Positions 1-64,000 of a stretch of DNA of 64,000 bases are shown piece after piece (positions within the stretch are counted from its first letter, which is position 1; the number at the start of each line of letters is the position of its first letter). Source of the DNA: Verrucomicrobiota bacterium (GTDB lineage Bacteria; Verrucomicrobiota; Verrucomicrobiia; Verrucomicrobiales; DEV007); contig CAUJIH010000093.1 of NCBI GenBank assembly GCA_963205275.1, forward strand, positions 62,001 through 126,000, written 5' to 3'. A program made the translations under genes and the position numbers. A model generated the notes under the pieces. It saw only the letters and a list, made by a program, of their open reading frames with translations. It was not told the DNA's origin and ran no database searches.

Positions 1-2556
1 AGCGATGGAAAACTCTCCCGCGATCATTCCTTCTCCTTTCGGTAGGATCGCCGCATGATTTCCAATCAAGACAGTGTAGGAGACTGCGGACTCCGACAGA
101 TTCACCGGGAGTTCCTCTTTCTTGTCCGCCGCCATCTGGAAGACTGTCAGAAAGCGGTCGCTCTGGCTCGCTTTCTTCGGTGAGATCATGATACGCGCTC
201 CTTGGAATGCGCTGGATGGTTCATACTGTTGTCCGAATACGTCGTTGACTTTGTCGCCATTCATCACGGAGAGTTTTCGCTCCGATTCCGCAGGGATCAG
301 CATGCGAACATGAGTCTTCCCGACCTGTCCTCCACGCTCGTTGTGCAGTGTAATTTTCCCTGATCCGATTTCTGGATCTTTATAGGCATTGATCTGCCAG
401 AATTTTTGGAAGTCTGGCGAGGATGAGGTGATGTCATCCAGCAGAACGATGGCAGCGGGTACGTCGTCGTTTTGCAAATTGACGAAACAAAAGCGCCGCC
501 GATAACTGCTGACTTTCGCCGTGTAGGCGCTTGCCAGATCCACGTCGAAGTAACTGAAAACAGGGCGCACTGCCTCTGGTCCAACGCTGGTAGAGATGAC
601 TTTCCCATTTCGAAAATAGGGATCGGTCGTGACTTCTTTCGCCGACTTTGGTGCCCGTTGATTGAAGCGAGTTCCTCCATCGTTCGACTCTCCGGGGGCA
701 AAGCTCTCCTCGGGATCCCGTATGAGCATCATACTGTGAGCGATAGAACGCTTGTTGAAATTAAAGTCATAGGGTATCCCATAGAACCCGTAGGAACCAA
801 TATCCCCAAACTGGAATCCGCGATAATACACTTGGATCGCCCCGGCATCTGAATGTTGGTGATTCCCGAAGATATAACCGCCTCCTTTGATTTCAGCGAC
901 GACGTCATTGCTGTTCAATCCACTCGTCCAGCCCGTTCTCGCCACTATTGATCCAAGGATTTTTCCGAAATCCTTGGTCAGAGGCAGCGAGTCTTGACTC
1001 GGCTCTGCTTTCAGATTCGGATCGTTTAGGAGGAGATAGAGTACCGGATTCTGACTGGCCCATTTTTTACCACTCTGACGTAGAAACTCTCCTTTAATGA
1101 TAGGGTCGCCCGAATAGGAGTAATTCATAAACGTATTCGTGGGAGCACTCCAGTAGGAGGGCTTGTTCGGTTCCATCGAAGAAAAGCCGTCTCCATCGCG
1201 CAGCATCTGGCCATCTGGCACACGCATGTACTGCCAGTAATAGCGCATATCTTTGATATTGTCGTCAAAGACGGACTTGCCCGTCATGCGCTGGAACAGC
1301 CAGGCCGCATGGAGTTCCCAAGCGAAGCGAAATCCTCCGTAGCCCACCCCCTGATTGAAGCGCGGTGACTGGTATTCAAATCGTCGCATAGGAACCAATT
1401 CCTCGAGGATGCGGTAGGAGGTGTATCGATAGGGTTCGGAATCGTCTCCCCAGAGAGCGATGGACAGGGCTAGTAGATCGCGGTTGATTTGGCTCTCGGC
1501 AGTGTGTCCAGTGGTGATCAAGCCTCTGAACGGAGGCCAGCCGCATTCCATGTCTCGAGCGAGGCGCATGAGATTTTTGTGGATTCGCTGTTTCTGTGAA
1601 GCATCCATCAGATCGTAACACCAATCATAGACGAGGGAACTGGTGTAGATCGCCCGACCAATTTCGCGGGTGATGTCGAGCAGATTTCCAAACTCGACGA
1701 CGCTCAGATAGCGATCAATCAGATTCACTGCCTCCTTTCCAACCTCAGTATCTCCAGCCATCAAAGAATAAAAGGCTTTGATCTCTGCTGCGGCCTCTAA
1801 CTTAGGCTGTTCATTGACTTCCTTGTCCGGAGTGAACTCGATCGAAAAGGGAACTTTCGCCTTTTTCACGAGAGCGTCCCAGATCGCCTGGTTTTCTCCC
1901 ACCTTCAAACGATCTCGAATCAGAGGCAGGGACTGAGCGTTCAGCCAGAGACGAGGATGTTCCTTCGGAGGGAGCACGGTTGGCTGATAGTTTTGCGCTG
2001 GTTCCGGAACGACGATATCCTTGTACGTCATGAGTCCGAGATGGCCGAGTCGCACCCCGCGAGGAAGCCAGATTTTGATTCGCTGCTTTTTCCCGCTGAG
2101 CTGAAACTTGCCTGATACCTGATCAGGGCGATTCCAAGGGACGTAAACGACTCGTCGTGTCGGACGGCCATCGTCGATCTGAATCTTCATGAAGAGGGAC
2201 TGGTACTTGCTGCGGGCTTTCTTCATCAGATCGGCTCCGTAGTCATCCGTCACGGCCTGGCTGACCAGAACGTATAGTCCAGCTTCTGGAGCTGTGATCT
2301 CCCAAGAAAGATCCGGATCACCGGTGACGGACAAATCGTCTGCTTTCGATTCTACAGCCGCCTTCAGAGCACAGCCTTTGCCGGTTTTCAGTCGTTCGTC
2401 GGGAATGATCTCCACTCGCGCTGAATCGATCTGAGCTCCCTCAGCGGGAAGAAGAAACATCCGCCCTGGAACGAAGGCAGGCTGTGGGGCTGCCTGCATC
2501 AGGGAATGAGAATTCAATATCAGCAGAGAAAGGGCGCAGAAGAGAATGGATTTCAT
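1..2556 (-). CDS. Heparinase II/III-like secreted protein (C-terminus beyond left edge)
   Basis: The minus frame is open from an ATG at 2556 to base 1, giving 852 codons without a stop, so the C-terminus is cut by the window edge. Residues 1-22 are a signal peptide (MKSILFCALSLLI). A segment HPRLWLNAQSLPLIRDRL near residue 200 is the usual entry of the alginate-lyase-like helical domain of heparinase II/III proteins. The second signature, GNHQHSDAG at about residues 564-572, is the HxHxD loop of the heparinase II/III-like beta domain. The family cleaves acidic polysaccharides by beta-elimination in the periplasm or outside the cell; the substrate cannot be read from the sequence. The gene is divergent from the oxidoreductase at 2731, and the sulfatase and oxidoreductases nearby fit sulfated or uronic polysaccharide use. 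Confidence 0.85.
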   Translation of the reverse strand, partial: MKSILFCALSLLILNSHSLMQAAPQPAFVPGRMFLLPAEGAQIDSARVEIIPDERLKTGKGCALKAAVESKADDLSVTGDPDLSWEITAPEAGLYVLVSQAVTDDYGADLMKKARSKYQSLFMKIQIDDGRPTRRVVYVPWNRPDQVSGKFQLSGKKQRIKIWLPRGVRLGHLGLMTYKDIVVPEPAQNYQPTVLPPKEHPRLWLNAQSLPLIRDRLKVGENQAIWDALVKKAKVPFSIEFTPDKEVNEQPKLEAAAEIKAFYSLMAGDTEVGKEAVNLIDRYLSVVEFGNLLDITREIGRAIYTSSLVYDWCYDLMDASQKQRIHKNLMRLARDMECGWPPFRGLITTGHTAESQINRDLLALSIALWGDDSEPYRYTSYRILEELVPMRRFEYQSPRFNQGVGYGGFRFAWELHAAWLFQRMTGKSVFDDNIKDMRYYWQYMRVPDGQMLRDGDGFSSMEPNKPSYWSAPTNTFMNYSYSGDPIIKGEFLRQSGKKWASQNPVLYLLLNDPNLKAEPSQDSLPLTKDFGKILGSIVARTGWTSGLNSNDVVAEIKGGGYIFGNHQHSDAGAIQVYYRGFQFGDIGSYGFYGIPYDFNFNKRSIAHSMMLIRDPEESFAPGESNDGGTRFNQRAPKSAKEVTTDPYFRNGKVISTSVGPEAVRPVFSYFDVDLASAYTAKVSSYRRRFCFVNLQNDDVPAAIVLLDDITSSSPDFQKFWQINAYKDPEIGSGKITLHNERGGQVGKTHVRMLIPAESERKLSVMNGDKVNDVFGQQYEPSSAFQGARIMISPKKASQSDRFLTVFQMAADKKEELPVNLSESAVSYTVLIGNHAAILPKGEGMIAGEFSIA

Positions 2557-2730
2557 GGCTGGGTAAAAGTGTTTACACCCTGCACTACGAATCCTAAGCA
2601 GAAAAAGAGATTTCCTGGCGGGAATCAGTCCTGTCGAAACGAGGCAAGACGTCGAGGCAGGGCCGTCTCGATTGTTCTCGATATTTCTTCCCGGTTGCCG
2701 TGAACGGATCTGTCTGCTAGGCATGAAACC

Positions 2731-3786
2731 ATGAGTCTCTCGGAAACATCTCTCCGCATCGGCCTCCTAGGAGCTGGTTGGTTTGGGCGCGAAGCCCATC
2801 TGCGTAATCTGATACGCCTACCCGGGGTTTCTGTCGTCGCTGTCAGCAGTCGTAGTCAGGAGAGTCGTGAGGCAGCTCAGGCGATCGCTGGCGAATCTTT
2901 GCAAACCTACGCCGATTGGCAGGAGCTTCTGACGAGAGATGATCTCGATGCCGTCATCATCGCTTTGCCCAATGATCTGCATCACACTGCATCGATCGCA
3001 GCATTGCAGCGAGGGCTACACGTCTTCTGTGAAAAACCATTAGGACTGAGCCTGCAAGAATGTGACGAAATCGCAACTGCCGTGAAAGACTCGGGACGCA
3101 TGTTCCAAGTGGGACACGAGATGCGCTTTCAGAGGCTCTATGTCGAGATGAAGGAGCGACTGGATGGAGGATTCGTGGGAGAGCTTCAGCTCATGTGGTG
3201 TCGAGAGTTTCGGGGGCCGATGCGCACGGGATGGCGCTCAAGCGAAGCGCAAACGGGCGGCACGATTCTAGAAAAAAATGTGCATCACATCGATCTATTT
3301 AACTGGATGATGGACAGGGAGCCGCTCCGCGTTAGTGCCCATGGCGGAACGAATGTGCTGAAGGATCGAGAGATCCTCGATAATGCGCAAGTCCTGATCG
3401 AGTATGAAGACAGTCGTCGTGCCTCGCTGGAACTGTGCCTGTTCGCTCCGAAAGGAGGAGAGTGCGAAATCGGAGTGTGCGGGGACAAAGGTCGGATCGA
3501 TACTCGGAATCAAGCATTGGAGATGATCTGTCAGAGCTTTGAGTCCGAGGAGCGTGAGCTTCACCACCTAGCCGATGAAGGAGACGGCGCGAATTTCGTG
3601 GATAGCTCGGGGCGCATTGATCGAGGAATTTACCCGCAGCTGCAGCATTTCTTCGAATGCGTGCGCACAGGAGCTACTCCGATGAACGATGTCACCTCCG
3701 CACGTCGAGCTGTGGCCGTATGTCTAGCTGCGCAGGAATCGATTCGGAGAAAGGAAACGGTGTGGATGGAGGAAATGCGAGGGTGA
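2731..3786 (+). CDS. Gfo/Idh/MocA family oxidoreductase, cytoplasmic
   Basis: A 351-residue protein with an N-terminal Rossmann fold (GLLGAGWFG near residue 11) and the family motif CEKPLG near residue 100, whose lysine contacts substrate and cofactor. EKNVHHIDLFNWM near residue 180 supplies the histidine and aspartate usual in the C-terminal alpha/beta domain. Unlike four other members in this window it has no signal peptide, so it should be a soluble NAD(P)-dependent sugar or inositol-type dehydrogenase. The ATG at 2731 is the first codon that gives the complete Rossmann start. It is separated from the heparinase-like gene by a 174-bp divergent spacer, which probably carries promoters in both directions. 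Substrate unknown. Confidence 0.9.
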   Translation: MSLSETSLRIGLLGAGWFGREAHLRNLIRLPGVSVVAVSSRSQESREAAQAIAGESLQTYADWQELLTRDDLDAVIIALPNDLHHTASIAALQRGLHVFCEKPLGLSLQECDEIATAVKDSGRMFQVGHEMRFQRLYVEMKERLDGGFVGELQLMWCREFRGPMRTGWRSSEAQTGGTILEKNVHHIDLFNWMMDREPLRVSAHGGTNVLKDREILDNAQVLIEYEDSRRASLELCLFAPKGGECEIGVCGDKGRIDTRNQALEMICQSFESEERELHHLADEGDGANFVDSSGRIDRGIYPQLQHFFECVRTGATPMNDVTSARRAVAVCLAAQESIRRKETVWMEEMRG

Positions 3787-3853
3787 CTACCGCCTCACAC
3801 GAAGAAGGACTTTTCCAACATCGCTTGGCTTCATAAAATCAGGTTTCAGAGAT

Positions 3854-5101
3854 ATGAAACTCCTCTACGTGCCCAGTCTCGCATTCATCACCTCATTTCT
3901 TATCTCCGCTCGTCCGCTGTGTGCAGAAGTTTTTCATCGAGAGAAACTCGCAGCGATTGATGCCGAGATCGAGCAGGCGATTCGAGAGGCAAAAATCGTT
4001 GGTGGCGTGGTGTGGGTCGAGCACGGCGGAAGCTCGTATCACAAGGCGTACGGGATGCGGGCCAAAGCTCCGGAGCCTGAGTTGATGACGGAAGACACGA
4101 TTTTCGACCTAGCTTCCGTTTCAAAGGTGCTCGGGACGACCAGCGCCGTCATGCTGTGTGTGGAGCGCGGTCTGATCGGAGTCGATGACCTAGTCTCTCA
4201 ACACATCCCTGAATTTACTGGCGATGGACGAGAGAAGGTGACGATTCGTCATTTGCTCCTTCACAGTTCTGGCCTTCCGCTGAATCCAGAACCAAAACTG
4301 CCTTTCTCCCGGGATCAGAACGAGGCTGTTGCCCGCGCTTGTCGGACTCCTCTGCTGTCTGAACCGGGAAAAGAATTCGCTTACAGCAATGCCACAATGA
4401 TCGTGCTGGCTGGAGTCGTCGAGCGCGTCACTGGACGCACGCTGGATGAGTTTTGCGCGACCGAGATTTTTCACCCTCTCGGGATGGAGGACACTCTTTA
4501 TCGCCCCTCCGGAGACCGTCTCAAGCGAGTTTCCCCCTCCAGTTCGCCCGCACGTGGACTGGTGGACGACGTGCAGGCACGCGATATGGGCGGCGTCGCA
4601 GGGCACTGTTCCCTCTTTTCCACCGTTCCCGATCTGGCTCGATTCGCTCGCATGATGCTCAGGCGGGGAGAACTCGACGGAGTGCGGATTTTTCGTCCAG
4701 AGACCGTGAAGCAGATGACGAGAGTGCAAAGTCCGCCCGATCTCATCAGTCCAGATGCCGACGGGTTGCCCGTGCGTCGTGGGTTAGGCTGGGACATCGA
4801 TACGCCCTATCGACAGGCCCCACATGATTATTCCCTAGCGCGAGGATCCGTTTTTCCCATCGGCAGCTATGGTCATGTCGGATGGACGGGGCAGTACGTG
4901 TGGATCGACCCTTTCTCTCAGACTTTCGTCGTCTTTCTCTGCAACCGATACGGAGATCTAAAAAAGGATACCCGGATGGATGTGTATCATCTTCACCACC
5001 GCATTTCCACGCTCGCAGCCGAGGCAGTGGCAGATTTCGACTTCAGCCACATGCCCGACGCTCTTCCGAAGCACGATCAGTTGAAGCCAAAGTCAGACTG
5101 A
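3854..5101 (+). CDS. Secreted serine hydrolase, beta-lactamase class C / PBP4* family
   Basis: A 415-residue protein with a signal peptide (residues 1-24). The class C serine beta-lactamase-like fold is shown by SVSK at residues 88-91 (nucleophile Ser88, Lys91), a YSN triad near residue 177, and a GHVGWTG segment near residue 343 at the position of the KTG-like third motif. Such proteins hydrolyse esters, D-amino peptides or amides in the periplasm; true antibiotic resistance is unlikely for this subgroup. It lies 67 bp downstream of the oxidoreductase in the same direction and converges on the redoxin gene at 5114. Confidence 0.88.
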   Translation: MKLLYVPSLAFITSFLISARPLCAEVFHREKLAAIDAEIEQAIREAKIVGGVVWVEHGGSSYHKAYGMRAKAPEPELMTEDTIFDLASVSKVLGTTSAVMLCVERGLIGVDDLVSQHIPEFTGDGREKVTIRHLLLHSSGLPLNPEPKLPFSRDQNEAVARACRTPLLSEPGKEFAYSNATMIVLAGVVERVTGRTLDEFCATEIFHPLGMEDTLYRPSGDRLKRVSPSSSPARGLVDDVQARDMGGVAGHCSLFSTVPDLARFARMMLRRGELDGVRIFRPETVKQMTRVQSPPDLISPDADGLPVRRGLGWDIDTPYRQAPHDYSLARGSVFPIGSYGHVGWTGQYVWIDPFSQTFVVFLCNRYGDLKKDTRMDVYHLHHRISTLAAEAVADFDFSHMPDALPKHDQLKPKSD

Positions 5102-5113
5102 TCGCGATCCTTT

Positions 5114-5683
5114 TCAGTTCGGCGACTGACCAGCGAGCATTTTGTCGAAGCCTTTGATCGCTTCCTCCTCATTCAGAAGGAAACCATTGTATTCGACGCG
5201 ACCTGTCCGGTCGATAATTACCCACCAAGGAGTGCCGCCGGGCTTGTAGGCACCGCTCACGCCGGGAAAGCCGGGCGACTTCGTGTAGTGACCGATCGGA
5301 ATATCTAAGCCAAATTTTTCTGCCGTTACAGGGAGTTTGTCGATGGTATTATCGAGGAAGCCCTCGAAAGCGGTTTGAATCGCTAGGAACACGATCTCCT
5401 GATTCCCCTTGTAATGATCCACCAAGTGCTTCAGCACAGGGAGTTCTCGCTCCTGCGATGCTCGACACCAATGCTGGAAGAAAAGCATGACGATGATTTT
5501 CCCCGGATAGTCGGTAATCTCGACTTTGTCTTTTCCCTCCGGGGCGTGATACCAGTCGCTGACGTTCAGGAGAGGGGCCTGTTGCCCTTCAATCCCTTTC
5601 TGCAATTGGGCATGGGAAAGGAGAGGCAGAGAAGGGAGGCTCAGCAGGAGGGCGAGGGATAAGGATCGGACGGAGGAAAGCAT
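5114..5683 (-). CDS. Exported redoxin/TlpA-like protein with a single active-site cysteine
   Basis: With the ATG at 5683 the protein is 189 residues and begins with a clean signal peptide (MLSSVRSLSLALLLS, cleavage near SHA-Q). An upstream in-frame start at 5731 would put 16 extra residues ahead of the signal and is less likely. The thioredoxin-like fold is visible: VMLFFQHWCRAS, then a long helix, then GGTPWWVIIDRTGRVEY with the cis-proline. The usual CxxC is here C73-R-A-S76, so the resolving cysteine is missing. That argues against a simple disulfide reductase and for a peroxiredoxin-like or mixed-disulfide role. The gene is convergent with the serine hydrolase gene. Confidence 0.85.
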   Translation of the reverse strand: MLSSVRSLSLALLLSLPSLPLLSHAQLQKGIEGQQAPLLNVSDWYHAPEGKDKVEITDYPGKIIVMLFFQHWCRASQERELPVLKHLVDHYKGNQEIVFLAIQTAFEGFLDNTIDKLPVTAEKFGLDIPIGHYTKSPGFPGVSGAYKPGGTPWWVIIDRTGRVEYNGFLLNEEEAIKGFDKMLAGQSPN

Positions 5684-5756
5684 CGTCTCGGAAAATTTTA
5701 GTCGTAACAGTGGAAATAGAGCACATCCCATCGGGAGCGCAAGATCACACGAGTAT

Positions 5757-5777
5757 GGAATCGCGTGAGGCGATTCC
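5757..5777. terminator. Perfect 8-bp hairpin without T tract
   Basis: GGAATCGC and GCGATTCC flank a five-base loop. It lies between the stop of the lipoprotein gene (5819, minus) and the redoxin start (5683, minus). No run of T follows on either strand, so it may be an mRNA stabiliser or weak terminator rather than a standard intrinsic terminator. Confidence 0.4.
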
Positions 5778-5818
5778 TAATGGAGCGAAAGCGCCCTCCG
5801 CATCTCTGATACGTTAAA

Positions 5819-6133
5819 TCAGTGAAAGGTCTCGGGCATGTTGTCTAAGATACGGATATCACCCCACTGGACCAGCTTCCCATCACGGAAGTAGAGCAGT
5901 AACTCTCCATACTTCGCATCGTCATAGCGAATGACTTCCGCTTTGCGAGCGTCCGCCGTTTCTCGCGCTCCGACCGTTTTATAGTTCTTGCCGAGCAGCG
6001 ACACACTTTGTTCCTTAGTCATTCCCAGACTGAGCTTTTGTGTGCGAGAGTCAAGCGTCGAGCATCCGACGGACAGAAACAGTCCGGCAGCCAAGACGGA
6101 GAATGTCAGGAAAGACTTTAAGGAAGAGATCAT
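5819..6133 (-). CDS. Small lipoprotein with BamE/SmpA-like repeat
   Basis: A 104-residue protein with a lipoprotein signal: hydrophobic segment then the lipobox SVGC with Cys24 as the lipidation site. After it, LSLGMTKEQSVSLLG is the GMTxxQVxxLLG pattern of the BamE/OmlA-like fold, followed by YGELLLYFRDGKLVQWG, the matching beta hairpin. Proteins of this shape are outer-membrane or periplasmic accessory lipoproteins. This one is much shorter than a full envelope protein and its partner is not evident. It is probably transcribed ahead of the redoxin gene, with 135 bp between them. Confidence 0.8.
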   Translation of the reverse strand: MISSLKSFLTFSVLAAGLFLSVGCSTLDSRTQKLSLGMTKEQSVSLLGKNYKTVGARETADARKAEVIRYDDAKYGELLLYFRDGKLVQWGDIRILDNMPETFH

Positions 6134-6306
6134 GATTCGCCTGAAAGAATCGTTGGGATCAGTCTGATTTCAAGCGGTGGATTCCGAGGAATGTTTTTCG
6201 AGAACTCCCTGAATTTTTTACAATTTTCGAGTTGAGCTATCGCAGGATTCGGATAACCTGTTCGCCCTTCGCGGGTTTTTACTCGCGAGACGGAGACGTA
6301 TGTCAC

Positions 6307-6379
<73 letters not shown>

Positions 6380-6535
6380 CTTCTCCATCACTTCGGTGGA
6401 GAGTATCTCTGGAATCAGGGATTTGAATCGTGGGAAATAAAGCGGCGGAATTAGAGATTGGCGTGAAAGAGATTGGCGTTATCGCGCTCTGGATGCTTGT
6501 GCTTCGATTGCACTACTGTAACACTGCTTTACGAT

Positions 6536-7558
6536 ATGGATCTCCGACTCATCACTCTCTTCTCCGCCTTCGCCGCCTGCTTCACTCTGAGCCTGCCAGC
6601 CCTTTCGCAGGAGGCACCTCAGAAACATCTTCGCGCTGGGATCGTCGGTCTCGATACTTCTCACGTTCCGGCTTTCACCAGCTTCTTCAACAAGCCAAAG
6701 ACTCCTGATGATGATACGGGAATTCGTGTAGTGGCTGGATACCCAGGAGGCACCGACATGCCCGCCAGCGCGAACCGGGTCGAGAAGTTCACCGAACAAC
6801 TGCGCGGTATGGGCGTCGAGATCGTCGATTCCATCCCCGCGCTGTTGGAGAAAGTAGATGTGGTGCTGCTCGAGAGCGTTGATGGCCGTATCCACCTGCA
6901 GGAGGCTAAGCAGATCCTACCGTCGAAAAAGCCTGTGTTCATCGACAAGCCTCTGGCCGGAAATCTTCCCGAATCCATCGCGATTTTCGATCTGGCGAAG
7001 AAATACGGAACTCCGATTTTTTCTAGTTCGTCAACACGCTTTGGGAAAGGCCTTCAGGAGGTGATCGCGGACAAGGGGAAGCTGGGGGACATACTAGGCG
7101 CAACGACTTGGGGACCATGTTCCTATCAGGAGGGAACCCCCGACCTGTTTTTCTATGCCATTCACGGAATCGAGTCGCTCTATACCGTAATGGGAGAGGG
7201 GTGTGAGACGGTCTCTCGTGTAAAGCAGGCCAAGCACGACCAAACGACTGGTACTTGGCCCGGTGGGCGTCTAGGGGTGTATCGCGGGATTCGCAGTGGT
7301 AAGGCGAGTTTTGGGGTTACGGTCTTCGGCAGCAATGAAATTCTGCAAGTAGCCGAGTCTCCTGATTACGCGGCTCTGTGCCGGGCAATTGCGAATTTTT
7401 TTCATACAGGAACGCCTCCTGTGAGTGAGGCCGAAACTCTGGAGTTGCTCACTTTTATGGAAGCAGCCGATGAAAGCGTGAGACAAGGCGGGGCCGAAGT
7501 GTCGGTGCCGGAGACGCTCGAAAGAGCGAAAAAGGAAGCTGCGAAACTAGCAAAATGA
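6536..7558 (+). CDS. Secreted Gfo/Idh/MocA-like protein
   Basis: With the ATG at 6536 the product is 340 residues with signal peptide MDLRLITLFSAFAACF and probable cleavage after ALSQ. The open frame extends upstream to 6473, but those 21 residues precede the signal and are not expected. The Rossmann part is divergent: RAGIVGLDTSHVPAF replaces the GxGxxG loop, as in a PVC-rich subgroup. FIDKPLAG near residue 145 is the family EKP position changed to DKP. The short C-terminal domain is reduced. The altered nucleotide loop makes catalysis uncertain. The gene is followed at 49 bp by the sialidase-like gene, and the two are probably co-transcribed with those at 8687 and 10163. Confidence 0.82.
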   Translation: MDLRLITLFSAFAACFTLSLPALSQEAPQKHLRAGIVGLDTSHVPAFTSFFNKPKTPDDDTGIRVVAGYPGGTDMPASANRVEKFTEQLRGMGVEIVDSIPALLEKVDVVLLESVDGRIHLQEAKQILPSKKPVFIDKPLAGNLPESIAIFDLAKKYGTPIFSSSSTRFGKGLQEVIADKGKLGDILGATTWGPCSYQEGTPDLFFYAIHGIESLYTVMGEGCETVSRVKQAKHDQTTGTWPGGRLGVYRGIRSGKASFGVTVFGSNEILQVAESPDYAALCRAIANFFHTGTPPVSEAETLELLTFMEAADESVRQGGAEVSVPETLERAKKEAAKLAK

Positions 7559-7607
7559 TCGACTTAGTATTCTTGGAAGTGGCCTTTTGTTTCGGCGATT
7601 CATCGAA

Positions 7608-8690
7608 ATGCGATTCTGTTCCCATCTTATAGGCCTGCTCTTGGTGGTGAGCATGTTCGAATGTGTCGGATTTGCCTTCGCGGAGAATCTTCCGACTGTG
7701 CGCGTCGAGAACATTCGACGCGGCTTTCACAATGGAGAACACAACGCCTTCACCGATCTTTGCCGCTTTCAGAACAGTCTTTATCTGACTTTCCGCACCT
7801 GTCCTGACGGGCACATGGTGTATTCCAGCTCGTCCATCCTCGTTCTGCGCAGCGATGATGAGGGAGTGAACTGGTCTCAGGTTCATCGTTTTTCCGTGCC
7901 GGAGAGGGACACTCGCGATCCGCATTTTCTGATCTTTCGTGATCGACTCTTTCTCTATACGGGAACCTGGTGGGCCGGCCCTGGCCAGAGTCCGACGAAA
8001 GATCTGGACGTGAACAAGCACCTCGGATTCGCCGTCTGGTCGGACGACGGAAAGAAGTGGAGTGCCCCCACGATGCTCGAAGGCACCTTTGGACATTACA
8101 TCTGGCGGGCGGCAGCTCACGGAGGCAAGGCCTACCTCTGCGGTCGAAGGAAAGCCGGATTCTCGATTCCTCCCAAAGCTCAGGGCATCACGATCCAGTC
8201 GGTGATGCTGGAAAGCGATGACGGGCTGATCTGGAAAAAATGCGCTTACTTTAATGAAAGCTCTGGGGACGAAACTGCTTTTTTTATCGAAGCCGACGGT
8301 CGGCTACTGGGAATTGCCCGTGACGGAGAAGGAAAGGAGGCGCACCTGCTACGCTCGTCGCCACCGTATTCCGACTGGTCTCGAAAGCGTCTTGATCGCT
8401 CGATCAGAGGTCCTCTGCTCGCGAAGTGGGGAGATCGGGTGTTGGTCGGCGGACGACACACAACGCCGGATCGCGGGCCTAAGACCACACTCTGTTGGCT
8501 CGTTGATGATACACTGTCTGAATTCGTCGAGCTCCCGAGCGGCGGTGATAATTCCTATCCTGGCTTCGTAGAGCTTTCCCCCACGAAAGGCCTGGTATCG
8601 TGGTATTCCAGTCACGAAAAGGACGAATCTGGAAAAACGATTACTGCGATCTACCTTGCTGATTTAATCCTGAATCCATCCAACCCATGA
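7608..8690 (+). CDS. Secreted BNR/sialidase-fold exo-glycosidase-like protein
   Basis: The ATG at 7608 gives 360 residues with a signal peptide (MRFCSHLIGLLLVVS, cleavage near AFAE). A TTG start at 7587 would add seven residues. Two Asp-box repeats are visible: RSDDEGVNW near residue 83 and WSDDGKKW near residue 143, the SxDxGxxW pattern of the six-bladed sialidase propeller. An early FR-containing strand (YLTFRTC) could hold one of the arginine triad, but I cannot assign all three, so activity on sialic acid is not proven. The TGA overlaps the ATG of the next gene by four bases, which indicates translational coupling. Confidence 0.8.
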   Translation: MRFCSHLIGLLLVVSMFECVGFAFAENLPTVRVENIRRGFHNGEHNAFTDLCRFQNSLYLTFRTCPDGHMVYSSSSILVLRSDDEGVNWSQVHRFSVPERDTRDPHFLIFRDRLFLYTGTWWAGPGQSPTKDLDVNKHLGFAVWSDDGKKWSAPTMLEGTFGHYIWRAAAHGGKAYLCGRRKAGFSIPPKAQGITIQSVMLESDDGLIWKKCAYFNESSGDETAFFIEADGRLLGIARDGEGKEAHLLRSSPPYSDWSRKRLDRSIRGPLLAKWGDRVLVGGRHTTPDRGPKTTLCWLVDDTLSEFVELPSGGDNSYPGFVELSPTKGLVSWYSSHEKDESGKTITAIYLADLILNPSNP

Positions 8691-10132
8691 ATCATCTGAC
8701 TCGCCGTCGTTTCTTTGAAAATTCTGTTATGGCTGCTGCAGCGGCCACTTTGCCCAAGGCTTTGGACGCCGATGATGCCAAAGGGAAAGCCGTCAGTCCT
8801 TCTGAAAAAGTTACTGTCGCCATTCTGGGATGTGGCCATCGCGGAAAAGCGCATGCAAAAAGTTTGGCTTCCCTAAAGGACTGTCAAATCGCCTACATTT
8901 GTGATCCCGACCTCGATCAGGCGGATAGTGTGGCGAATATCCTCACCAAGGAATTGAACTATCCCGCGCCGAAAGTCGTGCAGGATCTCCGCACGATCAT
9001 TGACGATCCCTCGGTGGATGCCATCTTCATCGCCACGCCCAACCACTGGCACTCTCTCGCCGGAATCTGGGCTATGCAGGCCGGGAAGGATGTCTATGTC
9101 GAGAAACCGGTGAGTCATAATGTGGTGGAAGGACGACGACTTGTTGAAGCAGCTCGCAAATACAATCGTATCTGCCAAACCGGTACGCAGAATCGCTCCC
9201 GCAGCGGGATCGTGGAGGCGGTCCAATACATGCACGAGGGTAAGCTCGGCGAGGTGAAACTCGCCCGCAGCATCATTTACGTCGGACGGGGTTCCATTGG
9301 TGGACCAGTGGATACTCCCATGCCTCCCCGACTGGATTATAACCTCTTCGCTGGCCCTGCTCCGCTGGACAAGCTCACTCGTAAAAACTTTCACTACGAC
9401 TGGCACTGGATGTGGCACACTGGCTGTGGAGAGATCGGCAATAACAACGTCCATTCCATCGACATCTGTCGCTGGGGACTCGGTGTGACCGGCCTGGGTC
9501 GTAGCGTGATCACCTACGGCGGACGGCTCGGATACGAAGATGTGGGTGAAACGCCGAACTCTCAGATCGGCATTTTCGATTTCGGAGATAAGGTGATTGT
9601 CTCTGAAACGCGCGGATTAAAGACGGAACCCTATAATCCAGAGATCGCTTCACAGTGGTTCTTTTACGGGACGGAAGGAATTATCGCGAACACTGATCTC
9701 TACGATCTGGATGGCAAGTTGGTCCGTCCCTTCGAGGGCAAGGGAGTCAATCACTTCGCTAACTTCCTCGAAGCCGTACGCAGTCGGAAGCGTGAAGACC
9801 TGCGTGCTGAGATCGAAGAAGGGCACCAGTCCTCCTCTCTCTGCCATATCGCAAATATTTCCTATCGATTGGGTGCCAAGGCGTCCGTCGATGAGATCAA
9901 AGCGGGATTGGGGAAAGCCCACGCCAACGCGCAAGCTGCCGAGGATCTTGAGCGCACAGCGCACTATCTGGCGGCGGCGAAGGTCGACTTGGACAAGACT
10001 CCGCTCACTCTCGGACGCGTCCTCACCGTGGATGGCAATCAGGAGAAATTCCTCAATAACGAGGACGCCAATGCCCTGCTTGCACGCGAATACCGTGCAC
10101 CGTTCACGTTGCCGTCCGAGAGTGAACTCTAA
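8687..10132 (+). CDS. Gfo/Idh/MocA oxidoreductase with Tat-type signal
   Basis: A 481-residue protein. The N-terminus TRRRFF followed by a small-residue hydrophobic stretch is a twin-arginine export signal, typical for PVC-group members that are exported folded with NAD(P). The Rossmann loop is AILGCGHRGKAH near residue 46. YVEKPVSHN near residue 138 is the EKP motif. GCGEIGNNNVHSIDICRW supplies the conserved histidine and aspartate. Its start overlaps the stop of the sialidase-like gene (ATGA), so it belongs to the 6.5-12.1 kb operon. Likely an oxidoreductase acting on a sugar or glycoside in the periplasm; the substrate is unknown. Confidence 0.9.
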   Translation: MNHLTRRRFFENSVMAAAAATLPKALDADDAKGKAVSPSEKVTVAILGCGHRGKAHAKSLASLKDCQIAYICDPDLDQADSVANILTKELNYPAPKVVQDLRTIIDDPSVDAIFIATPNHWHSLAGIWAMQAGKDVYVEKPVSHNVVEGRRLVEAARKYNRICQTGTQNRSRSGIVEAVQYMHEGKLGEVKLARSIIYVGRGSIGGPVDTPMPPRLDYNLFAGPAPLDKLTRKNFHYDWHWMWHTGCGEIGNNNVHSIDICRWGLGVTGLGRSVITYGGRLGYEDVGETPNSQIGIFDFGDKVIVSETRGLKTEPYNPEIASQWFFYGTEGIIANTDLYDLDGKLVRPFEGKGVNHFANFLEAVRSRKREDLRAEIEEGHQSSSLCHIANISYRLGAKASVDEIKAGLGKAHANAQAAEDLERTAHYLAAAKVDLDKTPLTLGRVLTVDGNQEKFLNNEDANALLAREYRAPFTLPSESEL

Positions 10133-10162
10133 GGTGCTCTGAATGTTACTAGCTTTACTCGG

Positions 10163-12055
10163 ATGAACAGACTTTGGTTGGCTCGTGCGATTTCAGCGCT
10201 CTTCGTATGTCTCGTAAGCGCTCCTCTCGTGATGTTCTTGGGAAGCTTAGCCGCTGCCGACAGACCCAATATTCTCTGGCTTGTCAGTGAAGACAATTCC
10301 TTCGAGTGGTTTCACTGCTACGGCAACGAGCAGGCACAGACGCCCAGTCTTGATCGCTTGGCGTCCCAGGGACTCTTCTTCGAACACGCCTATTCCAATG
10401 GCCCCGTCTGTGCTGTCGCTCGCTCAACGCTCCTCCGGGGCATCTACGCCACGACAGCCGGGTCGCAGAATATGCGCAGCCGTCACGTGGTGCCGGATCG
10501 CTATCGAACATATCCCGAATACCTGCGGGAAGCGGGCTATTACTGCTCGAATCATGTCAAGACAGATTACAACGCCAAGGGGAATGACGCTCGATTCTGG
10601 AACGACTCTTCAAAGAAAGCACATTATAAGAATCGGCCCGAAGGCAGCCCCTTCTTTGCCGTTTTCAATTTCACCGAGACGCACGAAAGCAGTCTTTTCG
10701 ATGACAAGCCAATGAAGCCGGAGCGTCTGGACCCAAGGACCTTGACTCTGCCACCCTATCTGCCAGATCTTCCCGAGATTCGGCTCGATTATGCTCGATA
10801 CTCGGATCGCATTACGACGATGGATGCGCAAATCGGCAAATTTCTCGAAGACCTGAAACAGGCCGGTCTAGCCGATGACACCATCGTGATTTACATGGGG
10901 GACAACGGAGGCGTGTTGCCACGTGGGAAGCGCTATCTCTATGACACAGGGGTTCGTATTCCTCTCATCATCTCAATCCCTCCGAAGTTTCAGTATTTAT
11001 CCCCCTTCCCGATGGGATCGCGCGTGAGCGAATGCGTCTCCTTCGTCGATTTTCTCCCCACTTTTCTCTCGCTGGCGGGAATCGAAGTTCCTGATTCTCT
11101 TCAAGGCCGCGCCTTCCTAGGAAAAGGGCGTCAATCCCCGGAATCAGACGCCGAGGTTTTCCTCTTCGCGGATCGCTTTGATGAATTCTATGGGATGCGT
11201 CGGGGACTCACCGACGGACGGTGGAAATATATCCGCCGCTTTCGCCCGGATCGTCCCGCAGCCCCCTACAGCGCATACCAGTTCGGGCAGCCCGGATGGC
11301 GATCCTGGCGTACGGCGTGGCAGGAAGGCGAGCTTTCTGGTCGCTTCAAAGAGATCTGGGAAACGCCCCAAGTGACGGAGGAACTCTATGATATCTCCTC
11401 TGATCCTTGGGAAATTCATAATCTGGCAACCGATGCCGATCATCTCGAAAAACTGTCTCAAATGCGTCAGCGACTGAAGGACATCATGCTCTCGACACGT
11501 GATACAGGTATTATCCCCGAACCTCTGTATCCGGAACTTGCCGCAGGCTCCAGCATCGCTGACTATGCGCAGAGTCAGAAATTCGATGCCGCTGGCACGC
11601 TCGATCTCGCCTTCGCCGCCAGTGATGCCAACCCGAAGAATTCTACTCAACTGAAGGCGGCACTTTACGCTGCCGAACCCGCTCAGCGCTACTGGGGCCT
11701 GATGGGACTCGCAATTCTCGGCGTGCGGGAGGCATCTGCCCTTCCTGAAGTGCGAAAACTGCTGGAGGATCCATACTCCACCATTCGCAGCACCGCTGCC
11801 TACACTCTCTGGAAGCTGGGAGACAAGAAGGAGGCGACGAAGAGCATTTTGTCGGAAATCGGACGAAAGGAAATTACATCCCTGTCACTATTTTGGGCGC
11901 TGAACATCGTTCACGATCTGAAGCTAGCCTCCCAACTCCCCGAGGGCTGGGAGCAGAATTTGGGAGTCGAGGAAGATCAAATGAGCAAGAGTGACACCGG
12001 CATGGTCTACGTGAAGCGAATCCAAGGCATTCTGCAAAAAGAGCGGAATCAGTAG
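10163..12055 (+). CDS. Secreted sulfatase with C-terminal HEAT-like repeats
   Basis: A 630-residue protein with a signal peptide (cleavage near AAAD). RPNILWLVSEDNS at residues 34-46 starts the alkaline-phosphatase-like sulfatase fold. The nucleophile site is C83-A-V-A-R87: the cysteine to be converted to formylglycine and the arginine are present, but the proline or alanine of CxPxR is a valine. YMGDNGG near residue 247 is the second metal site. After about residue 500, two helical repeats (AQRYWGLMGLAILG, IRSTAAYTLWKLG) look like HEAT or PBS repeats, an add-on seen in PVC sulfatases. It desulfates sulfated sugars in the periplasm. It lies 30 bp after the oxidoreductase, probably in the same operon. 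Confidence 0.9.
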   Translation: MNRLWLARAISALFVCLVSAPLVMFLGSLAAADRPNILWLVSEDNSFEWFHCYGNEQAQTPSLDRLASQGLFFEHAYSNGPVCAVARSTLLRGIYATTAGSQNMRSRHVVPDRYRTYPEYLREAGYYCSNHVKTDYNAKGNDARFWNDSSKKAHYKNRPEGSPFFAVFNFTETHESSLFDDKPMKPERLDPRTLTLPPYLPDLPEIRLDYARYSDRITTMDAQIGKFLEDLKQAGLADDTIVIYMGDNGGVLPRGKRYLYDTGVRIPLIISIPPKFQYLSPFPMGSRVSECVSFVDFLPTFLSLAGIEVPDSLQGRAFLGKGRQSPESDAEVFLFADRFDEFYGMRRGLTDGRWKYIRRFRPDRPAAPYSAYQFGQPGWRSWRTAWQEGELSGRFKEIWETPQVTEELYDISSDPWEIHNLATDADHLEKLSQMRQRLKDIMLSTRDTGIIPEPLYPELAAGSSIADYAQSQKFDAAGTLDLAFAASDANPKNSTQLKAALYAAEPAQRYWGLMGLAILGVREASALPEVRKLLEDPYSTIRSTAAYTLWKLGDKKEATKSILSEIGRKEITSLSLFWALNIVHDLKLASQLPEGWEQNLGVEEDQMSKSDTGMVYVKRIQGILQKERNQ

Positions 12056-12228
12056 AGAATCGAGCAATCAGTTTCGCTTCTCTAAGGATCGACCGATCTG
12101 AAAGGGAGGGCGAACAATGCCCAAGAGAATCGCGAACAGCGACTCCAGTAAAGTCGGACGTTTTGGTGGTGGTATTCGGTGAATAAATCGCTACCTTTCT
12201 GCCTTACGAGAGTTTTCTGATAATTCGG

Positions 12229-13974
12229 ATGAATGGGAGTATCGAACGGCGGTTGGCGGGCATCCTCGTGCCCATCTTTTCTCTCCGAGGCGAGCGCGAT
12301 CTGGGGATCGGCGATATCGCTTCGATGCGAGATTTTGTGAAATTTGCGTCGGAGACGGGATTTGGATTCATCCAAGTGCTGCCGATCAACGAAACCGGAC
12401 CGGACAATAGCCCCTACAATGCGATCAGCTCCGTCGCGATCGAGCCGATGACGCTGGATTGCACTCCGAAAGGACTCAAGGATCTCTCAGAACTGGCATT
12501 TTCTGAAGCGATTAAAAACTACGATCTGGAAGCTCTCAATACGGGGCCGGTTCAATATGCGATCGTGCGAAAGCTGAAGCACTCCCTCCTGCGACTAGCA
12601 TACGAAAACTTCTGCGAGACCGCCGTCGGACGCATTGATGTGCGTGCTTCGGATTTTGAAGATTTTTGTAAACGTGAAGCCGCTTGGCTCAATGATTACT
12701 GTCTGTTCCGTCTGCTCATGGAGAGGGAAGGGGGGAGCCAGCTCTGGACTGAGTGGTGGGAGGAGTATCGAGTGAAATCATCCGCTTTGACCAGAATCGT
12801 CGAGGAGGCGAAGACGAACGCAAAGCAGATCGATCACGAGCTGCGCTACTATGCCTATGTCCAATGGATTGCCCATTCTCAGTGGGCTGAGCTTCGCGGT
12901 TTTGCAGAGGCGAATCAGGTCTGTCTGATGGGTGATATCCCCTACGGAATCAGTCTCTACAGCGCGGATGTCTGGGCGGATCGAGAGATCTTCGATCTCG
13001 ATTGGTATGGCGGCGCGCCGCCCGAAACTTTGTTCAAGGACGATGAGTTCGTTCAGAAGTGGGGGCAAAACTGGGGAATTCCTCTGTATCACTGGGATGT
13101 GCTGGAGCAGCAGAACTTCAGCTGGTGGCGGCGACGGATCGAGAAGACCGCAGAAATCTTCGCGATGTTTCGTGTCGATCACACACTGGGATTTTACCGA
13201 ATTTATTCATTTCCTTGGAATCCGGTTCGGAATGCCGAGTTTCTTCCTCTATCGCACGAGGAGGCTGCAGCTCGATGTGGCGGTCGTTTGCCCTGCTTTC
13301 GACCTCGTCCGGACGATAACGACGAGGAGAAGACAGCCAATCGCAGTGAGGGCGAGAAGTACTTGCGGATGATCCAGGACGCAGCGAATGGGGCGGAAGT
13401 GATCGCAGAAGACTTAGGGACGGTGCCTGATTACGTGCGCCCGTCTCTCGCTTCGCTTGGAATCGCGGGAATGAAAGTGCCGCAGTGGGAATTCGTCGAC
13501 GGTCGTGTGTGTCCCGGCTTTCAGTATCCGAATCTCTCCTTCGCCACCTATGCCAGTCACGATCATGCTCCGATGCGGGCGCAGTGGGAGCAACAGTTGG
13601 AACAAATGCATCAGGCCTCACCGGACAGCGGTGATTACTGGAGTGCCCGCCATTTTCTGGAGACTCTTTGTATTTTCGCGGGAATTGAGCGACATGGAGA
13701 CGAGATTCCCGAGTACAGTGAGGAAGTGTGGCACAAGCTATTTCGCGAACTTTCTTTCTCTCATTCAGATCGCATCGCGGTGATGATCAATGATCTGTTG
13801 ATGGAAACCGAGCGCATCAATGTACCCGGTGTTTTGGACGGGACCAACTGGAGCTATCGAGTTCCGGTGACAGGACGCGAGCTAGCACATGGGCTTGAGT
13901 ATGAAAATCTGCGGACGACTTTGAAAAATCTCTTGAATGAGACGGGCCGTTCGCGAAAGGTTTCTGCCCCCTGA
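12229..13974 (+). CDS. malQ: 4-alpha-glucanotransferase (amylomaltase, GH77)
   Basis: A 581-residue cytoplasmic enzyme that moves alpha-1,4-glucan segments between maltodextrins. [22 protein letters not shown] and [18 protein letters not shown] are the usual GH77 N-terminal signatures. [14 protein letters not shown] near residue 315 carries the catalytic nucleophile aspartate, [13 protein letters not shown] near residue 392 the acid/base glutamate, and [10 protein letters not shown] near residue 442 the third acid region. The length matches bacterial MalQ. The 173-bp gap before it holds no gene I can support. The next gene, mdh, starts 103 bp downstream. Confidence 0.95.
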
Positions 13975-14077
13975 AGCGACACAAGTTGTGTGGAGTTCGA
14001 ATCGTGGGGATCGCATTTTCTCTCCCATTTTTCATCAGTCCGCCTTCTTTCTTCTCGTAGCAGTTCTCTTATTCTTT

Positions 14078-15067
14078 ATGAAAACTCCCATTCGTGTAGC
14101 AGTGACCGGCGCGGCTGGTCAAATCGGTTATTCTCTCCTGTTTCGTATCGCCAGCGGGTCGATGTTCGGTCCGGACCAGCCCGTGGCTCTGAATTTGATC
14201 GAAATCGAGCCAGCGATGAAGGCGCTGGAGGGTGTGGTCATGGAGTTGGATGACTGTGCGTTCCCTCTCCTGACGGATATTCGTGCGACAGCCAGCTTGG
14301 ACGAGGGCTTCTCCTCGGTGAACTGGGCGCTGTTGGTCGGCAGTGTGCCGCGCAAAGCGGGAATGGAACGCAAGGATCTCCTCGGGATCAACGGAAAAAT
14401 TTTCACAGGCCAAGGACAAGCGATCGCCCGTAATGCTGCGTCGGATATCCGCACTCTGGTGGTCGGAAATCCTTGCAATACAAACTGTCTAATCGCGATG
14501 AACAGTGCGCCGGAGATCCCCAAAGAGCGCTGGTTCGCGATGACTCGTCTCGACGAGAACCGTGGGAAGACGCAGATCGCTCGGAAGGCTGGCGTACATG
14601 TCACGGATGTGACGAATCTGGCGATCTGGGGGAATCACTCGTCCACGCAATATCCAGATTTTTACAATGCGCAGATCGGTGGAAAGCCTGTGACCGAGGT
14701 AATCAGTGATCACGACTGGCTGCAAGGTGAATTCATCGAAACGGTTCAAAAGCGCGGGGCGGCGATCATCGCGGCTCGCGGAGCCTCGTCAGCAGCGTCA
14801 GCAGCGAATGCCATCGTCGATACGGTCCGCAGTCTTACAGTGCCGACTCCATCGGGTGACTGGTTTAGCGTAGCCGTCTGCTCTGATGGATCCTATGATC
14901 TCAATCGAGGACTCATGATTTCCTACCCGATCCGCACCGACGGTTCGTCTTGGGAGATCGTGCAAGGCGTCCCAGTGAATGACTTCAGCCGTGCCAAAAT
15001 TTCGGCGACAGTACAGGAATTACAGGAAGAGCACGATGCGGTCGCGGATCTTCTTCCAAAGGGGTAA
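14078..15067 (+). CDS. mdh: Malate dehydrogenase
   Basis: With the ATG at 14078 the protein is 329 residues and starts directly with the NAD-binding strand ([15 protein letters not shown]), as expected for the soluble GxxGxxG type. The open frame reaches back to 13937 inside malQ, but those 47 codons are not part of the family. Substrate-binding and catalytic features are present: [38 protein letters not shown], and the catalytic histidine in [12 protein letters not shown]. It oxidises malate to oxaloacetate with NAD in the TCA cycle. Confidence 0.96.
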
Positions 15068-15116
15068 GGAAAGGAATGTACCGATTCAAGAGGGTCGGCT
15101 CGAGGATCAAACCCTG

Positions 15117-15145
15117 TTGACTCATTAGCTTTGTGCGGCTATGAA
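15117..15145 (+). promoter_or_regulatory. Candidate sigma-70 promoter for the megasynthase gene
   Basis: TTGACT (15117-15122) and TATGAA (15140-15145) are separated by exactly 17 bp and lie about 175 bp upstream of the synthase start, in a 253-bp spacer with no gene. The match is 5/6 and 4/6 to the consensus. This is pattern evidence only. Confidence 0.4.
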
Positions 15146-15320
15146 AAGCCAAAATACGGACTTTTGGAGTTCGGTTTTTCGTGTGTTTCTAGTTTCTGCA
15201 TAATCTTAGCTAATTATTTATGCTTCACTGAGCAAAAAGTTCCGCAAAATTTGCCTTCTTTCCTCCCGTGAGTTGATCTCGACTCGTTTTGATCTTTGAT
15301 CCCGTTTTTCCTTCGTCATC

Positions 15321-18300
15321 ATGTCCCCATCCCCCGAGACTCGAGAGCCGCTGGCCATCATAGGAATCGGCTGCCGCCTGCCTGGTGGTGTCGATAGTGC
15401 TGAATCGTTTTGGCACTTCCTGACTGAGTCAAAGTCCGGCATCGTCCCTGTGCCTTCAGATCGCTGGAACAGAGATCGCTGGAGTCACGAGAATGTGGAC
15501 ATTCCTGGGAAAATGGTCACGAAGTGGGGAGGCTTCATTCGTGATTTTGATCAATTTGACGCTCAGTTTTTTGGAATCTCTCCACGCGAAGCCTTGCGCA
15601 TGGATCCTCAGCAGCGCTGGCTGCTCGAGACCGCATGGGAGTCTCTGGAGGACGCGGGGATTCCGCCGTCGACACTCAAGGGAACTGATACGGCAGTTTT
15701 CGTCGGGATCGCTTCGAACGATTATTCGAAAGTCGCCCAAAGCGATCCTCGCAATGTGGACGTGCATACGAACTCTGGCAGCACGCTGTCCATCGCGTCG
15801 AATCGCATCGCGTATCTTCTCGATTTCCGAGGCCCTGCCGTGTCAGTCGATACGGCTTGTTCTTCCGCGCTGGTGGCGATCAATCTCGCTTGTCAGAGCA
15901 TTTGGCTCGGCGAGGCATCGATGGCGCTGGCGGGTGGGGTGAACGCACTGCTGACACCGGATGCCTCCATAGGATTCTCGAAGGCTTCCATGCTCTCGCC
16001 CACCGGACAGTGCTTCGCCTTCGACGACAGGGCGAACGGGTACGTGCGTGGAGAAGGCGCGGGCATGTTTACGATCAAAAAGCTCTCCGATGCAGAGCGT
16101 GATGGAGATCGCATTTACTGTACGATCCGTGCGGCGGTGATCAATCAGGATGGAACGACCTCATCGATGACTGTTCCCGGGGTTGAGACTCAAGCGCACA
16201 TGCTGGAGCACGCGCTCGCGGAGGCGGGAATCGAGCCTCGCCAAGTCCGCTACATGGAGGCGCACGGCACGGGGACTCCCGTGGGTGATCCCATCGAGAC
16301 GCGGGCGCTCGGCATGGTGCTCTCTCAGGGACGAGCGAAGGACGACCCTTGTCTGATCGGATCGGTTAAGACGAACATTGGTCACTTGGAATCGGGATCT
16401 GGAGTGGCCGGGGTTGCCAAGGCGGCGTTGTCGCTCTATCACGACGCGATTCCGCCGAATCTCAACTTTGAACGACCCAATCCCAACATCCCCTTCGACG
16501 AGTTCAATCTGAAGGTGGTAACGGAGCTTCAGCCGATTCCGCACTTAGATGGCTTGCCTCCTGTCGTGGGAGTTAACAGCTTCGGTTTCGGAGGGACGAA
16601 TTCACATATTCTGCTCGGAGCCGCTCCTGTGAGGGAGGAAAAATCTCCCTCAACTGGAGAAGCTGCCAATCGGCCTGTCCTCCTGCCTCTCTCTGCACGC
16701 ACGGATGCTGCGTTGCGTGACACTGTGATCCGCTGGCGTCATTTCCTGCACGACTCCGACGGCTCGCTCGGTGAAATCTCCGCTGCCGCAGGTCTCCGTC
16801 GAGAGCATCACGACTTCCGCCTCGCTGTCGTCGGTAAGAATCGTGACGATTTGCTTCGCAGAATGACCGAGTGGTTGTCCGAAGGTGATCGCGCTGGGAC
16901 GGTTTACTCTGGACGTCCTATCGCACATCCCTCGCCTCTCGTCTTCGTTTATACGGGCCAAGGAGCGCAGTGGTGGAAAATGGGACAGGATTTGCTTCGG
17001 CGCGAACCCGTGTTTCGCCGCACTCTGGAGGAGATCGATTCGCACCTAAAGCCGCTCGCTGGGTGGTCTCTGATCGAGGAAATGACGCGAGATGAAGCGG
17101 ATTCACAGATCAACCGTACGAACATTGCTCAGCCCGCCATCTTCGGGCTGCAGGTAGCTTTGACCGAATTGTGGAAGTCTTGGGGAATCGAGCCGTCGAA
17201 AGTGATCGGTCACTCGGTCGGAGAAGTCGCTGCAGCTTATGTTGCAGGGGTCTATACAATACAGGATGCGGTGACGGTGATCTACCATCGCTCGCGTCTG
17301 CAGGACACTACGGGCGGGCATGGGCGCATGGTCGCCGTCGGACTCTCCGCCGCAGAGGCGCGAAAGGTGATCGCCGGGCGCGAGGAGCAAATCGAGATCG
17401 CGGTGATCAACAGCCCCGGCTTGGTGACGCTGGCGGGTGATACGGCACCGCTAGAGGAACTGGTCGCTGGACTCGAGGAGCAAGGAAAATTCGTGCGTTG
17501 GCTGCGGATCGACTACGCCTTCCATACGCATCAGATGGACCCGATTCGGGAGGAACTCCTAGAGACACTGAAGGGCATCAAGCCTCGTCCTACCACTATT
17601 CCTTACATTTCCACTGTGACCGGAGGCGTTTGCGAAGGCACGAAACTCGATGGCGAATACTGGTGGAAAAATGTGCGCGGCACCGTGCTGTTCGCCCCGG
17701 CGATCAGCGGGCTGGTTCGCGCGGGCGAAGACTCTTTCCTGGAGATCGGCCCCCACCCAGCCCTCCACAATCCTATTCTCGAATGCCTTTCTGAGCAGAG
17801 CCGAAAGGACTTTTACTTCTCCAGTCTTCGCCGGAAAGCGGACGAGTCAGAAGAAATGATGGGCAATCTGGCTCGCCTCCATCTCCATGGCTACGAAATT
17901 AACTGGCGAGAAGTGAATCAGGCCTCTGGAGCGCCCGTCCGCCTGCCCACCTACGCATGGCAGCACGAGCGGTTCTGGCTGGAATCTGCGGAAGGTCGCT
18001 ATCTGCGTTGCGCTCCCGAGGAGCACCCGCTGCTGGGACTCGTCCATTTGGCGGCGAAACCCACTTGGCGTTTCAATCTCGACCCACGCTATTTCACTTG
18101 GTTGGACGATCACCGCTTCTGGAACAGTGTCGTTTTCCCAGCAGCCGGTTACGGCGAGATCGGACTGGCCGTTGCTCGCAAGTTATTTCCTGGTGAACAC
18201 TATGCCGTGGAAGAGCTGGTGATGAAGAAGGCGCTCTTCGTCTCCGACGAAAAAGTGCCTCTGATCGAAGTTCAGTTTGATTCCGATACGAAGGTTTTTC

Positions 18301-21300
18301 AGATATTCAGTTCCACTGGTGATTATAAAGAGTGGGACCTGAACGCTCAAGGAATCCTGCGGAAGCTACCTGTCCCACAGGATGCTAAAGTCGATCTGGC
18401 CGCGATCCGGGCGAGATTGCCGCGCCACTTCGATCATCAGGAGTACTACGAGGACTACGCAAAAGCGGGCTATCAGTTCCGTCCTCTCTTCCAGCACTTA
18501 CAGAATGTCTGGCGAACGGACGGAGAGTCGCTGGCTGAGATCGTGGCACCGGAAGGTCTGCTGAGTTCTATTCCGGATTACCACTTTCATCCCGCCGTAC
18601 TCGACGCCTGCTTCCACACAGTGAAAGGCGGTCAGGTGATTCCCGACGGCGCACTGGGAACAGATTATTTTTATCTACCGGCCTCTATTCGCAGCATTCG
18701 ACTCTACGTCGAACGCCCACCGCAACGCCTTTGGGGCCATGCTCGCGTCGATTCGACCAATGATCGCGAATACATCTCGGCAGACATCCGCGTCTATGAC
18801 GACGGCGGACGCTTGGTCGCTGAAATCTACGGATTCCGGGCGGATCGAGTCGAGCAGAATTCGAGCGACGACTTGGAGAAATGTCTCTATCTCTCCACTT
18901 GGGAGCCATTGATGTTGAAAGGATCGCGTACCAAGGGAAGCGCTGAACTGCCCGATCCCGCACAGTGGGTCGCGGCGGCCAATGTGAACCTCTCGCAGTT
19001 GTACTCAGAAAGAAAACTCTCCCTGCACTACGACAAGTTCATCCCGGCGCTGGAGGAAATTTCCCGCCAGTTCATCGTCAATGCATACATCGATCTCGGC
19101 TGGTCTCCGCAGGAAGGAGATCAGGTAACGGTCTCGGGATTGCTCGACGACTTGTTGATCGCCGGACACTATCGCAGGCTCGTATTTGCCCATCTGACAG
19201 CCTTGGAGAAGGGCGGATTCCTCGAGTCAGTCGGCGAGGAGGAGTGGCGCGTCGTCGAGAAGCCCGATCACGAGGACGCCGTGCAGTGGCTAGATCTCCT
19301 CTGTCGGGAGCTGCCTGACTTTGCTTCAGAGGGCGAATTGCTACGCCTCTCAGGACCACATCTCGCTGCAATTCTCAGCGGAGAGAAAGACCCGCTGCAA
19401 GCACTGTTTCCCGGCGGATCGTCCGCAGCGATGGAGCGCTTCTATCGCGAGGGAGCGGATTTCCCTGTCATCAATGAGCAAATTCGGTACGCACTAGACG
19501 ATGCCATAGCGCAGGTTCCGGCTCGTCGGGCCGTGCGCGTCCTTGAAGTCGGGGCCGGCACTGGTTCTCTGACCAGTCAGATTCTGCCTGTATTCCCGTC
19601 AGATCGCACAGAATATTGCTTTACCGATAACGGACCCAGTTTCCTACAGAGCGCCCAAGATCGCTTTCAGGAGAAGTATCCTTTCGTCGAATACAAAGTG
19701 TTCGACTGTGAGAAAGATCCCGAGAGTCAAAACCTCGAAGCTCATGGCTTTGATATTGTATTGGCTTCGAACGTGATCCATGCCACCGCCGATCTAAAGG
19801 CGACGTTGGCTAATCTCCGCCGTTGTTTGGCACCTGGAGGAATTCTTCTTCTGCTCGAGGTTACTTGGAGTCGATCTGCGCTCGACAATGTGTTCGGACT
19901 TCTTTCCGGCTGGTGGCGTTTTACCGACACCGATCTACGCTCTCGCAGCGCTCTTTTGTCTCGCCAAGGCTGGGAGAATCTGCTTGGAGAGGTGGGATTC
20001 CTAGAAGCGACCAGCTTCGTAAGCTCTCCTGAGAGGGGAGAAGATCAGCAGGCCTGTCTTGTCGCTCGTGCCCCTGAAATCGTAGCCTCCGAGACCGATG
20101 CTGATTCTGAAGTCAATTCCCCTGTCGAGCAGAACCGTGAAGTCTGTCTGGTCGTCGAGGATCAGTCGGGAGTCGGTCAACATCTCGCCACCACGATCAT
20201 GGCGAGCACTCCGGGAGCCATTGCGCGCCTGATCGGCGGTTCCATCGATGATATCGAGACGGCAATCCAGAATGTCGAATCCTCCGGTGCGACTGTCAGC
20301 ACTTTGGTGTACACTCTCGCTCTGGATCATCCTCGCGCCGATCAGCTCGATACGCTTCGCCTGAATGAAGCGCAGAATACGGGAGTCCGCGCTGCTCATG
20401 ATCTGTTCAAACTCATAACTGAACGAGACTGGTCGCACCGTCCGCGCATTTTCTTCCTGACCCGTGGCACCATGCCGGTGTTGCCAAAGGACGCGCTCTC
20501 TGGACTGGCGTCCGCTCCGCTGACCGGATTCCTCCGGGTGGCAAATAACGAGCAGCCTGACTTCCATTGGACTCAAATTGATCTGGACGGCGTAGCTGGA
20601 GAGTTCGAAGTCGAGGATTTGCTCGCTGAGATGAATGGTCCGACCGCCGAGCACGAAATCGCATTCCGTGGAAATGGGCGCTATGTCCGTCGCGTCCACA
20701 GGACGAAGAACGAAGAACTGCCCCCTCGGCGAAGAAATGCTGTCCTGCCAAATGGCAACGTGATTCCCTATCGTCTGCAAATCGATAAGCCGGGCATTTT
20801 GACCCACCTTAGCCTCAATCGCACGCTTCGCCGTGTGCCGGGGCCGGGAGAGATCGAAATATTGGTCAAAGCTGGTGGAATCAACTTCCGCGACGTGATG
20901 AAGGCGCTGGGAATTTACCCAGGGCAACCCGTAGATCTGAAGTGGCTTGGTGACGACTTTTCAGGAATCGTGACTCGTGTGGGCAAGGGTGTTGAGGATT
21001 TGAAACCCGGCGACCCAGTGGTGGGGATGGCACCCTACTGCTTCCGAAGCTACGTCACCGTGCATCGCAATATGGTCTTCCGGAAGCCCGCAGCTATGAG
21101 CTTCGTCGATGCTGCGACCTTGCCGACCGTATTCCTGACTTCGCACTACGCCATCAATGAGCTGGCCCGTATGGAACCGGGCGAGAGCATCCTCATCCAC
21201 GCCGGAACCGGCGGAGTGGGACAGGCGGCGATCCAAATTGCGAAACACCTCGGACTAACGATCTTTTCGACTGCCGGGAGTCCAGAGAAGCGTCAGCTCC

Positions 21301-24300
21301 TCCGCGACATGGGCGTTCATCATGTGATGGATTCGCGCTCGCTCAAGTTCGCCGACGACATCATGGAGATCACCGGTGGAGTCGGAGTCGATGCGGTTCT
21401 GAACTCGCTGGCCGGAGATTTCATTCCGAAGAACCTCAGCGTGCTCAAGACCTTTGGACGCTATCTGGAGATCGGAAAAAAAGACGTGTATGGGAATTCC
21501 AAGATCGGCTTAGAACCGTTGCGGAATAATATCAGCTTCTTCGTGATCGATTTGGCTCAGCATCTTCAGAGCAAGCCCGCCTATATCGCACGGATGTTCT
21601 CGGAGCTGGAGGCTAAATTCTACGACGGCAGCTACGTTCCGCTCCCACGTCAGGTTTTTCCCATCACGGAAGTTGCAGAGGCCTTCCGCTACATGGCTGC
21701 GGGAAAACATATCGGGAAAAATGTCCTCGACTTCGACCTGCGGGACATCGAGATCAGTCCGGCGACAGAGGAAGGGCATCGCTTCTTCAGTCGAGGCACC
21801 TATTTAATTACAGGAGGAGCCGGTGGTTTCGGACTCGAACTCGCACGCTGGATGGCGGAGAACGGGGCACGTCACTTCGCCCTGTTGAGTCGTTCTGGAC
21901 CGAAGGAGGACGCGTTGGAGAAAATCGAAGAGCTTCGCGGCGCTGGGATTACTGTAATGGATGCCCGGGGCGACGTAACTCGACGCGAAGACATCGACCG
22001 CGTCATCGCAGAAATTCAGGCGTCGGCGGAACCGCTGATCGGGGTCATCCACGGGGCGATGGTGCTCGACGACGAATTCATCGCCAACCTCGATCACGAA
22101 CGCTTTGATAAAGTTCTGCTGCCGAAAATGCTCGGAGCGTGGAATCTACATGAGGCGACGCTCAACATTCCTCTCGACCAATTTATTTGTTTCTCCTCCT
22201 TCTCTGCCGTGATTGGTGCCGTGAAGCAGTCGAACTACAATGCCGGCAACGTATTTCTCGACCAGTTGGCGCACTATCGTCATGCTCTGGGCCTACCTGC
22301 GCTGACATTCAACTGGGGAGCGCTAGAGGGAGCTGGGTTCGTTGCTCGTAACGAGAAAACTGCTCAGTATCTGGAAATGGTTGGCTTAGGCGCGACGAAC
22401 ATGGACGAGACGCTCGCGTTGTTTTCTATTGCTCTGCCGACCGATGTCGTTCAATTGGGAACAGCTCGCTGCGACTGGACTGCGTTAGCTCGATTCAGTC
22501 CCTCGGTGGCAGGATCGAACATGTTCCTACCCGTCGTCCCGCGGAGCAGTTCTGGCGGTGGCGACTCCATGGCCGCACGAATTCTCGAAGCCCCAGCAGA
22601 GAAGCGCTTGGGGATGGTGGAGGACCTGATCGCTGCACAAGTCGGAGCCGTGCTCGGCACCGATCCCTCACGACTGGATAAAGACACTCCGCTAACCAAT
22701 CTCGGACTCGATTCGCTCATGGCCATCGAACTGGTGAACCGGATTGAAGAAAAGTTGGGGATGGCCATGCCCATGGGATCCGTTCTGAATGGTCCGAATA
22801 TCCGCGACCTGTCCATCCCCGTGCTAGAGAAGCTGGTGGACAGTGGAAAAGTCGGCGCTACGGAAGAAGGTGGTGGAGGGATGGATGCTTTCGCTCTGGT
22901 TCCGTTCGAGGCGACTGGGATGCTCCCCGAAATCTTCCCGCTCTCAGAGGGCCAAAAGGCGCTCTGGTTCCTCAATCGTCTCGCTCCAGATTCCTCGGCT
23001 TACAACTTGGTCTTCTCCGGGAAGTTCCGTCCTCTGCTCGATATCGAGGCGATGAAGAAGGCGTTCGCACTGCTTTTTGAGCGCCATCCGATCATGGATA
23101 CCACCTTCGTGATCCGCGGAGGGGAACCAGTGCAGATGGTTCATAAAGGACGTACGATCGACTTTGTGGAACACGACTGTACCGCACTCGATCATGAGCA
23201 ACTCAAGGCTCTGGTCAGCGAGCGGGCAGATCGTCCCTTCGATCTGGAACATGGCCCGGTCGTCCGACTGGAGCTATTCCGCACAGCAGATCATGCCCAC
23301 GTCGCCTTGCTCTGTATGCACCACATCGTATCCGATGCGTGGTCCGTTTCCATCGTGATCCAGGATCTGATCGAATACTATTTTTCTGCGAAGGCAGGCC
23401 GTGTTCCCAAGGTCGAGCCGGTCAAGGCGAGCTACGCAGATTTCGTGAACTGGGAGCAGGCTCACCTCGCCAGCGAGGCCGGGGAGCGCATGTTCGAGTT
23501 CTGGAAGAAACATCTCGCCGGAGCACCGTTCTCTATCGACCTCCCGACGGATCGCCCGCGCCCCGCTGTCCAGACCTTCAACGGAGCGACTTACGGTTTC
23601 CAACTGGGGAAAGATCTCACGTCCGCTGTTGATGCACTCTCGAAAAAGAAGAGCGTGACTCTTTTCTCCACTCTTCTATCGGCTTACAATCTCTTGATGC
23701 ACCGATACTGTCGCCAGGAGGATATCGTAGTCGGAGTGCCCTTGGCGGGACGTGCCCAGTCCGAGCTTCGCAACAGTGTCGGCTACTTCATCAATCCCGT
23801 ACCACTACGCAGCGTGCTGGATGAAGATCTCACCGTCGAGGATTATCTGAGCGCTAGTAGCCAGAGTGTGGGGCATGCGCTGGAAAATCAACAGTATCCT
23901 CTCGCCCGTCTCGTGGATCGCCTTCAGGTGCCTCGCGATGCAGGACGATCACCGCTCTTCCAGGTCAGTTTCTCGATGGAGAAAGTTCCCGGTATCGACG
24001 ACGAGGGGATCGCCGTCTTCCTGATCGGGCAAGGCGGACACACCTTCCACGTCGGCGATCTGTCGATGGAGACGATCGATCTCACGACTCGCCACTCACA
24101 GTTTGAAATCACTCTCACGCTGGAAGAAGCCGGAGGCGAACTTTTCGGCTGCTGGCACTATAATCGCGATCTGTTCGACGAGAGAACCATCATGGAACTC
24201 TGTCGTCTCTATGAGCAGGTGCTCAATCAGATGACTGCTCACTCTGAGGCGAAGTTGTCCGAGCTTTCATTGCTGGATCCCGAGGAAGAAAAGCGGGTGG

Positions 24301-27300
24301 TGATCGACCTGAATCATACAGCGTCTGATTACGAGCGCGATGCTCTGCTCCATCAATTGATCGAGAATGTAGCTCAAGAAAAAGGCGAGGATATCGCCGT
24401 GATCTGCGGTGATGAAAAGGTGAGCTACGGGGATCTCGTTCGCTTGGCCAATGGCGTAGCCAAAGAACTAGCGGCAGCGAAAGTTGGGGCAGGCGACACG
24501 GTCGGCGTAATGGCGGATCGCTCCTCCCGTATGATTTCCGCTTTGCTGGGCGTCCTGAAAGCAGGAGCCGCCTACATGCCGCTCGACCCCGACTTCCCCG
24601 CATCTCGTCTTGCGCTCATGCTGGAAGATGCGAAACCGAAAGCCGTTATTGCATCGAACTCTCACCTAGAATCTGCTTCAAATGGTGATTGGAAGACTCT
24701 TGCCCTCGATGAGATCCAGGCCATCTCAAAGGCCAGCAAGAGTGCTAAGATCACCAACGACTCCCTTGCCTACGTGCTCTACACCTCAGGTTCTACCGGG
24801 AAGCCGAAGGGAGTAGAACTTCCTCATCGTGCTGTCGTCAACTTCCTGCGCACCATGCAGGAGAAGCCGGGCCTCAGCAGTGAGGATCGCCTGCTCGCGA
24901 TTACCACCCTGTCCTTTGATATTTCGGTACTCGAAATCTTCCTACCCCTACTCTCGGGAGCCACAGTCGTTCTCGCTACCTCGGAAGATGCGAAGGACGG
25001 TCGTCGCATTGCGAGATTGCTCGACGATCACGAAATCACTGTCATGCAGGCTACTCCGGCCACTTGGCAAATGTTGCTCGATAGTGGATGGAAGGGACGC
25101 GAAAGTCTGCGTATTTTCTGCGGAGGTGAAGCGCTCAATCGCAAGCTCGCGAATACACTCACGGATCTGTCTGCCGAACTCTGGAACCTCTATGGTCCCA
25201 CCGAAACCACCGTCTGGTCCACAGTGGAAAAGATCGAGAAAGGCGAAGGAGCGATCACGATCGGTCATCCCATTGGCAACACGCAGGTGTATATCCTCGA
25301 TGCGAATCGCCGAGTCTTGCCTATGGGCTTCACTGGTGACCTCTGGATCGGCGGTGACGGCCTCGCCCGAGGCTACCGCAATCGCCCCGACCTCACGGAC
25401 GAAGTCTTCTGCACGATTGATCTTCCGATTGTCGGGCACCAGCGACTCTATCGCACGGGCGATCTCGCTCGCTGGACGAAGGACGGGCACCTCGAATGCC
25501 TGGGACGAGTGGATTTCCAAGTGAAAGTGCACGGAGTCCGGATGGAACTCGGCGACATCGAGACGCAGATGGCCACCGTGCCGAGCATACGCCAAGCCGT
25601 CGTCATTAAGCGCGACGATCTTCCCTTCGGCGAAGGACTCGTCGGTTATTATCTGAGCGACTCCGCGATTGAGAGCGCTGCGATCCGCCAGCATCTCGCA
25701 TCTGTACTGCCGCAGAGTTACCTGCCCGCCTATTTTGTCTCGCTGGAGGAATTCCCCGAAACCCCTAATCGAAAGATTGATCGGAAGCGACTGCCCCGGC
25801 CGAGCTTCGCGGCTGAAGGTAGCAGCGAAAAAGTTGCTCCCCGCAACGAAACGGAAGCCAAAATCTTGAGCGTTTTCGAAGCCAATTTCGGTGGATTGGC
25901 CATCGGCGTTACCGACAATTTCTTTTCACTCGGCGGAGATTCTCTGTTGGCTCTGCGCATCCTCGTCGAACTGTCCGAAGGCCTCGGACGAGAGATCCCT
26001 GTCGATGCCTTCCTGACAAACCCAAGCATCGAGCAACTGGCTCGATATCTGGGGGTAGGAGAGGAGGAATTACCTGTCCAGCCCGAGCAGGAAGAGCCGT
26101 CGGAGGAGACTGAACCGAAGCAACAGCCTCGTGAGACCGATCAGACGGAGCAGACGGAGCAGACCGATCAGACAGAGCAGACCGATCATACGGAATCTTC
26201 AGACTACGCCGCTCTCGACCATATCAACATCGAATTCGCTTCAGATGCCGTTCCCTCGTTAGATGCCGTAGCCTTGGCCTACATTCCTGATGCCTTGGCA
26301 GCTCTGACGTCTCTTGATCGCAACGAGATCCCCGAGAAGCTCTTCGGAGGCAAGCCTCGCCTGTCCAATGTCTATGACACCGGACAGGGACGCATCGGTG
26401 TGATCCTATTGCCTTGCTTTGAACAAGATTTTTACCAGAACCCTGAGAGCGTTAAGACGCCTCTGCTGGATGCGATGAAACTCGCAGCAGCCTCAGGTGC
26501 ATCCGCTGTTTCTCTGACGGGCGTCATTCCGTCGGCGACGGATCACGGACGTGAGCTGGCGAAGTGGCTAAAAGGCCAGCCCAATATGCCGATTATCACC
26601 ACGGGGGATGCGACTCGGGCCGCGACTATCGTGAAGTCAATCGAAGGAATTCTCCAGCAAGCCGAGCGCTCCCTGGCGGGAGAAACTGTCGCTTTCATTG
26701 GACTCGGCTCCATCGGTCTGGGGACACTTCTTCTCACGCTCGACGTCTTGCCGCATCCGAAGCACATCATCCTGTGCGATCCTTATCAGCGCAGCAGTGA
26801 AATGAGTCGGATTCGCGACAAAGTTCGCAGCGCCGGATTCGCCGGGAGAGTGGACGTCGTGAAAGACGGCGGGAATCTACCCTCGGAGATCTACGATGCC
26901 AGCCTGATCGTTGCCTCTACGAATCTCCCGAACGCACTACAGATTTCCTCTCTGCAAGGCGGAACTCTGCTCGTTGATTACAGTTTCCCATCGATTTTCC
27001 GACTCGACGAAGCTCTGAAGCGACTGACCACTGATGGCGACATCCTGTTCACGACCGGCGGAGAGCTCAGTCTGTCGAACGTGATCGAAGAATCGATCTA
27101 TCTACCTGAGGGGCTTGAGTCGCTCGATGATTCCGTTCAGGGAGCATTCGAGCGCTTTCTCGGCAGTCGTGACCGATATGAGATTACCGGTTGTGTCCTC
27201 GCCAGCCTGATTACCAATCGCCAGCCAGAAGTTAAAGCGACGACAGGTCCTTTGTCGGAAGCTGATGCGAAAGCGCACTACGACTACCTGACCGAATTCG

Positions 27301-27380
27301 GAGCGAAACCTGCCAAACTCCAGATGTCCGGATATTTCCTTCCGGAGGAAATCATCGCCGCCTTTCGCAAGGAATCGTGA
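15321..27380 (+). CDS. Hybrid type I PKS-NRPS megasynthase with AAR-like terminal reductase domain
   Basis: One 4019-residue protein; positions are from motif coordinates. KS about 10-430 (VDTACSSA, Cys180; EAHGTGT; NIGHLE). AT about 541-840 (GHSVGE, Ser632; YAFH at 732-735, malonyl-like). DH about 900-1180 (His931 in a motif where N replaces the usual G; Asp1095 in LDACFH). C-methyltransferase about 1250-1560 (LEVGAGTGS near 1408). ER about 1815-2135 (HAGTGGVGQAA near 1960). KR about 2155-2345 (ITGGAGGFG, LDD loop, Tyr2306). ACP Ser2465. Condensation about 2537-2960 (HHIVSDAWS, His2668, Asp2672). Adenylation about 3015-3510 (YTSGSTGKPKG). PCP Ser3541. A QTE/QTD linker follows, then about 3635-4019 an NAD(P)-binding domain (FIGLGSIGLG near 3794) resembling cyanobacterial acyl-ACP reductase. 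All core residues look intact. There is no loading domain, thioesterase or tailoring gene nearby. It probably works iteratively on a reduced, methylated chain, adds one amino acid and releases it by reduction. Confidence 0.93.
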   Translation: MSPSPETREPLAIIGIGCRLPGGVDSAESFWHFLTESKSGIVPVPSDRWNRDRWSHENVDIPGKMVTKWGGFIRDFDQFDAQFFGISPREALRMDPQQRWLLETAWESLEDAGIPPSTLKGTDTAVFVGIASNDYSKVAQSDPRNVDVHTNSGSTLSIASNRIAYLLDFRGPAVSVDTACSSALVAINLACQSIWLGEASMALAGGVNALLTPDASIGFSKASMLSPTGQCFAFDDRANGYVRGEGAGMFTIKKLSDAERDGDRIYCTIRAAVINQDGTTSSMTVPGVETQAHMLEHALAEAGIEPRQVRYMEAHGTGTPVGDPIETRALGMVLSQGRAKDDPCLIGSVKTNIGHLESGSGVAGVAKAALSLYHDAIPPNLNFERPNPNIPFDEFNLKVVTELQPIPHLDGLPPVVGVNSFGFGGTNSHILLGAAPVREEKSPSTGEAANRPVLLPLSARTDAALRDTVIRWRHFLHDSDGSLGEISAAAGLRREHHDFRLAVVGKNRDDLLRRMTEWLSEGDRAGTVYSGRPIAHPSPLVFVYTGQGAQWWKMGQDLLRREPVFRRTLEEIDSHLKPLAGWSLIEEMTRDEADSQINRTNIAQPAIFGLQVALTELWKSWGIEPSKVIGHSVGEVAAAYVAGVYTIQDAVTVIYHRSRLQDTTGGHGRMVAVGLSAAEARKVIAGREEQIEIAVINSPGLVTLAGDTAPLEELVAGLEEQGKFVRWLRIDYAFHTHQMDPIREELLETLKGIKPRPTTIPYISTVTGGVCEGTKLDGEYWWKNVRGTVLFAPAISGLVRAGEDSFLEIGPHPALHNPILECLSEQSRKDFYFSSLRRKADESEEMMGNLARLHLHGYEINWREVNQASGAPVRLPTYAWQHERFWLESAEGRYLRCAPEEHPLLGLVHLAAKPTWRFNLDPRYFTWLDDHRFWNSVVFPAAGYGEIGLAVARKLFPGEHYAVEELVMKKALFVSDEKVPLIEVQFDSDTKVFQIFSSTGDYKEWDLNAQGILRKLPVPQDAKVDLAAIRARLPRHFDHQEYYEDYAKAGYQFRPLFQHLQNVWRTDGESLAEIVAPEGLLSSIPDYHFHPAVLDACFHTVKGGQVIPDGALGTDYFYLPASIRSIRLYVERPPQRLWGHARVDSTNDREYISADIRVYDDGGRLVAEIYGFRADRVEQNSSDDLEKCLYLSTWEPLMLKGSRTKGSAELPDPAQWVAAANVNLSQLYSERKLSLHYDKFIPALEEISRQFIVNAYIDLGWSPQEGDQVTVSGLLDDLLIAGHYRRLVFAHLTALEKGGFLESVGEEEWRVVEKPDHEDAVQWLDLLCRELPDFASEGELLRLSGPHLAAILSGEKDPLQALFPGGSSAAMERFYREGADFPVINEQIRYALDDAIAQVPARRAVRVLEVGAGTGSLTSQILPVFPSDRTEYCFTDNGPSFLQSAQDRFQEKYPFVEYKVFDCEKDPESQNLEAHGFDIVLASNVIHATADLKATLANLRRCLAPGGILLLLEVTWSRSALDNVFGLLSGWWRFTDTDLRSRSALLSRQGWENLLGEVGFLEATSFVSSPERGEDQQACLVARAPEIVASETDADSEVNSPVEQNREVCLVVEDQSGVGQHLATTIMASTPGAIARLIGGSIDDIETAIQNVESSGATVSTLVYTLALDHPRADQLDTLRLNEAQNTGVRAAHDLFKLITERDWSHRPRIFFLTRGTMPVLPKDALSGLASAPLTGFLRVANNEQPDFHWTQIDLDGVAGEFEVEDLLAEMNGPTAEHEIAFRGNGRYVRRVHRTKNEELPPRRRNAVLPNGNVIPYRLQIDKPGILTHLSLNRTLRRVPGPGEIEILVKAGGINFRDVMKALGIYPGQPVDLKWLGDDFSGIVTRVGKGVEDLKPGDPVVGMAPYCFRSYVTVHRNMVFRKPAAMSFVDAATLPTVFLTSHYAINELARMEPGESILIHAGTGGVGQAAIQIAKHLGLTIFSTAGSPEKRQLLRDMGVHHVMDSRSLKFADDIMEITGGVGVDAVLNSLAGDFIPKNLSVLKTFGRYLEIGKKDVYGNSKIGLEPLRNNISFFVIDLAQHLQSKPAYIARMFSELEAKFYDGSYVPLPRQVFPITEVAEAFRYMAAGKHIGKNVLDFDLRDIEISPATEEGHRFFSRGTYLITGGAGGFGLELARWMAENGARHFALLSRSGPKEDALEKIEELRGAGITVMDARGDVTRREDIDRVIAEIQASAEPLIGVIHGAMVLDDEFIANLDHERFDKVLLPKMLGAWNLHEATLNIPLDQFICFSSFSAVIGAVKQSNYNAGNVFLDQLAHYRHALGLPALTFNWGALEGAGFVARNEKTAQYLEMVGLGATNMDETLALFSIALPTDVVQLGTARCDWTALARFSPSVAGSNMFLPVVPRSSSGGGDSMAARILEAPAEKRLGMVEDLIAAQVGAVLGTDPSRLDKDTPLTNLGLDSLMAIELVNRIEEKLGMAMPMGSVLNGPNIRDLSIPVLEKLVDSGKVGATEEGGGGMDAFALVPFEATGMLPEIFPLSEGQKALWFLNRLAPDSSAYNLVFSGKFRPLLDIEAMKKAFALLFERHPIMDTTFVIRGGEPVQMVHKGRTIDFVEHDCTALDHEQLKALVSERADRPFDLEHGPVVRLELFRTADHAHVALLCMHHIVSDAWSVSIVIQDLIEYYFSAKAGRVPKVEPVKASYADFVNWEQAHLASEAGERMFEFWKKHLAGAPFSIDLPTDRPRPAVQTFNGATYGFQLGKDLTSAVDALSKKKSVTLFSTLLSAYNLLMHRYCRQEDIVVGVPLAGRAQSELRNSVGYFINPVPLRSVLDEDLTVEDYLSASSQSVGHALENQQYPLARLVDRLQVPRDAGRSPLFQVSFSMEKVPGIDDEGIAVFLIGQGGHTFHVGDLSMETIDLTTRHSQFEITLTLEEAGGELFGCWHYNRDLFDERTIMELCRLYEQVLNQMTAHSEAKLSELSLLDPEEEKRVVIDLNHTASDYERDALLHQLIENVAQEKGEDIAVICGDEKVSYGDLVRLANGVAKELAAAKVGAGDTVGVMADRSSRMISALLGVLKAGAAYMPLDPDFPASRLALMLEDAKPKAVIASNSHLESASNGDWKTLALDEIQAISKASKSAKITNDSLAYVLYTSGSTGKPKGVELPHRAVVNFLRTMQEKPGLSSEDRLLAITTLSFDISVLEIFLPLLSGATVVLATSEDAKDGRRIARLLDDHEITVMQATPATWQMLLDSGWKGRESLRIFCGGEALNRKLANTLTDLSAELWNLYGPTETTVWSTVEKIEKGEGAITIGHPIGNTQVYILDANRRVLPMGFTGDLWIGGDGLARGYRNRPDLTDEVFCTIDLPIVGHQRLYRTGDLARWTKDGHLECLGRVDFQVKVHGVRMELGDIETQMATVPSIRQAVVIKRDDLPFGEGLVGYYLSDSAIESAAIRQHLASVLPQSYLPAYFVSLEEFPETPNRKIDRKRLPRPSFAAEGSSEKVAPRNETEAKILSVFEANFGGLAIGVTDNFFSLGGDSLLALRILVELSEGLGREIPVDAFLTNPSIEQLARYLGVGEEELPVQPEQEEPSEETEPKQQPRETDQTEQTEQTDQTEQTDHTESSDYAALDHINIEFASDAVPSLDAVALAYIPDALAALTSLDRNEIPEKLFGGKPRLSNVYDTGQGRIGVILLPCFEQDFYQNPESVKTPLLDAMKLAAASGASAVSLTGVIPSATDHGRELAKWLKGQPNMPIITTGDATRAATIVKSIEGILQQAERSLAGETVAFIGLGSIGLGTLLLTLDVLPHPKHIILCDPYQRSSEMSRIRDKVRSAGFAGRVDVVKDGGNLPSEIYDASLIVASTNLPNALQISSLQGGTLLVDYSFPSIFRLDEALKRLTTDGDILFTTGGELSLSNVIEESIYLPEGLESLDDSVQGAFERFLGSRDRYEITGCVLASLITNRQPEVKATTGPLSEADAKAHYDYLTEFGAKPAKLQMSGYFLPEEIIAAFRKES
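26142..26195 (+). repeat. Six tandem 9-bp units encoding a QTE/QTD linker
   Basis: Units of the type CAGACGGAG / CAGACCGAT run six times without a break in phase and encode QTE-QTE-QTD-QTE-QTD-HTE. They sit in an acidic, glutamine-rich linker (about residues 3585-3630) between the carrier protein and the AAR-like domain of the megasynthase. Such in-frame repeats can change length by slippage without breaking the protein. Confidence 0.85.
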
Positions 27381-27540
27381 CACTCTTCCTACTCTCTGAC
27401 CTCGATTCAGATAGTTCGATTGAACGGGGGCTGACCACGCATAAGTCGACTTAGCGCTTCTTAGCGTTCGATTTTTACAAGATGATTCGCAACTGTTGAG
27501 TAATGGTGTAATTTAGACCCTTGCATTTTGTGAACTGACA

Positions 27541-28218
27541 ATGATTCGAACTCATCATCTCTGGAATCTCGGATGGACTGGCGCTTTGTTACTGGTAACA
27601 GCGGCCTTTCTGATCTCGTGCAAAACCGTCGAACCGGAGAAGCCCACGAGCATGGCGCTTCGCTACGGGACGATCACTAATCCTGCAAACGTGAACGTCA
27701 AAGTGAGCCTGAACAATCGAGCTGTGTATGTTCTGGAAGGCAACGAACCGCGATTCATTGCGGCAATCGCGATCGGGACGCCTCAAAATCCGACGCCGCT
27801 CGGCACATTTAAAGCTTATAACAAGCTGCCTCGCAAGCGCTCTGGTTCCTATGGATTCTGGGTCCGTGGCGATGAGATTATTCCTGGCGAACGAGGGAAG
27901 ATGCCCGCCGGATACAGCTACGTCGGTTATCCCATGCCTTGGTGGGTGGAATTCAAATCCGGTTACGGTTTCCACGCCGGAGCTGTCTGGCCGACGCCAC
28001 GGACGCACGGCTGCCTGCGACTCCATCGGACGATTGCTCAAGAGTTTTTCAACATGGTACCCGCCGGTGCCACGATTAATATCGCGAACAGTCAGCCGGA
28101 GGACGAGACCGTCGGGAAGCACGTTCCTCGCCCCACTGACTACGATAAGCCGGATCATCCACGTTCGGTACTGATCACGGACGCACCGCTGGATCGCACC
28201 AGTGAGATTCTGTTCTGA
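27541..28218 (+). CDS. L,D-transpeptidase (YkuD) lipoprotein
   Basis: A 225-residue protein. A signal segment ends in the lipobox LISC with Cys27, so it is probably membrane-anchored. The YkuD fold is shown by NVKVSLNNRAVYVLEG at the start, FHAGAVWPTPRTHGCLRLH at about residues 144-162 with His145 and catalytic Cys158, and the conserved arginine two residues later. The family forms 3-3 peptidoglycan cross-links or attaches lipoproteins to peptidoglycan, so the organism should have a peptidoglycan wall. The 160-bp gap after the megasynthase includes a short AT-rich stretch that may hold its promoter. Confidence 0.9.
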   Translation: MIRTHHLWNLGWTGALLLVTAAFLISCKTVEPEKPTSMALRYGTITNPANVNVKVSLNNRAVYVLEGNEPRFIAAIAIGTPQNPTPLGTFKAYNKLPRKRSGSYGFWVRGDEIIPGERGKMPAGYSYVGYPMPWWVEFKSGYGFHAGAVWPTPRTHGCLRLHRTIAQEFFNMVPAGATINIANSQPEDETVGKHVPRPTDYDKPDHPRSVLITDAPLDRTSEILF

Positions 28219-28252
28219 TCCTAGCGTTTCTGATCGCTGGTCGATCATCAAT

Positions 28253-29521
28253 ATGGACGCCTCCCCAGCCCGAAGCAGACGTGTGAATGTGCGCACGCCT
28301 GAAGTGATGAAGCTGGTTGAGGCGGAAGTCGCCCGACACTACGAGAGTTCCCTCGTCGAAAAAGTCCGGATGCGTGGGGGAGAACTCACCGTCGGGAATA
28401 CATCGATCCGATTGGCAAAGCAATTCGGATTTTGCTATGGCGTCGAGCGTGCCATCGATCTGGCCTATGCATCGCGCCGCGTATTCCCGGACCGCCGGAT
28501 CTTTCTGATCGGCGAGATCATCCATAACCCCGAGGTGAATGCTCAACTCGCCCAGATGGGGATCGTCACTCTGCCCTGGCAGAAAATGGACGAGAACTAT
28601 GACAATATCACGGATGAAGACGTCGTGATCGTGCCAGCTTTTGGTGCCCCCTTGGCCTTCGTGGATCGCTTAAACAAAATCGGTTGTCGCGTTGTGGACA
28701 CCACCTGTGGCGATGTGATGAAGGTTTGGAAGAGAGTCCACGGCTTTGCTAAGGAGGAAATCACTTCCATTATTCACGGTAAAGCGGGTCATGAAGAAAC
28801 GCGAGCTACTGCTTCGCGAGCCGCTGGAGCCGATGGCAAGGGACGCTATCTAGTGGTTCTCACCCTCGATCAAGTGGACTATGTCTGCGACTACATGGAG
28901 CACGGAGGAAACGCTGAGGAGTTCCTAGAAAAATTCGCAGGAGCTTATTCGGAAGGCTTTGATCCCGATAAGCATCTTAAGCGGGTGGGGGTCGCGAACC
29001 AGACTACCATGCTGAAATCGGAGACGGAGGAAATCCAACGTCGAATTCAGGCGGCTATTCAGCGTCGAGACGGCGATGATCACAATTTTTCAGTTTTCGA
29101 TACGATTTGTGGTGCGACGCAGGAGCGTCAGGACGCTCTTTTCAATCTGTTAGAACGTCCCTTGAACCTGCTGTTAGTTGTCGGCGGTTACAACAGCTCC
29201 AATACCACTCACCTTGTCGAAATTGGAGAGAAAGCACTGCCTACATTTTTTATTCGCAACGCGGATTGTCTTCACCAGTTCGGCGAGATCATCCATTTCG
29301 ACATTCATCAAAAGACCGAAGTGGGGAGCTACTCAGAAGCGCTCGCATCTGATCAGCACATCGTCGTCGGGATAACTGCTGGAGCTTCTTGTCCGAACAA
29401 TCTGATTGAGGAAACCATTCTGAAGGTCTTTGAGTGGCGAGGGGTGGATGCTGATACGGTCCACTCGGTGCTGGAAGCTGGGATTCCTGTACATACTTCC
29501 GCGAAGTCGAAAGTGCTCTGA
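28253..29521 (+). CDS. ispH: 4-hydroxy-3-methylbut-2-enyl diphosphate reductase (IspH/LytB), long form
   Basis: With the ATG at 28253 the protein is 422 residues. An alternative start at 28202 would overlap the L,D-transpeptidase stop. It catalyses the last step of the MEP isoprenoid pathway with a 4Fe-4S cluster. The three cluster cysteines are in KQFGFCYGVERA, VVDTTCGDV and FDTICGATQERQ. Other hallmarks are IHNPEVN, NQTTMLKSET, NSSNTTHL and AGASCPNNLIEE. It is longer than the 310-320 residue proteobacterial form because of an N-terminal extension and an insert, the type found in cyanobacteria, plants and several PVC bacteria. Confidence 0.95.
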   Translation: MDASPARSRRVNVRTPEVMKLVEAEVARHYESSLVEKVRMRGGELTVGNTSIRLAKQFGFCYGVERAIDLAYASRRVFPDRRIFLIGEIIHNPEVNAQLAQMGIVTLPWQKMDENYDNITDEDVVIVPAFGAPLAFVDRLNKIGCRVVDTTCGDVMKVWKRVHGFAKEEITSIIHGKAGHEETRATASRAAGADGKGRYLVVLTLDQVDYVCDYMEHGGNAEEFLEKFAGAYSEGFDPDKHLKRVGVANQTTMLKSETEEIQRRIQAAIQRRDGDDHNFSVFDTICGATQERQDALFNLLERPLNLLLVVGGYNSSNTTHLVEIGEKALPTFFIRNADCLHQFGEIIHFDIHQKTEVGSYSEALASDQHIVVGITAGASCPNNLIEETILKVFEWRGVDADTVHSVLEAGIPVHTSAKSKVL

Positions 29522-29528
29522 GCTAGTT

Positions 29529-31226
29529 ATGAAACGCCGTCGCCTTCTTCAATCGCTCGCGCTCTCGACACCTGCGATCCTTTGGTCAAATCAAACTGCT
29601 TTGGGGCAGAACCCTAAATCGACTGCACGAGAGGCTCATTCGCTCAAAGCGGATGTAGTGATCTTGGGTGGAGGACTCGGGGGTGTCTCTGCAGCACTGG
29701 CTGCAGCTCGCAATGGATTGCGTGTCATCTTAACGGAAGAAACAGACTGGATCGGCGGGCAACTCACCGCACAGGCTGTCCCGCCAGACGAACACAAAAA
29801 CATCGAAAGCTACGGGGCGAACGCCTCCTATCGCGAACTGCGCAATCGCATCCGAGACTACTATCGGAACCACTATCCGCTGACTGAGGCGGCGAAGGCG
29901 AAAGGCTGGCTCAATCCCGGGGAAGGAGGAGTGTCGCGCTTGTGCCACGAGCCCCGGGTCGCGCTAGCAGCGATGTATGAGATGATCAACTCACATCTCT
30001 CGACAGGACGCATCTCTCTGTTGCTCAATCACAAGCTGGCGGCGGCCCATACCGAAGGGGACAAGATCATCGGCGTTACGGTCCACGATCTGAGAAATAA
30101 CGTCTCACGCTCTTTGGAGGCTCCGCTCTTCATCGACGCAACCGAGTTGGGCGACTTGCTGCCGCTGAGCGAGACCGAATGGGTGACAGGATCTGAGTCG
30201 CAATCCGAGACTGGCGAACTCCATGCCCCCGAAAAGGCGAATCCTAACAATCTCCAGGCCGCGACGTGGTGTTTCCCGATCGAATACGTGGACGGGGAGA
30301 ACTTTGTCGGAGAAGCCCCGACAAACTACGATTTCTGGCGAAACTACGTTCCCCAACTGACCCCCGCCTGGCCGGGACCATTGTTCAGCTTCACATACTC
30401 AAATCCGCGTACGCTGGAACCCCGAACGCTCCCTTTCGACCCGAAGACGGAGCAAAAAGGTTCGTGGTGGACCTACCGCCGGATCGCCTGGAAGTCGAAC
30501 TTTCAGGCCGGGAGCTACGCAGGCAGCATCAGTCTGGTCAACTGGCCACAAAACGACTATCTACTGGGGCACTTTCTCGGCTCAGAGGAAGAGACGAAGC
30601 GTCATCTCGACGGAGCGCGCCAGCTCAGTCTGTCGCTGTTTCACTGGTTACAGACAGAGGCCCCCCGTCCGGATGGCGGCGGCACAGGATGGCCTGGGCT
30701 GCGACTGCGTCCCGAGTTGACCGGCTCTCCAGACGGACTGGCGCTGTATCCGTACATCCGAGAAGCACGACGCATCCGAGCAGAGTTTACCGTCTTGGAG
30801 CAACATGTCGGGGAGGACGCGCGGAGAGTAGAACTTCGTCGACCGGAAGGAGAAATCAAAGCCGTCGCGTTCGAGGATAGCGTCGGAATCGGGTCCTACA
30901 ATATCGACTTGCACCCGAGCACCGGAGGAGACAACTACATCGACGTTCGGTCCCTTCCCTTCCAGATTCCACTGGGAGCCCTGATTCCCCAGCGAGTGGA
31001 GAATCTCTTGGCGGCGAACAAGAACATCGGGACCACCCATATTACCAATGGCTGCTATCGACTCCATCCGGTGGAATGGGGCATAGGCGAGGCAGCCGGA
31101 GCGCTTGCCGCCTTTTGCAAAGCGAGAGGCAAACAGGCTCGCGAGGTGAGAAATACCCCCGACCTCCTCGTCGAATTTCAGGGACTTCTGACAAAACAGG
31201 GAGTCGAGTTATCTTGGCCCGCGTAA
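29529..31226 (+). CDS. Exported FAD-dependent oxidoreductase
   Basis: The ATG at 29529, 7 bp after ispH, gives 565 residues. The first 25 residues (MKRRRLLQSLALSTPA) are a Tat-like signal. The dinucleotide site is VVILGGGLGGVSAALAAARNG, followed by an acidic residue at the end of the second strand (LTEETDWIGGQ). The later ATELGDLLPL and TNGCYRLHPVEWGIGEAAGAL segments are typical of the FAD_oxidored (PF12831-type) family, frequent in PVC genomes next to polysaccharide genes. Substrate unknown. The open frame upstream to 29430 overlaps ispH and lacks a signal, so it is not the start. Confidence 0.88.
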   Translation: MKRRRLLQSLALSTPAILWSNQTALGQNPKSTAREAHSLKADVVILGGGLGGVSAALAAARNGLRVILTEETDWIGGQLTAQAVPPDEHKNIESYGANASYRELRNRIRDYYRNHYPLTEAAKAKGWLNPGEGGVSRLCHEPRVALAAMYEMINSHLSTGRISLLLNHKLAAAHTEGDKIIGVTVHDLRNNVSRSLEAPLFIDATELGDLLPLSETEWVTGSESQSETGELHAPEKANPNNLQAATWCFPIEYVDGENFVGEAPTNYDFWRNYVPQLTPAWPGPLFSFTYSNPRTLEPRTLPFDPKTEQKGSWWTYRRIAWKSNFQAGSYAGSISLVNWPQNDYLLGHFLGSEEETKRHLDGARQLSLSLFHWLQTEAPRPDGGGTGWPGLRLRPELTGSPDGLALYPYIREARRIRAEFTVLEQHVGEDARRVELRRPEGEIKAVAFEDSVGIGSYNIDLHPSTGGDNYIDVRSLPFQIPLGALIPQRVENLLAANKNIGTTHITNGCYRLHPVEWGIGEAAGALAAFCKARGKQAREVRNTPDLLVEFQGLLTKQGVELSWPA

Positions 31227-31262
31227 ATCCGTCACCGGACCATACCCTCTTGAATCACCGCC

Positions 31263-32117
31263 CTAACCCTCTTGTCTCCATGGCTTCAGGACATCATCGG
31301 AGAAAATGCGTTCTGAAAGAGTCCGGATTCGCTCGTCCGCCAGATGGCGTCGATAGTCTGCATTGCTAAACCAGCTCGGATAGCTAACCGTTACGACCTC
31401 CCCCAGCGTCAGCATCGCAGGAGTTGGCTCTAGGAGCTCTGAAGCATATTGTAGCCACTTTTCGCGAAATTGAGGTGGCTTGATCGGTCGGAGCCACCGA
31501 CGGGAGCCGCTTTTCACTTGGATCATACTGGCTAATTGATTCCACGGCTCACGGATAATCGAGATGACTCGCATCCGCCTTGGAAGCGTCCATCCTCTCT
31601 CGTTCAGAAAAGGTTGATACACTCGATCCTTCCATTCTGCATACTGGATAGCGAATTCACCCGGAGTCAGATTTTCCACGATAAAAATATTCCGATCAGC
31701 CGCAGATTCGCGGGCGTCCATATAGGGAATCATCTGCGCATCTAGACAACGTCGCCGTCCGTAGGTGCGAAAATGACGGAGCACTCTCCGAGCGAAGGGG
31801 CGAAGGAAGGTCGGATATCGTTTCACGAAGCCTTCACGCTGGGTCCTCAAATAGCGCCAAATATGCCAGTCATCACCGTGACAAAACGCTAATTCACTGG
31901 CACGCCCTCCGCGCACGGAGACATACACAATCGGTTTTCCGTCGAGCGGAGTTTTCGCACGCAGGCTCAGAGGTGTGTCATTGATCAGCCGATTCATGCC
32001 GTCAAAATGCGGAATCAGCCAAGCCAAGATCGCATGGATTCCAGAGCGCCGCAGTCCTAGTACGAACACATCCTCATCCGCCCAGCGTTCCTGATGCAGT
32101 GATACATCTTCCCTCAT
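31263..32117 (-). CDS. Sulfotransferase-like P-loop protein
   Basis: A 284-residue cytoplasmic protein. VLGLRRSGIHAILAWLI at residues 19-35 corresponds to the 5'-phosphosulfate loop (GxxRSGTTWL) of PAPS-dependent sulfotransferases, with histidine where threonine-tryptophan is usual. VISIIREPWNQLASM near residue 195 matches the 3'-phosphate motif (RDPR...S). The rest is rich in arginine and aromatic residues. A sulfotransferase fold is likely, but the substrate and even transferase activity are inferred. It converges with the FAD oxidoreductase gene (36-bp gap). A sulfate-adding enzyme beside sulfatase-bearing genes may relate to its own glycans. Confidence 0.6.
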   Translation of the reverse strand: MREDVSLHQERWADEDVFVLGLRRSGIHAILAWLIPHFDGMNRLINDTPLSLRAKTPLDGKPIVYVSVRGGRASELAFCHGDDWHIWRYLRTQREGFVKRYPTFLRPFARRVLRHFRTYGRRRCLDAQMIPYMDARESAADRNIFIVENLTPGEFAIQYAEWKDRVYQPFLNERGWTLPRRMRVISIIREPWNQLASMIQVKSGSRRWLRPIKPPQFREKWLQYASELLEPTPAMLTLGEVVTVSYPSWFSNADYRRHLADERIRTLSERIFSDDVLKPWRQEG

Positions 32118-32297
32118 CGATCCAACTCTTGGAGCTTGTTCATACGGAAACGCAGTTTTAGTCGTCTAAGCTTGAGTCAACTTTGTGAGAACAAATCTGC
32201 ATGTGCTTCATAGCAGACGCTCAAGGGTGGCGCAAACGTCTCTTTACTCTTTCGTAGAAACGCGAAGCGAAACCAATCCTGACTGATCGAATGACGC

Positions 32298-33971
32298 TCA
32301 CTTCAGTGCCACGATCACGCGCACCTGTTCTGCCATCTCGCCATCGCCGCGCAGCCGCAAATTAATCGTACGACGATCCTCGCTCAGAAGAATTTCGTCC
32401 TCACCCGAGGTCAGGCCGCGTCCAATCAGCCCCTGCTCTCGGATACTGGTGGCACCGACCACCGCATCCGAACTCTCCAAACGGTCTTGAGAAAATATGA
32501 TGCCCACGATCGGGTGGTCGAAAGTGAGTGAGGTCTCCCTCTCTCCGTTATCACGCCCAGATCTCTCCTTGGACGGTACCTGTAGGAGATAACTGCGCAA
32601 TTCGCTATCCGGAGCAAGAGATGCCCCGTGATTCGCCTCCGCTACGGCAAACGATCCATTGGGAAGGCTATCTACCTGCAACTCATCCGATAGACGAAAT
32701 GACTCATTCTCCAAAACGACGCGCAGGTCTCCGGATTCCTCTCCGATTGACGCATTAATCAAGCCAGGCAGTTCGACGCGAACTGGTCCCAGATTATCCT
32801 CGACTCCGGCCACCATAGCCCAAGCCTTGGAAAAAGCGCGGGGATTGTAGGGCACATCCACCAACTTGTCGCGGAAGTGATCAACCTGAACTGCCTCGAA
32901 TTCTGATAGCGCACGACATTTCCCGCTCGTCGTCAGACAGACCCCGGCACCACCACCGAGCACGATGGCTTCCGTTCTGTCCGTATCCCGTGCATCGATC
33001 CCGACAAACTGAGTTGTTTTAGAAATACTGAGTCCGCGTGAGCGCAGACGCACTCCAGTATCACCATCCGAGGCTTTCGCTAGAGCGATTCCGGACAGAA
33101 CTTCGGCAGTTGCGTCGGGACTGATTTCGAATCGAGCGGGTCCCTGAACAGTCAAATCTGCACCTCCCGAGAGTCGCATGGAAACGATCCCTCGGCTCAG
33201 TTCATAAACTCCGGGGAGCATTCTCCCCTCCTGATCGGGCTGGGTGCCATCTCCCCATCGGGCATCGTCGGTGCTCTTCACTACGGCTCCCACCGACGCC
33301 ACCGAGGCGGAACCGGGGGCCGCCATACGTCGTGCGACAACCTGACCAGCCAGAAAAGCACCGATGCCAACGACAGCCGCCGCTGTCAGTAATCTCAACA
33401 CGGTGCTGGGCCAGCCAGAGGAGAAGGACACGATATTGTCAGGCGGCGTTGAGTCCGTATCCAACGACATCTCTCGGTCAAGGAGGTTCGCAAAATCATC
33501 GACGAAATGATCCTCTTTTGTCTCCGCCCACATCCGAGTCTGCAGGGATTCCAGAAAGGCCTGCTCGCTCCGATCCCGCGACACCGCCTCGCGCAGCCAC
33601 TCGTCCTCGGCCAAACGACGTCGCAGATCCCGAGTCGTATCGGGTTTTTCCCATAGACGCTTCGTTAGCTGATCGCATTCAAAGACAGTCGCATCCCCCT
33701 CACATACTCGTGCGACCAATTCAGATTCCTCCAGCGCTGCACTGACGAGATCGCCTTTCCAGACAGTTCCCGGGTCCCTTACTGCCCCCCCTTGCTCACG
33801 AAGAACCTGACGAAGCCATTCCGAAAAGCGCAGTTCCTCAGAAATTCGCTCCCCGAATGATTCCCGATTCGCCGCTCTTTGAGATAGCTCCTCTAGAAGT
33901 AGCTCATCGGCCTCTCCGTGCAGGAGTTCGAGCAGTAGTTCGTCATCGTCAGAGTGAAGTTTTCGATCCAT
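32298..33971 (-). CDS. FecR-domain membrane protein, partner of an ECF sigma factor
   Basis: A 557-residue protein. The N-terminal 180 residues are acidic and helical with two anti-sigma-like repeats (LLELLHGEADELLLEEL and similar). One transmembrane segment at about residues 190-212 (LLTAAAVVGIGAFLAG) follows. The periplasmic part has the FecR fold (GVYELSRGIVSMRLSGGADLTVQGPARFEI). This layout is common in PVC bacteria, where it is linked to a sigma factor and often to a secreted LamG-type partner. It starts 10 bp after the sigma-factor stop on the same strand. It probably holds the sigma factor until a surface signal is sensed. Confidence 0.85.
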   Translation of the reverse strand: MDRKLHSDDDELLLELLHGEADELLLEELSQRAANRESFGERISEELRFSEWLRQVLREQGGAVRDPGTVWKGDLVSAALEESELVARVCEGDATVFECDQLTKRLWEKPDTTRDLRRRLAEDEWLREAVSRDRSEQAFLESLQTRMWAETKEDHFVDDFANLLDREMSLDTDSTPPDNIVSFSSGWPSTVLRLLTAAAVVGIGAFLAGQVVARRMAAPGSASVASVGAVVKSTDDARWGDGTQPDQEGRMLPGVYELSRGIVSMRLSGGADLTVQGPARFEISPDATAEVLSGIALAKASDGDTGVRLRSRGLSISKTTQFVGIDARDTDRTEAIVLGGGAGVCLTTSGKCRALSEFEAVQVDHFRDKLVDVPYNPRAFSKAWAMVAGVEDNLGPVRVELPGLINASIGEESGDLRVVLENESFRLSDELQVDSLPNGSFAVAEANHGASLAPDSELRSYLLQVPSKERSGRDNGERETSLTFDHPIVGIIFSQDRLESSDAVVGATSIREQGLIGRGLTSGEDEILLSEDRRTINLRLRGDGEMAEQVRVIVALK

Positions 33972-33981
33972 ATCGAGCGAT

Positions 33982-34527
33982 TCAGTGGGCAGTAGCGACA
34001 GCGAGCCGTTGTTCCATGCACTCGCGCAGAGCGCTGCGTAGGCGCTCTAGCGACTTCCGCACAGCGGGTGGTTTCATCTCAAATTCCTCGGCTATATCCT
34101 GAGCAGAATGCTCTTCTTCATAGCGCGAGCGCAGTAGCCGCAGACTTCGCTCTGGCAGAGCCTGCACGCACTCGCGCAGCGCGGTCAAGCGGGCTTGCGC
34201 ATAGTCCCCCATCTCCTCCGGAGCTTCGTCCATGGCAGAGGAAGAGGCCAGTAGCACATCCGTGAGATTGTCTGACAGGATGCGCTTACGGCGGGCATCT
34301 TTCCGACGCTCGTTGATCACCAGATTTCGTGCGATCCCACGTAGCCAAGCTCCGAAGTCGCGACTCTGATCGAACTCATCAAAGCGATTGTAGGCGACGA
34401 TAAACGCCTCCTGCGCCACATCATCCACCCACAGGGGATCGACTCCCAGAGAGCGCACGAAGCCGCGCAGCCCTGCGTGATACTCGCGAACATGCTCGAT
34501 AAATTGCTCTCTTTCGACGGGTGTCAT
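33982..34527 (-). CDS. ECF RNA polymerase sigma factor
   Basis: A 181-residue protein with region 2 (VREYHAGLRGFVRSLGVDPLWVDDVAQEAFIVAYNRFDEF) and region 4 helix-turn-helix (LPERSLRLLRSRYEEEHSAQDIAEEF) near residues 122-150. DDVAQEAF is the usual region 2.2 core. It fits the Rhodopirellula/Verrucomicrobium ECF group. The FecR gene follows at 10 bp, so it is regulated with its own anti-sigma-like partner. Target genes cannot be read here. Confidence 0.93.
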   Translation of the reverse strand: MTPVEREQFIEHVREYHAGLRGFVRSLGVDPLWVDDVAQEAFIVAYNRFDEFDQSRDFGAWLRGIARNLVINERRKDARRKRILSDNLTDVLLASSSAMDEAPEEMGDYAQARLTALRECVQALPERSLRLLRSRYEEEHSAQDIAEEFEMKPPAVRKSLERLRSALRECMEQRLAVATAH

Positions 34528-34625
34528 GAAGCCGATCTCTCCTTCTTGTCCCGAAGGCTGGGAGCGTGACTTGATCTCGCATGATTGGGGAAATTTTTAT
34601 CGCCGAGCCACGATTAAATCTTCCA

Positions 34626-35384
34626 TCAGTCGATGTAGATTGCAATCGGGCAGTGGTCCGAGCCATGGACGGAGGGTAAGATCGCGGCATCCTTCATCCG
34701 ACTGATCAATTGAGGAGAGATACAGAAATAATCGATTCTCCATCCTACATTCCTCTCTCGGGCTCCGCCCCGATAGCTCCACCACGTATAGCTGTCGCGT
34801 TGATCGGGGTAAAAATGGCGAAAACTATCGACAAATCCTGCCTCCTCGATGCGGTCAAAACCGGCTCGTTCCTCATCAGTGAACCCGGCGCTCCTCCGAT
34901 TCTGATCTGGGCGAGCTAGGTCAATTTCCCGGTGTGCCACATTCAGGTCTCCGGCGAAAATTACAGGCTTCTCCCTTTCCAGTTCTTTCATATAAGTCAG
35001 AAATGCCTCGTCCCACCGCGTCCGGTAGGCGAGCCGCTGGAGCTGATCCTGTGAATTCGGCGTATAGACATTTACGATCTGAAAATCTGGAAATTCCGTG
35101 ATCAGAACTCGCCCTTCGTGATCGTGCTCGTCTATTCCGATTCCGCGACTCGTGGAGAGAATCGGTACCCGCGACAGAGTCGCTACGCCGGAATAACCCT
35201 TTTTCTCCGCAGCGTTCCATTCCACGGACCACCCCAGGGCACCGAAATCATGCTCCACCTGTTCGCGCTCAGCCTTAACTTCCTGCAGCACGATAACATC
35301 CGGGTTCTCTCGCTCTAAAAACTCGAGAAAGCCCTTCTTCAGCACCGCTCGGATCCCATTCACATTCCAACTAATCAGCTTCAT
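34626..35384 (-). CDS. xth: Exodeoxyribonuclease III / AP endonuclease
   Basis: A 252-residue protein of the ExoA/XthA endonuclease-exonuclease-phosphatase fold. Motifs in order: ISWNVNGIRA with Asn7, VIVLQEVKAE with the metal-binding glutamate, NVYTPNSQD, AGDLNVAHREIDLA, TWWSYRGGARERNVGWRIDYF and the terminal GSDHCPI with Asp and His. It cleaves abasic sites and trims 3' ends in base excision repair. The length equals the usual ExoA. Confidence 0.95.
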   Translation of the reverse strand: MKLISWNVNGIRAVLKKGFLEFLERENPDVIVLQEVKAEREQVEHDFGALGWSVEWNAAEKKGYSGVATLSRVPILSTSRGIGIDEHDHEGRVLITEFPDFQIVNVYTPNSQDQLQRLAYRTRWDEAFLTYMKELEREKPVIFAGDLNVAHREIDLARPDQNRRSAGFTDEERAGFDRIEEAGFVDSFRHFYPDQRDSYTWWSYRGGARERNVGWRIDYFCISPQLISRMKDAAILPSVHGSDHCPIAIYID

Positions 35385-35622
35385 CTCTATCGAATACGAT
35401 TTCGTGTCACGCTCAGCCGTTCACCCAAGTCCAGTGCAGCGCAACACTTTTCGCTTGCGAATCCTTACACTCAGAAGCATAAAGAACGCTTTGTCAGTTT
35501 GGAGAATTTTCTAATCTTAAAGATTTTCCGATTTTTTTCATTCAAATAGACAAATTCGGTGAGACCGTAACGCTTTCCCCTCGGTTCAACGCGTTTCTAC
35601 CGCTTTCCATCATCTCTTCACT

Positions 35623-36573
35623 ATGATAGAAGTTATCAATCTTCATAAACACTTCGGTGCCAAGGTCGCAGTCGACGGCGTGTCATTCACCGTCAAGAAA
35701 GGCGAAGTCCTCGGCTTCCTCGGACCCAACGGTGCCGGAAAATCCACCACCATGCGCATGGTGACGGGATTCATGCCGCCTACTCTCGGTAGCGTGCGAA
35801 TCGGCGGAGCTGACATCGAGACGAACGAGATCGAGGCGAAGGCGAAGATCGGCTATCTGCCAGAGGCTGCTCCACTCTACTCTGATATGACGGTGGAGGC
35901 CTTCCTGCGATTCGCAGCTGAAATGCGACGTGTGCCGGCTGCGGAGATCGACGCCGCCGTCGAACGGGTCATCGAGACCACCTTCCTTGATCCCGTCCGG
36001 CACCAGAGCATCGACACTCTATCGAAAGGCTATCGCCACCGTACCTGCTTCGCGCAGTCGATCATCCACGATCCCGAAGTCCTCATTCTCGACGAGCCAA
36101 CGGATGGACTCGATCCGAATCAAAAGCACGAGATCCGTCAACTGATTCACCGAATGGGAAAAACGAAGGCGATCATCTTTTCCACCCATATTCTGGAAGA
36201 AGTCGAAGCCGCCTGCACCCGAGCAATCATCATCGATCGAGGCCGTATCATCGCCGACGGAACTCCGGAGGAACTGAAGGCGAAGGCCAGCAATGCGGGA
36301 ACCGTATATCTGAAGGCATCTGGATCGGCTGGTGAGGCAATCAAGGAATGGCTGGAAAGGCTCGCCTCTACTGCCTCTGTTGAGGTTCTCGAATCCTCTG
36401 ACGACGAAATCATCGCTCGCGTGAAACCGAAAAAGGGCAAATCCAATGACCTCAGTTCTGAAGTCTATACGCTTTGCCGTGAAAAAAACCTGAATGTTCA
36501 CGAGCTGCGTGTGGAAGAGGGTCGCCTCGACATACTCTTCCGCGAAATCACCAAATCGGACTCTGATAAATAA
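35623..36573 (+). CDS. ABC transporter ATPase (GldA-like)
   Basis: A 316-residue ATPase. Walker A GPNGAGKST near residue 34, signature LSKGYRHRT near residue 130, Walker B VLILDEPTDGLDP near residue 150, H-loop STHILEEVE. The SKGY form of the signature is normal for this subfamily. About 90 residues after the ATPase core are the extra domain typical of ABC-2 exporters. It is the first of four genes (35623-41280) with gaps of 42, 39 and 54 bp that match the Gld-type exporter layout. In Bacteroidetes this system supports gliding; in PVC bacteria the role is not known. A 238-bp AT-rich spacer precedes it and probably contains the promoter. Confidence 0.93.
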   Translation: MIEVINLHKHFGAKVAVDGVSFTVKKGEVLGFLGPNGAGKSTTMRMVTGFMPPTLGSVRIGGADIETNEIEAKAKIGYLPEAAPLYSDMTVEAFLRFAAEMRRVPAAEIDAAVERVIETTFLDPVRHQSIDTLSKGYRHRTCFAQSIIHDPEVLILDEPTDGLDPNQKHEIRQLIHRMGKTKAIIFSTHILEEVEAACTRAIIIDRGRIIADGTPEELKAKASNAGTVYLKASGSAGEAIKEWLERLASTASVEVLESSDDEIIARVKPKKGKSNDLSSEVYTLCREKNLNVHELRVEEGRLDILFREITKSDSDK

Positions 36574-36615
36574 GGAACCCCTGATTCCGCTCCAGACTGA
36601 CTTTTCATCGATCTT

Positions 36616-37455
36616 ATGAAAGCTTTGATCACTCTTCTACTGCAATTCGCCGTCCCGACGGCCATCATCGCCGCTGTATTCGTCGGCATCGTTTTCTTCG
36701 TACTTCCTCGCGAGGTAAGGACAATTTTTAAGCGCGAGCTTAGAAGCTATTTCACCTCACCGATCGCTTACGTGCTTTTTGTCGTCTTCCTCGGGATCTC
36801 GAATGCTCTCTCCTTCTTCTTCACAGGCGTTCTTGAGGGCGGAGAGGCTGATCTCTTCCTTCCTTACTTCCAGTATCTGCCTTGGTATCTGATCCTCATT
36901 GCCCCCGCTGTGGGAATGCGTCTGTGGTCAGAGGAGCAACGGCTGGGCACCATGGAACTGATGCTGACGATGCCGCTGGCCCCTTGGCATGCGATTTTGG
37001 GAAAATATCTCGCTGCTGCGGTGGTGCTCTTCACCATGTTGCTGCTGTCCTTTCCCATCGTGTGGACCATCAATTTCCTAGGAGAACCAGATAACGGAGT
37101 CATCATGTCCGGCTTCGTGGCGACTTTCTTCGTCGCCCTCTGCTTTCTGGCCGTTACCTCCTTCGTTTCCGCGATGACTCGGAGTCAGTTGGTGGCCCTC
37201 CTTATCTCTGTCGCCGTATGTCTGGTGCTCTGGCTCGGTGGACTTCCTCACATCAGTGAGATGCTGATGAACCTGAAAGGTGCTTGGCTAATCGCTTGGC
37301 CATTGCTCAAGCTCATCAATGCCGTCGGCGTGATGCCCCATTTCACAGAGCTGGCGAAAGGTGTCCTCGGTCTCCGAGACATCATTTTCTTCCTCACCTT
37401 CATTGCCTTCTGCCTCTTCGCTACATCCACCGCTATCCGTCTGAAGCGTGCGTAA
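36616..37455 (+). CDS. ABC-2 type permease (GldF-like)
   Basis: A 279-residue protein with about seven hydrophobic segments. The family core starts at IFKRELRSYFTSPIAYV near residue 36, with SEEQRLGTMELMLTMP near residue 101 as the characteristic cytoplasmic loop. An additional N-terminal hydrophobic segment (residues 4-32) precedes this core. It may be a true extra helix or the result of a start upstream of the one used, but no other start in frame gives a better fit. It forms the membrane channel for the ATPase at 35623. Confidence 0.9.
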   Translation: MKALITLLLQFAVPTAIIAAVFVGIVFFVLPREVRTIFKRELRSYFTSPIAYVLFVVFLGISNALSFFFTGVLEGGEADLFLPYFQYLPWYLILIAPAVGMRLWSEEQRLGTMELMLTMPLAPWHAILGKYLAAAVVLFTMLLLSFPIVWTINFLGEPDNGVIMSGFVATFFVALCFLAVTSFVSAMTRSQLVALLISVAVCLVLWLGGLPHISEMLMNLKGAWLIAWPLLKLINAVGVMPHFTELAKGVLGLRDIIFFLTFIAFCLFATSTAIRLKRA

Positions 37456-37494
37456 CCCTCCTCCCTACCTAATTTCTATTATCCCATCCATCGT

Positions 37495-39582
37495 ATGAGT
37501 AAATCGAAAGAAACTCCCGCTGCATCCGGAATAAGCCGTCGTAACGTCGCTCTCATCGGTCTCGGGGCGGCCTTTTGCATCGCCCTGCTCGTGAATTTCG
37601 TTGTCGGGAAAATGAGCTTACGTGCCGACCTGACGGAGAACGGAGTATTCACCCTCTCTGACGGAACGAAAAACATCCTCTCGCGCCTTGATACCCCCGT
37701 CGAGATTCGCTATTACGTCACCGACGATTCGAAGACGATGAGCCCCAACGAGCGCGCTCGAGCCCAGCGAACCTCCGATCTACTCTCTGAGTTCGTCCGC
37801 AATGCGCCGATGAAGGAGATCGAAACGAGCAATGCTAAGGGCGAATTTGAAAAGAAAAAAGTCAAAATGCTGACGGTGAAAAAGCTCAATCCGGAACCTA
37901 ATACTGATGCCGAGGACTCCGCGATGATCGATGGCCTCCGCGCAGGGATGTCCGGTGAAACGAATAACGAGATCTATTTTGGAATCGCTATCCAGTGTCT
38001 CGACTCCGTAGAGACCATCCCCTTCCTCCCCGCGAAGCCGGAGACCACTCTGGAGTACGATCTGGCCCGCGCCATCTCAGGAGTGCAGGGCGGCACTAAA
38101 AAGAAAGTTGTAGTGATGACCAGTCTGCCCGTCGGTGGTGGATTTAGTGGAAATTTCCAAGCTCCACCGCAGCAGCCTTGGATGTTCTATGAACAGCTCG
38201 GGAAGGACTACAGCATCGAGACCATCGCTCCGACAGTGACCGAGATTCCGGCAGACACGGCCACTCTGATCGTCCTGCATCCTTTCGACATCACGGACGA
38301 AGGTCAGTATGCGATCGATCAATACCTGCTGAAGGGCGGTAATGTCATTGCTTTTGTCGATCCCAACTTTTTTTATGCCCGTGCCCTCGCGCAAGGAGAA
38401 TCCCAAGTCCCCGGAATGCCTCCTCAGGGTGGCCCTAGCCCCTCATCTGACCTCGACAAGCTTTTCAAGACTTGGGGTGTGACGTACGATGCGAACCGAG
38501 TCCTCGCCGATCTCGATTTCGGCTCTGAAATCATCCGCCGAGGGAACTTTTCTCCCACCTTTCTCACTCTCACCCGCGCCGCCTTGGGTTCTAGTCCGAA
38601 AGACCCCGGACTGACCGATCCCATGACCAGCATGTTGAACCAGTTGAACATGCTCACTCCTGGTGCATTCGAAGTATCGCCTCCAGAAGGCGTAGTCAGC
38701 GAATCACTCGTGCTCTCTTCTACCAATAATGAATTGGTTAGTTCCTTCGATGCTGATCCCACCGCCGAAGGTGGATCTGATCGAATTCGAGAGAAGTTCC
38801 AAGCTTTTGGCAAGCGCCGTCCCTTCGTCGTTCGGCTGACCGGTGAATTTTCTACGGCCTTCCCCGATGGTGATCCCGCGAAGGCTCACAAGGATGCCGA
38901 TGATGCCAAGAAGGATGAGGCAAATGATAAGACCGACAAGAAAAACGACGAGAAAAAGGACGCTGAGACTGAGAAGAAAAATGAAAAAGAAGCGGATACG
39001 TCGCTGAAAAAATCGACCAATCCCGGACGGGTTTTGCTGATCGCCGATACGGACTTCATCTATGATGCGAACGTCGTACGTCGAAACCGAATTCCTGGCT
39101 TGAACATCGAAGTGCCGGAGTTGTTGAACGAAAACCTAACTCTCGTGCAAAACGCCGTGGAACAGATGTCTGGTGATCCCGACCTAATCCGCGTTCGCAG
39201 TCGCACCGGAGTCAGTCGCCCATTCACTAAGCAGAATGAGTGGTATCGCGAAGCCCAGCAGAAGTATGCGAAAGAGGTCGCCGAATTTAGCGAAAAAGCG
39301 AAAGAGGCTGAGCGCAAACTGAACGAAATCGTTCAGAAAACTCCAGAGAACATCGATCAGGCCATGCTCTCTCCAGAGGTACAGGCGGAACTTAAAAAGC
39401 TCCAGCAGGACGAAGTCGAATTCCGCCGCCGCCAGCGCGAACTTCAGAAAGAAGTGACTCGCGAATTCCGCCAGAAGCTCGCCACATACAAGTTCGGTAA
39501 CACATTACTGATGCCAGTTCTCGTTATTGTCTTTGGTATTGCCATCGCCTTGATCCGCCGTCGTCGGATTGCAGCCCGCTAA
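37495..39582 (+). CDS. GldG-like ABC accessory protein with lysine-rich insert
   Basis: A 695-residue protein anchored by a segment near residues 15-38 and a second helix at the C-terminus (LLMPVLVIVFGIAIALI). The periplasmic part starts SLRADLTENGVFTLSDGTKNIL, the hallmark of the GldG/ABC_transp_aux family, and contains the lone IMPDH-like motif VIAFVDPNFFY. Around residues 460-505 a run of K, D and E forms a low-complexity insert (TDKKNDEKKDAETEKKNEKE), and near 580-660 a coiled coil (EFSEKAKEAERKLNEI) leads to the last helix. It couples the exporter to a periplasmic partner. Confidence 0.9.
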   Translation: MSKSKETPAASGISRRNVALIGLGAAFCIALLVNFVVGKMSLRADLTENGVFTLSDGTKNILSRLDTPVEIRYYVTDDSKTMSPNERARAQRTSDLLSEFVRNAPMKEIETSNAKGEFEKKKVKMLTVKKLNPEPNTDAEDSAMIDGLRAGMSGETNNEIYFGIAIQCLDSVETIPFLPAKPETTLEYDLARAISGVQGGTKKKVVVMTSLPVGGGFSGNFQAPPQQPWMFYEQLGKDYSIETIAPTVTEIPADTATLIVLHPFDITDEGQYAIDQYLLKGGNVIAFVDPNFFYARALAQGESQVPGMPPQGGPSPSSDLDKLFKTWGVTYDANRVLADLDFGSEIIRRGNFSPTFLTLTRAALGSSPKDPGLTDPMTSMLNQLNMLTPGAFEVSPPEGVVSESLVLSSTNNELVSSFDADPTAEGGSDRIREKFQAFGKRRPFVVRLTGEFSTAFPDGDPAKAHKDADDAKKDEANDKTDKKNDEKKDAETEKKNEKEADTSLKKSTNPGRVLLIADTDFIYDANVVRRNRIPGLNIEVPELLNENLTLVQNAVEQMSGDPDLIRVRSRTGVSRPFTKQNEWYREAQQKYAKEVAEFSEKAKEAERKLNEIVQKTPENIDQAMLSPEVQAELKKLQQDEVEFRRRQRELQKEVTREFRQKLATYKFGNTLLMPVLVIVFGIAIALIRRRRIAAR

Positions 39583-39636
39583 CCAGATTCATCGGATTTT
39601 ATCCCCATTTAGCCTTTCACTCCCGATTCGATTCCT

Positions 39637-41280
39637 ATGTCTCCCAAAACGCTCACTCGGTTACTCATCGCCCTCGCCGCCCTCGGTGTGATCGCTCTGA
39701 TCGTCCACTTCATCGGCTCCGGCGGAGGGATTTCAGAAGTCAGTTCCTCCACGAACAAAGCAAAAGTATTCTCTGATTTCCCGATCAACGACATCACCAA
39801 AATCGAGGTGAAAAAGAAAGATGAATCCCTTGAGATCGTAAAAGGTGCCACTTCCTGGGAGGTGACAGAGCGAGAGAACTACCCGGCCAACACCGAGGAG
39901 ATTGTGAAGCTCCTTCGCAATCTCTGGGACTTGGACATTGCCCAGCCCGTCGTGGTGGGGCGCTCCCAGTATGGACGACTCAGCCTGCTCGATCCTGCTT
40001 CCAAGGACGCTCCGGAGGAAGAAACCGCGACCGTGCTCAGCTTCTTGGGTAAAGATGGTAAGGAGTTGGCTCAGCTCTGGTTAGGTAAGATCTTTGAGCG
40101 CTCCGAAGGACGGCCCGATCCCTTCGGCGGCGGCATGGCGAAAACCGATGTCGGTCGATATGTCAAACGCGGTGACGGAAACTCCGTTTACCTACTGGCC
40201 GACACCTTCGTCAACATTAAGACAGAACCTGCGGACTGGATCGATAAGAGCTTTTTCAAAGTGGAAAAGCTCAAGTCCATCGAAATCATAACCGCCAACA
40301 AGGGAGACGACTGGAAATTGGAGCGTACGGAAGAAAACGGTGACCTTACGCTCGTTAAGGCTGGGCCAAACGAAAAGCTCGATCCCAACAAAGTGAGTAG
40401 CATGAAGTCTGCTTTCGCTAGTCCTCAGATCGAGGACGTATATGTCGGCGAAGACAAGTCGAAAGAAAAGACCGGAGCCGTCACTTTCAAAATCGACACC
40501 TTCGACGGCTTCCACTATGAAGTCTCCGTTGGAGAGAAAAACGATCTAAACGAACTCCCGCTGCTCGTGAAAGTCTCCGCCGATTTCCCCAAAGTGAGGA
40601 AGCCAGGAGCCGAAGAGAGTGACGAGGAGAAGACAAAAGCCGATAAGGAGTTCTCCGATCATCTCGCCTCACTAGAAAAGAAGCTCGCCGACGAGAAGCG
40701 TCTTGAGGGTCACATCTTCAAAGTGCGCAGCTACGTAGTTGATTCACTCCACAAGAAGCGTTCCGAGCTGATGGAAGAGAAGAAGGAAGGAGATCAAGAA
40801 AAGGCGAAGGAAGTCGCTCCCGGAGTTTCTCTGCCCGGTCTGCCCGACGCGATGCCGACTCCTGCAAAGCCTGCACCGGCTCCCGAAGCCAAGCCAGCAG
40901 AAGCCCCTAAACCAGCAGTAGCTCCCGAAGCCAAGCCTGCGGAAACAGTGAAGCCCGCTCCAGCTCCAGTATCTAAGCCAGCGGAAGCCCCTAAACCAGC
41001 AGCAGCTCCCGAAGCCAAGCCAGCGGAAGCAGTGAAGCCCGCACCTGCCCCTGAGTCCAAGCCAGCGGAAGCTCCTAAACCAGCAACAGCAGCTCCTGAA
41101 GCTAAGCCTGCAGAAGCAGCAAAGCCAGCAGCAGCCCCAGAAGCAAAGCCAGCAGCAGCACCGAAGCCCGCTCCGGCCCCAGAAGCCAAGCCTGCAGAAG
41201 CTCCCAAGCCCGCACCAGCTCCAGAATCCAAGCCAGCAGAAGCTCCCAAATCTGCAGCTACTCCCGAAGCCAAGCCCTGA
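39637..41280 (+). CDS. DUF4340-like membrane-anchored protein with Pro-Ala-Lys-Glu tail
   Basis: A 547-residue protein. One transmembrane segment at about residues 7-27, then a DUF4340-type extracellular region (SDFPINDITKIEVKKKDESLEIVKGATSWEV; NLWDLDIAQPVVVG). From about residue 408 to the end it consists of imperfect KPAEAPKPA / APEAKPAEA repeats. The tail may span the periplasm or peptidoglycan, as TonB-like proline-alanine arms do. It closes the Gld-type operon, where DUF4340 proteins are the usual fourth gene in PVC and related bacteria. Confidence 0.88.
   Translation: MSPKTLTRLLIALAALGVIALIVHFIGSGGGISEVSSSTNKAKVFSDFPINDITKIEVKKKDESLEIVKGATSWEVTERENYPANTEEIVKLLRNLWDLDIAQPVVVGRSQYGRLSLLDPASKDAPEEETATVLSFLGKDGKELAQLWLGKIFERSEGRPDPFGGGMAKTDVGRYVKRGDGNSVYLLADTFVNIKTEPADWIDKSFFKVEKLKSIEIITANKGDDWKLERTEENGDLTLVKAGPNEKLDPNKVSSMKSAFASPQIEDVYVGEDKSKEKTGAVTFKIDTFDGFHYEVSVGEKNDLNELPLLVKVSADFPKVRKPGAEESDEEKTKADKEFSDHLASLEKKLADEKRLEGHIFKVRSYVVDSLHKKRSELMEEKKEGDQEKAKEVAPGVSLPGLPDAMPTPAKPAPAPEAKPAEAPKPAVAPEAKPAETVKPAPAPVSKPAEAPKPAAAPEAKPAEAVKPAPAPESKPAEAPKPATAAPEAKPAEAAKPAAAPEAKPAAAPKPAPAPEAKPAEAPKPAPAPESKPAEAPKSAATPEAKP
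40859..41278 (+). repeat. Degenerate Pro-Ala-Glu-Lys coding repeats
   Basis: About 140 codons of AKPAEAPKPA-type units with many synonymous changes, in phase. They are in the reading frame of the DUF4340-like gene and explain the long open frame on the opposite strand, which is an artefact of the repeat. Confidence 0.9.
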
Positions 41281-41315
41281 AAATTATCTCTCTTGGCTTA
41301 GTGCTTTGCTGTACG

Positions 41316-41495
41316 AGATGAGTGCACGTCCTGCCACCCTCGCAGAGCGATGATCTGACTTCCTTCGTTATGTGGTTGCTTCGCCACTAGCTGAAGAAAT
41401 TTTCGTGTGGTGTGAAGTAGGAAAAATTAATTATTGAGTTTTCTTGATCATCAGACAAACTATAGGCGATTACTTTTTCGGTAACTGTCTGTTTG
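41316..41495 (+). repeat. Left IS4-like 3'-end remnant (direct repeat, left copy)
   Basis: Aligns without large gaps to 58698-58878 in the same orientation: shared blocks are CGTCCTGCCACCCTCGCAGA, TCGCCACTAGCTG, TTGAGTTTTCTTGATCATC and GGTAACTGTCTGTTTG, with scattered substitutions. In the frame of the right copy it reads RPATLAER, stop, then DFLRYVVASPLAE, so this copy has a nonsense codon. The hairpin GTTAC/GTAAC near its end is imperfect here. The remnant starts 36 bp after the DUF4340-like gene and marks the left edge of the island. Confidence 0.85.
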
Positions 41496-41524
41496 AATTA
41501 ATCGGTTGGGGGCAGTCCTAGAAT

Positions 41525-41990
41525 TTAGAATTTCTCCCATTTCTTCAGCCAGATTCTTTCCTCCTTCGTTCGCGTCGGACCATTCTTCTCCCGGTATTGC
41601 CGCACCCGTTGGCTCACGTTACTTGTGCTCTTGAGATGCAATCGTGCGGCGATCCAGTCCTGCCGCACCGTAGTGCGCTCGCAAATCGCCCAAGCGATGG
41701 CCACCTTCCGCCGGTCGCCCTTTGGCGTCTTGGCGAGACCGCGCTCGTCGAGTCCAAAGTGCTTCAGGTCCTCGGCAGAATCCGTCCTGCTTCGGTCTCG
41801 GCGTAGGCCTTTCCCAGCTCGCTGCTGCGGTAGTTGCTGTTTGTTGGGGCGGATGGCTTCCCGCCCGGCTTGGAAGCGAACCTCTCCAATGCGAGCTCGC
41901 GAAAGGTGTCACTACCGTGCGCCCAGCCACGTTCGAAGAGTTCGGAAAGCCGCCTTGCCGGGTCCGCTGCGAAATCGGGTGAATGTGGCG
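41525..41990 (-). pseudogene. Decayed Y1 (IS200/REP-type) transposase C-terminus
   Basis: On the minus strand, ARRLSELFERGWAHG...SELGKAYAETEAGR (about 41990-41775) is followed, after a shift of frame near 41770, by EDLKHFGLDERGLAKTPKGD, RKVAIAWAICERTTVRQDWI and AARLHLKSTSNVSQRVRQY, ending at a TAA at 41525-41527. The KGDxRKVxxAxxxxxxTTVxxxWIAxRL pattern is the C-terminal helical region of REP-associated Y1 transposases common in PVC bacteria. The N-terminal half with the HUH and tyrosine motifs is absent, so the gene is truncated and frameshifted. Confidence 0.7.
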
Positions 41991-42227
41991 GAAAATAGCA
42001 GCGAGCGATCTGGGGCGATTCTGGAGGGTTTTTCGGAAATCGAATCGCCGGGGGCTCTGGGATGGCTGATGGGTGAGGTGCGGAATGTGGATGACGGCGG
42101 CTGTGGATCGCCGGGCGGGAAGGGATTTGCCCAGGGCAATAGGTGCGCTGCGAGAAAGGGAACGAGTCGCGAGAGGGTGAGCAAATCCGCAGGACGCGAT
42201 CTTTTCGGCCCCAAGTATAAAGTCGGC

Positions 42228-42584
42228 ATGTCGGCGGATGATGCGGAGTCACGCCTGAAATCAGTCATTGGAAAGGTGCTCAAGGATAAGCGCGGAATCA
42301 ACTCTGCTGCCTAGCGAGAGGGGCTGGGCCGAATTGACATCCCGTGGGGGACTCCGGGCGATAAGCGCGACGATTTCTCCGGGGGAAGTGGAATCTCTCA
42401 CATTCTCGCGAAGCACGGGGAGGCGGATGTCAAGCGTCTGCCTAGCATTCTTGCGCACGGTCCGATCTCTCTACATCCGGATTCTCCCGATAAGCGGCAG
42501 ATCGACCACGATGGCTATCTCGCGATCCTCGCAAAGGAAAAGGAATCTTCTGCCTGGGTTCTTACTGGATTCACGAAAGGATGA
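42228..42584 (+). pseudogene. Phage PBECR-type (barnase/colicin E5-like) nuclease domain, with in-frame TAG
   Basis: Reading in the frame of an ATG at 42228: MSADDAESRLKSVIGKVLKD, a TAG at 42312-42314, then in the same frame RIDIPWGTPGDKRDDFSGGS, ISHILAKHGEADVKRLPSIL and a terminal SAWVLTGFTKG before TGA at 42582. The pattern IDIxWG..ISHILxKH...WVLTGF is that of the phage-encoded BECR-fold nuclease domains found at the C-terminus of head-morphogenesis or polyvalent proteins. The upstream part of the host gene is not recognisable between 41990 and 42220. The nonsense codon and missing N-terminus point to a fragment. It is directly ahead of the Mu-like protease gene. Confidence 0.6.
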
Positions 42585-42733
42585 ACGATCTCCACCAGAA
42601 ACACAAACGCCACCCACATGGTGGGTGGCTCAAGGCAGGTGGCGAGGGGGCGCGACGCCTCCGCCTACGCGAGCGGTCCCGACTGTTTTGTGCGCGGGTG
42701 CCGCCTGGTTGCCGCCAGGACTTTTATCATACT

Positions 42734-43713
42734 ATGACTCTACCAATCTACAACAGGGAAAGTATCGCGTCTGGATCGCGTAGCTGGCACCAGATCGAGG
42801 TGTCGGGGGAGATGCGGACGGGGGATGGCCGCACGCAGGTGACGGATGGGGCGGGGCTGGCGAGTATCGTGAGGGAGTTCGACGCGAGGCGGATGAAGGA
42901 GGGGGGGAACTGGACGGGGCTGCTGGTGGATCACGATCACCTGAGCCATGATCCTGCCCACAGTACGGAGGCGATGGGCTGGCTGGTGGATGTGGAGGTG
43001 AGACGGGATGCGGAGGGGACGCCGCAGCTCTACGGGGAGATCGAGTGGACGGATCTGGGGGCGACGGGGATCGCGAATAAGCGATGGAAGTTTTTTTCGA
43101 CCGAATACGATCCCGGAGGGCTGGAGGACCTCGGGATGGGGCCGGAAGGTGTGCGCCGGGTGCGCCCACGCCAGTTGGCCGGTCTCTCTCTGACGAATCG
43201 CCCGCAACGGAAGGGGGGGAAACCGATTGTTAATCGCCTGGCGGTGTCGCCAGGCTCAACTGAAAAGAAAACGAAAACGCATAGTGATATGAATGAGATA
43301 AAGGAGTTGTTGGGGCTGGCCTCTGACGTGAGTGATGAGGATGTGGTGGCGGCTGTGAAGGCGCTGCAGGAGGCTGCTGCGGCGGCGGAACTGGCGCAGG
43401 CGGAGGCGGAGGCTGATGTGGTGCTGAACCGGATGGCTGACTGTGTGCCGGAACCGGCGCGTCCGTATTGGCGGGCGCAATTGATCCGGAATCGGGCGGA
43501 GGCGGGGAAGGCGCTGGAGGCGAGTTTCCCGGTGCGGAAGCGGACGGAGGCGATCACGAATCGGGCGACGGCGCGGACGCGATGCCTGGATCGGTGGATG
43601 ATGTGGCGACGCGCCGTGAGGCGGCGGTGCAACGGATCTGGAACCGGGAGAAGTGTCGCTATGTGGATGCGGTGGCGATGGCGCGGCTGGAGGAGCCGGA
43701 GCTGTGGAAGTGA
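42734..43713 (+). pseudogene. Mu gpI-like phage protease/scaffold, frameshifted near the C-terminus
   Basis: From the ATG at 42734 the frame reads WHQIEVSGEMRTGDGRTQVT, GLLVDHDHLSHDPAHSTEAMGW (split here across the active-site region), KRWKFFSTEYDPGG and RPRQLAGLSLTNRPQRKGG: the Mu I-protein pattern, with an HxH-type core and FFSxEY. The scaffold-like part MNEIKELLGLASDVSDEDVV follows. After about 43570 the good coding frame moves to the next one (SVDDVATRREAAVQRIWNRE, ending ARLEEPELWK at 43713), whereas the original frame continues with arginine/tryptophan-rich noise to 43738. So one small indel breaks the C-terminus. Bases 42585-42733 hold no supported gene. Confidence 0.72.
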
Positions 43714-43761
43714 GGAATGGTCAATGGACAATGAGTAATATTTTTTTTGAAGTGAAGTGAT

Positions 43762-45174
43762 ATGATTGCAAGAGCTGAACAAGTGATAGCGATGACGCCT
43801 GCGGCGGAGCATCGAGGTGAGGAGGGTAAGTTCGTGGTGCTGGATTCTGGCGCGGCGAAGGTGACGACGAGTGCGACGGCGAAGCCGCTGGGTGTGATCC
43901 TGGAGGGGGCTGCGGTGTCGGGTAAGTCGAGTATCGGGCTGCCGGGGTTCTCTGGTACGGTGAAGGTGAAGGTGACGGGGGCTAGCCCTGGCACGATCGC
44001 GCTGGGAACGTATCTGACGGTGAAGTCTGATGGGACGATCCAGGATCTGCGATCTGTGCGACGGATGAAGGTGGCGCTGGAGACGAATGTGCGGATGGCG
44101 CAGGGGAAGGCGCGGTGGGAGAGGTTCTCGGGGAATGAGCAATTCCCGGCGATGGAGCTGGTGCGGATCGAGGCGCGACGTGTGCCGAGGGAGTGGGCGA
44201 TGATCTGGGCGGAGGAGGCGGCGGGCTATCCGCGCACGGAGGTGTGTGTGGAGCCGCCGATGGCGCTGCATGGGTCGGGGATATGGCTGGATATCTCTCG
44301 CTTCGGGGTGCCGTGGCCGCCGTATAATTTCGGCAGTGGGATGGGGCAGAAGCCGGTGGCGCGGGATCGGGCGATGGAGGTGGGTCTGGATCCGGATGGT
44401 GCGACGACGGCTGCGGAGGATCTGAGTCTGAATCATGCTCTGGAGGTGACGCCGCAGGTGAGTGATGGGCGTCTGCGGGAGGCGCTGTCTGAGGGGATGC
44501 AGGGCTATGCGGAATGGGAGGGGGATAGGCTGGTGTTCACGGATCCGAACGGGACGCGTCCGACGACGGCAGAGGCGCTGGCGGAGGTCTGGGATCAGGG
44601 GCTGCCGGAGGGCTTTGCTCTGCATCAGCGGGATGCTCTGGTGGATTGGGTGCGGGATTCGCGTGTGTTTTATGATCGCCGTACGGAGGATGATGCGGCG
44701 CTGCGTTATGGCCGTGCGGAGTATCAACCGGGCACGAATGTGTGGCGGGATCTGCAGCGGCTGATCGCACGGCTGGTGAATGGAGATGGGGAGGTGGTGA
44801 TCTATCGGGGGCTGACGGTCCCAGATGCGGATCTGAAAGGGCTGCTGAAGGGGTGGCGGGCGGAGGGATATAGCCCGCATAGACGCAATGCGGCGGATAG
44901 TTGGACGAATAATCGGAGGTCGGCTCTGAATTACGCGGGGACGGGTGGCGACGGGGGCCGCTGGGCGGTGGTGCTGGAGTGGGCGAATCCTCGCCAGGCG
45001 AAGGATGTCACGGCGCTGGTGCGATCTCTGACGGAGAGGATCGGGAAGCTGAAGTCGCCGACGGTGGCGCAGGATGCGGAGTGGCTGTTGCCGCGTGGCG
45101 CCCGGGTGCGTGTGGTGTCGGTGCGCCGGGATGCGGGGAAGCGGACTTATTTTTTGAAGCTTTCGGACGAATGA
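43762..45174 (+). CDS. Chimeric phage protein: decoration domain - MuF C-terminal part - ADP-ribosyltransferase-like domain
   Basis: A 470-residue frame with three parts. Residues 1-94 (FVVLDSGAAKVTTSATAKPL, GTIALGTYLTVKSDG) match phage capsid-decoration (DUF2190-like) proteins. Residues about 96-205 (ALETNVRMAQGKARW, MELVRIEARRVPREWA, ISRFGVPWPPYNFGSGMG) match the C-terminal region of Mu F-type head morphogenesis proteins. Residues about 320-470 have R-S-E type ADP-ribosyltransferase marks: YRG at 348-350, SWT at 380-382, and DAEWLLPRG at 438-446 with Glu440. The join at residue 95 lacks any linker, which suggests a deletion fused two genes. Codon use is extreme (GCG, CTG, GGG), unlike the host genes. 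The effector-like end would be carried with the virion or act as a toxin; activity is unproven. Confidence 0.7.
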   Translation: MIARAEQVIAMTPAAEHRGEEGKFVVLDSGAAKVTTSATAKPLGVILEGAAVSGKSSIGLPGFSGTVKVKVTGASPGTIALGTYLTVKSDGTIQDLRSVRRMKVALETNVRMAQGKARWERFSGNEQFPAMELVRIEARRVPREWAMIWAEEAAGYPRTEVCVEPPMALHGSGIWLDISRFGVPWPPYNFGSGMGQKPVARDRAMEVGLDPDGATTAAEDLSLNHALEVTPQVSDGRLREALSEGMQGYAEWEGDRLVFTDPNGTRPTTAEALAEVWDQGLPEGFALHQRDALVDWVRDSRVFYDRRTEDDAALRYGRAEYQPGTNVWRDLQRLIARLVNGDGEVVIYRGLTVPDADLKGLLKGWRAEGYSPHRRNAADSWTNNRRSALNYAGTGGDGGRWAVVLEWANPRQAKDVTALVRSLTERIGKLKSPTVAQDAEWLLPRGARVRVVSVRRDAGKRTYFLKLSDE

Positions 45175-45356
45175 GGATTGTGGGTCATCTCATACAGGAA
45201 TTCTTCGCCTTCGGTGCGAAATTTGCGGCGCTTCATGCCGTCATCAAGGGCGCGTTGGGTGTAGCAATATTTGGCGGCGCGTTTGGCGGCGGGCATGGCC
45301 TGGGCGGCGGTGACGAGTGGATCGGGTGTGTGCCGGGTGCGATGTGGCTTTTTCAT
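45147..45356 (-). CDS. Small basic protein antisense in the phage block
   Basis: A 69-residue frame (MKKPHRTRHTPDPLVTAAQA start) with natural-looking codons (GCC, CGC, AAA, GAA) and a purine-rich AGAGAGAG a few bases before its ATG. The plus strand in this gap (45175-45370) has no better frame. It overlaps the 3' end of the chimeric gene by 28 bp tail to tail. I do not recognise the family. It is lysine/arginine-rich and could bind nucleic acid. Confidence 0.5.
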   Translation of the reverse strand: MKKPHRTRHTPDPLVTAAQAMPAAKRAAKYCYTQRALDDGMKRRKFRTEGEEFLYEMTHNPHSSESFKK

Positions 45357-45370
45357 GCTCTCTCTATCTA

Positions 45371-46000
45371 ATGCAAATTTCAGTAAATATCAATGATAAT
45401 GGTGTCTCTGCGGCTCTGGCTGGGCTGGCGGGGAGGCTGGCGGATCGCACGGGGCTGCATCAGCGTATGGGGAATGCGGTGGAGGCGTCTGTCATCGCGC
45501 ATCTGCTGGGGCTACCGGGTGAGCGATTCTACGGGCAGGCGGCGGAGAGTACGCAGGTGGAGGCGAGCGATGGTGAGGCGGTGGTGTCGATACGGAAGCG
45601 GGGGATGGCGCTGCGATACTATGGCGGTGTGGTACGCCCGAGTGGCAAGACGAGTGAGGTGACGGGGAAGCCGATCCGCAGTCTGAGTGTGCCTGTGGTG
45701 AAGGGTCTGCCGCCTATCGCGGAATATGGGAGTCCGCTGGCTTTCATCCCGCGCCGGGGGGGCGGTGCAACGGTGGGCTATCTGGTGGAGGGTGAGCGCT
45801 ATACGGTGGCGAGGGGTAAGAGGAAGGGGCAGCAGGCGGTGCGACCGGTGGGTAATGGGAGTCTGATGTATGTGCTGAGACGGCAGACGACGCATGAGCC
45901 GGATGCTAAGGTGCTGCCGACGATGGAGGCGCTGACGACGGCGGCGCGGATGGCGGCGGAGGCGTATCTGGGTAAGGGGTTGATGGAGGATATGACATGA
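45371..46000 (+). CDS. Phage virion morphogenesis protein (Mu gpG / tail completion-like)
   Basis: With the ATG at 45371 the protein is 209 residues. NDNGVSAALAGLAGRLADRT and HQRMGNAVEASVIAHL form the N-terminal pattern of the phage virion morphogenesis family (Mu G, P2 S type), which completes tails and joins heads. The start at 45317 would overlap the antisense gene and is not needed. Its last four bases overlap the next gene (ATGA). Codon use is as extreme as in the neighbouring phage genes. Confidence 0.7.
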   Translation: MQISVNINDNGVSAALAGLAGRLADRTGLHQRMGNAVEASVIAHLLGLPGERFYGQAAESTQVEASDGEAVVSIRKRGMALRYYGGVVRPSGKTSEVTGKPIRSLSVPVVKGLPPIAEYGSPLAFIPRRGGGATVGYLVEGERYTVARGKRKGQQAVRPVGNGSLMYVLRRQTTHEPDAKVLPTMEALTTAARMAAEAYLGKGLMEDMT

Positions 46001-46473
46001 GTGTGGGATCTGATTTTGACATGCTGGCGGAGGCGGATGGGCTGGCGGTGTATCTGCGCCGGGTGGCGGCGCTGGCGGATGTGCCGGTGATCGTGGCGCG
46101 GCAGCGGGATCTGGTAGCGGATATCGATGAGGCGGTGGCGAAGGCGGCGGGTGCGGCGATCCTGATCGCGCTGGATGGATGGCGGAATGTGAATGCGTCT
46201 AGTAATCGGACGCGGCTGGAGCTGACGCACAGTGTGTCGGTCTGGACGGCCCCTATCCTGTGGGAGGGGGCGATGGAGGAGAGTGAGGTGCTGGGTGTGC
46301 TGGTGAGTGCTGTGGGGATGGCGACGTCGGTCACGGGGGATGGGTGTGAGCGATGGGTGACGGCGGGGGGACGGTATATCGAGCATCCCAGGCACAGGGT
46401 GTATGAGTTCCCTGCAGCGGTGATGGTGGATCTGCCGTGGCCGGAGATGGTGGTGGAGGATGGGGAGGAATGA
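45997..46473 (+). CDS. Phage Gp37/DUF1834-like tail protein
   Basis: A 158-residue protein, coupled by a four-base overlap to the virion morphogenesis gene. The segments ILIALDGWRNVNASSNRTRL and THSVSVWTAPIL with a late WPEMVVED end resemble Mu-like gp37 or tail-terminator proteins, which follow gpG in Mu-like phages. The assignment depends as much on gene order as on sequence. Confidence 0.5.
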   Translation: MSVGSDFDMLAEADGLAVYLRRVAALADVPVIVARQRDLVADIDEAVAKAAGAAILIALDGWRNVNASSNRTRLELTHSVSVWTAPILWEGAMEESEVLGVLVSAVGMATSVTGDGCERWVTAGGRYIEHPRHRVYEFPAAVMVDLPWPEMVVEDGEE

Positions 46474-46513
46474 TTTTTTTTAGGAACCCTAAAGATGAAA
46501 GGAAGATAAGGAG

Positions 46514-46590
46514 ATGGCATTGGTATTACCTACGACGACATTGGTCCCGAAATACGGGAGTATCGTAATGTTCGCCCCGGAGGGATGCCG
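46514..46590 (+). pseudogene. Truncated start of a phage tail gene
   Basis: An AAGGAG box precedes ATG 46514, which begins MALVLPTTTLVPKYGSIVMF followed by APEG. After about 46590 the frame (open to 46957) loses any protein-like character and runs into the 3' end of the minus-strand metallopeptidase gene. The phage block is therefore cut here. Bases 46590-46787 hold no supported gene and contain the junction between prophage remnant and restriction operon. Confidence 0.5.
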
Positions 46591-46787
46591 GGGATTTTCT
46601 CTTCATGCGAGAACCTTCGCATCTACGGGCTTCTCTTCAAAGGGATTCGAGGGTGTCCGGAGATGTTTTCGCAAGGTAACGCAACTCATTTGTCATGTTT
46701 TGTCATGCAGGGCTGGCCATCTTGAACCTCGCTTCCTACACCTTGGCGACGGGGCGTTTGATAGACAAAACCCATCTCGTGGCCGAT

Positions 46788-47489
46788 TCAGATTTCCACC
46801 TTCTCCAGCCGGTCTTTCCGCTGCCGCCAATCCGGTAGCACGGCATCGAGCATCTCGAAAAAGGCACGATTGTGGTTTGGGTGACGAAGGTGGCACAATT
46901 CGTGGACGATCACATAATCGATGCAGGCTGACGGGGAATGGATCAACTCTGGGTTGAGTGCGATTCGACCATCCTTACCGGCACTGCCCCAACGTTTTGG
47001 CATTCGGCGTAGTGAAAGCCAAGGCTCCGGCAAACCGTGGCGGCGGCACCAAGGCACCCAAGACTCAAGCCTTCGTTGAAACTGAATCCGCGCCCGGTCC
47101 CGAAACCATTGATCAAGCTGCCTCTGGACGTCGCCGGGGGTGCCGGTGGGTGAGACCACATGGAAATCTGCGCCTCGTAGGCGCACTGAAGGTTCCGGAC
47201 CCTTGAGGATCTTGAGACGATACTGCCGACCCAGGTAGCGGTGGGTGGCTCCGGAAACGTAGCGTCGGGGCATCCGAGTCGCATTCATCTCGGCGAAAGC
47301 CCGCCGCTGGCGCTCGATCCACTTCGCCCGCTTGCCGACCTTGGCGAGGATAGACGACTCGCCCGAAGCGAGGGGAGCCGTCAGTTCCAAGCTCCCGTCG
47401 GGCAGCACGCTGATTGCGAGCGTTTTGCGCGCCGTTCGCTTTAGGGTAGCGGGACCGGCGGGGGTCGCCATTATCTCGATTCTAGACAT
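46788..47489 (-). CDS. YgjP-like (DUF45/M48-type) metallopeptidase
   Basis: With the ATG at 47489 the protein is 233 residues. HELCHLRHPNHNRAF near residue 195 gives HExxH plus a downstream histidine, the zinc site of the YgjP/WLM family. The upstream RYLGRQYRLKI and SLRRMPKRWGSAGKDGRIALN segments are the usual family motifs. Its start overlaps the hsdR stop by eight bases (ATGTCTAG), so it is the last gene of the restriction operon and is translationally coupled. YgjP-type genes often sit beside type I restriction genes; the function there is not established. Confidence 0.9.
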   Translation of the reverse strand: MSRIEIMATPAGPATLKRTARKTLAISVLPDGSLELTAPLASGESSILAKVGKRAKWIERQRRAFAEMNATRMPRRYVSGATHRYLGRQYRLKILKGPEPSVRLRGADFHVVSPTGTPGDVQRQLDQWFRDRARIQFQRRLESWVPWCRRHGLPEPWLSLRRMPKRWGSAGKDGRIALNPELIHSPSACIDYVIVHELCHLRHPNHNRAFFEMLDAVLPDWRQRKDRLEKVEI

Positions 47490-50400
47490 CTTCGCGGCGG
47501 TTGATGGCGATGGCGAGGGCGGCATCGACGATGGCGTCGATCTGGTCCCAGGTCAGGGAAATCCCCCGTTTTCTCTGTAGTTCGACAAAGTAGTCGTCGA
47601 GGTCGTCGCGCATCCGGTTCTGGGCATCTTGGTTTTCGCGCCATCGCACCACGGCGTGTCGGCGAATGATGTCCTCCATCTCGCAGGCCGCCTCCGCCAT
47701 CACTTGCTCGAAGGAGACGGATTCGGGATCGTTCCGGGTCGTGTATTCCACGTCGTCTTCGCGAACTGAGGTCCGACCAGTGCTCATCTTATCTTTCAGC
47801 GCACCAAAGAGGGCGCGGGAGAGGACCCGTTCCTTGAGGATCTCCGGACCCTCCGCCGACTTTCCGTCGCGGACTTGCTCCATCACCTCGGTGACGCGGC
47901 GCAGGTACTCGGCATCGCTGATCCGCTGCGCACGGTAGTCGTCGATCGCCTGTTGCAGCAGTTGGGAGAAGCGCCGGTAGAAGAAAGGATCCTCGTCCAT
48001 CTTCTCGGTGATCGTCTTCTTCGTCCGGTTGGCGATGGTGTCGGCCTTGGCGCGGGGGCTCTGGGCCTTGTCCACCTCGGCCTGAAACGCTTCGCGCTCG
48101 AAGATGTTCACCGGATCGACGATTTGGATCACTTCGTCGGCCTGGACGTAGGTGTTGAGCATCTTTTGGATCTGTTTCTCGTAGTCCCGGTAGTCGATCT
48201 CCTCGGCGTAGCGCAGTTTTACGCTGGCTCGCAGCTTTTGGAAGAACCCGGCCTCGCGCTTGTAGCGGTCGATCTTCTCCGGCGGCGTGTCGGTGATCCA
48301 GTGGATGCTGGACAGCGCCATCTTGAGCACCCGGGTGAACTTCGACAGGCGGGTGTAGAACTCGTCGCGGACATCCTTGTTCTCCAGAGCGAGTTCGAAG
48401 GCCTCCTCGTCCTTTTTGTTTTTCACCTCCTTGAAAAGATCCCACAAGGCGTCGTGCAATCCGGGGAGTCTCTTCAGCTCCTCGTCAATCACTGTCAGGG
48501 CCCCTTCGAGATCCTCCTGGTCGAATTTCCCTTCGAGACTGCTGTACAGTTCCAGCGCCTCGTGGAGCTGGCTGACGACGCCGTAGTAATCGATGATGTA
48601 TCCGAAATCCTTGCCGGGATGCAGCCGGTTCACCCGGGCGATGGCTTGGAGAAGATTGTGCTCCTTCAGGCTCCGCGCGATGTACAAGACGACGTTCCGA
48701 GGGGCGTCGAAGCCGGTCAGGAGCTTATCGACGACGATGAGGAGATGCGGTTCTTCCTTCTTCTTGAAGGCCTCGATGATCTGCCGGTTGTACTCCTTCT
48801 CGGAGCTGTATTTGGCCATCATCGCCTTCCAGAAAAGCTCGATGCTCTCGTCCTTCTCCTCCTGCTGGTGGTCCTCCGGGTTCTCGATCTCGCCGGGGCC
48901 GGAAATCACTACCTCGCTGGTGACCTTGCCGAACTGGTCGAGAAAGCTCTTCAGCAAAAGAGCCTCCCGTTTGCCCGGTGCAGTGACCTGGCCCTTGAAT
49001 TCCGTGCCAAGCCATTCCTTCGAAAAATGCTGCGAAATGTCCCAAGCGATCAGGTACATCCGGCTCTGGAGGCGGTTCAGTTCGTCCCGGGCGGAGAATT
49101 TCCGCTTTAGATCGGCGCGTTGCTCGGGGGTGAGGCCTTCGCACATGGCGTCGAACATCTTGTCGACCGCCTTCGTGTTCACCTCCTGCAAGACATGGCG
49201 TCCCTCGTAGAGGAGCGGCACCACGGCCTTGTCATCGACGGCATCGCGGATCGTGTAAGTCGCCTCTTTGATGAAGCCGCCGAATTTATCCGCAGTGCTC
49301 TTTTCCTTCTTCATCAGCGGCGTGCCGGTGAAGCCGATGTAGCAGGCATTGGGCAGCGCCTTCTGCATCCGCAGGTTTGCCTCGCCGTAGTGGCTGCGGT
49401 GACTCTCGTCGACGAGGACGAACAGATTATCGTCCTCGACCGTGAAATGCTTCGAGTCCTTGGCCGCCGCGCCGAATTTCTGGATCAGGGTGGTGATGAC
49501 GCCGACATGCCCGTCCTTGAGCAGCTCGATCAGGTGCGGACCCGTCTTGGCCTGGACCGGGTCCTTGCCGCACTGGTGGAAGGTCTTCCAGATCTGCTCG
49601 TCGAGGTCGATACGGTCGGTGACGATGACGATCCGGGCATTCGGGATGCCTTTTTCAAGAGCTAAGGCCTTGCCAAGCAGGACCATTGCCAGCGACTTGC
49701 CCGATCCCTGGGTCTGCCAGATGACCCCGCCCTTGCGTCGGCCGTGCCGATCGCGCTGGCGAACCCGCTCGATGGTGCTCCGGATCGCGAAATACTGCTG
49801 GTAGCGGGCAACCTTCTTCACCGCGCCCCCTTCGTCGTAGAGGATGAACTGCCGGGCCAGCTCGATCAGGCGCTCGGGTCGGCAGAGCGACCAGAGAAGA
49901 TGGTCCTGCCCCGTCGGCTCGCGGCCGCCCATGATCTTCTCCTCGAAGTCGGCCCGAGCGAAGGCGAACATGCCTTTGAAGAGCTTCGCGTGCTCCTCCG
50001 GACGGACCGGACTGTTCACCGCAGCCCTGACCGCATCGCTCACGTCGTGGATCTCGCGCCACTTCGCCCAGAATTTCGGTTGGGTGTCGGTGGTCGCGTA
50101 GCTGCCCTCGTTCTTGTTCAGGGCCATCACGAGCTGGGCGTAGTGGAAGAGGTGCGGGATCTCGTCCTCCTTCTGGTTGCGGACGTTCTGGTTGACCGCC
50201 TGCTCCAGGGAAAACTTTGCGTCGGGCCGCTTGCACTCGATCACGAAGAAGGGGATGCCGTTGACAAAACCGACGATGTCCGGCCGCCGGGTTTCGTGGC
50301 TTCCGGTCCGCTCCACCTCGTACTCGGCGGTGACGTGGAAGGTGTTGTTCCTCGGGTTCTCCCAGTCGATGTAGCGGAGCGTGAAGCCTTTGGTTTCGCC

Positions 50401-50730
50401 GTCGATGGTCTGGTCGAGGCTCTTGCCGAGGGTGAGCAGGTCGTAGGCCTTTTCGCTGGTCTTGACGAGGCCCTCGGGCGGCAGGTCGCGCAGGGCTTCG
50501 ATCGCCTTGGCGAGATTCTCCTCCGAGAAGGCCACTTCCCGACCCTTGAAGGAAATCCGGTTCAGCCGGCGGAGCTGCCGGGCGAGGATGTCTTCGAGCA
50601 GCACCCGTCCCAACTTCCCCTTCCGCTCGACTGCGACGTCTTCGGGGCCGAGATAGCCGTAGCCGAGCTGCTGGAGGAAACGCAGCGCGGGGATCTGGCT
50701 GATCGAGGCTTCTTTGAAGTCGGGGGTCAT
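47482..50730 (-). CDS. hsdR: Type I restriction enzyme, R subunit
   Basis: A 1082-residue protein. The nuclease domain has RPDIVGFVNGIPFFVIECKRP with Asp151, Glu165 and Lys167, the PD-(D/E)xK set. The translocase has TQGSGKSLAMV near residue 343 (Walker A) and LVDESHRSHYG (DEAD-type box), GFTGTPLM and AIARVNRLHPGKDFGYIIDY as motif VI region. It is about the usual length and seems intact. It moves DNA through the complex with HsdM and HsdS and cuts unmodified DNA at a distance. It overlaps fic by four bases upstream and the metallopeptidase by eight downstream. Its first 75 codons have a second copy inside the SEFIR gene. Confidence 0.97.
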   Translation of the reverse strand: MTPDFKEASISQIPALRFLQQLGYGYLGPEDVAVERKGKLGRVLLEDILARQLRRLNRISFKGREVAFSEENLAKAIEALRDLPPEGLVKTSEKAYDLLTLGKSLDQTIDGETKGFTLRYIDWENPRNNTFHVTAEYEVERTGSHETRRPDIVGFVNGIPFFVIECKRPDAKFSLEQAVNQNVRNQKEDEIPHLFHYAQLVMALNKNEGSYATTDTQPKFWAKWREIHDVSDAVRAAVNSPVRPEEHAKLFKGMFAFARADFEEKIMGGREPTGQDHLLWSLCRPERLIELARQFILYDEGGAVKKVARYQQYFAIRSTIERVRQRDRHGRRKGGVIWQTQGSGKSLAMVLLGKALALEKGIPNARIVIVTDRIDLDEQIWKTFHQCGKDPVQAKTGPHLIELLKDGHVGVITTLIQKFGAAAKDSKHFTVEDDNLFVLVDESHRSHYGEANLRMQKALPNACYIGFTGTPLMKKEKSTADKFGGFIKEATYTIRDAVDDKAVVPLLYEGRHVLQEVNTKAVDKMFDAMCEGLTPEQRADLKRKFSARDELNRLQSRMYLIAWDISQHFSKEWLGTEFKGQVTAPGKREALLLKSFLDQFGKVTSEVVISGPGEIENPEDHQQEEKDESIELFWKAMMAKYSSEKEYNRQIIEAFKKKEEPHLLIVVDKLLTGFDAPRNVVLYIARSLKEHNLLQAIARVNRLHPGKDFGYIIDYYGVVSQLHEALELYSSLEGKFDQEDLEGALTVIDEELKRLPGLHDALWDLFKEVKNKKDEEAFELALENKDVRDEFYTRLSKFTRVLKMALSSIHWITDTPPEKIDRYKREAGFFQKLRASVKLRYAEEIDYRDYEKQIQKMLNTYVQADEVIQIVDPVNIFEREAFQAEVDKAQSPRAKADTIANRTKKTITEKMDEDPFFYRRFSQLLQQAIDDYRAQRISDAEYLRRVTEVMEQVRDGKSAEGPEILKERVLSRALFGALKDKMSTGRTSVREDDVEYTTRNDPESVSFEQVMAEAACEMEDIIRRHAVVRWRENQDAQNRMRDDLDDYFVELQRKRGISLTWDQIDAIVDAALAIAINRREDV
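50501..50693 (-). repeat. hsdR 5' segment, source copy of a 193-bp direct repeat
   Basis: Aligns gap-free with 52091-52283 at a constant offset of 1590 bp and with roughly 90 percent identity by eye, including a long exact block around 50551-50600 and the final 60 bases. It encodes HsdR residues about 13-77. Confidence 0.93.
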
Positions 50731-52046
50731 TTCGTCGCGCTTTTCGCCCTGATGTCGTCGAATACGACCTTCAACAGCTTTTCAATGATCATGGCCCGCT
50801 CATCCGAAAGGACCGGTTCCGTGTAGAGCTTTTGAACCAGTGCTTTATTTCCGACGGAGATTTTGTAGTCGGACGGTTCAAACCGGATCTGCAACGCCAC
50901 CTGGGAGTCGAAGCGTGTCCTGGCCTCGCCACGGTATCCGGTATAACTGAAGGTCAGATGAAAATGATTGAAATCCTTGAATCCCCCTCCCATCTGGGTT
51001 TGGAAGGCACTCATTGGTGACTTGTTCCCGGCCGGACCCCGGGGATCACACGTCAATGCCGAGTTTAAAAAGAGGGGATCGAACACCTTCATTTTTTCCT
51101 GTGCGCGAACGATCAGGTCCTCGAGTCCGTTCTCGTAGAGCTTCTTGATCGCCTCTTTCGATTTCGGTTGAACCTTCTCCCGATGCGGCTCCTGGCTTCT
51201 CACGAAAATCGCGATCTGCTTCTCAATGTCGCTCGGTTCCGCGATGTTCTCTCCCTTGGCCGCACGAACTGCCATTTCGAGGGAATCGTGGATACGCTTC
51301 CGCAAAAACCGGCTGAGTTCTTCGAGATCACCGGCATCGGCGAGACGAAGGGCAGCGAGATACGCCATTTTATCCTCGGTTGGGATGATGATCGGAGGGT
51401 AGCCGCTCCGCAACAGCAGGTAGTTCACGAGCATCCGCGCCACCCGCCCATTCCCGTCGTCGAAAGGGTGGATCAGCACGAAATCGTGGTGCAACTTCGC
51501 CGCCACCGCGGCAATCCTGGAAGACGGATCCCTCATCTGCGCCGAGAGCCACCCCACCAGCTCCCGCATCCTTGCCGGGACTTCGTTGGGTGCGGCGAAT
51601 TCGAAGATCTCACCCGTCGCTGTGCGCACGTTGTTCGGCGTGCTCTTGTATTCGCCGGGAATGATCTGCTTCCGGGTGGGCTGGCCGTCCGCGGTAATGG
51701 TTGGCTTCCAGAAGGGCTCCTTCAGGATGATCTTGTTGAGATCACGAATGTCTGTTTCGGAGAGATCCCGTTCGTCGTCGCCGGCCAGCTTGCGGAGGTG
51801 ATCGATGCCGAGATCGTGGGCCTTCATCTCCACATACTCCCGAATATCGTGGCTGCCGTGGGTCTGATCGTGGAGCAGGAGTAATTCGGTTTCACCGTAT
51901 GTCAGGGTATTGCCTTCGATGTGATTCGAATGATAATTCCATTCCAATCGAAGCTTCTGCCAAAGGCGTTTCTCATGCTCAGATGGCAGCGGCTGGAGGG
52001 AATTCCATTCGCGATGAAGGTCGAGGATTTCGGGATCTTGATCCAT
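50727..52046 (-). CDS. Fic family protein (class II, self-inhibited type)
   Basis: A 439-residue protein. The Fic motif HPFDDGNGR at residues 193-201 is complete, with His193 as catalytic base. SNHIEGN at residues 40-46 matches the inhibitory (S/T)xxxE(G/N) helix of class II enzymes, with Glu44 expected to block ATP binding until released. A C-terminal winged-helix-like part follows (EKQIAIFVRSQEPHREKVQP region). Fic enzymes usually transfer AMP to a protein hydroxyl. Its stop overlaps the hsdR start (ATGA), so it is tightly built into the restriction operon. Target unknown. Confidence 0.93.
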   Translation of the reverse strand: MDQDPEILDLHREWNSLQPLPSEHEKRLWQKLRLEWNYHSNHIEGNTLTYGETELLLLHDQTHGSHDIREYVEMKAHDLGIDHLRKLAGDDERDLSETDIRDLNKIILKEPFWKPTITADGQPTRKQIIPGEYKSTPNNVRTATGEIFEFAAPNEVPARMRELVGWLSAQMRDPSSRIAAVAAKLHHDFVLIHPFDDGNGRVARMLVNYLLLRSGYPPIIIPTEDKMAYLAALRLADAGDLEELSRFLRKRIHDSLEMAVRAAKGENIAEPSDIEKQIAIFVRSQEPHREKVQPKSKEAIKKLYENGLEDLIVRAQEKMKVFDPLFLNSALTCDPRGPAGNKSPMSAFQTQMGGGFKDFNHFHLTFSYTGYRGEARTRFDSQVALQIRFEPSDYKISVGNKALVQKLYTEPVLSDERAMIIEKLLKVVFDDIRAKSATK

Positions 52047-52077
52047 GAGTTTGGGTTGGTGAATTGATGCTGCGGTT

Positions 52078-52713
52078 TCAGAGCGGAACGATCGCCTTGG
52101 CGAAGTTCTCCTCGGAGAAGGCGACCTCCCGGCCCGCGAAGGTGATCCGGTTCAGCCGGCGGAGCTGCCGGGCGAGGATGTCTTCGAGCAGCACCCGCCC
52201 CAACTTTCCCTTTCGCTCGACCGTGACGTCTTCGGGGCCGAGATAGCCGTAGCCGAGCTGCTGGAGGAAACGCAGCGCGGGGAACGGCTCGTCCGGATCT
52301 TCGATGTCCTCGCTCAGGTCGATGTATTTCCGGGTTCCCAGGGCCGTGGGAACGACACGTTTCTTTGCCGTTTGGCGCACGACTGGGACAAACTTGCGGA
52401 CTCCTTGATCGGCGATCAATTCCGCGGAAACGATCATTGCCTCGTAACCCGCGCCGCCTTTCCCGTCATCCACCTTCCGCACATACTTCTCGGTGCAGAT
52501 CATCAACACCCTGTCGGCATCACGGACACCTGATTCCATGAACTTGGCCATGTCGTCGCCTGGTTCGGTGTCCCACTGGTCAAGAATCACATCGACTCCT
52601 TTTTCACGCAGCCGGGTTGCGAGTTTTGCGACCCAAGCTTTGTGGTCTTTGTCGTCGTGGGAGTAAGAAATGAACACCTTTGGCGGGTTCGGATAGCTTT
52701 CGTCGTCTGACAT
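52078..52713 (-). CDS. SEFIR/TIR-domain protein fused in frame to a copy of the HsdR N-terminus
   Basis: A 211-residue protein. Residues 11-115 are a SEFIR-type TIR domain: VFISYSHDDKDHKAWVAKLA, VDVILDQWDTEPGDD, DADRVLMICTEKYV, and Glu91 as a candidate catalytic acid. From residue 145 (PALRFLQQLGYGYLGPEDV) to residue 208 it repeats HsdR residues 13-77 almost exactly, then stops after VPL. Bacterial SEFIR and TIR domains degrade NAD to kill infected cells. The HsdR-like tail could place the domain on the HsdM/HsdS complex, or could be an accidental by-product of recombination. It lies 19 bp after hsdS and 31 bp before fic. Confidence 0.88.
   Translation of the reverse strand: MSDDESYPNPPKVFISYSHDDKDHKAWVAKLATRLREKGVDVILDQWDTEPGDDMAKFMESGVRDADRVLMICTEKYVRKVDDGKGGAGYEAMIVSAELIADQGVRKFVPVVRQTAKKRVVPTALGTRKYIDLSEDIEDPDEPFPALRFLQQLGYGYLGPEDVTVERKGKLGRVLLEDILARQLRRLNRITFAGREVAFSEENFAKAIVPL
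52091..52283 (-). repeat. hsdR 5' segment, second copy of the 193-bp direct repeat
   Basis: Second copy of 50501-50693, located in the 3' part of the SEFIR gene. Substitutions are mostly at third codon positions (for example GTC versus CCG pairs giving conservative changes), so the copy has stayed in frame since duplication. Confidence 0.9.
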
Positions 52714-52732
52714 TTTCTGGGGAGCTAGAAAG

Positions 52733-54007
52733 TTAGGGATGGACCCGGATCCTGCCGGTCAGGAGGCGCTGCATGAGGCCGCGCTTCTGGAGGTTCAGGG
52801 CGTCGCGTTGACGGCGGAGGAGGGTGAGTTCGGCGTCGCAGGTGTCGAAGACGTCGGTGATGGCGCGCTGCTCGTCTTCCAATGGAAGCCAGATCTTGAT
52901 CTTGGCGAACTCCTTGTAGCGGAGGCTACCACGGCGATCCACTGAGGCGCTGGTGTTTACTTGATAGAGGTGGACCAGCAAAGGGCTCTTGAGGACGCGG
53001 AAGAGGTAGCGATCGTCAACGCGGGACTCAGTCTTGAAGACGGTGTAGATCGGGCTGACCAAGCCGGCATCACAGAGGTCCTGGTAGCCAATGGAGCCTT
53101 CCTCGATATGGTTGGTCGCGTAGGCGAACTCTCCCCGGCGGACGACCCGATAGCCGCTTGTGTCCTCCGCGAAAACCCGCTTACCGAAATACTCCTCGGA
53201 GCGGACAAGGCCACGGTGCTTGGTACACGAAAGCACTGGGAGCGCCGCCCCGCTCTTGTTCCGATGGCTGACCTCCCGTGCGATGTCTCCGATGTGTACA
53301 TGGGACCAATCGGCGGGCCAAATGCCGAACTTGTCGGATTCCGTCTTGCCCTGCGATTCGTCGAAACCCGGCAGGCGCTTCTTCCCCGTGAGAAGCTGCT
53401 GCATTAGCCCCTTCTTGCGCCGTTCCTTTGCGTCGATGAGGGCGTCGAGCTTTTCGAGGGCCTCGTCCCAGGTGGTGAGGATTTCGGCGATCTTTTGTTG
53501 CTCGGGGAGTGGTGGGACCGGGATCGGAATTCTTGAAAACTCTGATTTGTTGACAATCGGAACGGCTTGGTTGCCGGTCAGTGCCGTGAGGTGAGGTGTC
53601 GCGGCGGAGACGGAGTAAAACAGAAACTCCGGAACCATCTGGCCGCCTGCCGTTGCTGCATTGATTTGCTGATTCGCACCACAGTCTTCCGAGACGATTC
53701 CAGCTTTTCCGATACTGGAACCGATACAAACGACCACGGTTGATCCCGCAGTTATGGGACGAGTCTTTCGGAGACCTTCTGAAGTCAGAGTCCGTTCTGT
53801 CTTTCGTATGAATTTCGATGGTTTCACGTCGCCCGGCGTGACGAACGGAACTGACCCTCCGTAGTTGATCGTTTCGTCGCCCGAGGGAGTGGATCCAGTG
53901 ATGACTTTTGCGACCTTCCCAAGCTCCCCCCACGCCCAATCCACAGGAATCTCCCCCGCTGCGGTCAGCTTGGTCTTCTTCGAGGCATTCAATGAAATCT
54001 TCGGCAT
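52733..54007 (-). CDS. hsdS: Type I restriction enzyme, specificity subunit (two target-recognition domains)
   Basis: A 424-residue protein with the classic S-subunit plan: TRD1 (about 20-165, starting PVDWAWGELGKVAKVITGST), central coiled-coil (about 165-210, PEQQKIAEILTTWDEALEKL, MQQLLTGKKRLPGF), TRD2 (about 228-370) and distal coiled-coil (about 375-424, MQRLLTGRIRV). The two coiled-coil repeats match each other, as needed for binding two HsdM units. It sets the split DNA site read by the complex; the site cannot be deduced here. Confidence 0.95.
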   Translation of the reverse strand: MPKISLNASKKTKLTAAGEIPVDWAWGELGKVAKVITGSTPSGDETINYGGSVPFVTPGDVKPSKFIRKTERTLTSEGLRKTRPITAGSTVVVCIGSSIGKAGIVSEDCGANQQINAATAGGQMVPEFLFYSVSAATPHLTALTGNQAVPIVNKSEFSRIPIPVPPLPEQQKIAEILTTWDEALEKLDALIDAKERRKKGLMQQLLTGKKRLPGFDESQGKTESDKFGIWPADWSHVHIGDIAREVSHRNKSGAALPVLSCTKHRGLVRSEEYFGKRVFAEDTSGYRVVRRGEFAYATNHIEEGSIGYQDLCDAGLVSPIYTVFKTESRVDDRYLFRVLKSPLLVHLYQVNTSASVDRRGSLRYKEFAKIKIWLPLEDEQRAITDVFDTCDAELTLLRRQRDALNLQKRGLMQRLLTGRIRVHP

Positions 54008-54019
54008 GACAATTCGAGG

Positions 54020-55042
54020 TTAGCCGAGCAAGGAATCGAGGTCGGCGATGAGGGTGCGGATGATGTTCGTGCCGCTTTGGTCGGCGGTGTTCGACCATCC
54101 GTGGGCGGCGGAAGCTCGGGCGAGGGCGGGGGACGCGAGTTTGAGGGCTTCGCGAAGCTGGATCGCTTGAAAGTTTTCGGATTTTTCATCTAGGCCGGGT
54201 TTGCCGAGGACGTCGAGCAAGGTCTGGATGGCCTTAAAAAGGGGAGCCCAGTTGACCCAACGGGGAAACTCCTCCGCGTCCGGCCAGGTCAGCAGGAACC
54301 GCCAGTCCTCGTGGCGCAACATGGCGAAACTTTTCTCCCTACCGATGCGCATCGACCCGATGTGGCCGGAGGCGGACAGGTCGTTGAGCACATTCTGGAT
54401 GCTGCGGCGGAAGTAGCCCGTCTCGCGGGCGATTTCCGCCGGGTGCCCTTGGTCGTGGGCCAGGAGCCAGGCCATGACTTCGGCCCGAGCCTGGATGCCG
54501 AAGAGGGCGCGGAGTTTGAAGAGAAAGGTAGCGGGTTGGTCAGGCCGGGGTTCCACGCTCATTCCGCGCAAGGCGACCTGTCCCCGCTCCAAGCCGTGTC
54601 TGAGGAAATCGGGGTCGGGTTCCTTGATGACGGGGATGGTCGGGAAGAGACGTTCGACCGATCCACTGGCCGGTGAATCGGATTTCCCGACCCTCCGGAG
54701 GAAAAGCTTCCACCTGAGGTTCGACGACTCCCGCGACAGAAGATCCGCGATGGCGGCGAGGACCGCGGAGTCGCCAAGCCCCTCGTCTTGGTGAAGGGTG
54801 CCAAGCCGTTGCAGGTTGATCCAGGCACCGTTCCGGTGGAGCCAGTCGAGGATCTCGTCGAACAGGCGGCTGTCATGCCGGGCGATGTGGGTGGAAAAGA
54901 GAAGCAAAGCCTCGGGATCGATCGCCCACGGGTCTTCGCTGTGGGCATGACCCGCCACCCCCAGGGCGGACCACTGCCGCCATAGGAAATCCAGAAGCCG
55001 CTGCAGCAGCTCCTCTCTAGATTTCGTCAATGAGGGATTCAT
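54020..55042 (-). CDS. Winged-helix protein paired with a nucleotidyltransferase
   Basis: A 340-residue protein, unassigned by family. Helix-turn-helix at about residues 196-232 (HPAEIARETGYFRRSIQNVL, SASGHIGSMRIG). The N-terminal half is rich in leucine and tryptophan helices. Its start overlaps the nucleotidyltransferase gene by 26 bp, so the two are translationally coupled. A palindrome at 55629-55649 ahead of the pair is a likely target for its DNA-binding domain. The pair resembles AbiE-type systems in content (winged helix plus nucleotidyltransferase), but the gene order is reversed and this protein is longer than AbiEi. Confidence 0.65.
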   Translation of the reverse strand: MNPSLTKSREELLQRLLDFLWRQWSALGVAGHAHSEDPWAIDPEALLLFSTHIARHDSRLFDEILDWLHRNGAWINLQRLGTLHQDEGLGDSAVLAAIADLLSRESSNLRWKLFLRRVGKSDSPASGSVERLFPTIPVIKEPDPDFLRHGLERGQVALRGMSVEPRPDQPATFLFKLRALFGIQARAEVMAWLLAHDQGHPAEIARETGYFRRSIQNVLNDLSASGHIGSMRIGREKSFAMLRHEDWRFLLTWPDAEEFPRWVNWAPLFKAIQTLLDVLGKPGLDEKSENFQAIQLREALKLASPALARASAAHGWSNTADQSGTNIIRTLIADLDSLLG

Positions 55043-55613
55043 GGTCGAGCGCTTTGAGGACTTTCCCGAGAACGAACAAGAACCCTTCCGAAGGGTCCTG
55101 GGTGCGGGTCCACCGTGCGGCGGCGAGCAGTTCCTCCGCCGTCGGCTGAAGTTCTTTCAAATCCTGGAAATGGCGACCGGTGTCGGTATCGGCTGTGGCG
55201 TAGAGCTTGAAAAAGACCTGATCCCGGCGGCTGATGAAGCTGATGCGGAGATTTCTGTCTGGGCCGTAGTCCCTCGCGATCAAGCGGCCCGCCATTCCCT
55301 CGGGGAAGCCGAAGCGGAAGAACGAATCATCGGAGGGTCCGGTGTTGAACCAATTCTCCATAAGTCCGAGCTGGGTCCCGACTTCTTCCGCTGCCGCGGC
55401 AAGCCAGTCGGGCAAGGGCCTTGCGGTGATGAGTCCCTCGTCATCGACTCGGGCGAGAACGTCGACGTCACGGGTGGTGGGTCGGCTCACCAGTCCGAGC
55501 GCTAGAAGCGAGGAGCCTCCGCAAACCACCCAGTGCTGCGCCGGCTGGTCAGCGGTCAGTTCGGCAAGGAGGTTAAGAGCCTCTTCAAGGAGCTTAGAAT
55601 CGAGTTTTTTCAT
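55017..55613 (-). CDS. Nucleotidyltransferase-like protein (AbiEii/DUF6036-type)
   Basis: With the ATG at 55613 the protein is 198 residues; an upstream start at 55676 would lie inside hsdM. The nucleotidyltransferase core is VVCGGSSLLALGLVSRPTTR followed by DVDVLA: GGS at residues 32-34, aspartates at 49 and 51. A third carboxylate cannot be fixed. FFKLYATADTDTGRHFQDL near residue 135 is the usual second helix-turn pattern of toxin-type members. The context suggests a toxin or an RNA-modifying effector of the restriction operon. Confidence 0.75.
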   Translation of the reverse strand: MKKLDSKLLEEALNLLAELTADQPAQHWVVCGGSSLLALGLVSRPTTRDVDVLARVDDEGLITARPLPDWLAAAAEEVGTQLGLMENWFNTGPSDDSFFRFGFPEGMAGRLIARDYGPDRNLRISFISRRDQVFFKLYATADTDTGRHFQDLKELQPTAEELLAAARWTRTQDPSEGFLFVLGKVLKALDHESLIDEI

Positions 55614-55628
55614 TTTATAAGCTATTTT

Positions 55629-55649
55629 AAATGCCCATAATGGGTATTT
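55629..55649. promoter_or_regulatory. 21-bp near-perfect palindrome, putative operator
   Basis: AAATGCCCATAATGGGTATTT (55629-55649) reads the same on both strands apart from the centre and one pair. It is the only such element in the 46-bp gap between hsdM and the nucleotidyltransferase and sits 16 bp upstream of its ATG. The position fits autoregulation by the winged-helix partner. Confidence 0.65.
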
Positions 55650-55659
55650 CAAGTAGCAT

Positions 55660-57156
55660 TTAATATCCCAAGGCATCCAAATGCTCCGCCATTCGTTTCC
55701 GTACTTCCGCGAGTTCCGCCTCCAAATCGTGAATCTCCCGTTTCACCTCCTCTAGGTCGATTTTCTCCTCTTCCTCAAACGTGTCCACATACCGCGGGAT
55801 GTTGAGGTTGAAGTCGTTGTCGGCGAGTTCCTTCGGAGTGGCTCGGTAGGCGTATTTGTCCACGGTCTCGAAGGCGCGGAAGGTGGCGACGATCTTGTCT
55901 AAATGCTCGTCGGTGAGCACGTTCTGGTTCTTGGCCTCCTTGAATTCGCACGAGGCGTCGATGAAGAGCACGTCCCCATGCGTCTTGCCCTTGTTGAAGA
56001 TGAGAATGGCAGCGGGGATGCCGGTGCCGAAGAACAGGTTGGCGGGCAGGCCGATGACGGCTTCCAGCAGGTTCTCCTCGATCAGGGCCTTGCGGATCTT
56101 GCCCTCGGCCGCGCCCCGGAAGAGGACGCCGTGGGGCACGACCACCGCGACCTTGCCGGTGCCCTCGCGGGCGGTCTCGATCATGTGGGTGATGAAGGCG
56201 TAGTCGCCCTTAGACTTCGGCGGGATGCCGCGGTGGTACCGGACATATGGGTCGGCCTCGGCAGCGTCCTGCCCCCACTTGTCGAGCGAGAAGGGCGGAT
56301 TGGCGACGACGATGTCGAACTTCATGAGCTGATCGCTCTCGACCAGCCGCGGGTTGCGCAGCGTGTCGCCCCACTTGATCTCGAACTTGTCCATGCCGTG
56401 GAGGAACATGTTCATCCGGCACAGGGCGTGGGTAGTCCCGTTCATTTCCTGGCCGAAGAGGGCGAAGTCCCGCTCGTCCGCCTGACGCCCCACCTGAATG
56501 AGCAGCGATCCCGAGCCACAAGCCGGGTCGCAGATCGTGTCGCCCTTCTTCGGATCGAGCAGGCGGGCGATGAGACGAGAGACTTGGGCGGGGGTGTAGA
56601 ACTCACCGGCCTTTTTCCCAGCATCCGAGGCGAAGCGCTCCAGCAGGTATTCGTAGACATTCCCGATGATGTCCTCGGACCCGATGATCGATGGCCGGAG
56701 GTCGAGCCGTTTGTCGGCGAAGTCTTCAAGCACATGCTTGAGCTTCGGATTGCGGTCGCGGGTCTCGCCCAGCTTCGACTCGGAATTGAAATCGACCTCG
56801 CGGAAGACCCCTTCGAGCTTGGCCTTGTTGGCCTCCTCGATCTCGGCCAGGGCGATGTTCATCTTTTCCCCGATGTCGGTGCTGCTGCGCTGCTCGTAGA
56901 GCGAGTAGAAGTCGGCACCCTCCGGGAGCTGGAAGCGTTCGCGGGAAAGACGGCGCTGCACGCGGACCTCGTCGCCGTCGTATTCCTTCAGGTAGCGGTC
57001 GCGATGATCGCGCCAGACATCGGAGGCGTATTTCCAGAACAACATCACGAGGATGTAGTTCCGGTAGTTCTCGGCATCGACGAGGCCGCGGAAGGTATCG
57101 CAGGCGCGCCAGGCGGCCTCGTTGATCTCGGCTTGGTTGTGAACGGACTTGGCCAT
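55660..57156 (-). CDS. hsdM: Type I restriction enzyme, modification subunit
   Basis: With the ATG at 57156 the protein is 498 residues; an upstream start at 57261 overlaps the half-S gene. HsdM hallmarks: N-terminal helical domain (WRACDTFRGLVDAENYRNYI), SAM motif DPACGSGSLLIQVG near residue 210, catalytic NPPFSLDKWG near residue 288, and GIPAAILIFNKGK. The C-terminal coiled-coil LEEVKREIHDLEAELAEVRK serves HsdS contact. It methylates adenine in the target site to protect host DNA. Confidence 0.96.
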   Translation of the reverse strand: MAKSVHNQAEINEAAWRACDTFRGLVDAENYRNYILVMLFWKYASDVWRDHRDRYLKEYDGDEVRVQRRLSRERFQLPEGADFYSLYEQRSSTDIGEKMNIALAEIEEANKAKLEGVFREVDFNSESKLGETRDRNPKLKHVLEDFADKRLDLRPSIIGSEDIIGNVYEYLLERFASDAGKKAGEFYTPAQVSRLIARLLDPKKGDTICDPACGSGSLLIQVGRQADERDFALFGQEMNGTTHALCRMNMFLHGMDKFEIKWGDTLRNPRLVESDQLMKFDIVVANPPFSLDKWGQDAAEADPYVRYHRGIPPKSKGDYAFITHMIETAREGTGKVAVVVPHGVLFRGAAEGKIRKALIEENLLEAVIGLPANLFFGTGIPAAILIFNKGKTHGDVLFIDASCEFKEAKNQNVLTDEHLDKIVATFRAFETVDKYAYRATPKELADNDFNLNIPRYVDTFEEEEKIDLEEVKREIHDLEAELAEVRKRMAEHLDALGY

Positions 57157-57160
57157 GGGT

Positions 57161-57751
57161 TCAAGAGATTTTTCGGGTGAGGATCTGTTGGTAAGTGGCT
57201 TGGAGGAGGAGCTTGCGCTTTTCAGCGATGAGATGGAGCAGCTCGCGCTCGCGGGCCGCAAGGTCGGAGAGGGCGCAGAGCCTGCCTTGAAGATCGAGCG
57301 GAGGGATCGGAACGGGAAGATCGCGGACGACCGCGATGGAAACGGTCTTCACGTAGCTGCCTCGGGCATGAGACGAGAGGTGGGCTTGGGTCGTGGCGAG
57401 GTTGAGAAACCAGTGTAGGTAATCGGGGGTCACCTTCCGGGAAATCGGGCGCACGATGAAAAGCTGACCGCTGGCCACTGCCTCCAAATTCGCGGACACG
57501 AGGGCGGCGGTCATGCGGGTGCCCCGGTTGGCGATGAGGATGTCGCCGGGGGCAACGTGGTAACGCGGGTCGTCGCCCAGACCAGGGTCGAGGAGATGGG
57601 GGCTTCCGATCTCAATCCGGCCGTTTTCCGCGAGGTCGCTGATGCGGAGCAGATGCAGCCCCCCCTTCGCGGTCCGCCGGGCCGCGTCCGGGCCGCGCAG
57701 GGTCAGACCGGTGCGGATGTCGGCAAGATCGCTAAGAAGGGACTGCATCAT
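57161..57751 (-). CDS. Half-length specificity-subunit-like protein (single TRD)
   Basis: A 196-residue protein. LADIRTGLTLRGP and HLLRISDLAENGRIEIG start a single target-recognition domain of the HsdS fold; YHVAPGDILIANRGTRMTAAL and LPVPIPPLDLQGRLCALSDL are the usual later motifs, ending in one coiled-coil. It lacks a second TRD and second coiled-coil. It could form an inverted dimer to bind a palindromic site, compete with full HsdS at 52733, or act as a modulator. Its stop is 4 bp from the hsdM start. Confidence 0.85.
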   Translation of the reverse strand: MMQSLLSDLADIRTGLTLRGPDAARRTAKGGLHLLRISDLAENGRIEIGSPHLLDPGLGDDPRYHVAPGDILIANRGTRMTAALVSANLEAVASGQLFIVRPISRKVTPDYLHWFLNLATTQAHLSSHARGSYVKTVSIAVVRDLPVPIPPLDLQGRLCALSDLAARERELLHLIAEKRKLLLQATYQQILTRKIS

Positions 57752-57766
57752 GTCGGCGCACTCAGG

Positions 57767-58099
57767 TCAGGCAACGAGTTGCACGTTGCAGGGCGGGTTG
57801 AAGTTCTGGATCAGGTCCTTCTCCTCGGTGAGCCGATCGGACTCGATCGGGTTGAGGTGGGCGTGGATGTGGGTCGCTCCGTGCCGCGATGCGCAGGGCG
57901 CCTTTTCATGATTGCCGAGGCGCTCCTTGAGGTTCTTCGCCTGGCCGATGTACTGATGCTCCCAACGGCTGACGGCATTCTTCTTGCAGAAGATGTAGTT
58001 GCCGACCTTCTCGGAAAAGATGGTTCTGATCGGGTAGATCTCATGGGCGTAGCTTTTCCCGGACTTGCTGGGCCAGTTGCAGGTAGGTGTGTCAGTCAT
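57767..58099 (-). CDS. GIY-YIG nuclease domain protein
   Basis: A 110-residue single-domain protein. GNYIFCKK at residues 33-40 and HQYIGQAKNLKERLGNHEK at 49-66 give the GIY and YIG strands with Arg60; Glu93 (LTEEKDL) is the metal-binding glutamate and NPPCN at 101-105 ends the fold. All catalytic positions are present. It is the first gene of the restriction operon, 15 bp before the half-S gene. It might cleave DNA, like UvrC- or homing-type members, as a further defence arm. No clear Shine-Dalgarno box precedes its ATG. Confidence 0.85.
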   Translation of the reverse strand: MTDTPTCNWPSKSGKSYAHEIYPIRTIFSEKVGNYIFCKKNAVSRWEHQYIGQAKNLKERLGNHEKAPCASRHGATHIHAHLNPIESDRLTEEKDLIQNFNPPCNVQLVA

Positions 58100-58215
58100 T
58101 CGTTTAGTTTGGATTTGGGGGCTGGTGCCTTTTCCCCCTTTTGAACCAACCCCGAACGTGCGAGTCTACCGGCCTACCACAGATGGAGCTTCACTCGTTG
58201 AGGTTCCCTGAAATT

Positions 58216-58248
58216 GGCCCTGTTCGCTTCGGCGGGCAGGGCCTTTTT
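58216..58248 (+). terminator. Intrinsic terminator, plus strand, in the 58.1-58.4 kb gap
   Basis: GGCCCTG (58216-58222) and CAGGGCC (58237-58243) flank a 14-base loop and TTTTT follows. No intact plus-strand gene ends here, so it may be left over from a lost one. The 342-bp gap (58100-58441) also has a GCAACT/AGTTGC inverted repeat at 58289-58305 and no gene I can support. Confidence 0.55.
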
Positions 58249-58441
58249 CGTGGGCACGAGTTGCATTTTGCGCCAAGGTCGGTCAAAAGCAACTGAAAAA
58301 GTTGCACCATTCGTAATTGTGCGATATCGGAGGTGGCCGGGTTCCTCGTTGCGGTCGGCCCCGATTGCTGGGAGCCCCGGCGCGGCCAGGTTCGTTGCGC
58401 AATGAACTTCGAACCGCCCCGGTTGACACGCGGACGGGGGC

Positions 58442-58807
58442 ATGAATCCGCATTCTGATCTCAACCATCGTCCCGATCCGCTGCTCACTGAACTGGAGGC
58501 CTGCGAGTTCCTCCGCATCCGCCCGCGCCAGCTCTATGCCGGGCGAAAGCAGGGGCTGATCCCGTTCATTTTGGCCATTGCATTTGCCCTGAGTTATCAG
58601 TGGAGTCGAAAACTCGAAGAAGAGACTGATATGAAGCGTAAAACCCATGGATATCGTGCGAAGAGCGTTTTCCGACAGGGCTTCGAGCATCTCCGTCAGA
58701 TGATCACCCGTCCTGCCACCCTCGCAGAGGGATTATCTGACTTCCTCCGTTATGTGGTCGCCTCGCCACTAGCTGGGAAAATTATCGTGTCGTGCGAACT
58801 AAGTTAA
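58442..58807 (+). pseudogene. Excisionase-like HTH N-terminus fused to IS4-type transposase C-terminus
   Basis: A 121-residue open frame with two unrelated halves. Residues 11-42 (DPLLTELEACEFLRIRPRQL, AGRKQGLIPF) are the start of a MerR/excisionase-type helix-turn-helix protein. At LIPF the family motif stops and LAIAFALSYQWSRKLEEE, RKTHGYRAKSVFRQGFEHLR and the SCELS end follow, the C-terminal pattern of IS4-type transposases (HGR..SLFR.G...L...VLSCT). The junction is near base 58568. Neither half is complete, so this is a chance fusion of remnants; a short product is possible but unlikely to act. Confidence 0.7.
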
Positions 58808-58878
58808 AATTAATTGTTGAGTTTTCTTGATCATCGGACAAACTGTAAACAGTTACTTCTTCGGTAACTGTCTGTTTG
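58698..58878 (+). repeat. Right IS4-like 3'-end remnant (direct repeat, right copy)
   Basis: Pairs with 41316-41495 in the same orientation. It includes the last 36 codons of the transposase-like part and 71 bp of 3' non-coding sequence that ends in a hairpin (ACAGTTAC 58849-58856, loop of 7, GTAACTGT 58864-58871). It marks the right edge of the island. Confidence 0.85.
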
Positions 58879-58892
58879 TGTTTCGTGTTTCG

Positions 58893-58929
58893 AACCGCCC
58901 GGCCTGCAAAGTCCGGGCGGTTCTTTTTT
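58893..58929 (+). terminator. Strong intrinsic terminator, plus strand
   Basis: AACCGCCCGG (58893-58902) and CCGGGCGGTT (58913-58922) form a 10-bp stem with a 10-base loop followed by CTTTTTT. It ends plus-strand transcription that would otherwise leave the island and run into the convergent oxidoreductase gene. Confidence 0.88.
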
Positions 58930-58960
58930 CCGATCGATCTTCTCTGGCAACCGCCTCTTC

Positions 58961-58996
58961 AATAAAAAAGCGACTGCCGAGTTCACGACAGTCGCT
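58961..58996 (-). terminator. Intrinsic terminator of the oxidoreductase gene, minus strand
   Basis: On the minus strand AGCGACTG and CAGTCGCT enclose a 12-base loop (58969-58996) and are followed by a T-rich run (TTTTTATT). The stem starts 29 bp after the stop at 59026. Confidence 0.85.
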
Positions 58997-59025
58997 CTTC
59001 TAAAGCTCCGCTGGGAACGAAGGCA

Positions 59026-60420
59026 TCAGGCCCACGGCAGTTTCCACTCGCCCGGAATAGCGATGGCGTAGTTTCCGTCCGGTCCAGGTTTCACCGGAGC
59101 TTCAGCATTCATGCTGTACTCTTTGGGCATGATTGAGAAATTCGACTTTACAGCATCGTCCCATTTGACCTCTTGACCGCTGTAGGTCGCCAGACGACCG
59201 AGTACGGAAGTGAATGAGCTTTTTGCTCCGTAGTAGGCATCGTTGTGATCGGTATTCTCGCGAATGCACTTGTGAAGGAAGTCGTGCTCGGTCTGATAGG
59301 GATTCGGATCCCCGTCGCGAGGTGCGCGGAACTGCCATTTTACGTTGCCTTTCAGGTCGACGATTTGGCCATTGTTTCCGCTGAAGGAGAGAACGCCATC
59401 AGTTCCGTGAATTTCCTCGGCGACACGAGACCAAGTGTTCGCAATCTGGCGGCACTGACTGTTTACAACAGGACCAGCCAACTCGTGACCATATCGAAAT
59501 TCTACATAGTGGTGATCGTAGATCTCTCCGACAGTCCGAGGCTCCGTGCCTGCCCGACCGCCCATTCCCTGAGCGATGGTGGGGTGTCCTCCATTCTTCG
59601 AGTCTCCGCTCAGGAACCAGTTCATCACGTCCAAATTGTGAACATGTTGCTCTGCGATGTGGTCGCCACAGAGCCATACGAAGTGATACCAGTTCCGCAT
59701 CTGATATTCCATCTCTGTCCAGCCTGGTTCGCGTTCGATGATCCATGGACGCCGCCCATTCCACCATGCTTGTCCACCACGTAGTTCGCCGAGAAGTTTT
59801 TCTTCATGAACTTTTTTGAAGGCTTCCAAGTAGAGGTTCTGGTAGTGGCGCTGGAGTCCTACAACGACTTTTAGGTGTTTTTCATCAGCCTGCTTGGCGG
59901 TTTCGATCACTTTGTTGAAGCCCGCAGCATCGACGCAGACGGGTTTTTCCATGAAGACATGCTTCCCCTGCTGGACTGCGTATTCAAAGTGGATTGGTCG
60001 AAAGCCAGGAGGCGTAGCGATGACAACCAGATCGCACTGGTCGATCACCTGCTTGTACGCGTCGAATCCGGAGTACTGACGGCTTTTAGGAACGTCGATC
60101 TGCGTGCCTTTTCCAGATTTTTCCAACTGCTGTTGAATTTTGGGTAGGCCTGCACCCCGCTTACCCGTGCCATCGATTTTGTCCTGGAAAGCATCCGCCA
60201 CAGCGATGAGACGCGCTCCGTCACTAGCGGTAAGATCCTGGACGATGGCTCCGGAGCCTCGACCTCCGATTCCGATCAGGCCGACTTTGACTTCGTCACT
60301 GCCCGCGACGTTCGCGCACAGCTCGATCGGTAGGGCCGCTGCGACGCTTGCTACGGAAGCTCCGGCGACGAAGCTCCGGCGAGAGACTGGCTCTTCTTTC
60401 TTTTGAATGGGTTCGCTCAT
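59026..60420 (-). CDS. Gfo/Idh/MocA oxidoreductase with Tat signal
   Basis: A 464-residue protein. SRRSFVAGASVASVAAALP near residue 13 is a twin-arginine signal, after a short lysine-rich leader. The Rossmann loop is GLIGIGGRGSGA near residue 48; FMEKPVCVD near residue 156 is the EKP motif; CGDHIAEQHVHNLDVMNWF near residue 252 gives the conserved His and Asp. The sequence differs from the member at 8687, so it is not a recent duplicate. It is divergent from the PVC-type gene at 60594, with 173 bp between starts. Substrate unknown. Confidence 0.9.
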   Translation of the reverse strand: MSEPIQKKEEPVSRRSFVAGASVASVAAALPIELCANVAGSDEVKVGLIGIGGRGSGAIVQDLTASDGARLIAVADAFQDKIDGTGKRGAGLPKIQQQLEKSGKGTQIDVPKSRQYSGFDAYKQVIDQCDLVVIATPPGFRPIHFEYAVQQGKHVFMEKPVCVDAAGFNKVIETAKQADEKHLKVVVGLQRHYQNLYLEAFKKVHEEKLLGELRGGQAWWNGRRPWIIEREPGWTEMEYQMRNWYHFVWLCGDHIAEQHVHNLDVMNWFLSGDSKNGGHPTIAQGMGGRAGTEPRTVGEIYDHHYVEFRYGHELAGPVVNSQCRQIANTWSRVAEEIHGTDGVLSFSGNNGQIVDLKGNVKWQFRAPRDGDPNPYQTEHDFLHKCIRENTDHNDAYYGAKSSFTSVLGRLATYSGQEVKWDDAVKSNFSIMPKEYSMNAEAPVKPGPDGNYAIAIPGEWKLPWA

Positions 60421-60593
60421 AATGATGAATGGGGATCAGAATATAGACAGAAGAGTCCACACATACTGTTTAGAACTCTCTTTGAACGGTGACTGTAGCA
60501 ATTTCGCTTTTCGTACGCAATCCTCAAGCGTGATTTATTGCGTACCAATATCCGCCGCTTGACGAATACGTATGAAATACGTAAAAATCCGGA

Positions 60594-63500
60594 ATGTCAC
60601 TGAGGGCCTTTCTTCGCATGATCCCACGATTTTGTCTATCGGCTGCGGCCTTATTATTGCTCGCTTGTTTCCGGTGGTCTGTTAGCGCTGATGCCGACTC
60701 TCCGTCTTGGGACAGCAGGCGGCTCGACACGGAGTTCCGCGCAGAGGGCGTCGGAGTCGGCGATTTGAATGGCGATGGAGTGCTAGACTTGGCTTATGGA
60801 CCGTTTTGGCTGGCTGGTCCTGATTTTGATCGCCCGATTCGCTTCGCCGAGGGTGATCCTTTTGTGCCGGAAAAGGGGTATTCGGATAACTTTTTCAGCT
60901 TTATTCAGGACTTTAATGGCGATGGGCTGGCGGACATCCTAGTGCTGGGATTTCCCGGAAAAGAGGCTCGACTTTATCTGAATCCCGGGAACCCCGGCTC
61001 TCACAAGGGACTGTGGACGATGCACCTCATCGCTGATCAGATCAGCAATGAATCACCGGCTCTGATTGATCTCATTCCCGGTGGATTGCCCGAGATTGTC
61101 TGCTCGCGAGAGAAAGCCTATGGCTACTATGAGGCGACGGAGGATGTGACGAAACCATGGATCTGGCATTCTGTCTCAGAGACGGGCGACGCAGCAAAAC
61201 CCTTCGGTCACGGTCTCGGGGTGGGGGACCTCGACGGAGATGGACGGCTGGACGTGATCGAGAAAGACTTCTGGTATCGCCAGCCTGATTCTTTGGAGAA
61301 AGCTCTTCAGGGCATCTGGGAAAAGCAGCGCTGGAGTCCAGAATCCTACGGTGGCGGGGGAGCTCAGATTCTCGTGCACGATTTTGATGGTGACGGTGAT
61401 GCCGATATCGTCACCTCGTATAACGCCCACGGCTATGGACTGGGATGGTTCGAGCAGTATGAACTAGGAGGGTTTCGCCGACACAACCTGCTCGGAGAGT
61501 CGTCGACGCAAGATGAATACGGAGTCGCATTCTCTCAGCTTCACGCCTTGGTTCTATGCGACATCGATGGCGATGGACGCATGGATTTTGTCACGGGAAA
61601 GCGTCATTACGCTCATCAGGGTAAGGATGTGGGTGGACTGCAGGATCCTGTGCTCTACTGGTTCCGCAATACGAGGGAAGCAGACGGACGGATGAATTTC
61701 GTCCCTTATCTGGTTAGCCATGGTGCAGGAGCGGGCGTGGAATTGAAAATAGCCGATCTCGATGGCGATGGTCGTCTTGACGTGGTGAGCGGTAGCAAGC
61801 AGGGCCTGTCTATCCATCTCCAGCGCGATGCACTCTCTGGGATCGCCGAACGCTGGGCCGTTCCGGGTGGTCGTCCGCAGGATGGATACGGATCGGGGTT
61901 GTCTCCTGAGCAAGCTCTCGCACGCATGGAGGTGCCGAAGGGCTTTTCTGTCGATCTCATCGCCGCCGAGCCTGATCTGGTGCAGCCCATCGCGATGAAC
62001 TTCGACTCGCGCGGTCGACTCTGGGTGGTGGAGGGTGTTACCTATCCGCAGCGGGCTGCTGAAGGCGAAGGAAAGGATCGCATTCTAATCTTCGAAGACG
62101 TCGATGGTGATGGGCGCTTTGAGAAGAGAAAGGTCTTCGCCGAGCATCTGAACCTCGTCAGTGGAATCGCGGTCGGATTCGGTGGAGTCTATGTGGGAGC
62201 CGCTCCTTACTTACACTTTTATCCTGATAAAAATCAGGATGATATTCCCGATGGAGAACCGGAGGTATTGCTCGACGGGTGGAGTTATCCCGATACGCAT
62301 GAGACACTGAACTCCTTCACATGGGGGCCGGATGGTTGGCTCTATGGCTGTCATGGTGTCTTTAACCAATCGAAAGTCGGCGCGCCTGGCACGCCCGAGG
62401 ATGCTAGGGCTCCGATCAATGCGGGACTGTGGCGTTTTCATCCCGTAATGCGACAGTTCGAAGTGTATGCAGAAGGCACCAGCAATCCTTGGGGAGTCGA
62501 TTTCGATGCGCACGGTGACTTTTTTGTCTCGGCTTGTGTGATTCCACACTTTTATCATCTGTCTCAGGGAGGGCGCTACCAACGACAGGCTGGTCCCCAC
62601 TTCAATCCCTGGACCTTCGACGACATCAAGACCGTCGCCGACCACCTCCATTACGCCGGGAAAGCCAGCGAGCATGCCTTCTGGGGAAAGAACAAGATCA
62701 CCCGGCCCGCCGCACCAAATGACACCTCGGCTCTCGGTGGAGGGCATGCCCACTGCGGACTGGTGATTTACCAGGCAGACCAGTTCCCCAAGGCGTATCG
62801 CGGTGACGCTTTTTTTCATAACCTCCACGGGCATCGCGTGGTGCGCGAAGCGATCGAGGGCGATGGATCGGGACACATCGCCCGACATCGCCCAGACTTC
62901 CTCCTCGCCAATCATCACGATCACATCGGAGTCGCTCTACAGCAGGGACCGGACGGTGCTCTGTATCTCTCGGATTGGACCGATCCGCAGACCTGCCATC
63001 ATCGCGATGTGGAAATTTGGAACCGATCGAACGGACGCATTTACCGGGTGCGTTATGGTGAGGCATTGACGAGTAAGATCGATCTACCTTCACGCTCGGA
63101 TACCGAGCTCGTCGCCCTACTCGATCACACGAATTCCTTCCATGCCCGCCATGCTCAGCGACTGTTGCAAGAGCGGGCGACGACCGGGCAACTCAATCGT
63201 GAGGCTGTGAAGCAAGCACTGTCCGAATTCGAAACTTCTCACAAGAGCGACTCGGTGTTACGACTGCGGGCGCTCTGGACGCGCCACGTCGCAGGGCTGC
63301 TCGACGAATCGGCACTTCGCGCTCGATTGGACGATTCTGCCGAGGAAATTCGAGGCTGGGCAATCACCCTTCTAGGCGAGTCGAAATCCGCTCTCGCGGA
63401 TGCAACTTTAGCGCGACTGATCGACATGGCCGATCCGGATCAGGGAGATCGCTCTCTCTTTGTTCGGCGTCATCTCGCGTCTCTGCTTCAGCGCATTCCG

Positions 63501-64000
63501 CTCGATCAGCGCTGGGATATCGCGACGGGGCTGATCACACATCCTCTCAGCCTGAACGACCGCAACATCCCCTTGCTGTGCTGGTATGGCATCGAGCCAC
63601 TCGTGGAAAGCAATCCCTCCCGTGCTCTCGATATGAGCATTCGCACCTCTTGGCCGATGATGAAGGACTTCCTGATTCGCCGTGCGGCTGGCTTCGACGC
63701 AGGACGCGAAGCACTGCTCACTTCTCTGATGAAGGTAGGACGCCCCGACGAATTTCTCTCCCGTTTGACTCCTGTCCTGAATGCTCTCAGTCAACTGCCC
63801 CCAATGAAGGCTCCCGCTGGCTGGGCAGCACTCAAGAAGCGAGGAAAGGAATTGGCGAAAGACTCGAAAGCCGTTGCAGATGCTCTGGCCCGGCTGGGCA
63901 GTCGCTTTGGCGATCCCGAATATTTCGATGTCTGGCGAGCAGTCGCACGGGACGCAAAGGTCGAACTCACTGCACGGACGGAGGCTCTGCAGCTTCTCAG
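60594..64000 (+). CDS. PVC-type membrane-bound dehydrogenase-like protein with N-terminal FG-GAP/VCBS repeats (C-terminus beyond right edge)
   Basis: Open from ATG 60594 (or 60618, in frame) to the window end, more than 1130 residues. The start is a signal peptide with a possible lipobox (LLAC). Six FG-GAP/VCBS repeats follow in the first 400 residues (DLNGDGVLDL, DFNGDGLADI, DLDGDGRLDV, DFDGDGDADI, DIDGDGRMDF, DLDGDGRLDV), calcium-binding propeller units. From about residue 443 (MEVPKGFSVDLIAAEPDLVQ, GRLWVVEGVTYP) comes the membrane-bound dehydrogenase propeller unique to PVC bacteria (FTWGPDGWLYGCHGVFNQS, GTSNPWGVDF, GPDGALYLSDWTDP). HEAT-like helices follow. In complete family members a CxxCH haem domain ends the protein; here it would lie beyond 64000. 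Confidence 0.85.
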   Translation, partial: MSLRAFLRMIPRFCLSAAALLLLACFRWSVSADADSPSWDSRRLDTEFRAEGVGVGDLNGDGVLDLAYGPFWLAGPDFDRPIRFAEGDPFVPEKGYSDNFFSFIQDFNGDGLADILVLGFPGKEARLYLNPGNPGSHKGLWTMHLIADQISNESPALIDLIPGGLPEIVCSREKAYGYYEATEDVTKPWIWHSVSETGDAAKPFGHGLGVGDLDGDGRLDVIEKDFWYRQPDSLEKALQGIWEKQRWSPESYGGGGAQILVHDFDGDGDADIVTSYNAHGYGLGWFEQYELGGFRRHNLLGESSTQDEYGVAFSQLHALVLCDIDGDGRMDFVTGKRHYAHQGKDVGGLQDPVLYWFRNTREADGRMNFVPYLVSHGAGAGVELKIADLDGDGRLDVVSGSKQGLSIHLQRDALSGIAERWAVPGGRPQDGYGSGLSPEQALARMEVPKGFSVDLIAAEPDLVQPIAMNFDSRGRLWVVEGVTYPQRAAEGEGKDRILIFEDVDGDGRFEKRKVFAEHLNLVSGIAVGFGGVYVGAAPYLHFYPDKNQDDIPDGEPEVLLDGWSYPDTHETLNSFTWGPDGWLYGCHGVFNQSKVGAPGTPEDARAPINAGLWRFHPVMRQFEVYAEGTSNPWGVDFDAHGDFFVSACVIPHFYHLSQGGRYQRQAGPHFNPWTFDDIKTVADHLHYAGKASEHAFWGKNKITRPAAPNDTSALGGGHAHCGLVIYQADQFPKAYRGDAFFHNLHGHRVVREAIEGDGSGHIARHRPDFLLANHHDHIGVALQQGPDGALYLSDWTDPQTCHHRDVEIWNRSNGRIYRVRYGEALTSKIDLPSRSDTELVALLDHTNSFHARHAQRLLQERATTGQLNREAVKQALSEFETSHKSDSVLRLRALWTRHVAGLLDESALRARLDDSAEEIRGWAITLLGESKSALADATLARLIDMADPDQGDRSLFVRRHLASLLQRIPLDQRWDIATGLITHPLSLNDRNIPLLCWYGIEPLVESNPSRALDMSIRTSWPMMKDFLIRRAAGFDAGREALLTSLMKVGRPDEFLSRLTPVLNALSQLPPMKAPAGWAALKKRGKELAKDSKAVADALARLGSRFGDPEYFDVWRAVARDAKVELTARTEALQLL

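Follow-up and report, generated by a model that had tools for sequence, protein, structure and literature searches.

A type I restriction operon with a fused SEFIR gene

The window, a 64,000-nt stretch of a Verrucomicrobiota contig, holds a type I restriction-modification operon on the minus strand that is transcribed in the order half-length hsdS, hsdM, a nucleotidyltransferase/winged-helix pair, hsdS, a truncated SEFIR gene, fic, hsdR and a ygjP-like gene. The hsdM gene (55660-57153; N6_Mtase, HsdM_N), hsdS (52733-54007; Methylase_S) and an intact hsdR of 1082 aa (47482-50730; HSDR_N, SWI2_SNF2, T1R_D3-like, T1RH-like_C) are collinear with foreign defence-type genes between them, which places the operon among type I systems with embedded defence genes. 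Both flanking genes recur in relatives: the half-length hsdS-like gene 5′ of hsdM (57161-57751; Methylase_S) has a position conserved in most relatives, and the ygjP-like metallopeptidase gene after hsdR (46788-47525; YgjP-like, 2.9e-54) is found in the same place in most of them. The hsdM-hsdS interval is a second cargo slot of the operon. Its further cargo comprises a gene for a 340-aa winged-helix-like protein (54020-55042; weak HTH_29; 78% in L090) and one for its partner, a 219-aa DUF6036/AbiEii-like nucleotidyltransferase identified by domain search (55017-55676; 82% in L090). This pair (54020-55676) is kept in L090, L084, L131, L135 and L077. Directly past the end of the restriction operon, the plus strand carries phage-derived-looking genes (43762-46473).

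The hsdS-hsdR interval contains two genes. The fic gene (50727-52046; 439 aa; Pfam Fic, 5.9e-17; PADLOC PDC-S04/SoFic type) lies next to hsdR and would be the newer cargo. Upstream of it, the SEFIR ORF (52713-52078, minus strand) encodes 211 aa, of which residues 1-143 form a SEFIR (TIR-like) domain (52285-52713), residues 144-208 correspond to HsdR residues 13-77 (52090-52284), and VPL plus a stop codon complete the frame (52078-52089); the sequence from there onward is unrelated to hsdR. At the DNA level the HsdR-like segment is one arm of a 195-nt direct repeat with 92% identity, which joins 52089-52283 at the end of the SEFIR gene to 50499-50693 (hsdR nt 38-232) at an offset of exactly 1590. 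The preliminary description had reported an in-frame copy of HsdR 13-77 at this offset, and alignment together with reading of the ORF confirmed it; the size and identity given there, 193 bp and about 90 percent, are revised to the values above. The match is far above chance level, with E ~1e-77 even when the slots of 42 loci are searched together. Genome-wide, the 195-nt sequence is present just twice, and contig C93 (154 kb) carries both copies. Over codons 14-77 they differ at 15 nt, with 10 synonymous and 5 nonsynonymous changes. We note that these differences are clustered, with 5 in codons 14-58 and 10 in codons 59-77 (p = 0.002), a pattern that may reflect gene conversion or a mosaic origin. 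At the junctions of the tail, possible microhomology amounts to just 1-3 nt.

The tail is recognized by Pfam as HSDR_N with E 4e-4, under the curated cut-off, and it covers a part of HsdR that excludes both the PD-(D/E)xK motif (150-167) and the SF2 motor (311-538) of an HsdR subunit. The nuclease motif, P150 D151...E165-C-K167, is invariant in 19 HsdRs. AlphaFold models were too poor to use for both HsdR 1-260 (mean pLDDT 37) and the SEFIR-tail protein (mean pLDDT 50).

The SEFIR part itself is well defined (Pfam SEFIR, 7.8e-18; TIR_2, 8.5e-26; PADLOC bSEFIR, 1.9e-65, matched over 38-167 of 412), and the protein has the N-terminal SEFIR/TIR-like domain of bSEFIR while lacking the C-terminal region, which spans about 370 aa in full-length relatives. 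It has one close relative, the 516-aa bSEFIR of L033 (Akkermansiaceae UBA2381; L082 has the same gene), and the two are 85% identical over residues 1-147 and unrelated beyond. Their identity ends at the very point where the HsdR piece begins, so about 370 C-terminal codons were lost; a search for the missing C-terminus throughout the window's genome found it absent. Full-length SEFIR genes (508-519 aa) occupy the same hsdS-hsdR slot in L079, L080, L085 and L125, and in L088 a SEFIR gene cut by the contig end directly follows hsdS. bSEFIR is an NAD-depleting single-gene defence system. The G-Y-E91 motif, which from TIR domains we take to be catalytic, is retained in the window protein and present in 16/16 aligned domains. 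The SEFIR domain has a dN/dS of 0.05 against L033, and amino-acid changes are not in excess on the window branch. Because the domain is conserved the truncated protein may still act or the truncation may be recent.

hsdR 5′ stubs in other type I operons

To look for comparable pieces, we took 42 operons from this and related families and compared the hsdR of every locus by BLAST with the hsdS-hsdR slot of that locus (E < 1e-4). Repeats aside, the matches came solely from the hsdR 5′ end and were found in the window, L096, L125 and L085, with a breakpoint around hsdR codons 13-20 in 4/4; reversed slots, used as a control, gave zero matches. Two relatives, L085 and L125, have a full-length SEFIR gene with an hsdR 5′ stub directly behind it and newer cargo after the stub. 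The hsdR of L085 sits on contig L086, and the two contigs belong to one genome and overlap by 119 bp. Their combined order is hsdM, hsdS, SEFIR (515 aa), an hsdR stub (codons 1-19), fic, a DUF3800-like gene (our own reading of the sequence) and hsdR. In L125 the SEFIR gene (508 aa) overlaps the stub by ATGA. This stub is 91% identical to the hsdR of L131, which is another genome, versus 79.5% to the hsdR of its own locus, and by this comparison the stub and the downstream hsdR are different alleles. On the strength of these two values, the old allele would have been left in place and a new hsdR would have come with the cargo. At L125:7550-7600 the hsdR start codon and the first 17 stub codons are fused in frame and open a 506-aa cargo protein (PADLOC PDC-M36A-like). 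L096, of the same genus, contains a third hsdR stub.

Stubs of this kind are not confined to operons with SEFIR genes. Among 67 further HSDR_N loci of the class, taken regardless of cargo, clean hsdR 5′ stubs were present in six (L157, L176, L182 (twice), L194, L197 and L209), with no opposite-strand matches among these stub loci. A third set of 14 loci from further genomes yielded three more, in L223 (a single-contig genome), L224 and L229. In total, an hsdR 5′ stub lies upstream of an intact hsdR in 13/123 type I loci, on the same strand in all. The genes behind the stubs include RhuM, DUF1016, Fic, DUF4268, AbiEi/AbiEii, Schlafen-AlbA and DUF3800; behind most stubs the cargo is a defence-type gene, and several are PADLOC phage-defence candidates. 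Some stub ORFs are still open, extending to 119 aa in L224 and 193 aa in L223. Two serial stubs are found at L182:4100-6900, one at 81% (older) before DUF1016 and one at 100% over 33 nt (newer) before Fic. In operons of the E. coli K-12 type hsdR comes first, and as a negative control this hsdR was sought in 926 genomes; none contained it at a second site. Few-contig genomes of the 67-locus set gave stubs in 0 of ~15 loci, numbers too small to matter.

Matches in L162, L198 and L224 (interior hits) and in L071, L170 and L218 were left uncounted, being repeats or lying outside the hsdR 5′ end. The hsdR of L071 is flanked by a ~53-bp direct repeat (upstream -67 to -17, downstream +3246 to +3298), the upstream copy of which is also found in L072.

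Origin of the HsdR-derived tail

Taken with the stubs at other loci, the tail is likely to be a scar left when cargo was acquired in the hsdS-hsdR slot, with the fusion most likely a by-product and the tail passive. The hsdS-hsdR slot of type I restriction operons would be an accumulation site for defence genes, and the DNA that brings in a newcomer would carry an hsdR as well. Homologous recombination in hsdR would join one end of this DNA to the locus, and an illegitimate join in the resident gene's 5′ part the other. The locus would thus regain a complete hsdR from the incoming DNA, while of the old one the first 10-110 codons would persist as a stub after the previous gene. In so tight an operon, entry may be harmless only where the incoming DNA mends what the entry breaks. 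For the window, we infer that SEFIR preceded hsdR, that fic and a complete hsdR then arrived, and that SEFIR ended up followed by a stub extending to codon 77. A secondary in-frame deletion, before, during or after the arrival of fic, probably joined the two, taking the ~370 SEFIR C-terminal codons and the first 13 stub codons; the frame would have been kept by chance, leaving a truncated SEFIR with a passive 65-residue tail. The preliminary description had offered as its second reading that fic was inserted at the start of hsdR and left a 5′ piece attached to the upstream gene, and the recurrence of stubs supports this reading at the cost of one extra step, the deletion just described. That second event must be assumed because the window piece starts at hsdR codon 13/14, a point against the scar account, as other stubs start near codon 1; no intermediate for it was seen among the loci compared. 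Of the features expected of homology-facilitated illegitimate recombination, remnants are present and the one in L125 derives from another allele, while the homologous junction in hsdR was not located.

The main alternative to an added in-frame loss is a single-step templated insertion, in which repair of a break in SEFIR would have used hsdR, 1.6 kb away, as template for 195 bp and then rejoined the end before fic. In its favor, both ends of the piece lie in mid-hsdR and its junctions have so little possible microhomology. The tail and the window hsdR are also mutually closest: of 192 nt, 15 differ between them, compared with 30-35 against the next closest hsdR, that of L090. Because they are sisters, a plain local copy fits as well as two alleles do. 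We nevertheless consider this route unlikely, as it leaves unexplained both the hsdR 5′ stubs right after SEFIR in the independent same-order loci L085 and L125 and the fact that stubs elsewhere begin at the hsdR start. An assembly artefact is the least probable reading. The genome is a draft of 109 contigs and most stub loci are in draft genomes, but the copies differ at 15 sites of the compared codons, neither junction falls within sequence common to the joined parts, the missing SEFIR C-terminus is absent elsewhere in the genome, and the same kind of stub occurs in the single-contig genome L223.

The preliminary description gave as its first reading that the HsdR piece may dock the NADase on the HsdM-HsdS complex and compete with or report on HsdR. 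In such a functional capture the piece would replace the lost SEFIR sensor and act as a decoy or reporter of HsdR. The fusion is open and in frame, and the low dN/dS of the SEFIR domain makes a long period of free decay improbable: if the fusion were as old as the split of the tail from hsdR (dS ~0.1 on the tail branch), neutral decay of SEFIR would predict ~30 amino-acid changes, which are absent. The dN/dS of the tail against hsdR is 0.16, a value that cannot separate selection on the fusion from divergence predating it. Polarising the 10 synonymous and 5 nonsynonymous differences with 16 relatives assigns 5 nonsynonymous and 5 synonymous changes to the tail branch, and 0 and 5 to the hsdR branch; these counts suggest relaxed constraint on the tail but are too small for significance (p = 0.10). 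Two of the changes, A33T and K62A, alter residues invariant in the 16 HsdR relatives. The preliminary description had also proposed a search for SEFIR-HsdR fusions at other loci; none was found in ~1,100 genomes plus plasmid, phage and viral collections, leaving the fusion unique to this locus. A search of plasmids with another HsdR N-terminus gave one weak match. The tail also lacks the nuclease motif, and in EcoR124I the C-terminal helical domain of HsdR, and not its N-terminus, is thought to assemble with HsdM (PMC5248579). With little in favor of docking, and with a selection-free process that makes such pieces being common (13/123 loci), we regard functional capture as very improbable. 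A broader version, in which stubs are a standing supply of HsdR N-terminal parts and some now serve as decoys or tethers for the restriction complex, draws on the observation that stubs stay ORFs (L223, L224) or join immune proteins (the SEFIR tail, the N-terminus of the L125 cargo); it seems to us only slightly less improbable.

Significance and comparison with known systems

The general scar pattern is more interesting than the fusion itself. It bears on how defence genes get inside other defence operons, with hsdR stubs marking the seams. Stubs show that newcomers enter at the hsdR start and suggest that hsdR is an anchor rebuilt by incoming DNA. They also allow arrivals to be ordered and dated relative to one another, the two stubs of L182 being an example, and offer a sequence signature by which embedded defence genes can be found. 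Stubs likewise caution that a fusion to a piece of HsdR may be in frame and yet have no function.

Embedding of this kind has precedents. DarTG2 of an EPEC island is embedded between hsdS and hsdR, an interval called a potential recombination hotspot for defence genes in the available text of PMC12255303, and TgvAB lies within a V. cholerae type I cluster, according to the available text of PMC11411939; 'guilt by embedding' is credited there to Payne et al. The window shares with these systems the kind of operon, with PMC12255303 the slot as well, and the kind of cargo, here SEFIR and Fic and in relatives AbiD, DUF3800, DUF1016, RhuM and AbiE. Although the hotspot is named there, the available text of the two papers does not describe hsdR 5′ stubs as footprints of each arrival, and we found no such description in the titles and abstracts of the openly searchable literature. 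The window protein resembles bSEFIR (PADLOC PDLC03957) in its SEFIR domain with the G-Y-E91 motif, 85% identical to a full-length member, but has 65 HsdR-derived residues instead of the ~370-residue C-terminal region. Homology-facilitated illegitimate recombination has been proposed for orphan gene pieces in T6SS immunity arrays and for rhs orphan 3′ ends (PMC5361080). As in those arrays, new modules would displace an old gene end and serial remnants stay behind. There, however, variable 3′ parts are orphaned, whereas in the present loci the anchor gene hsdR leaves its 5′ end behind, and in the window one such remnant is fused to the upstream immune gene.
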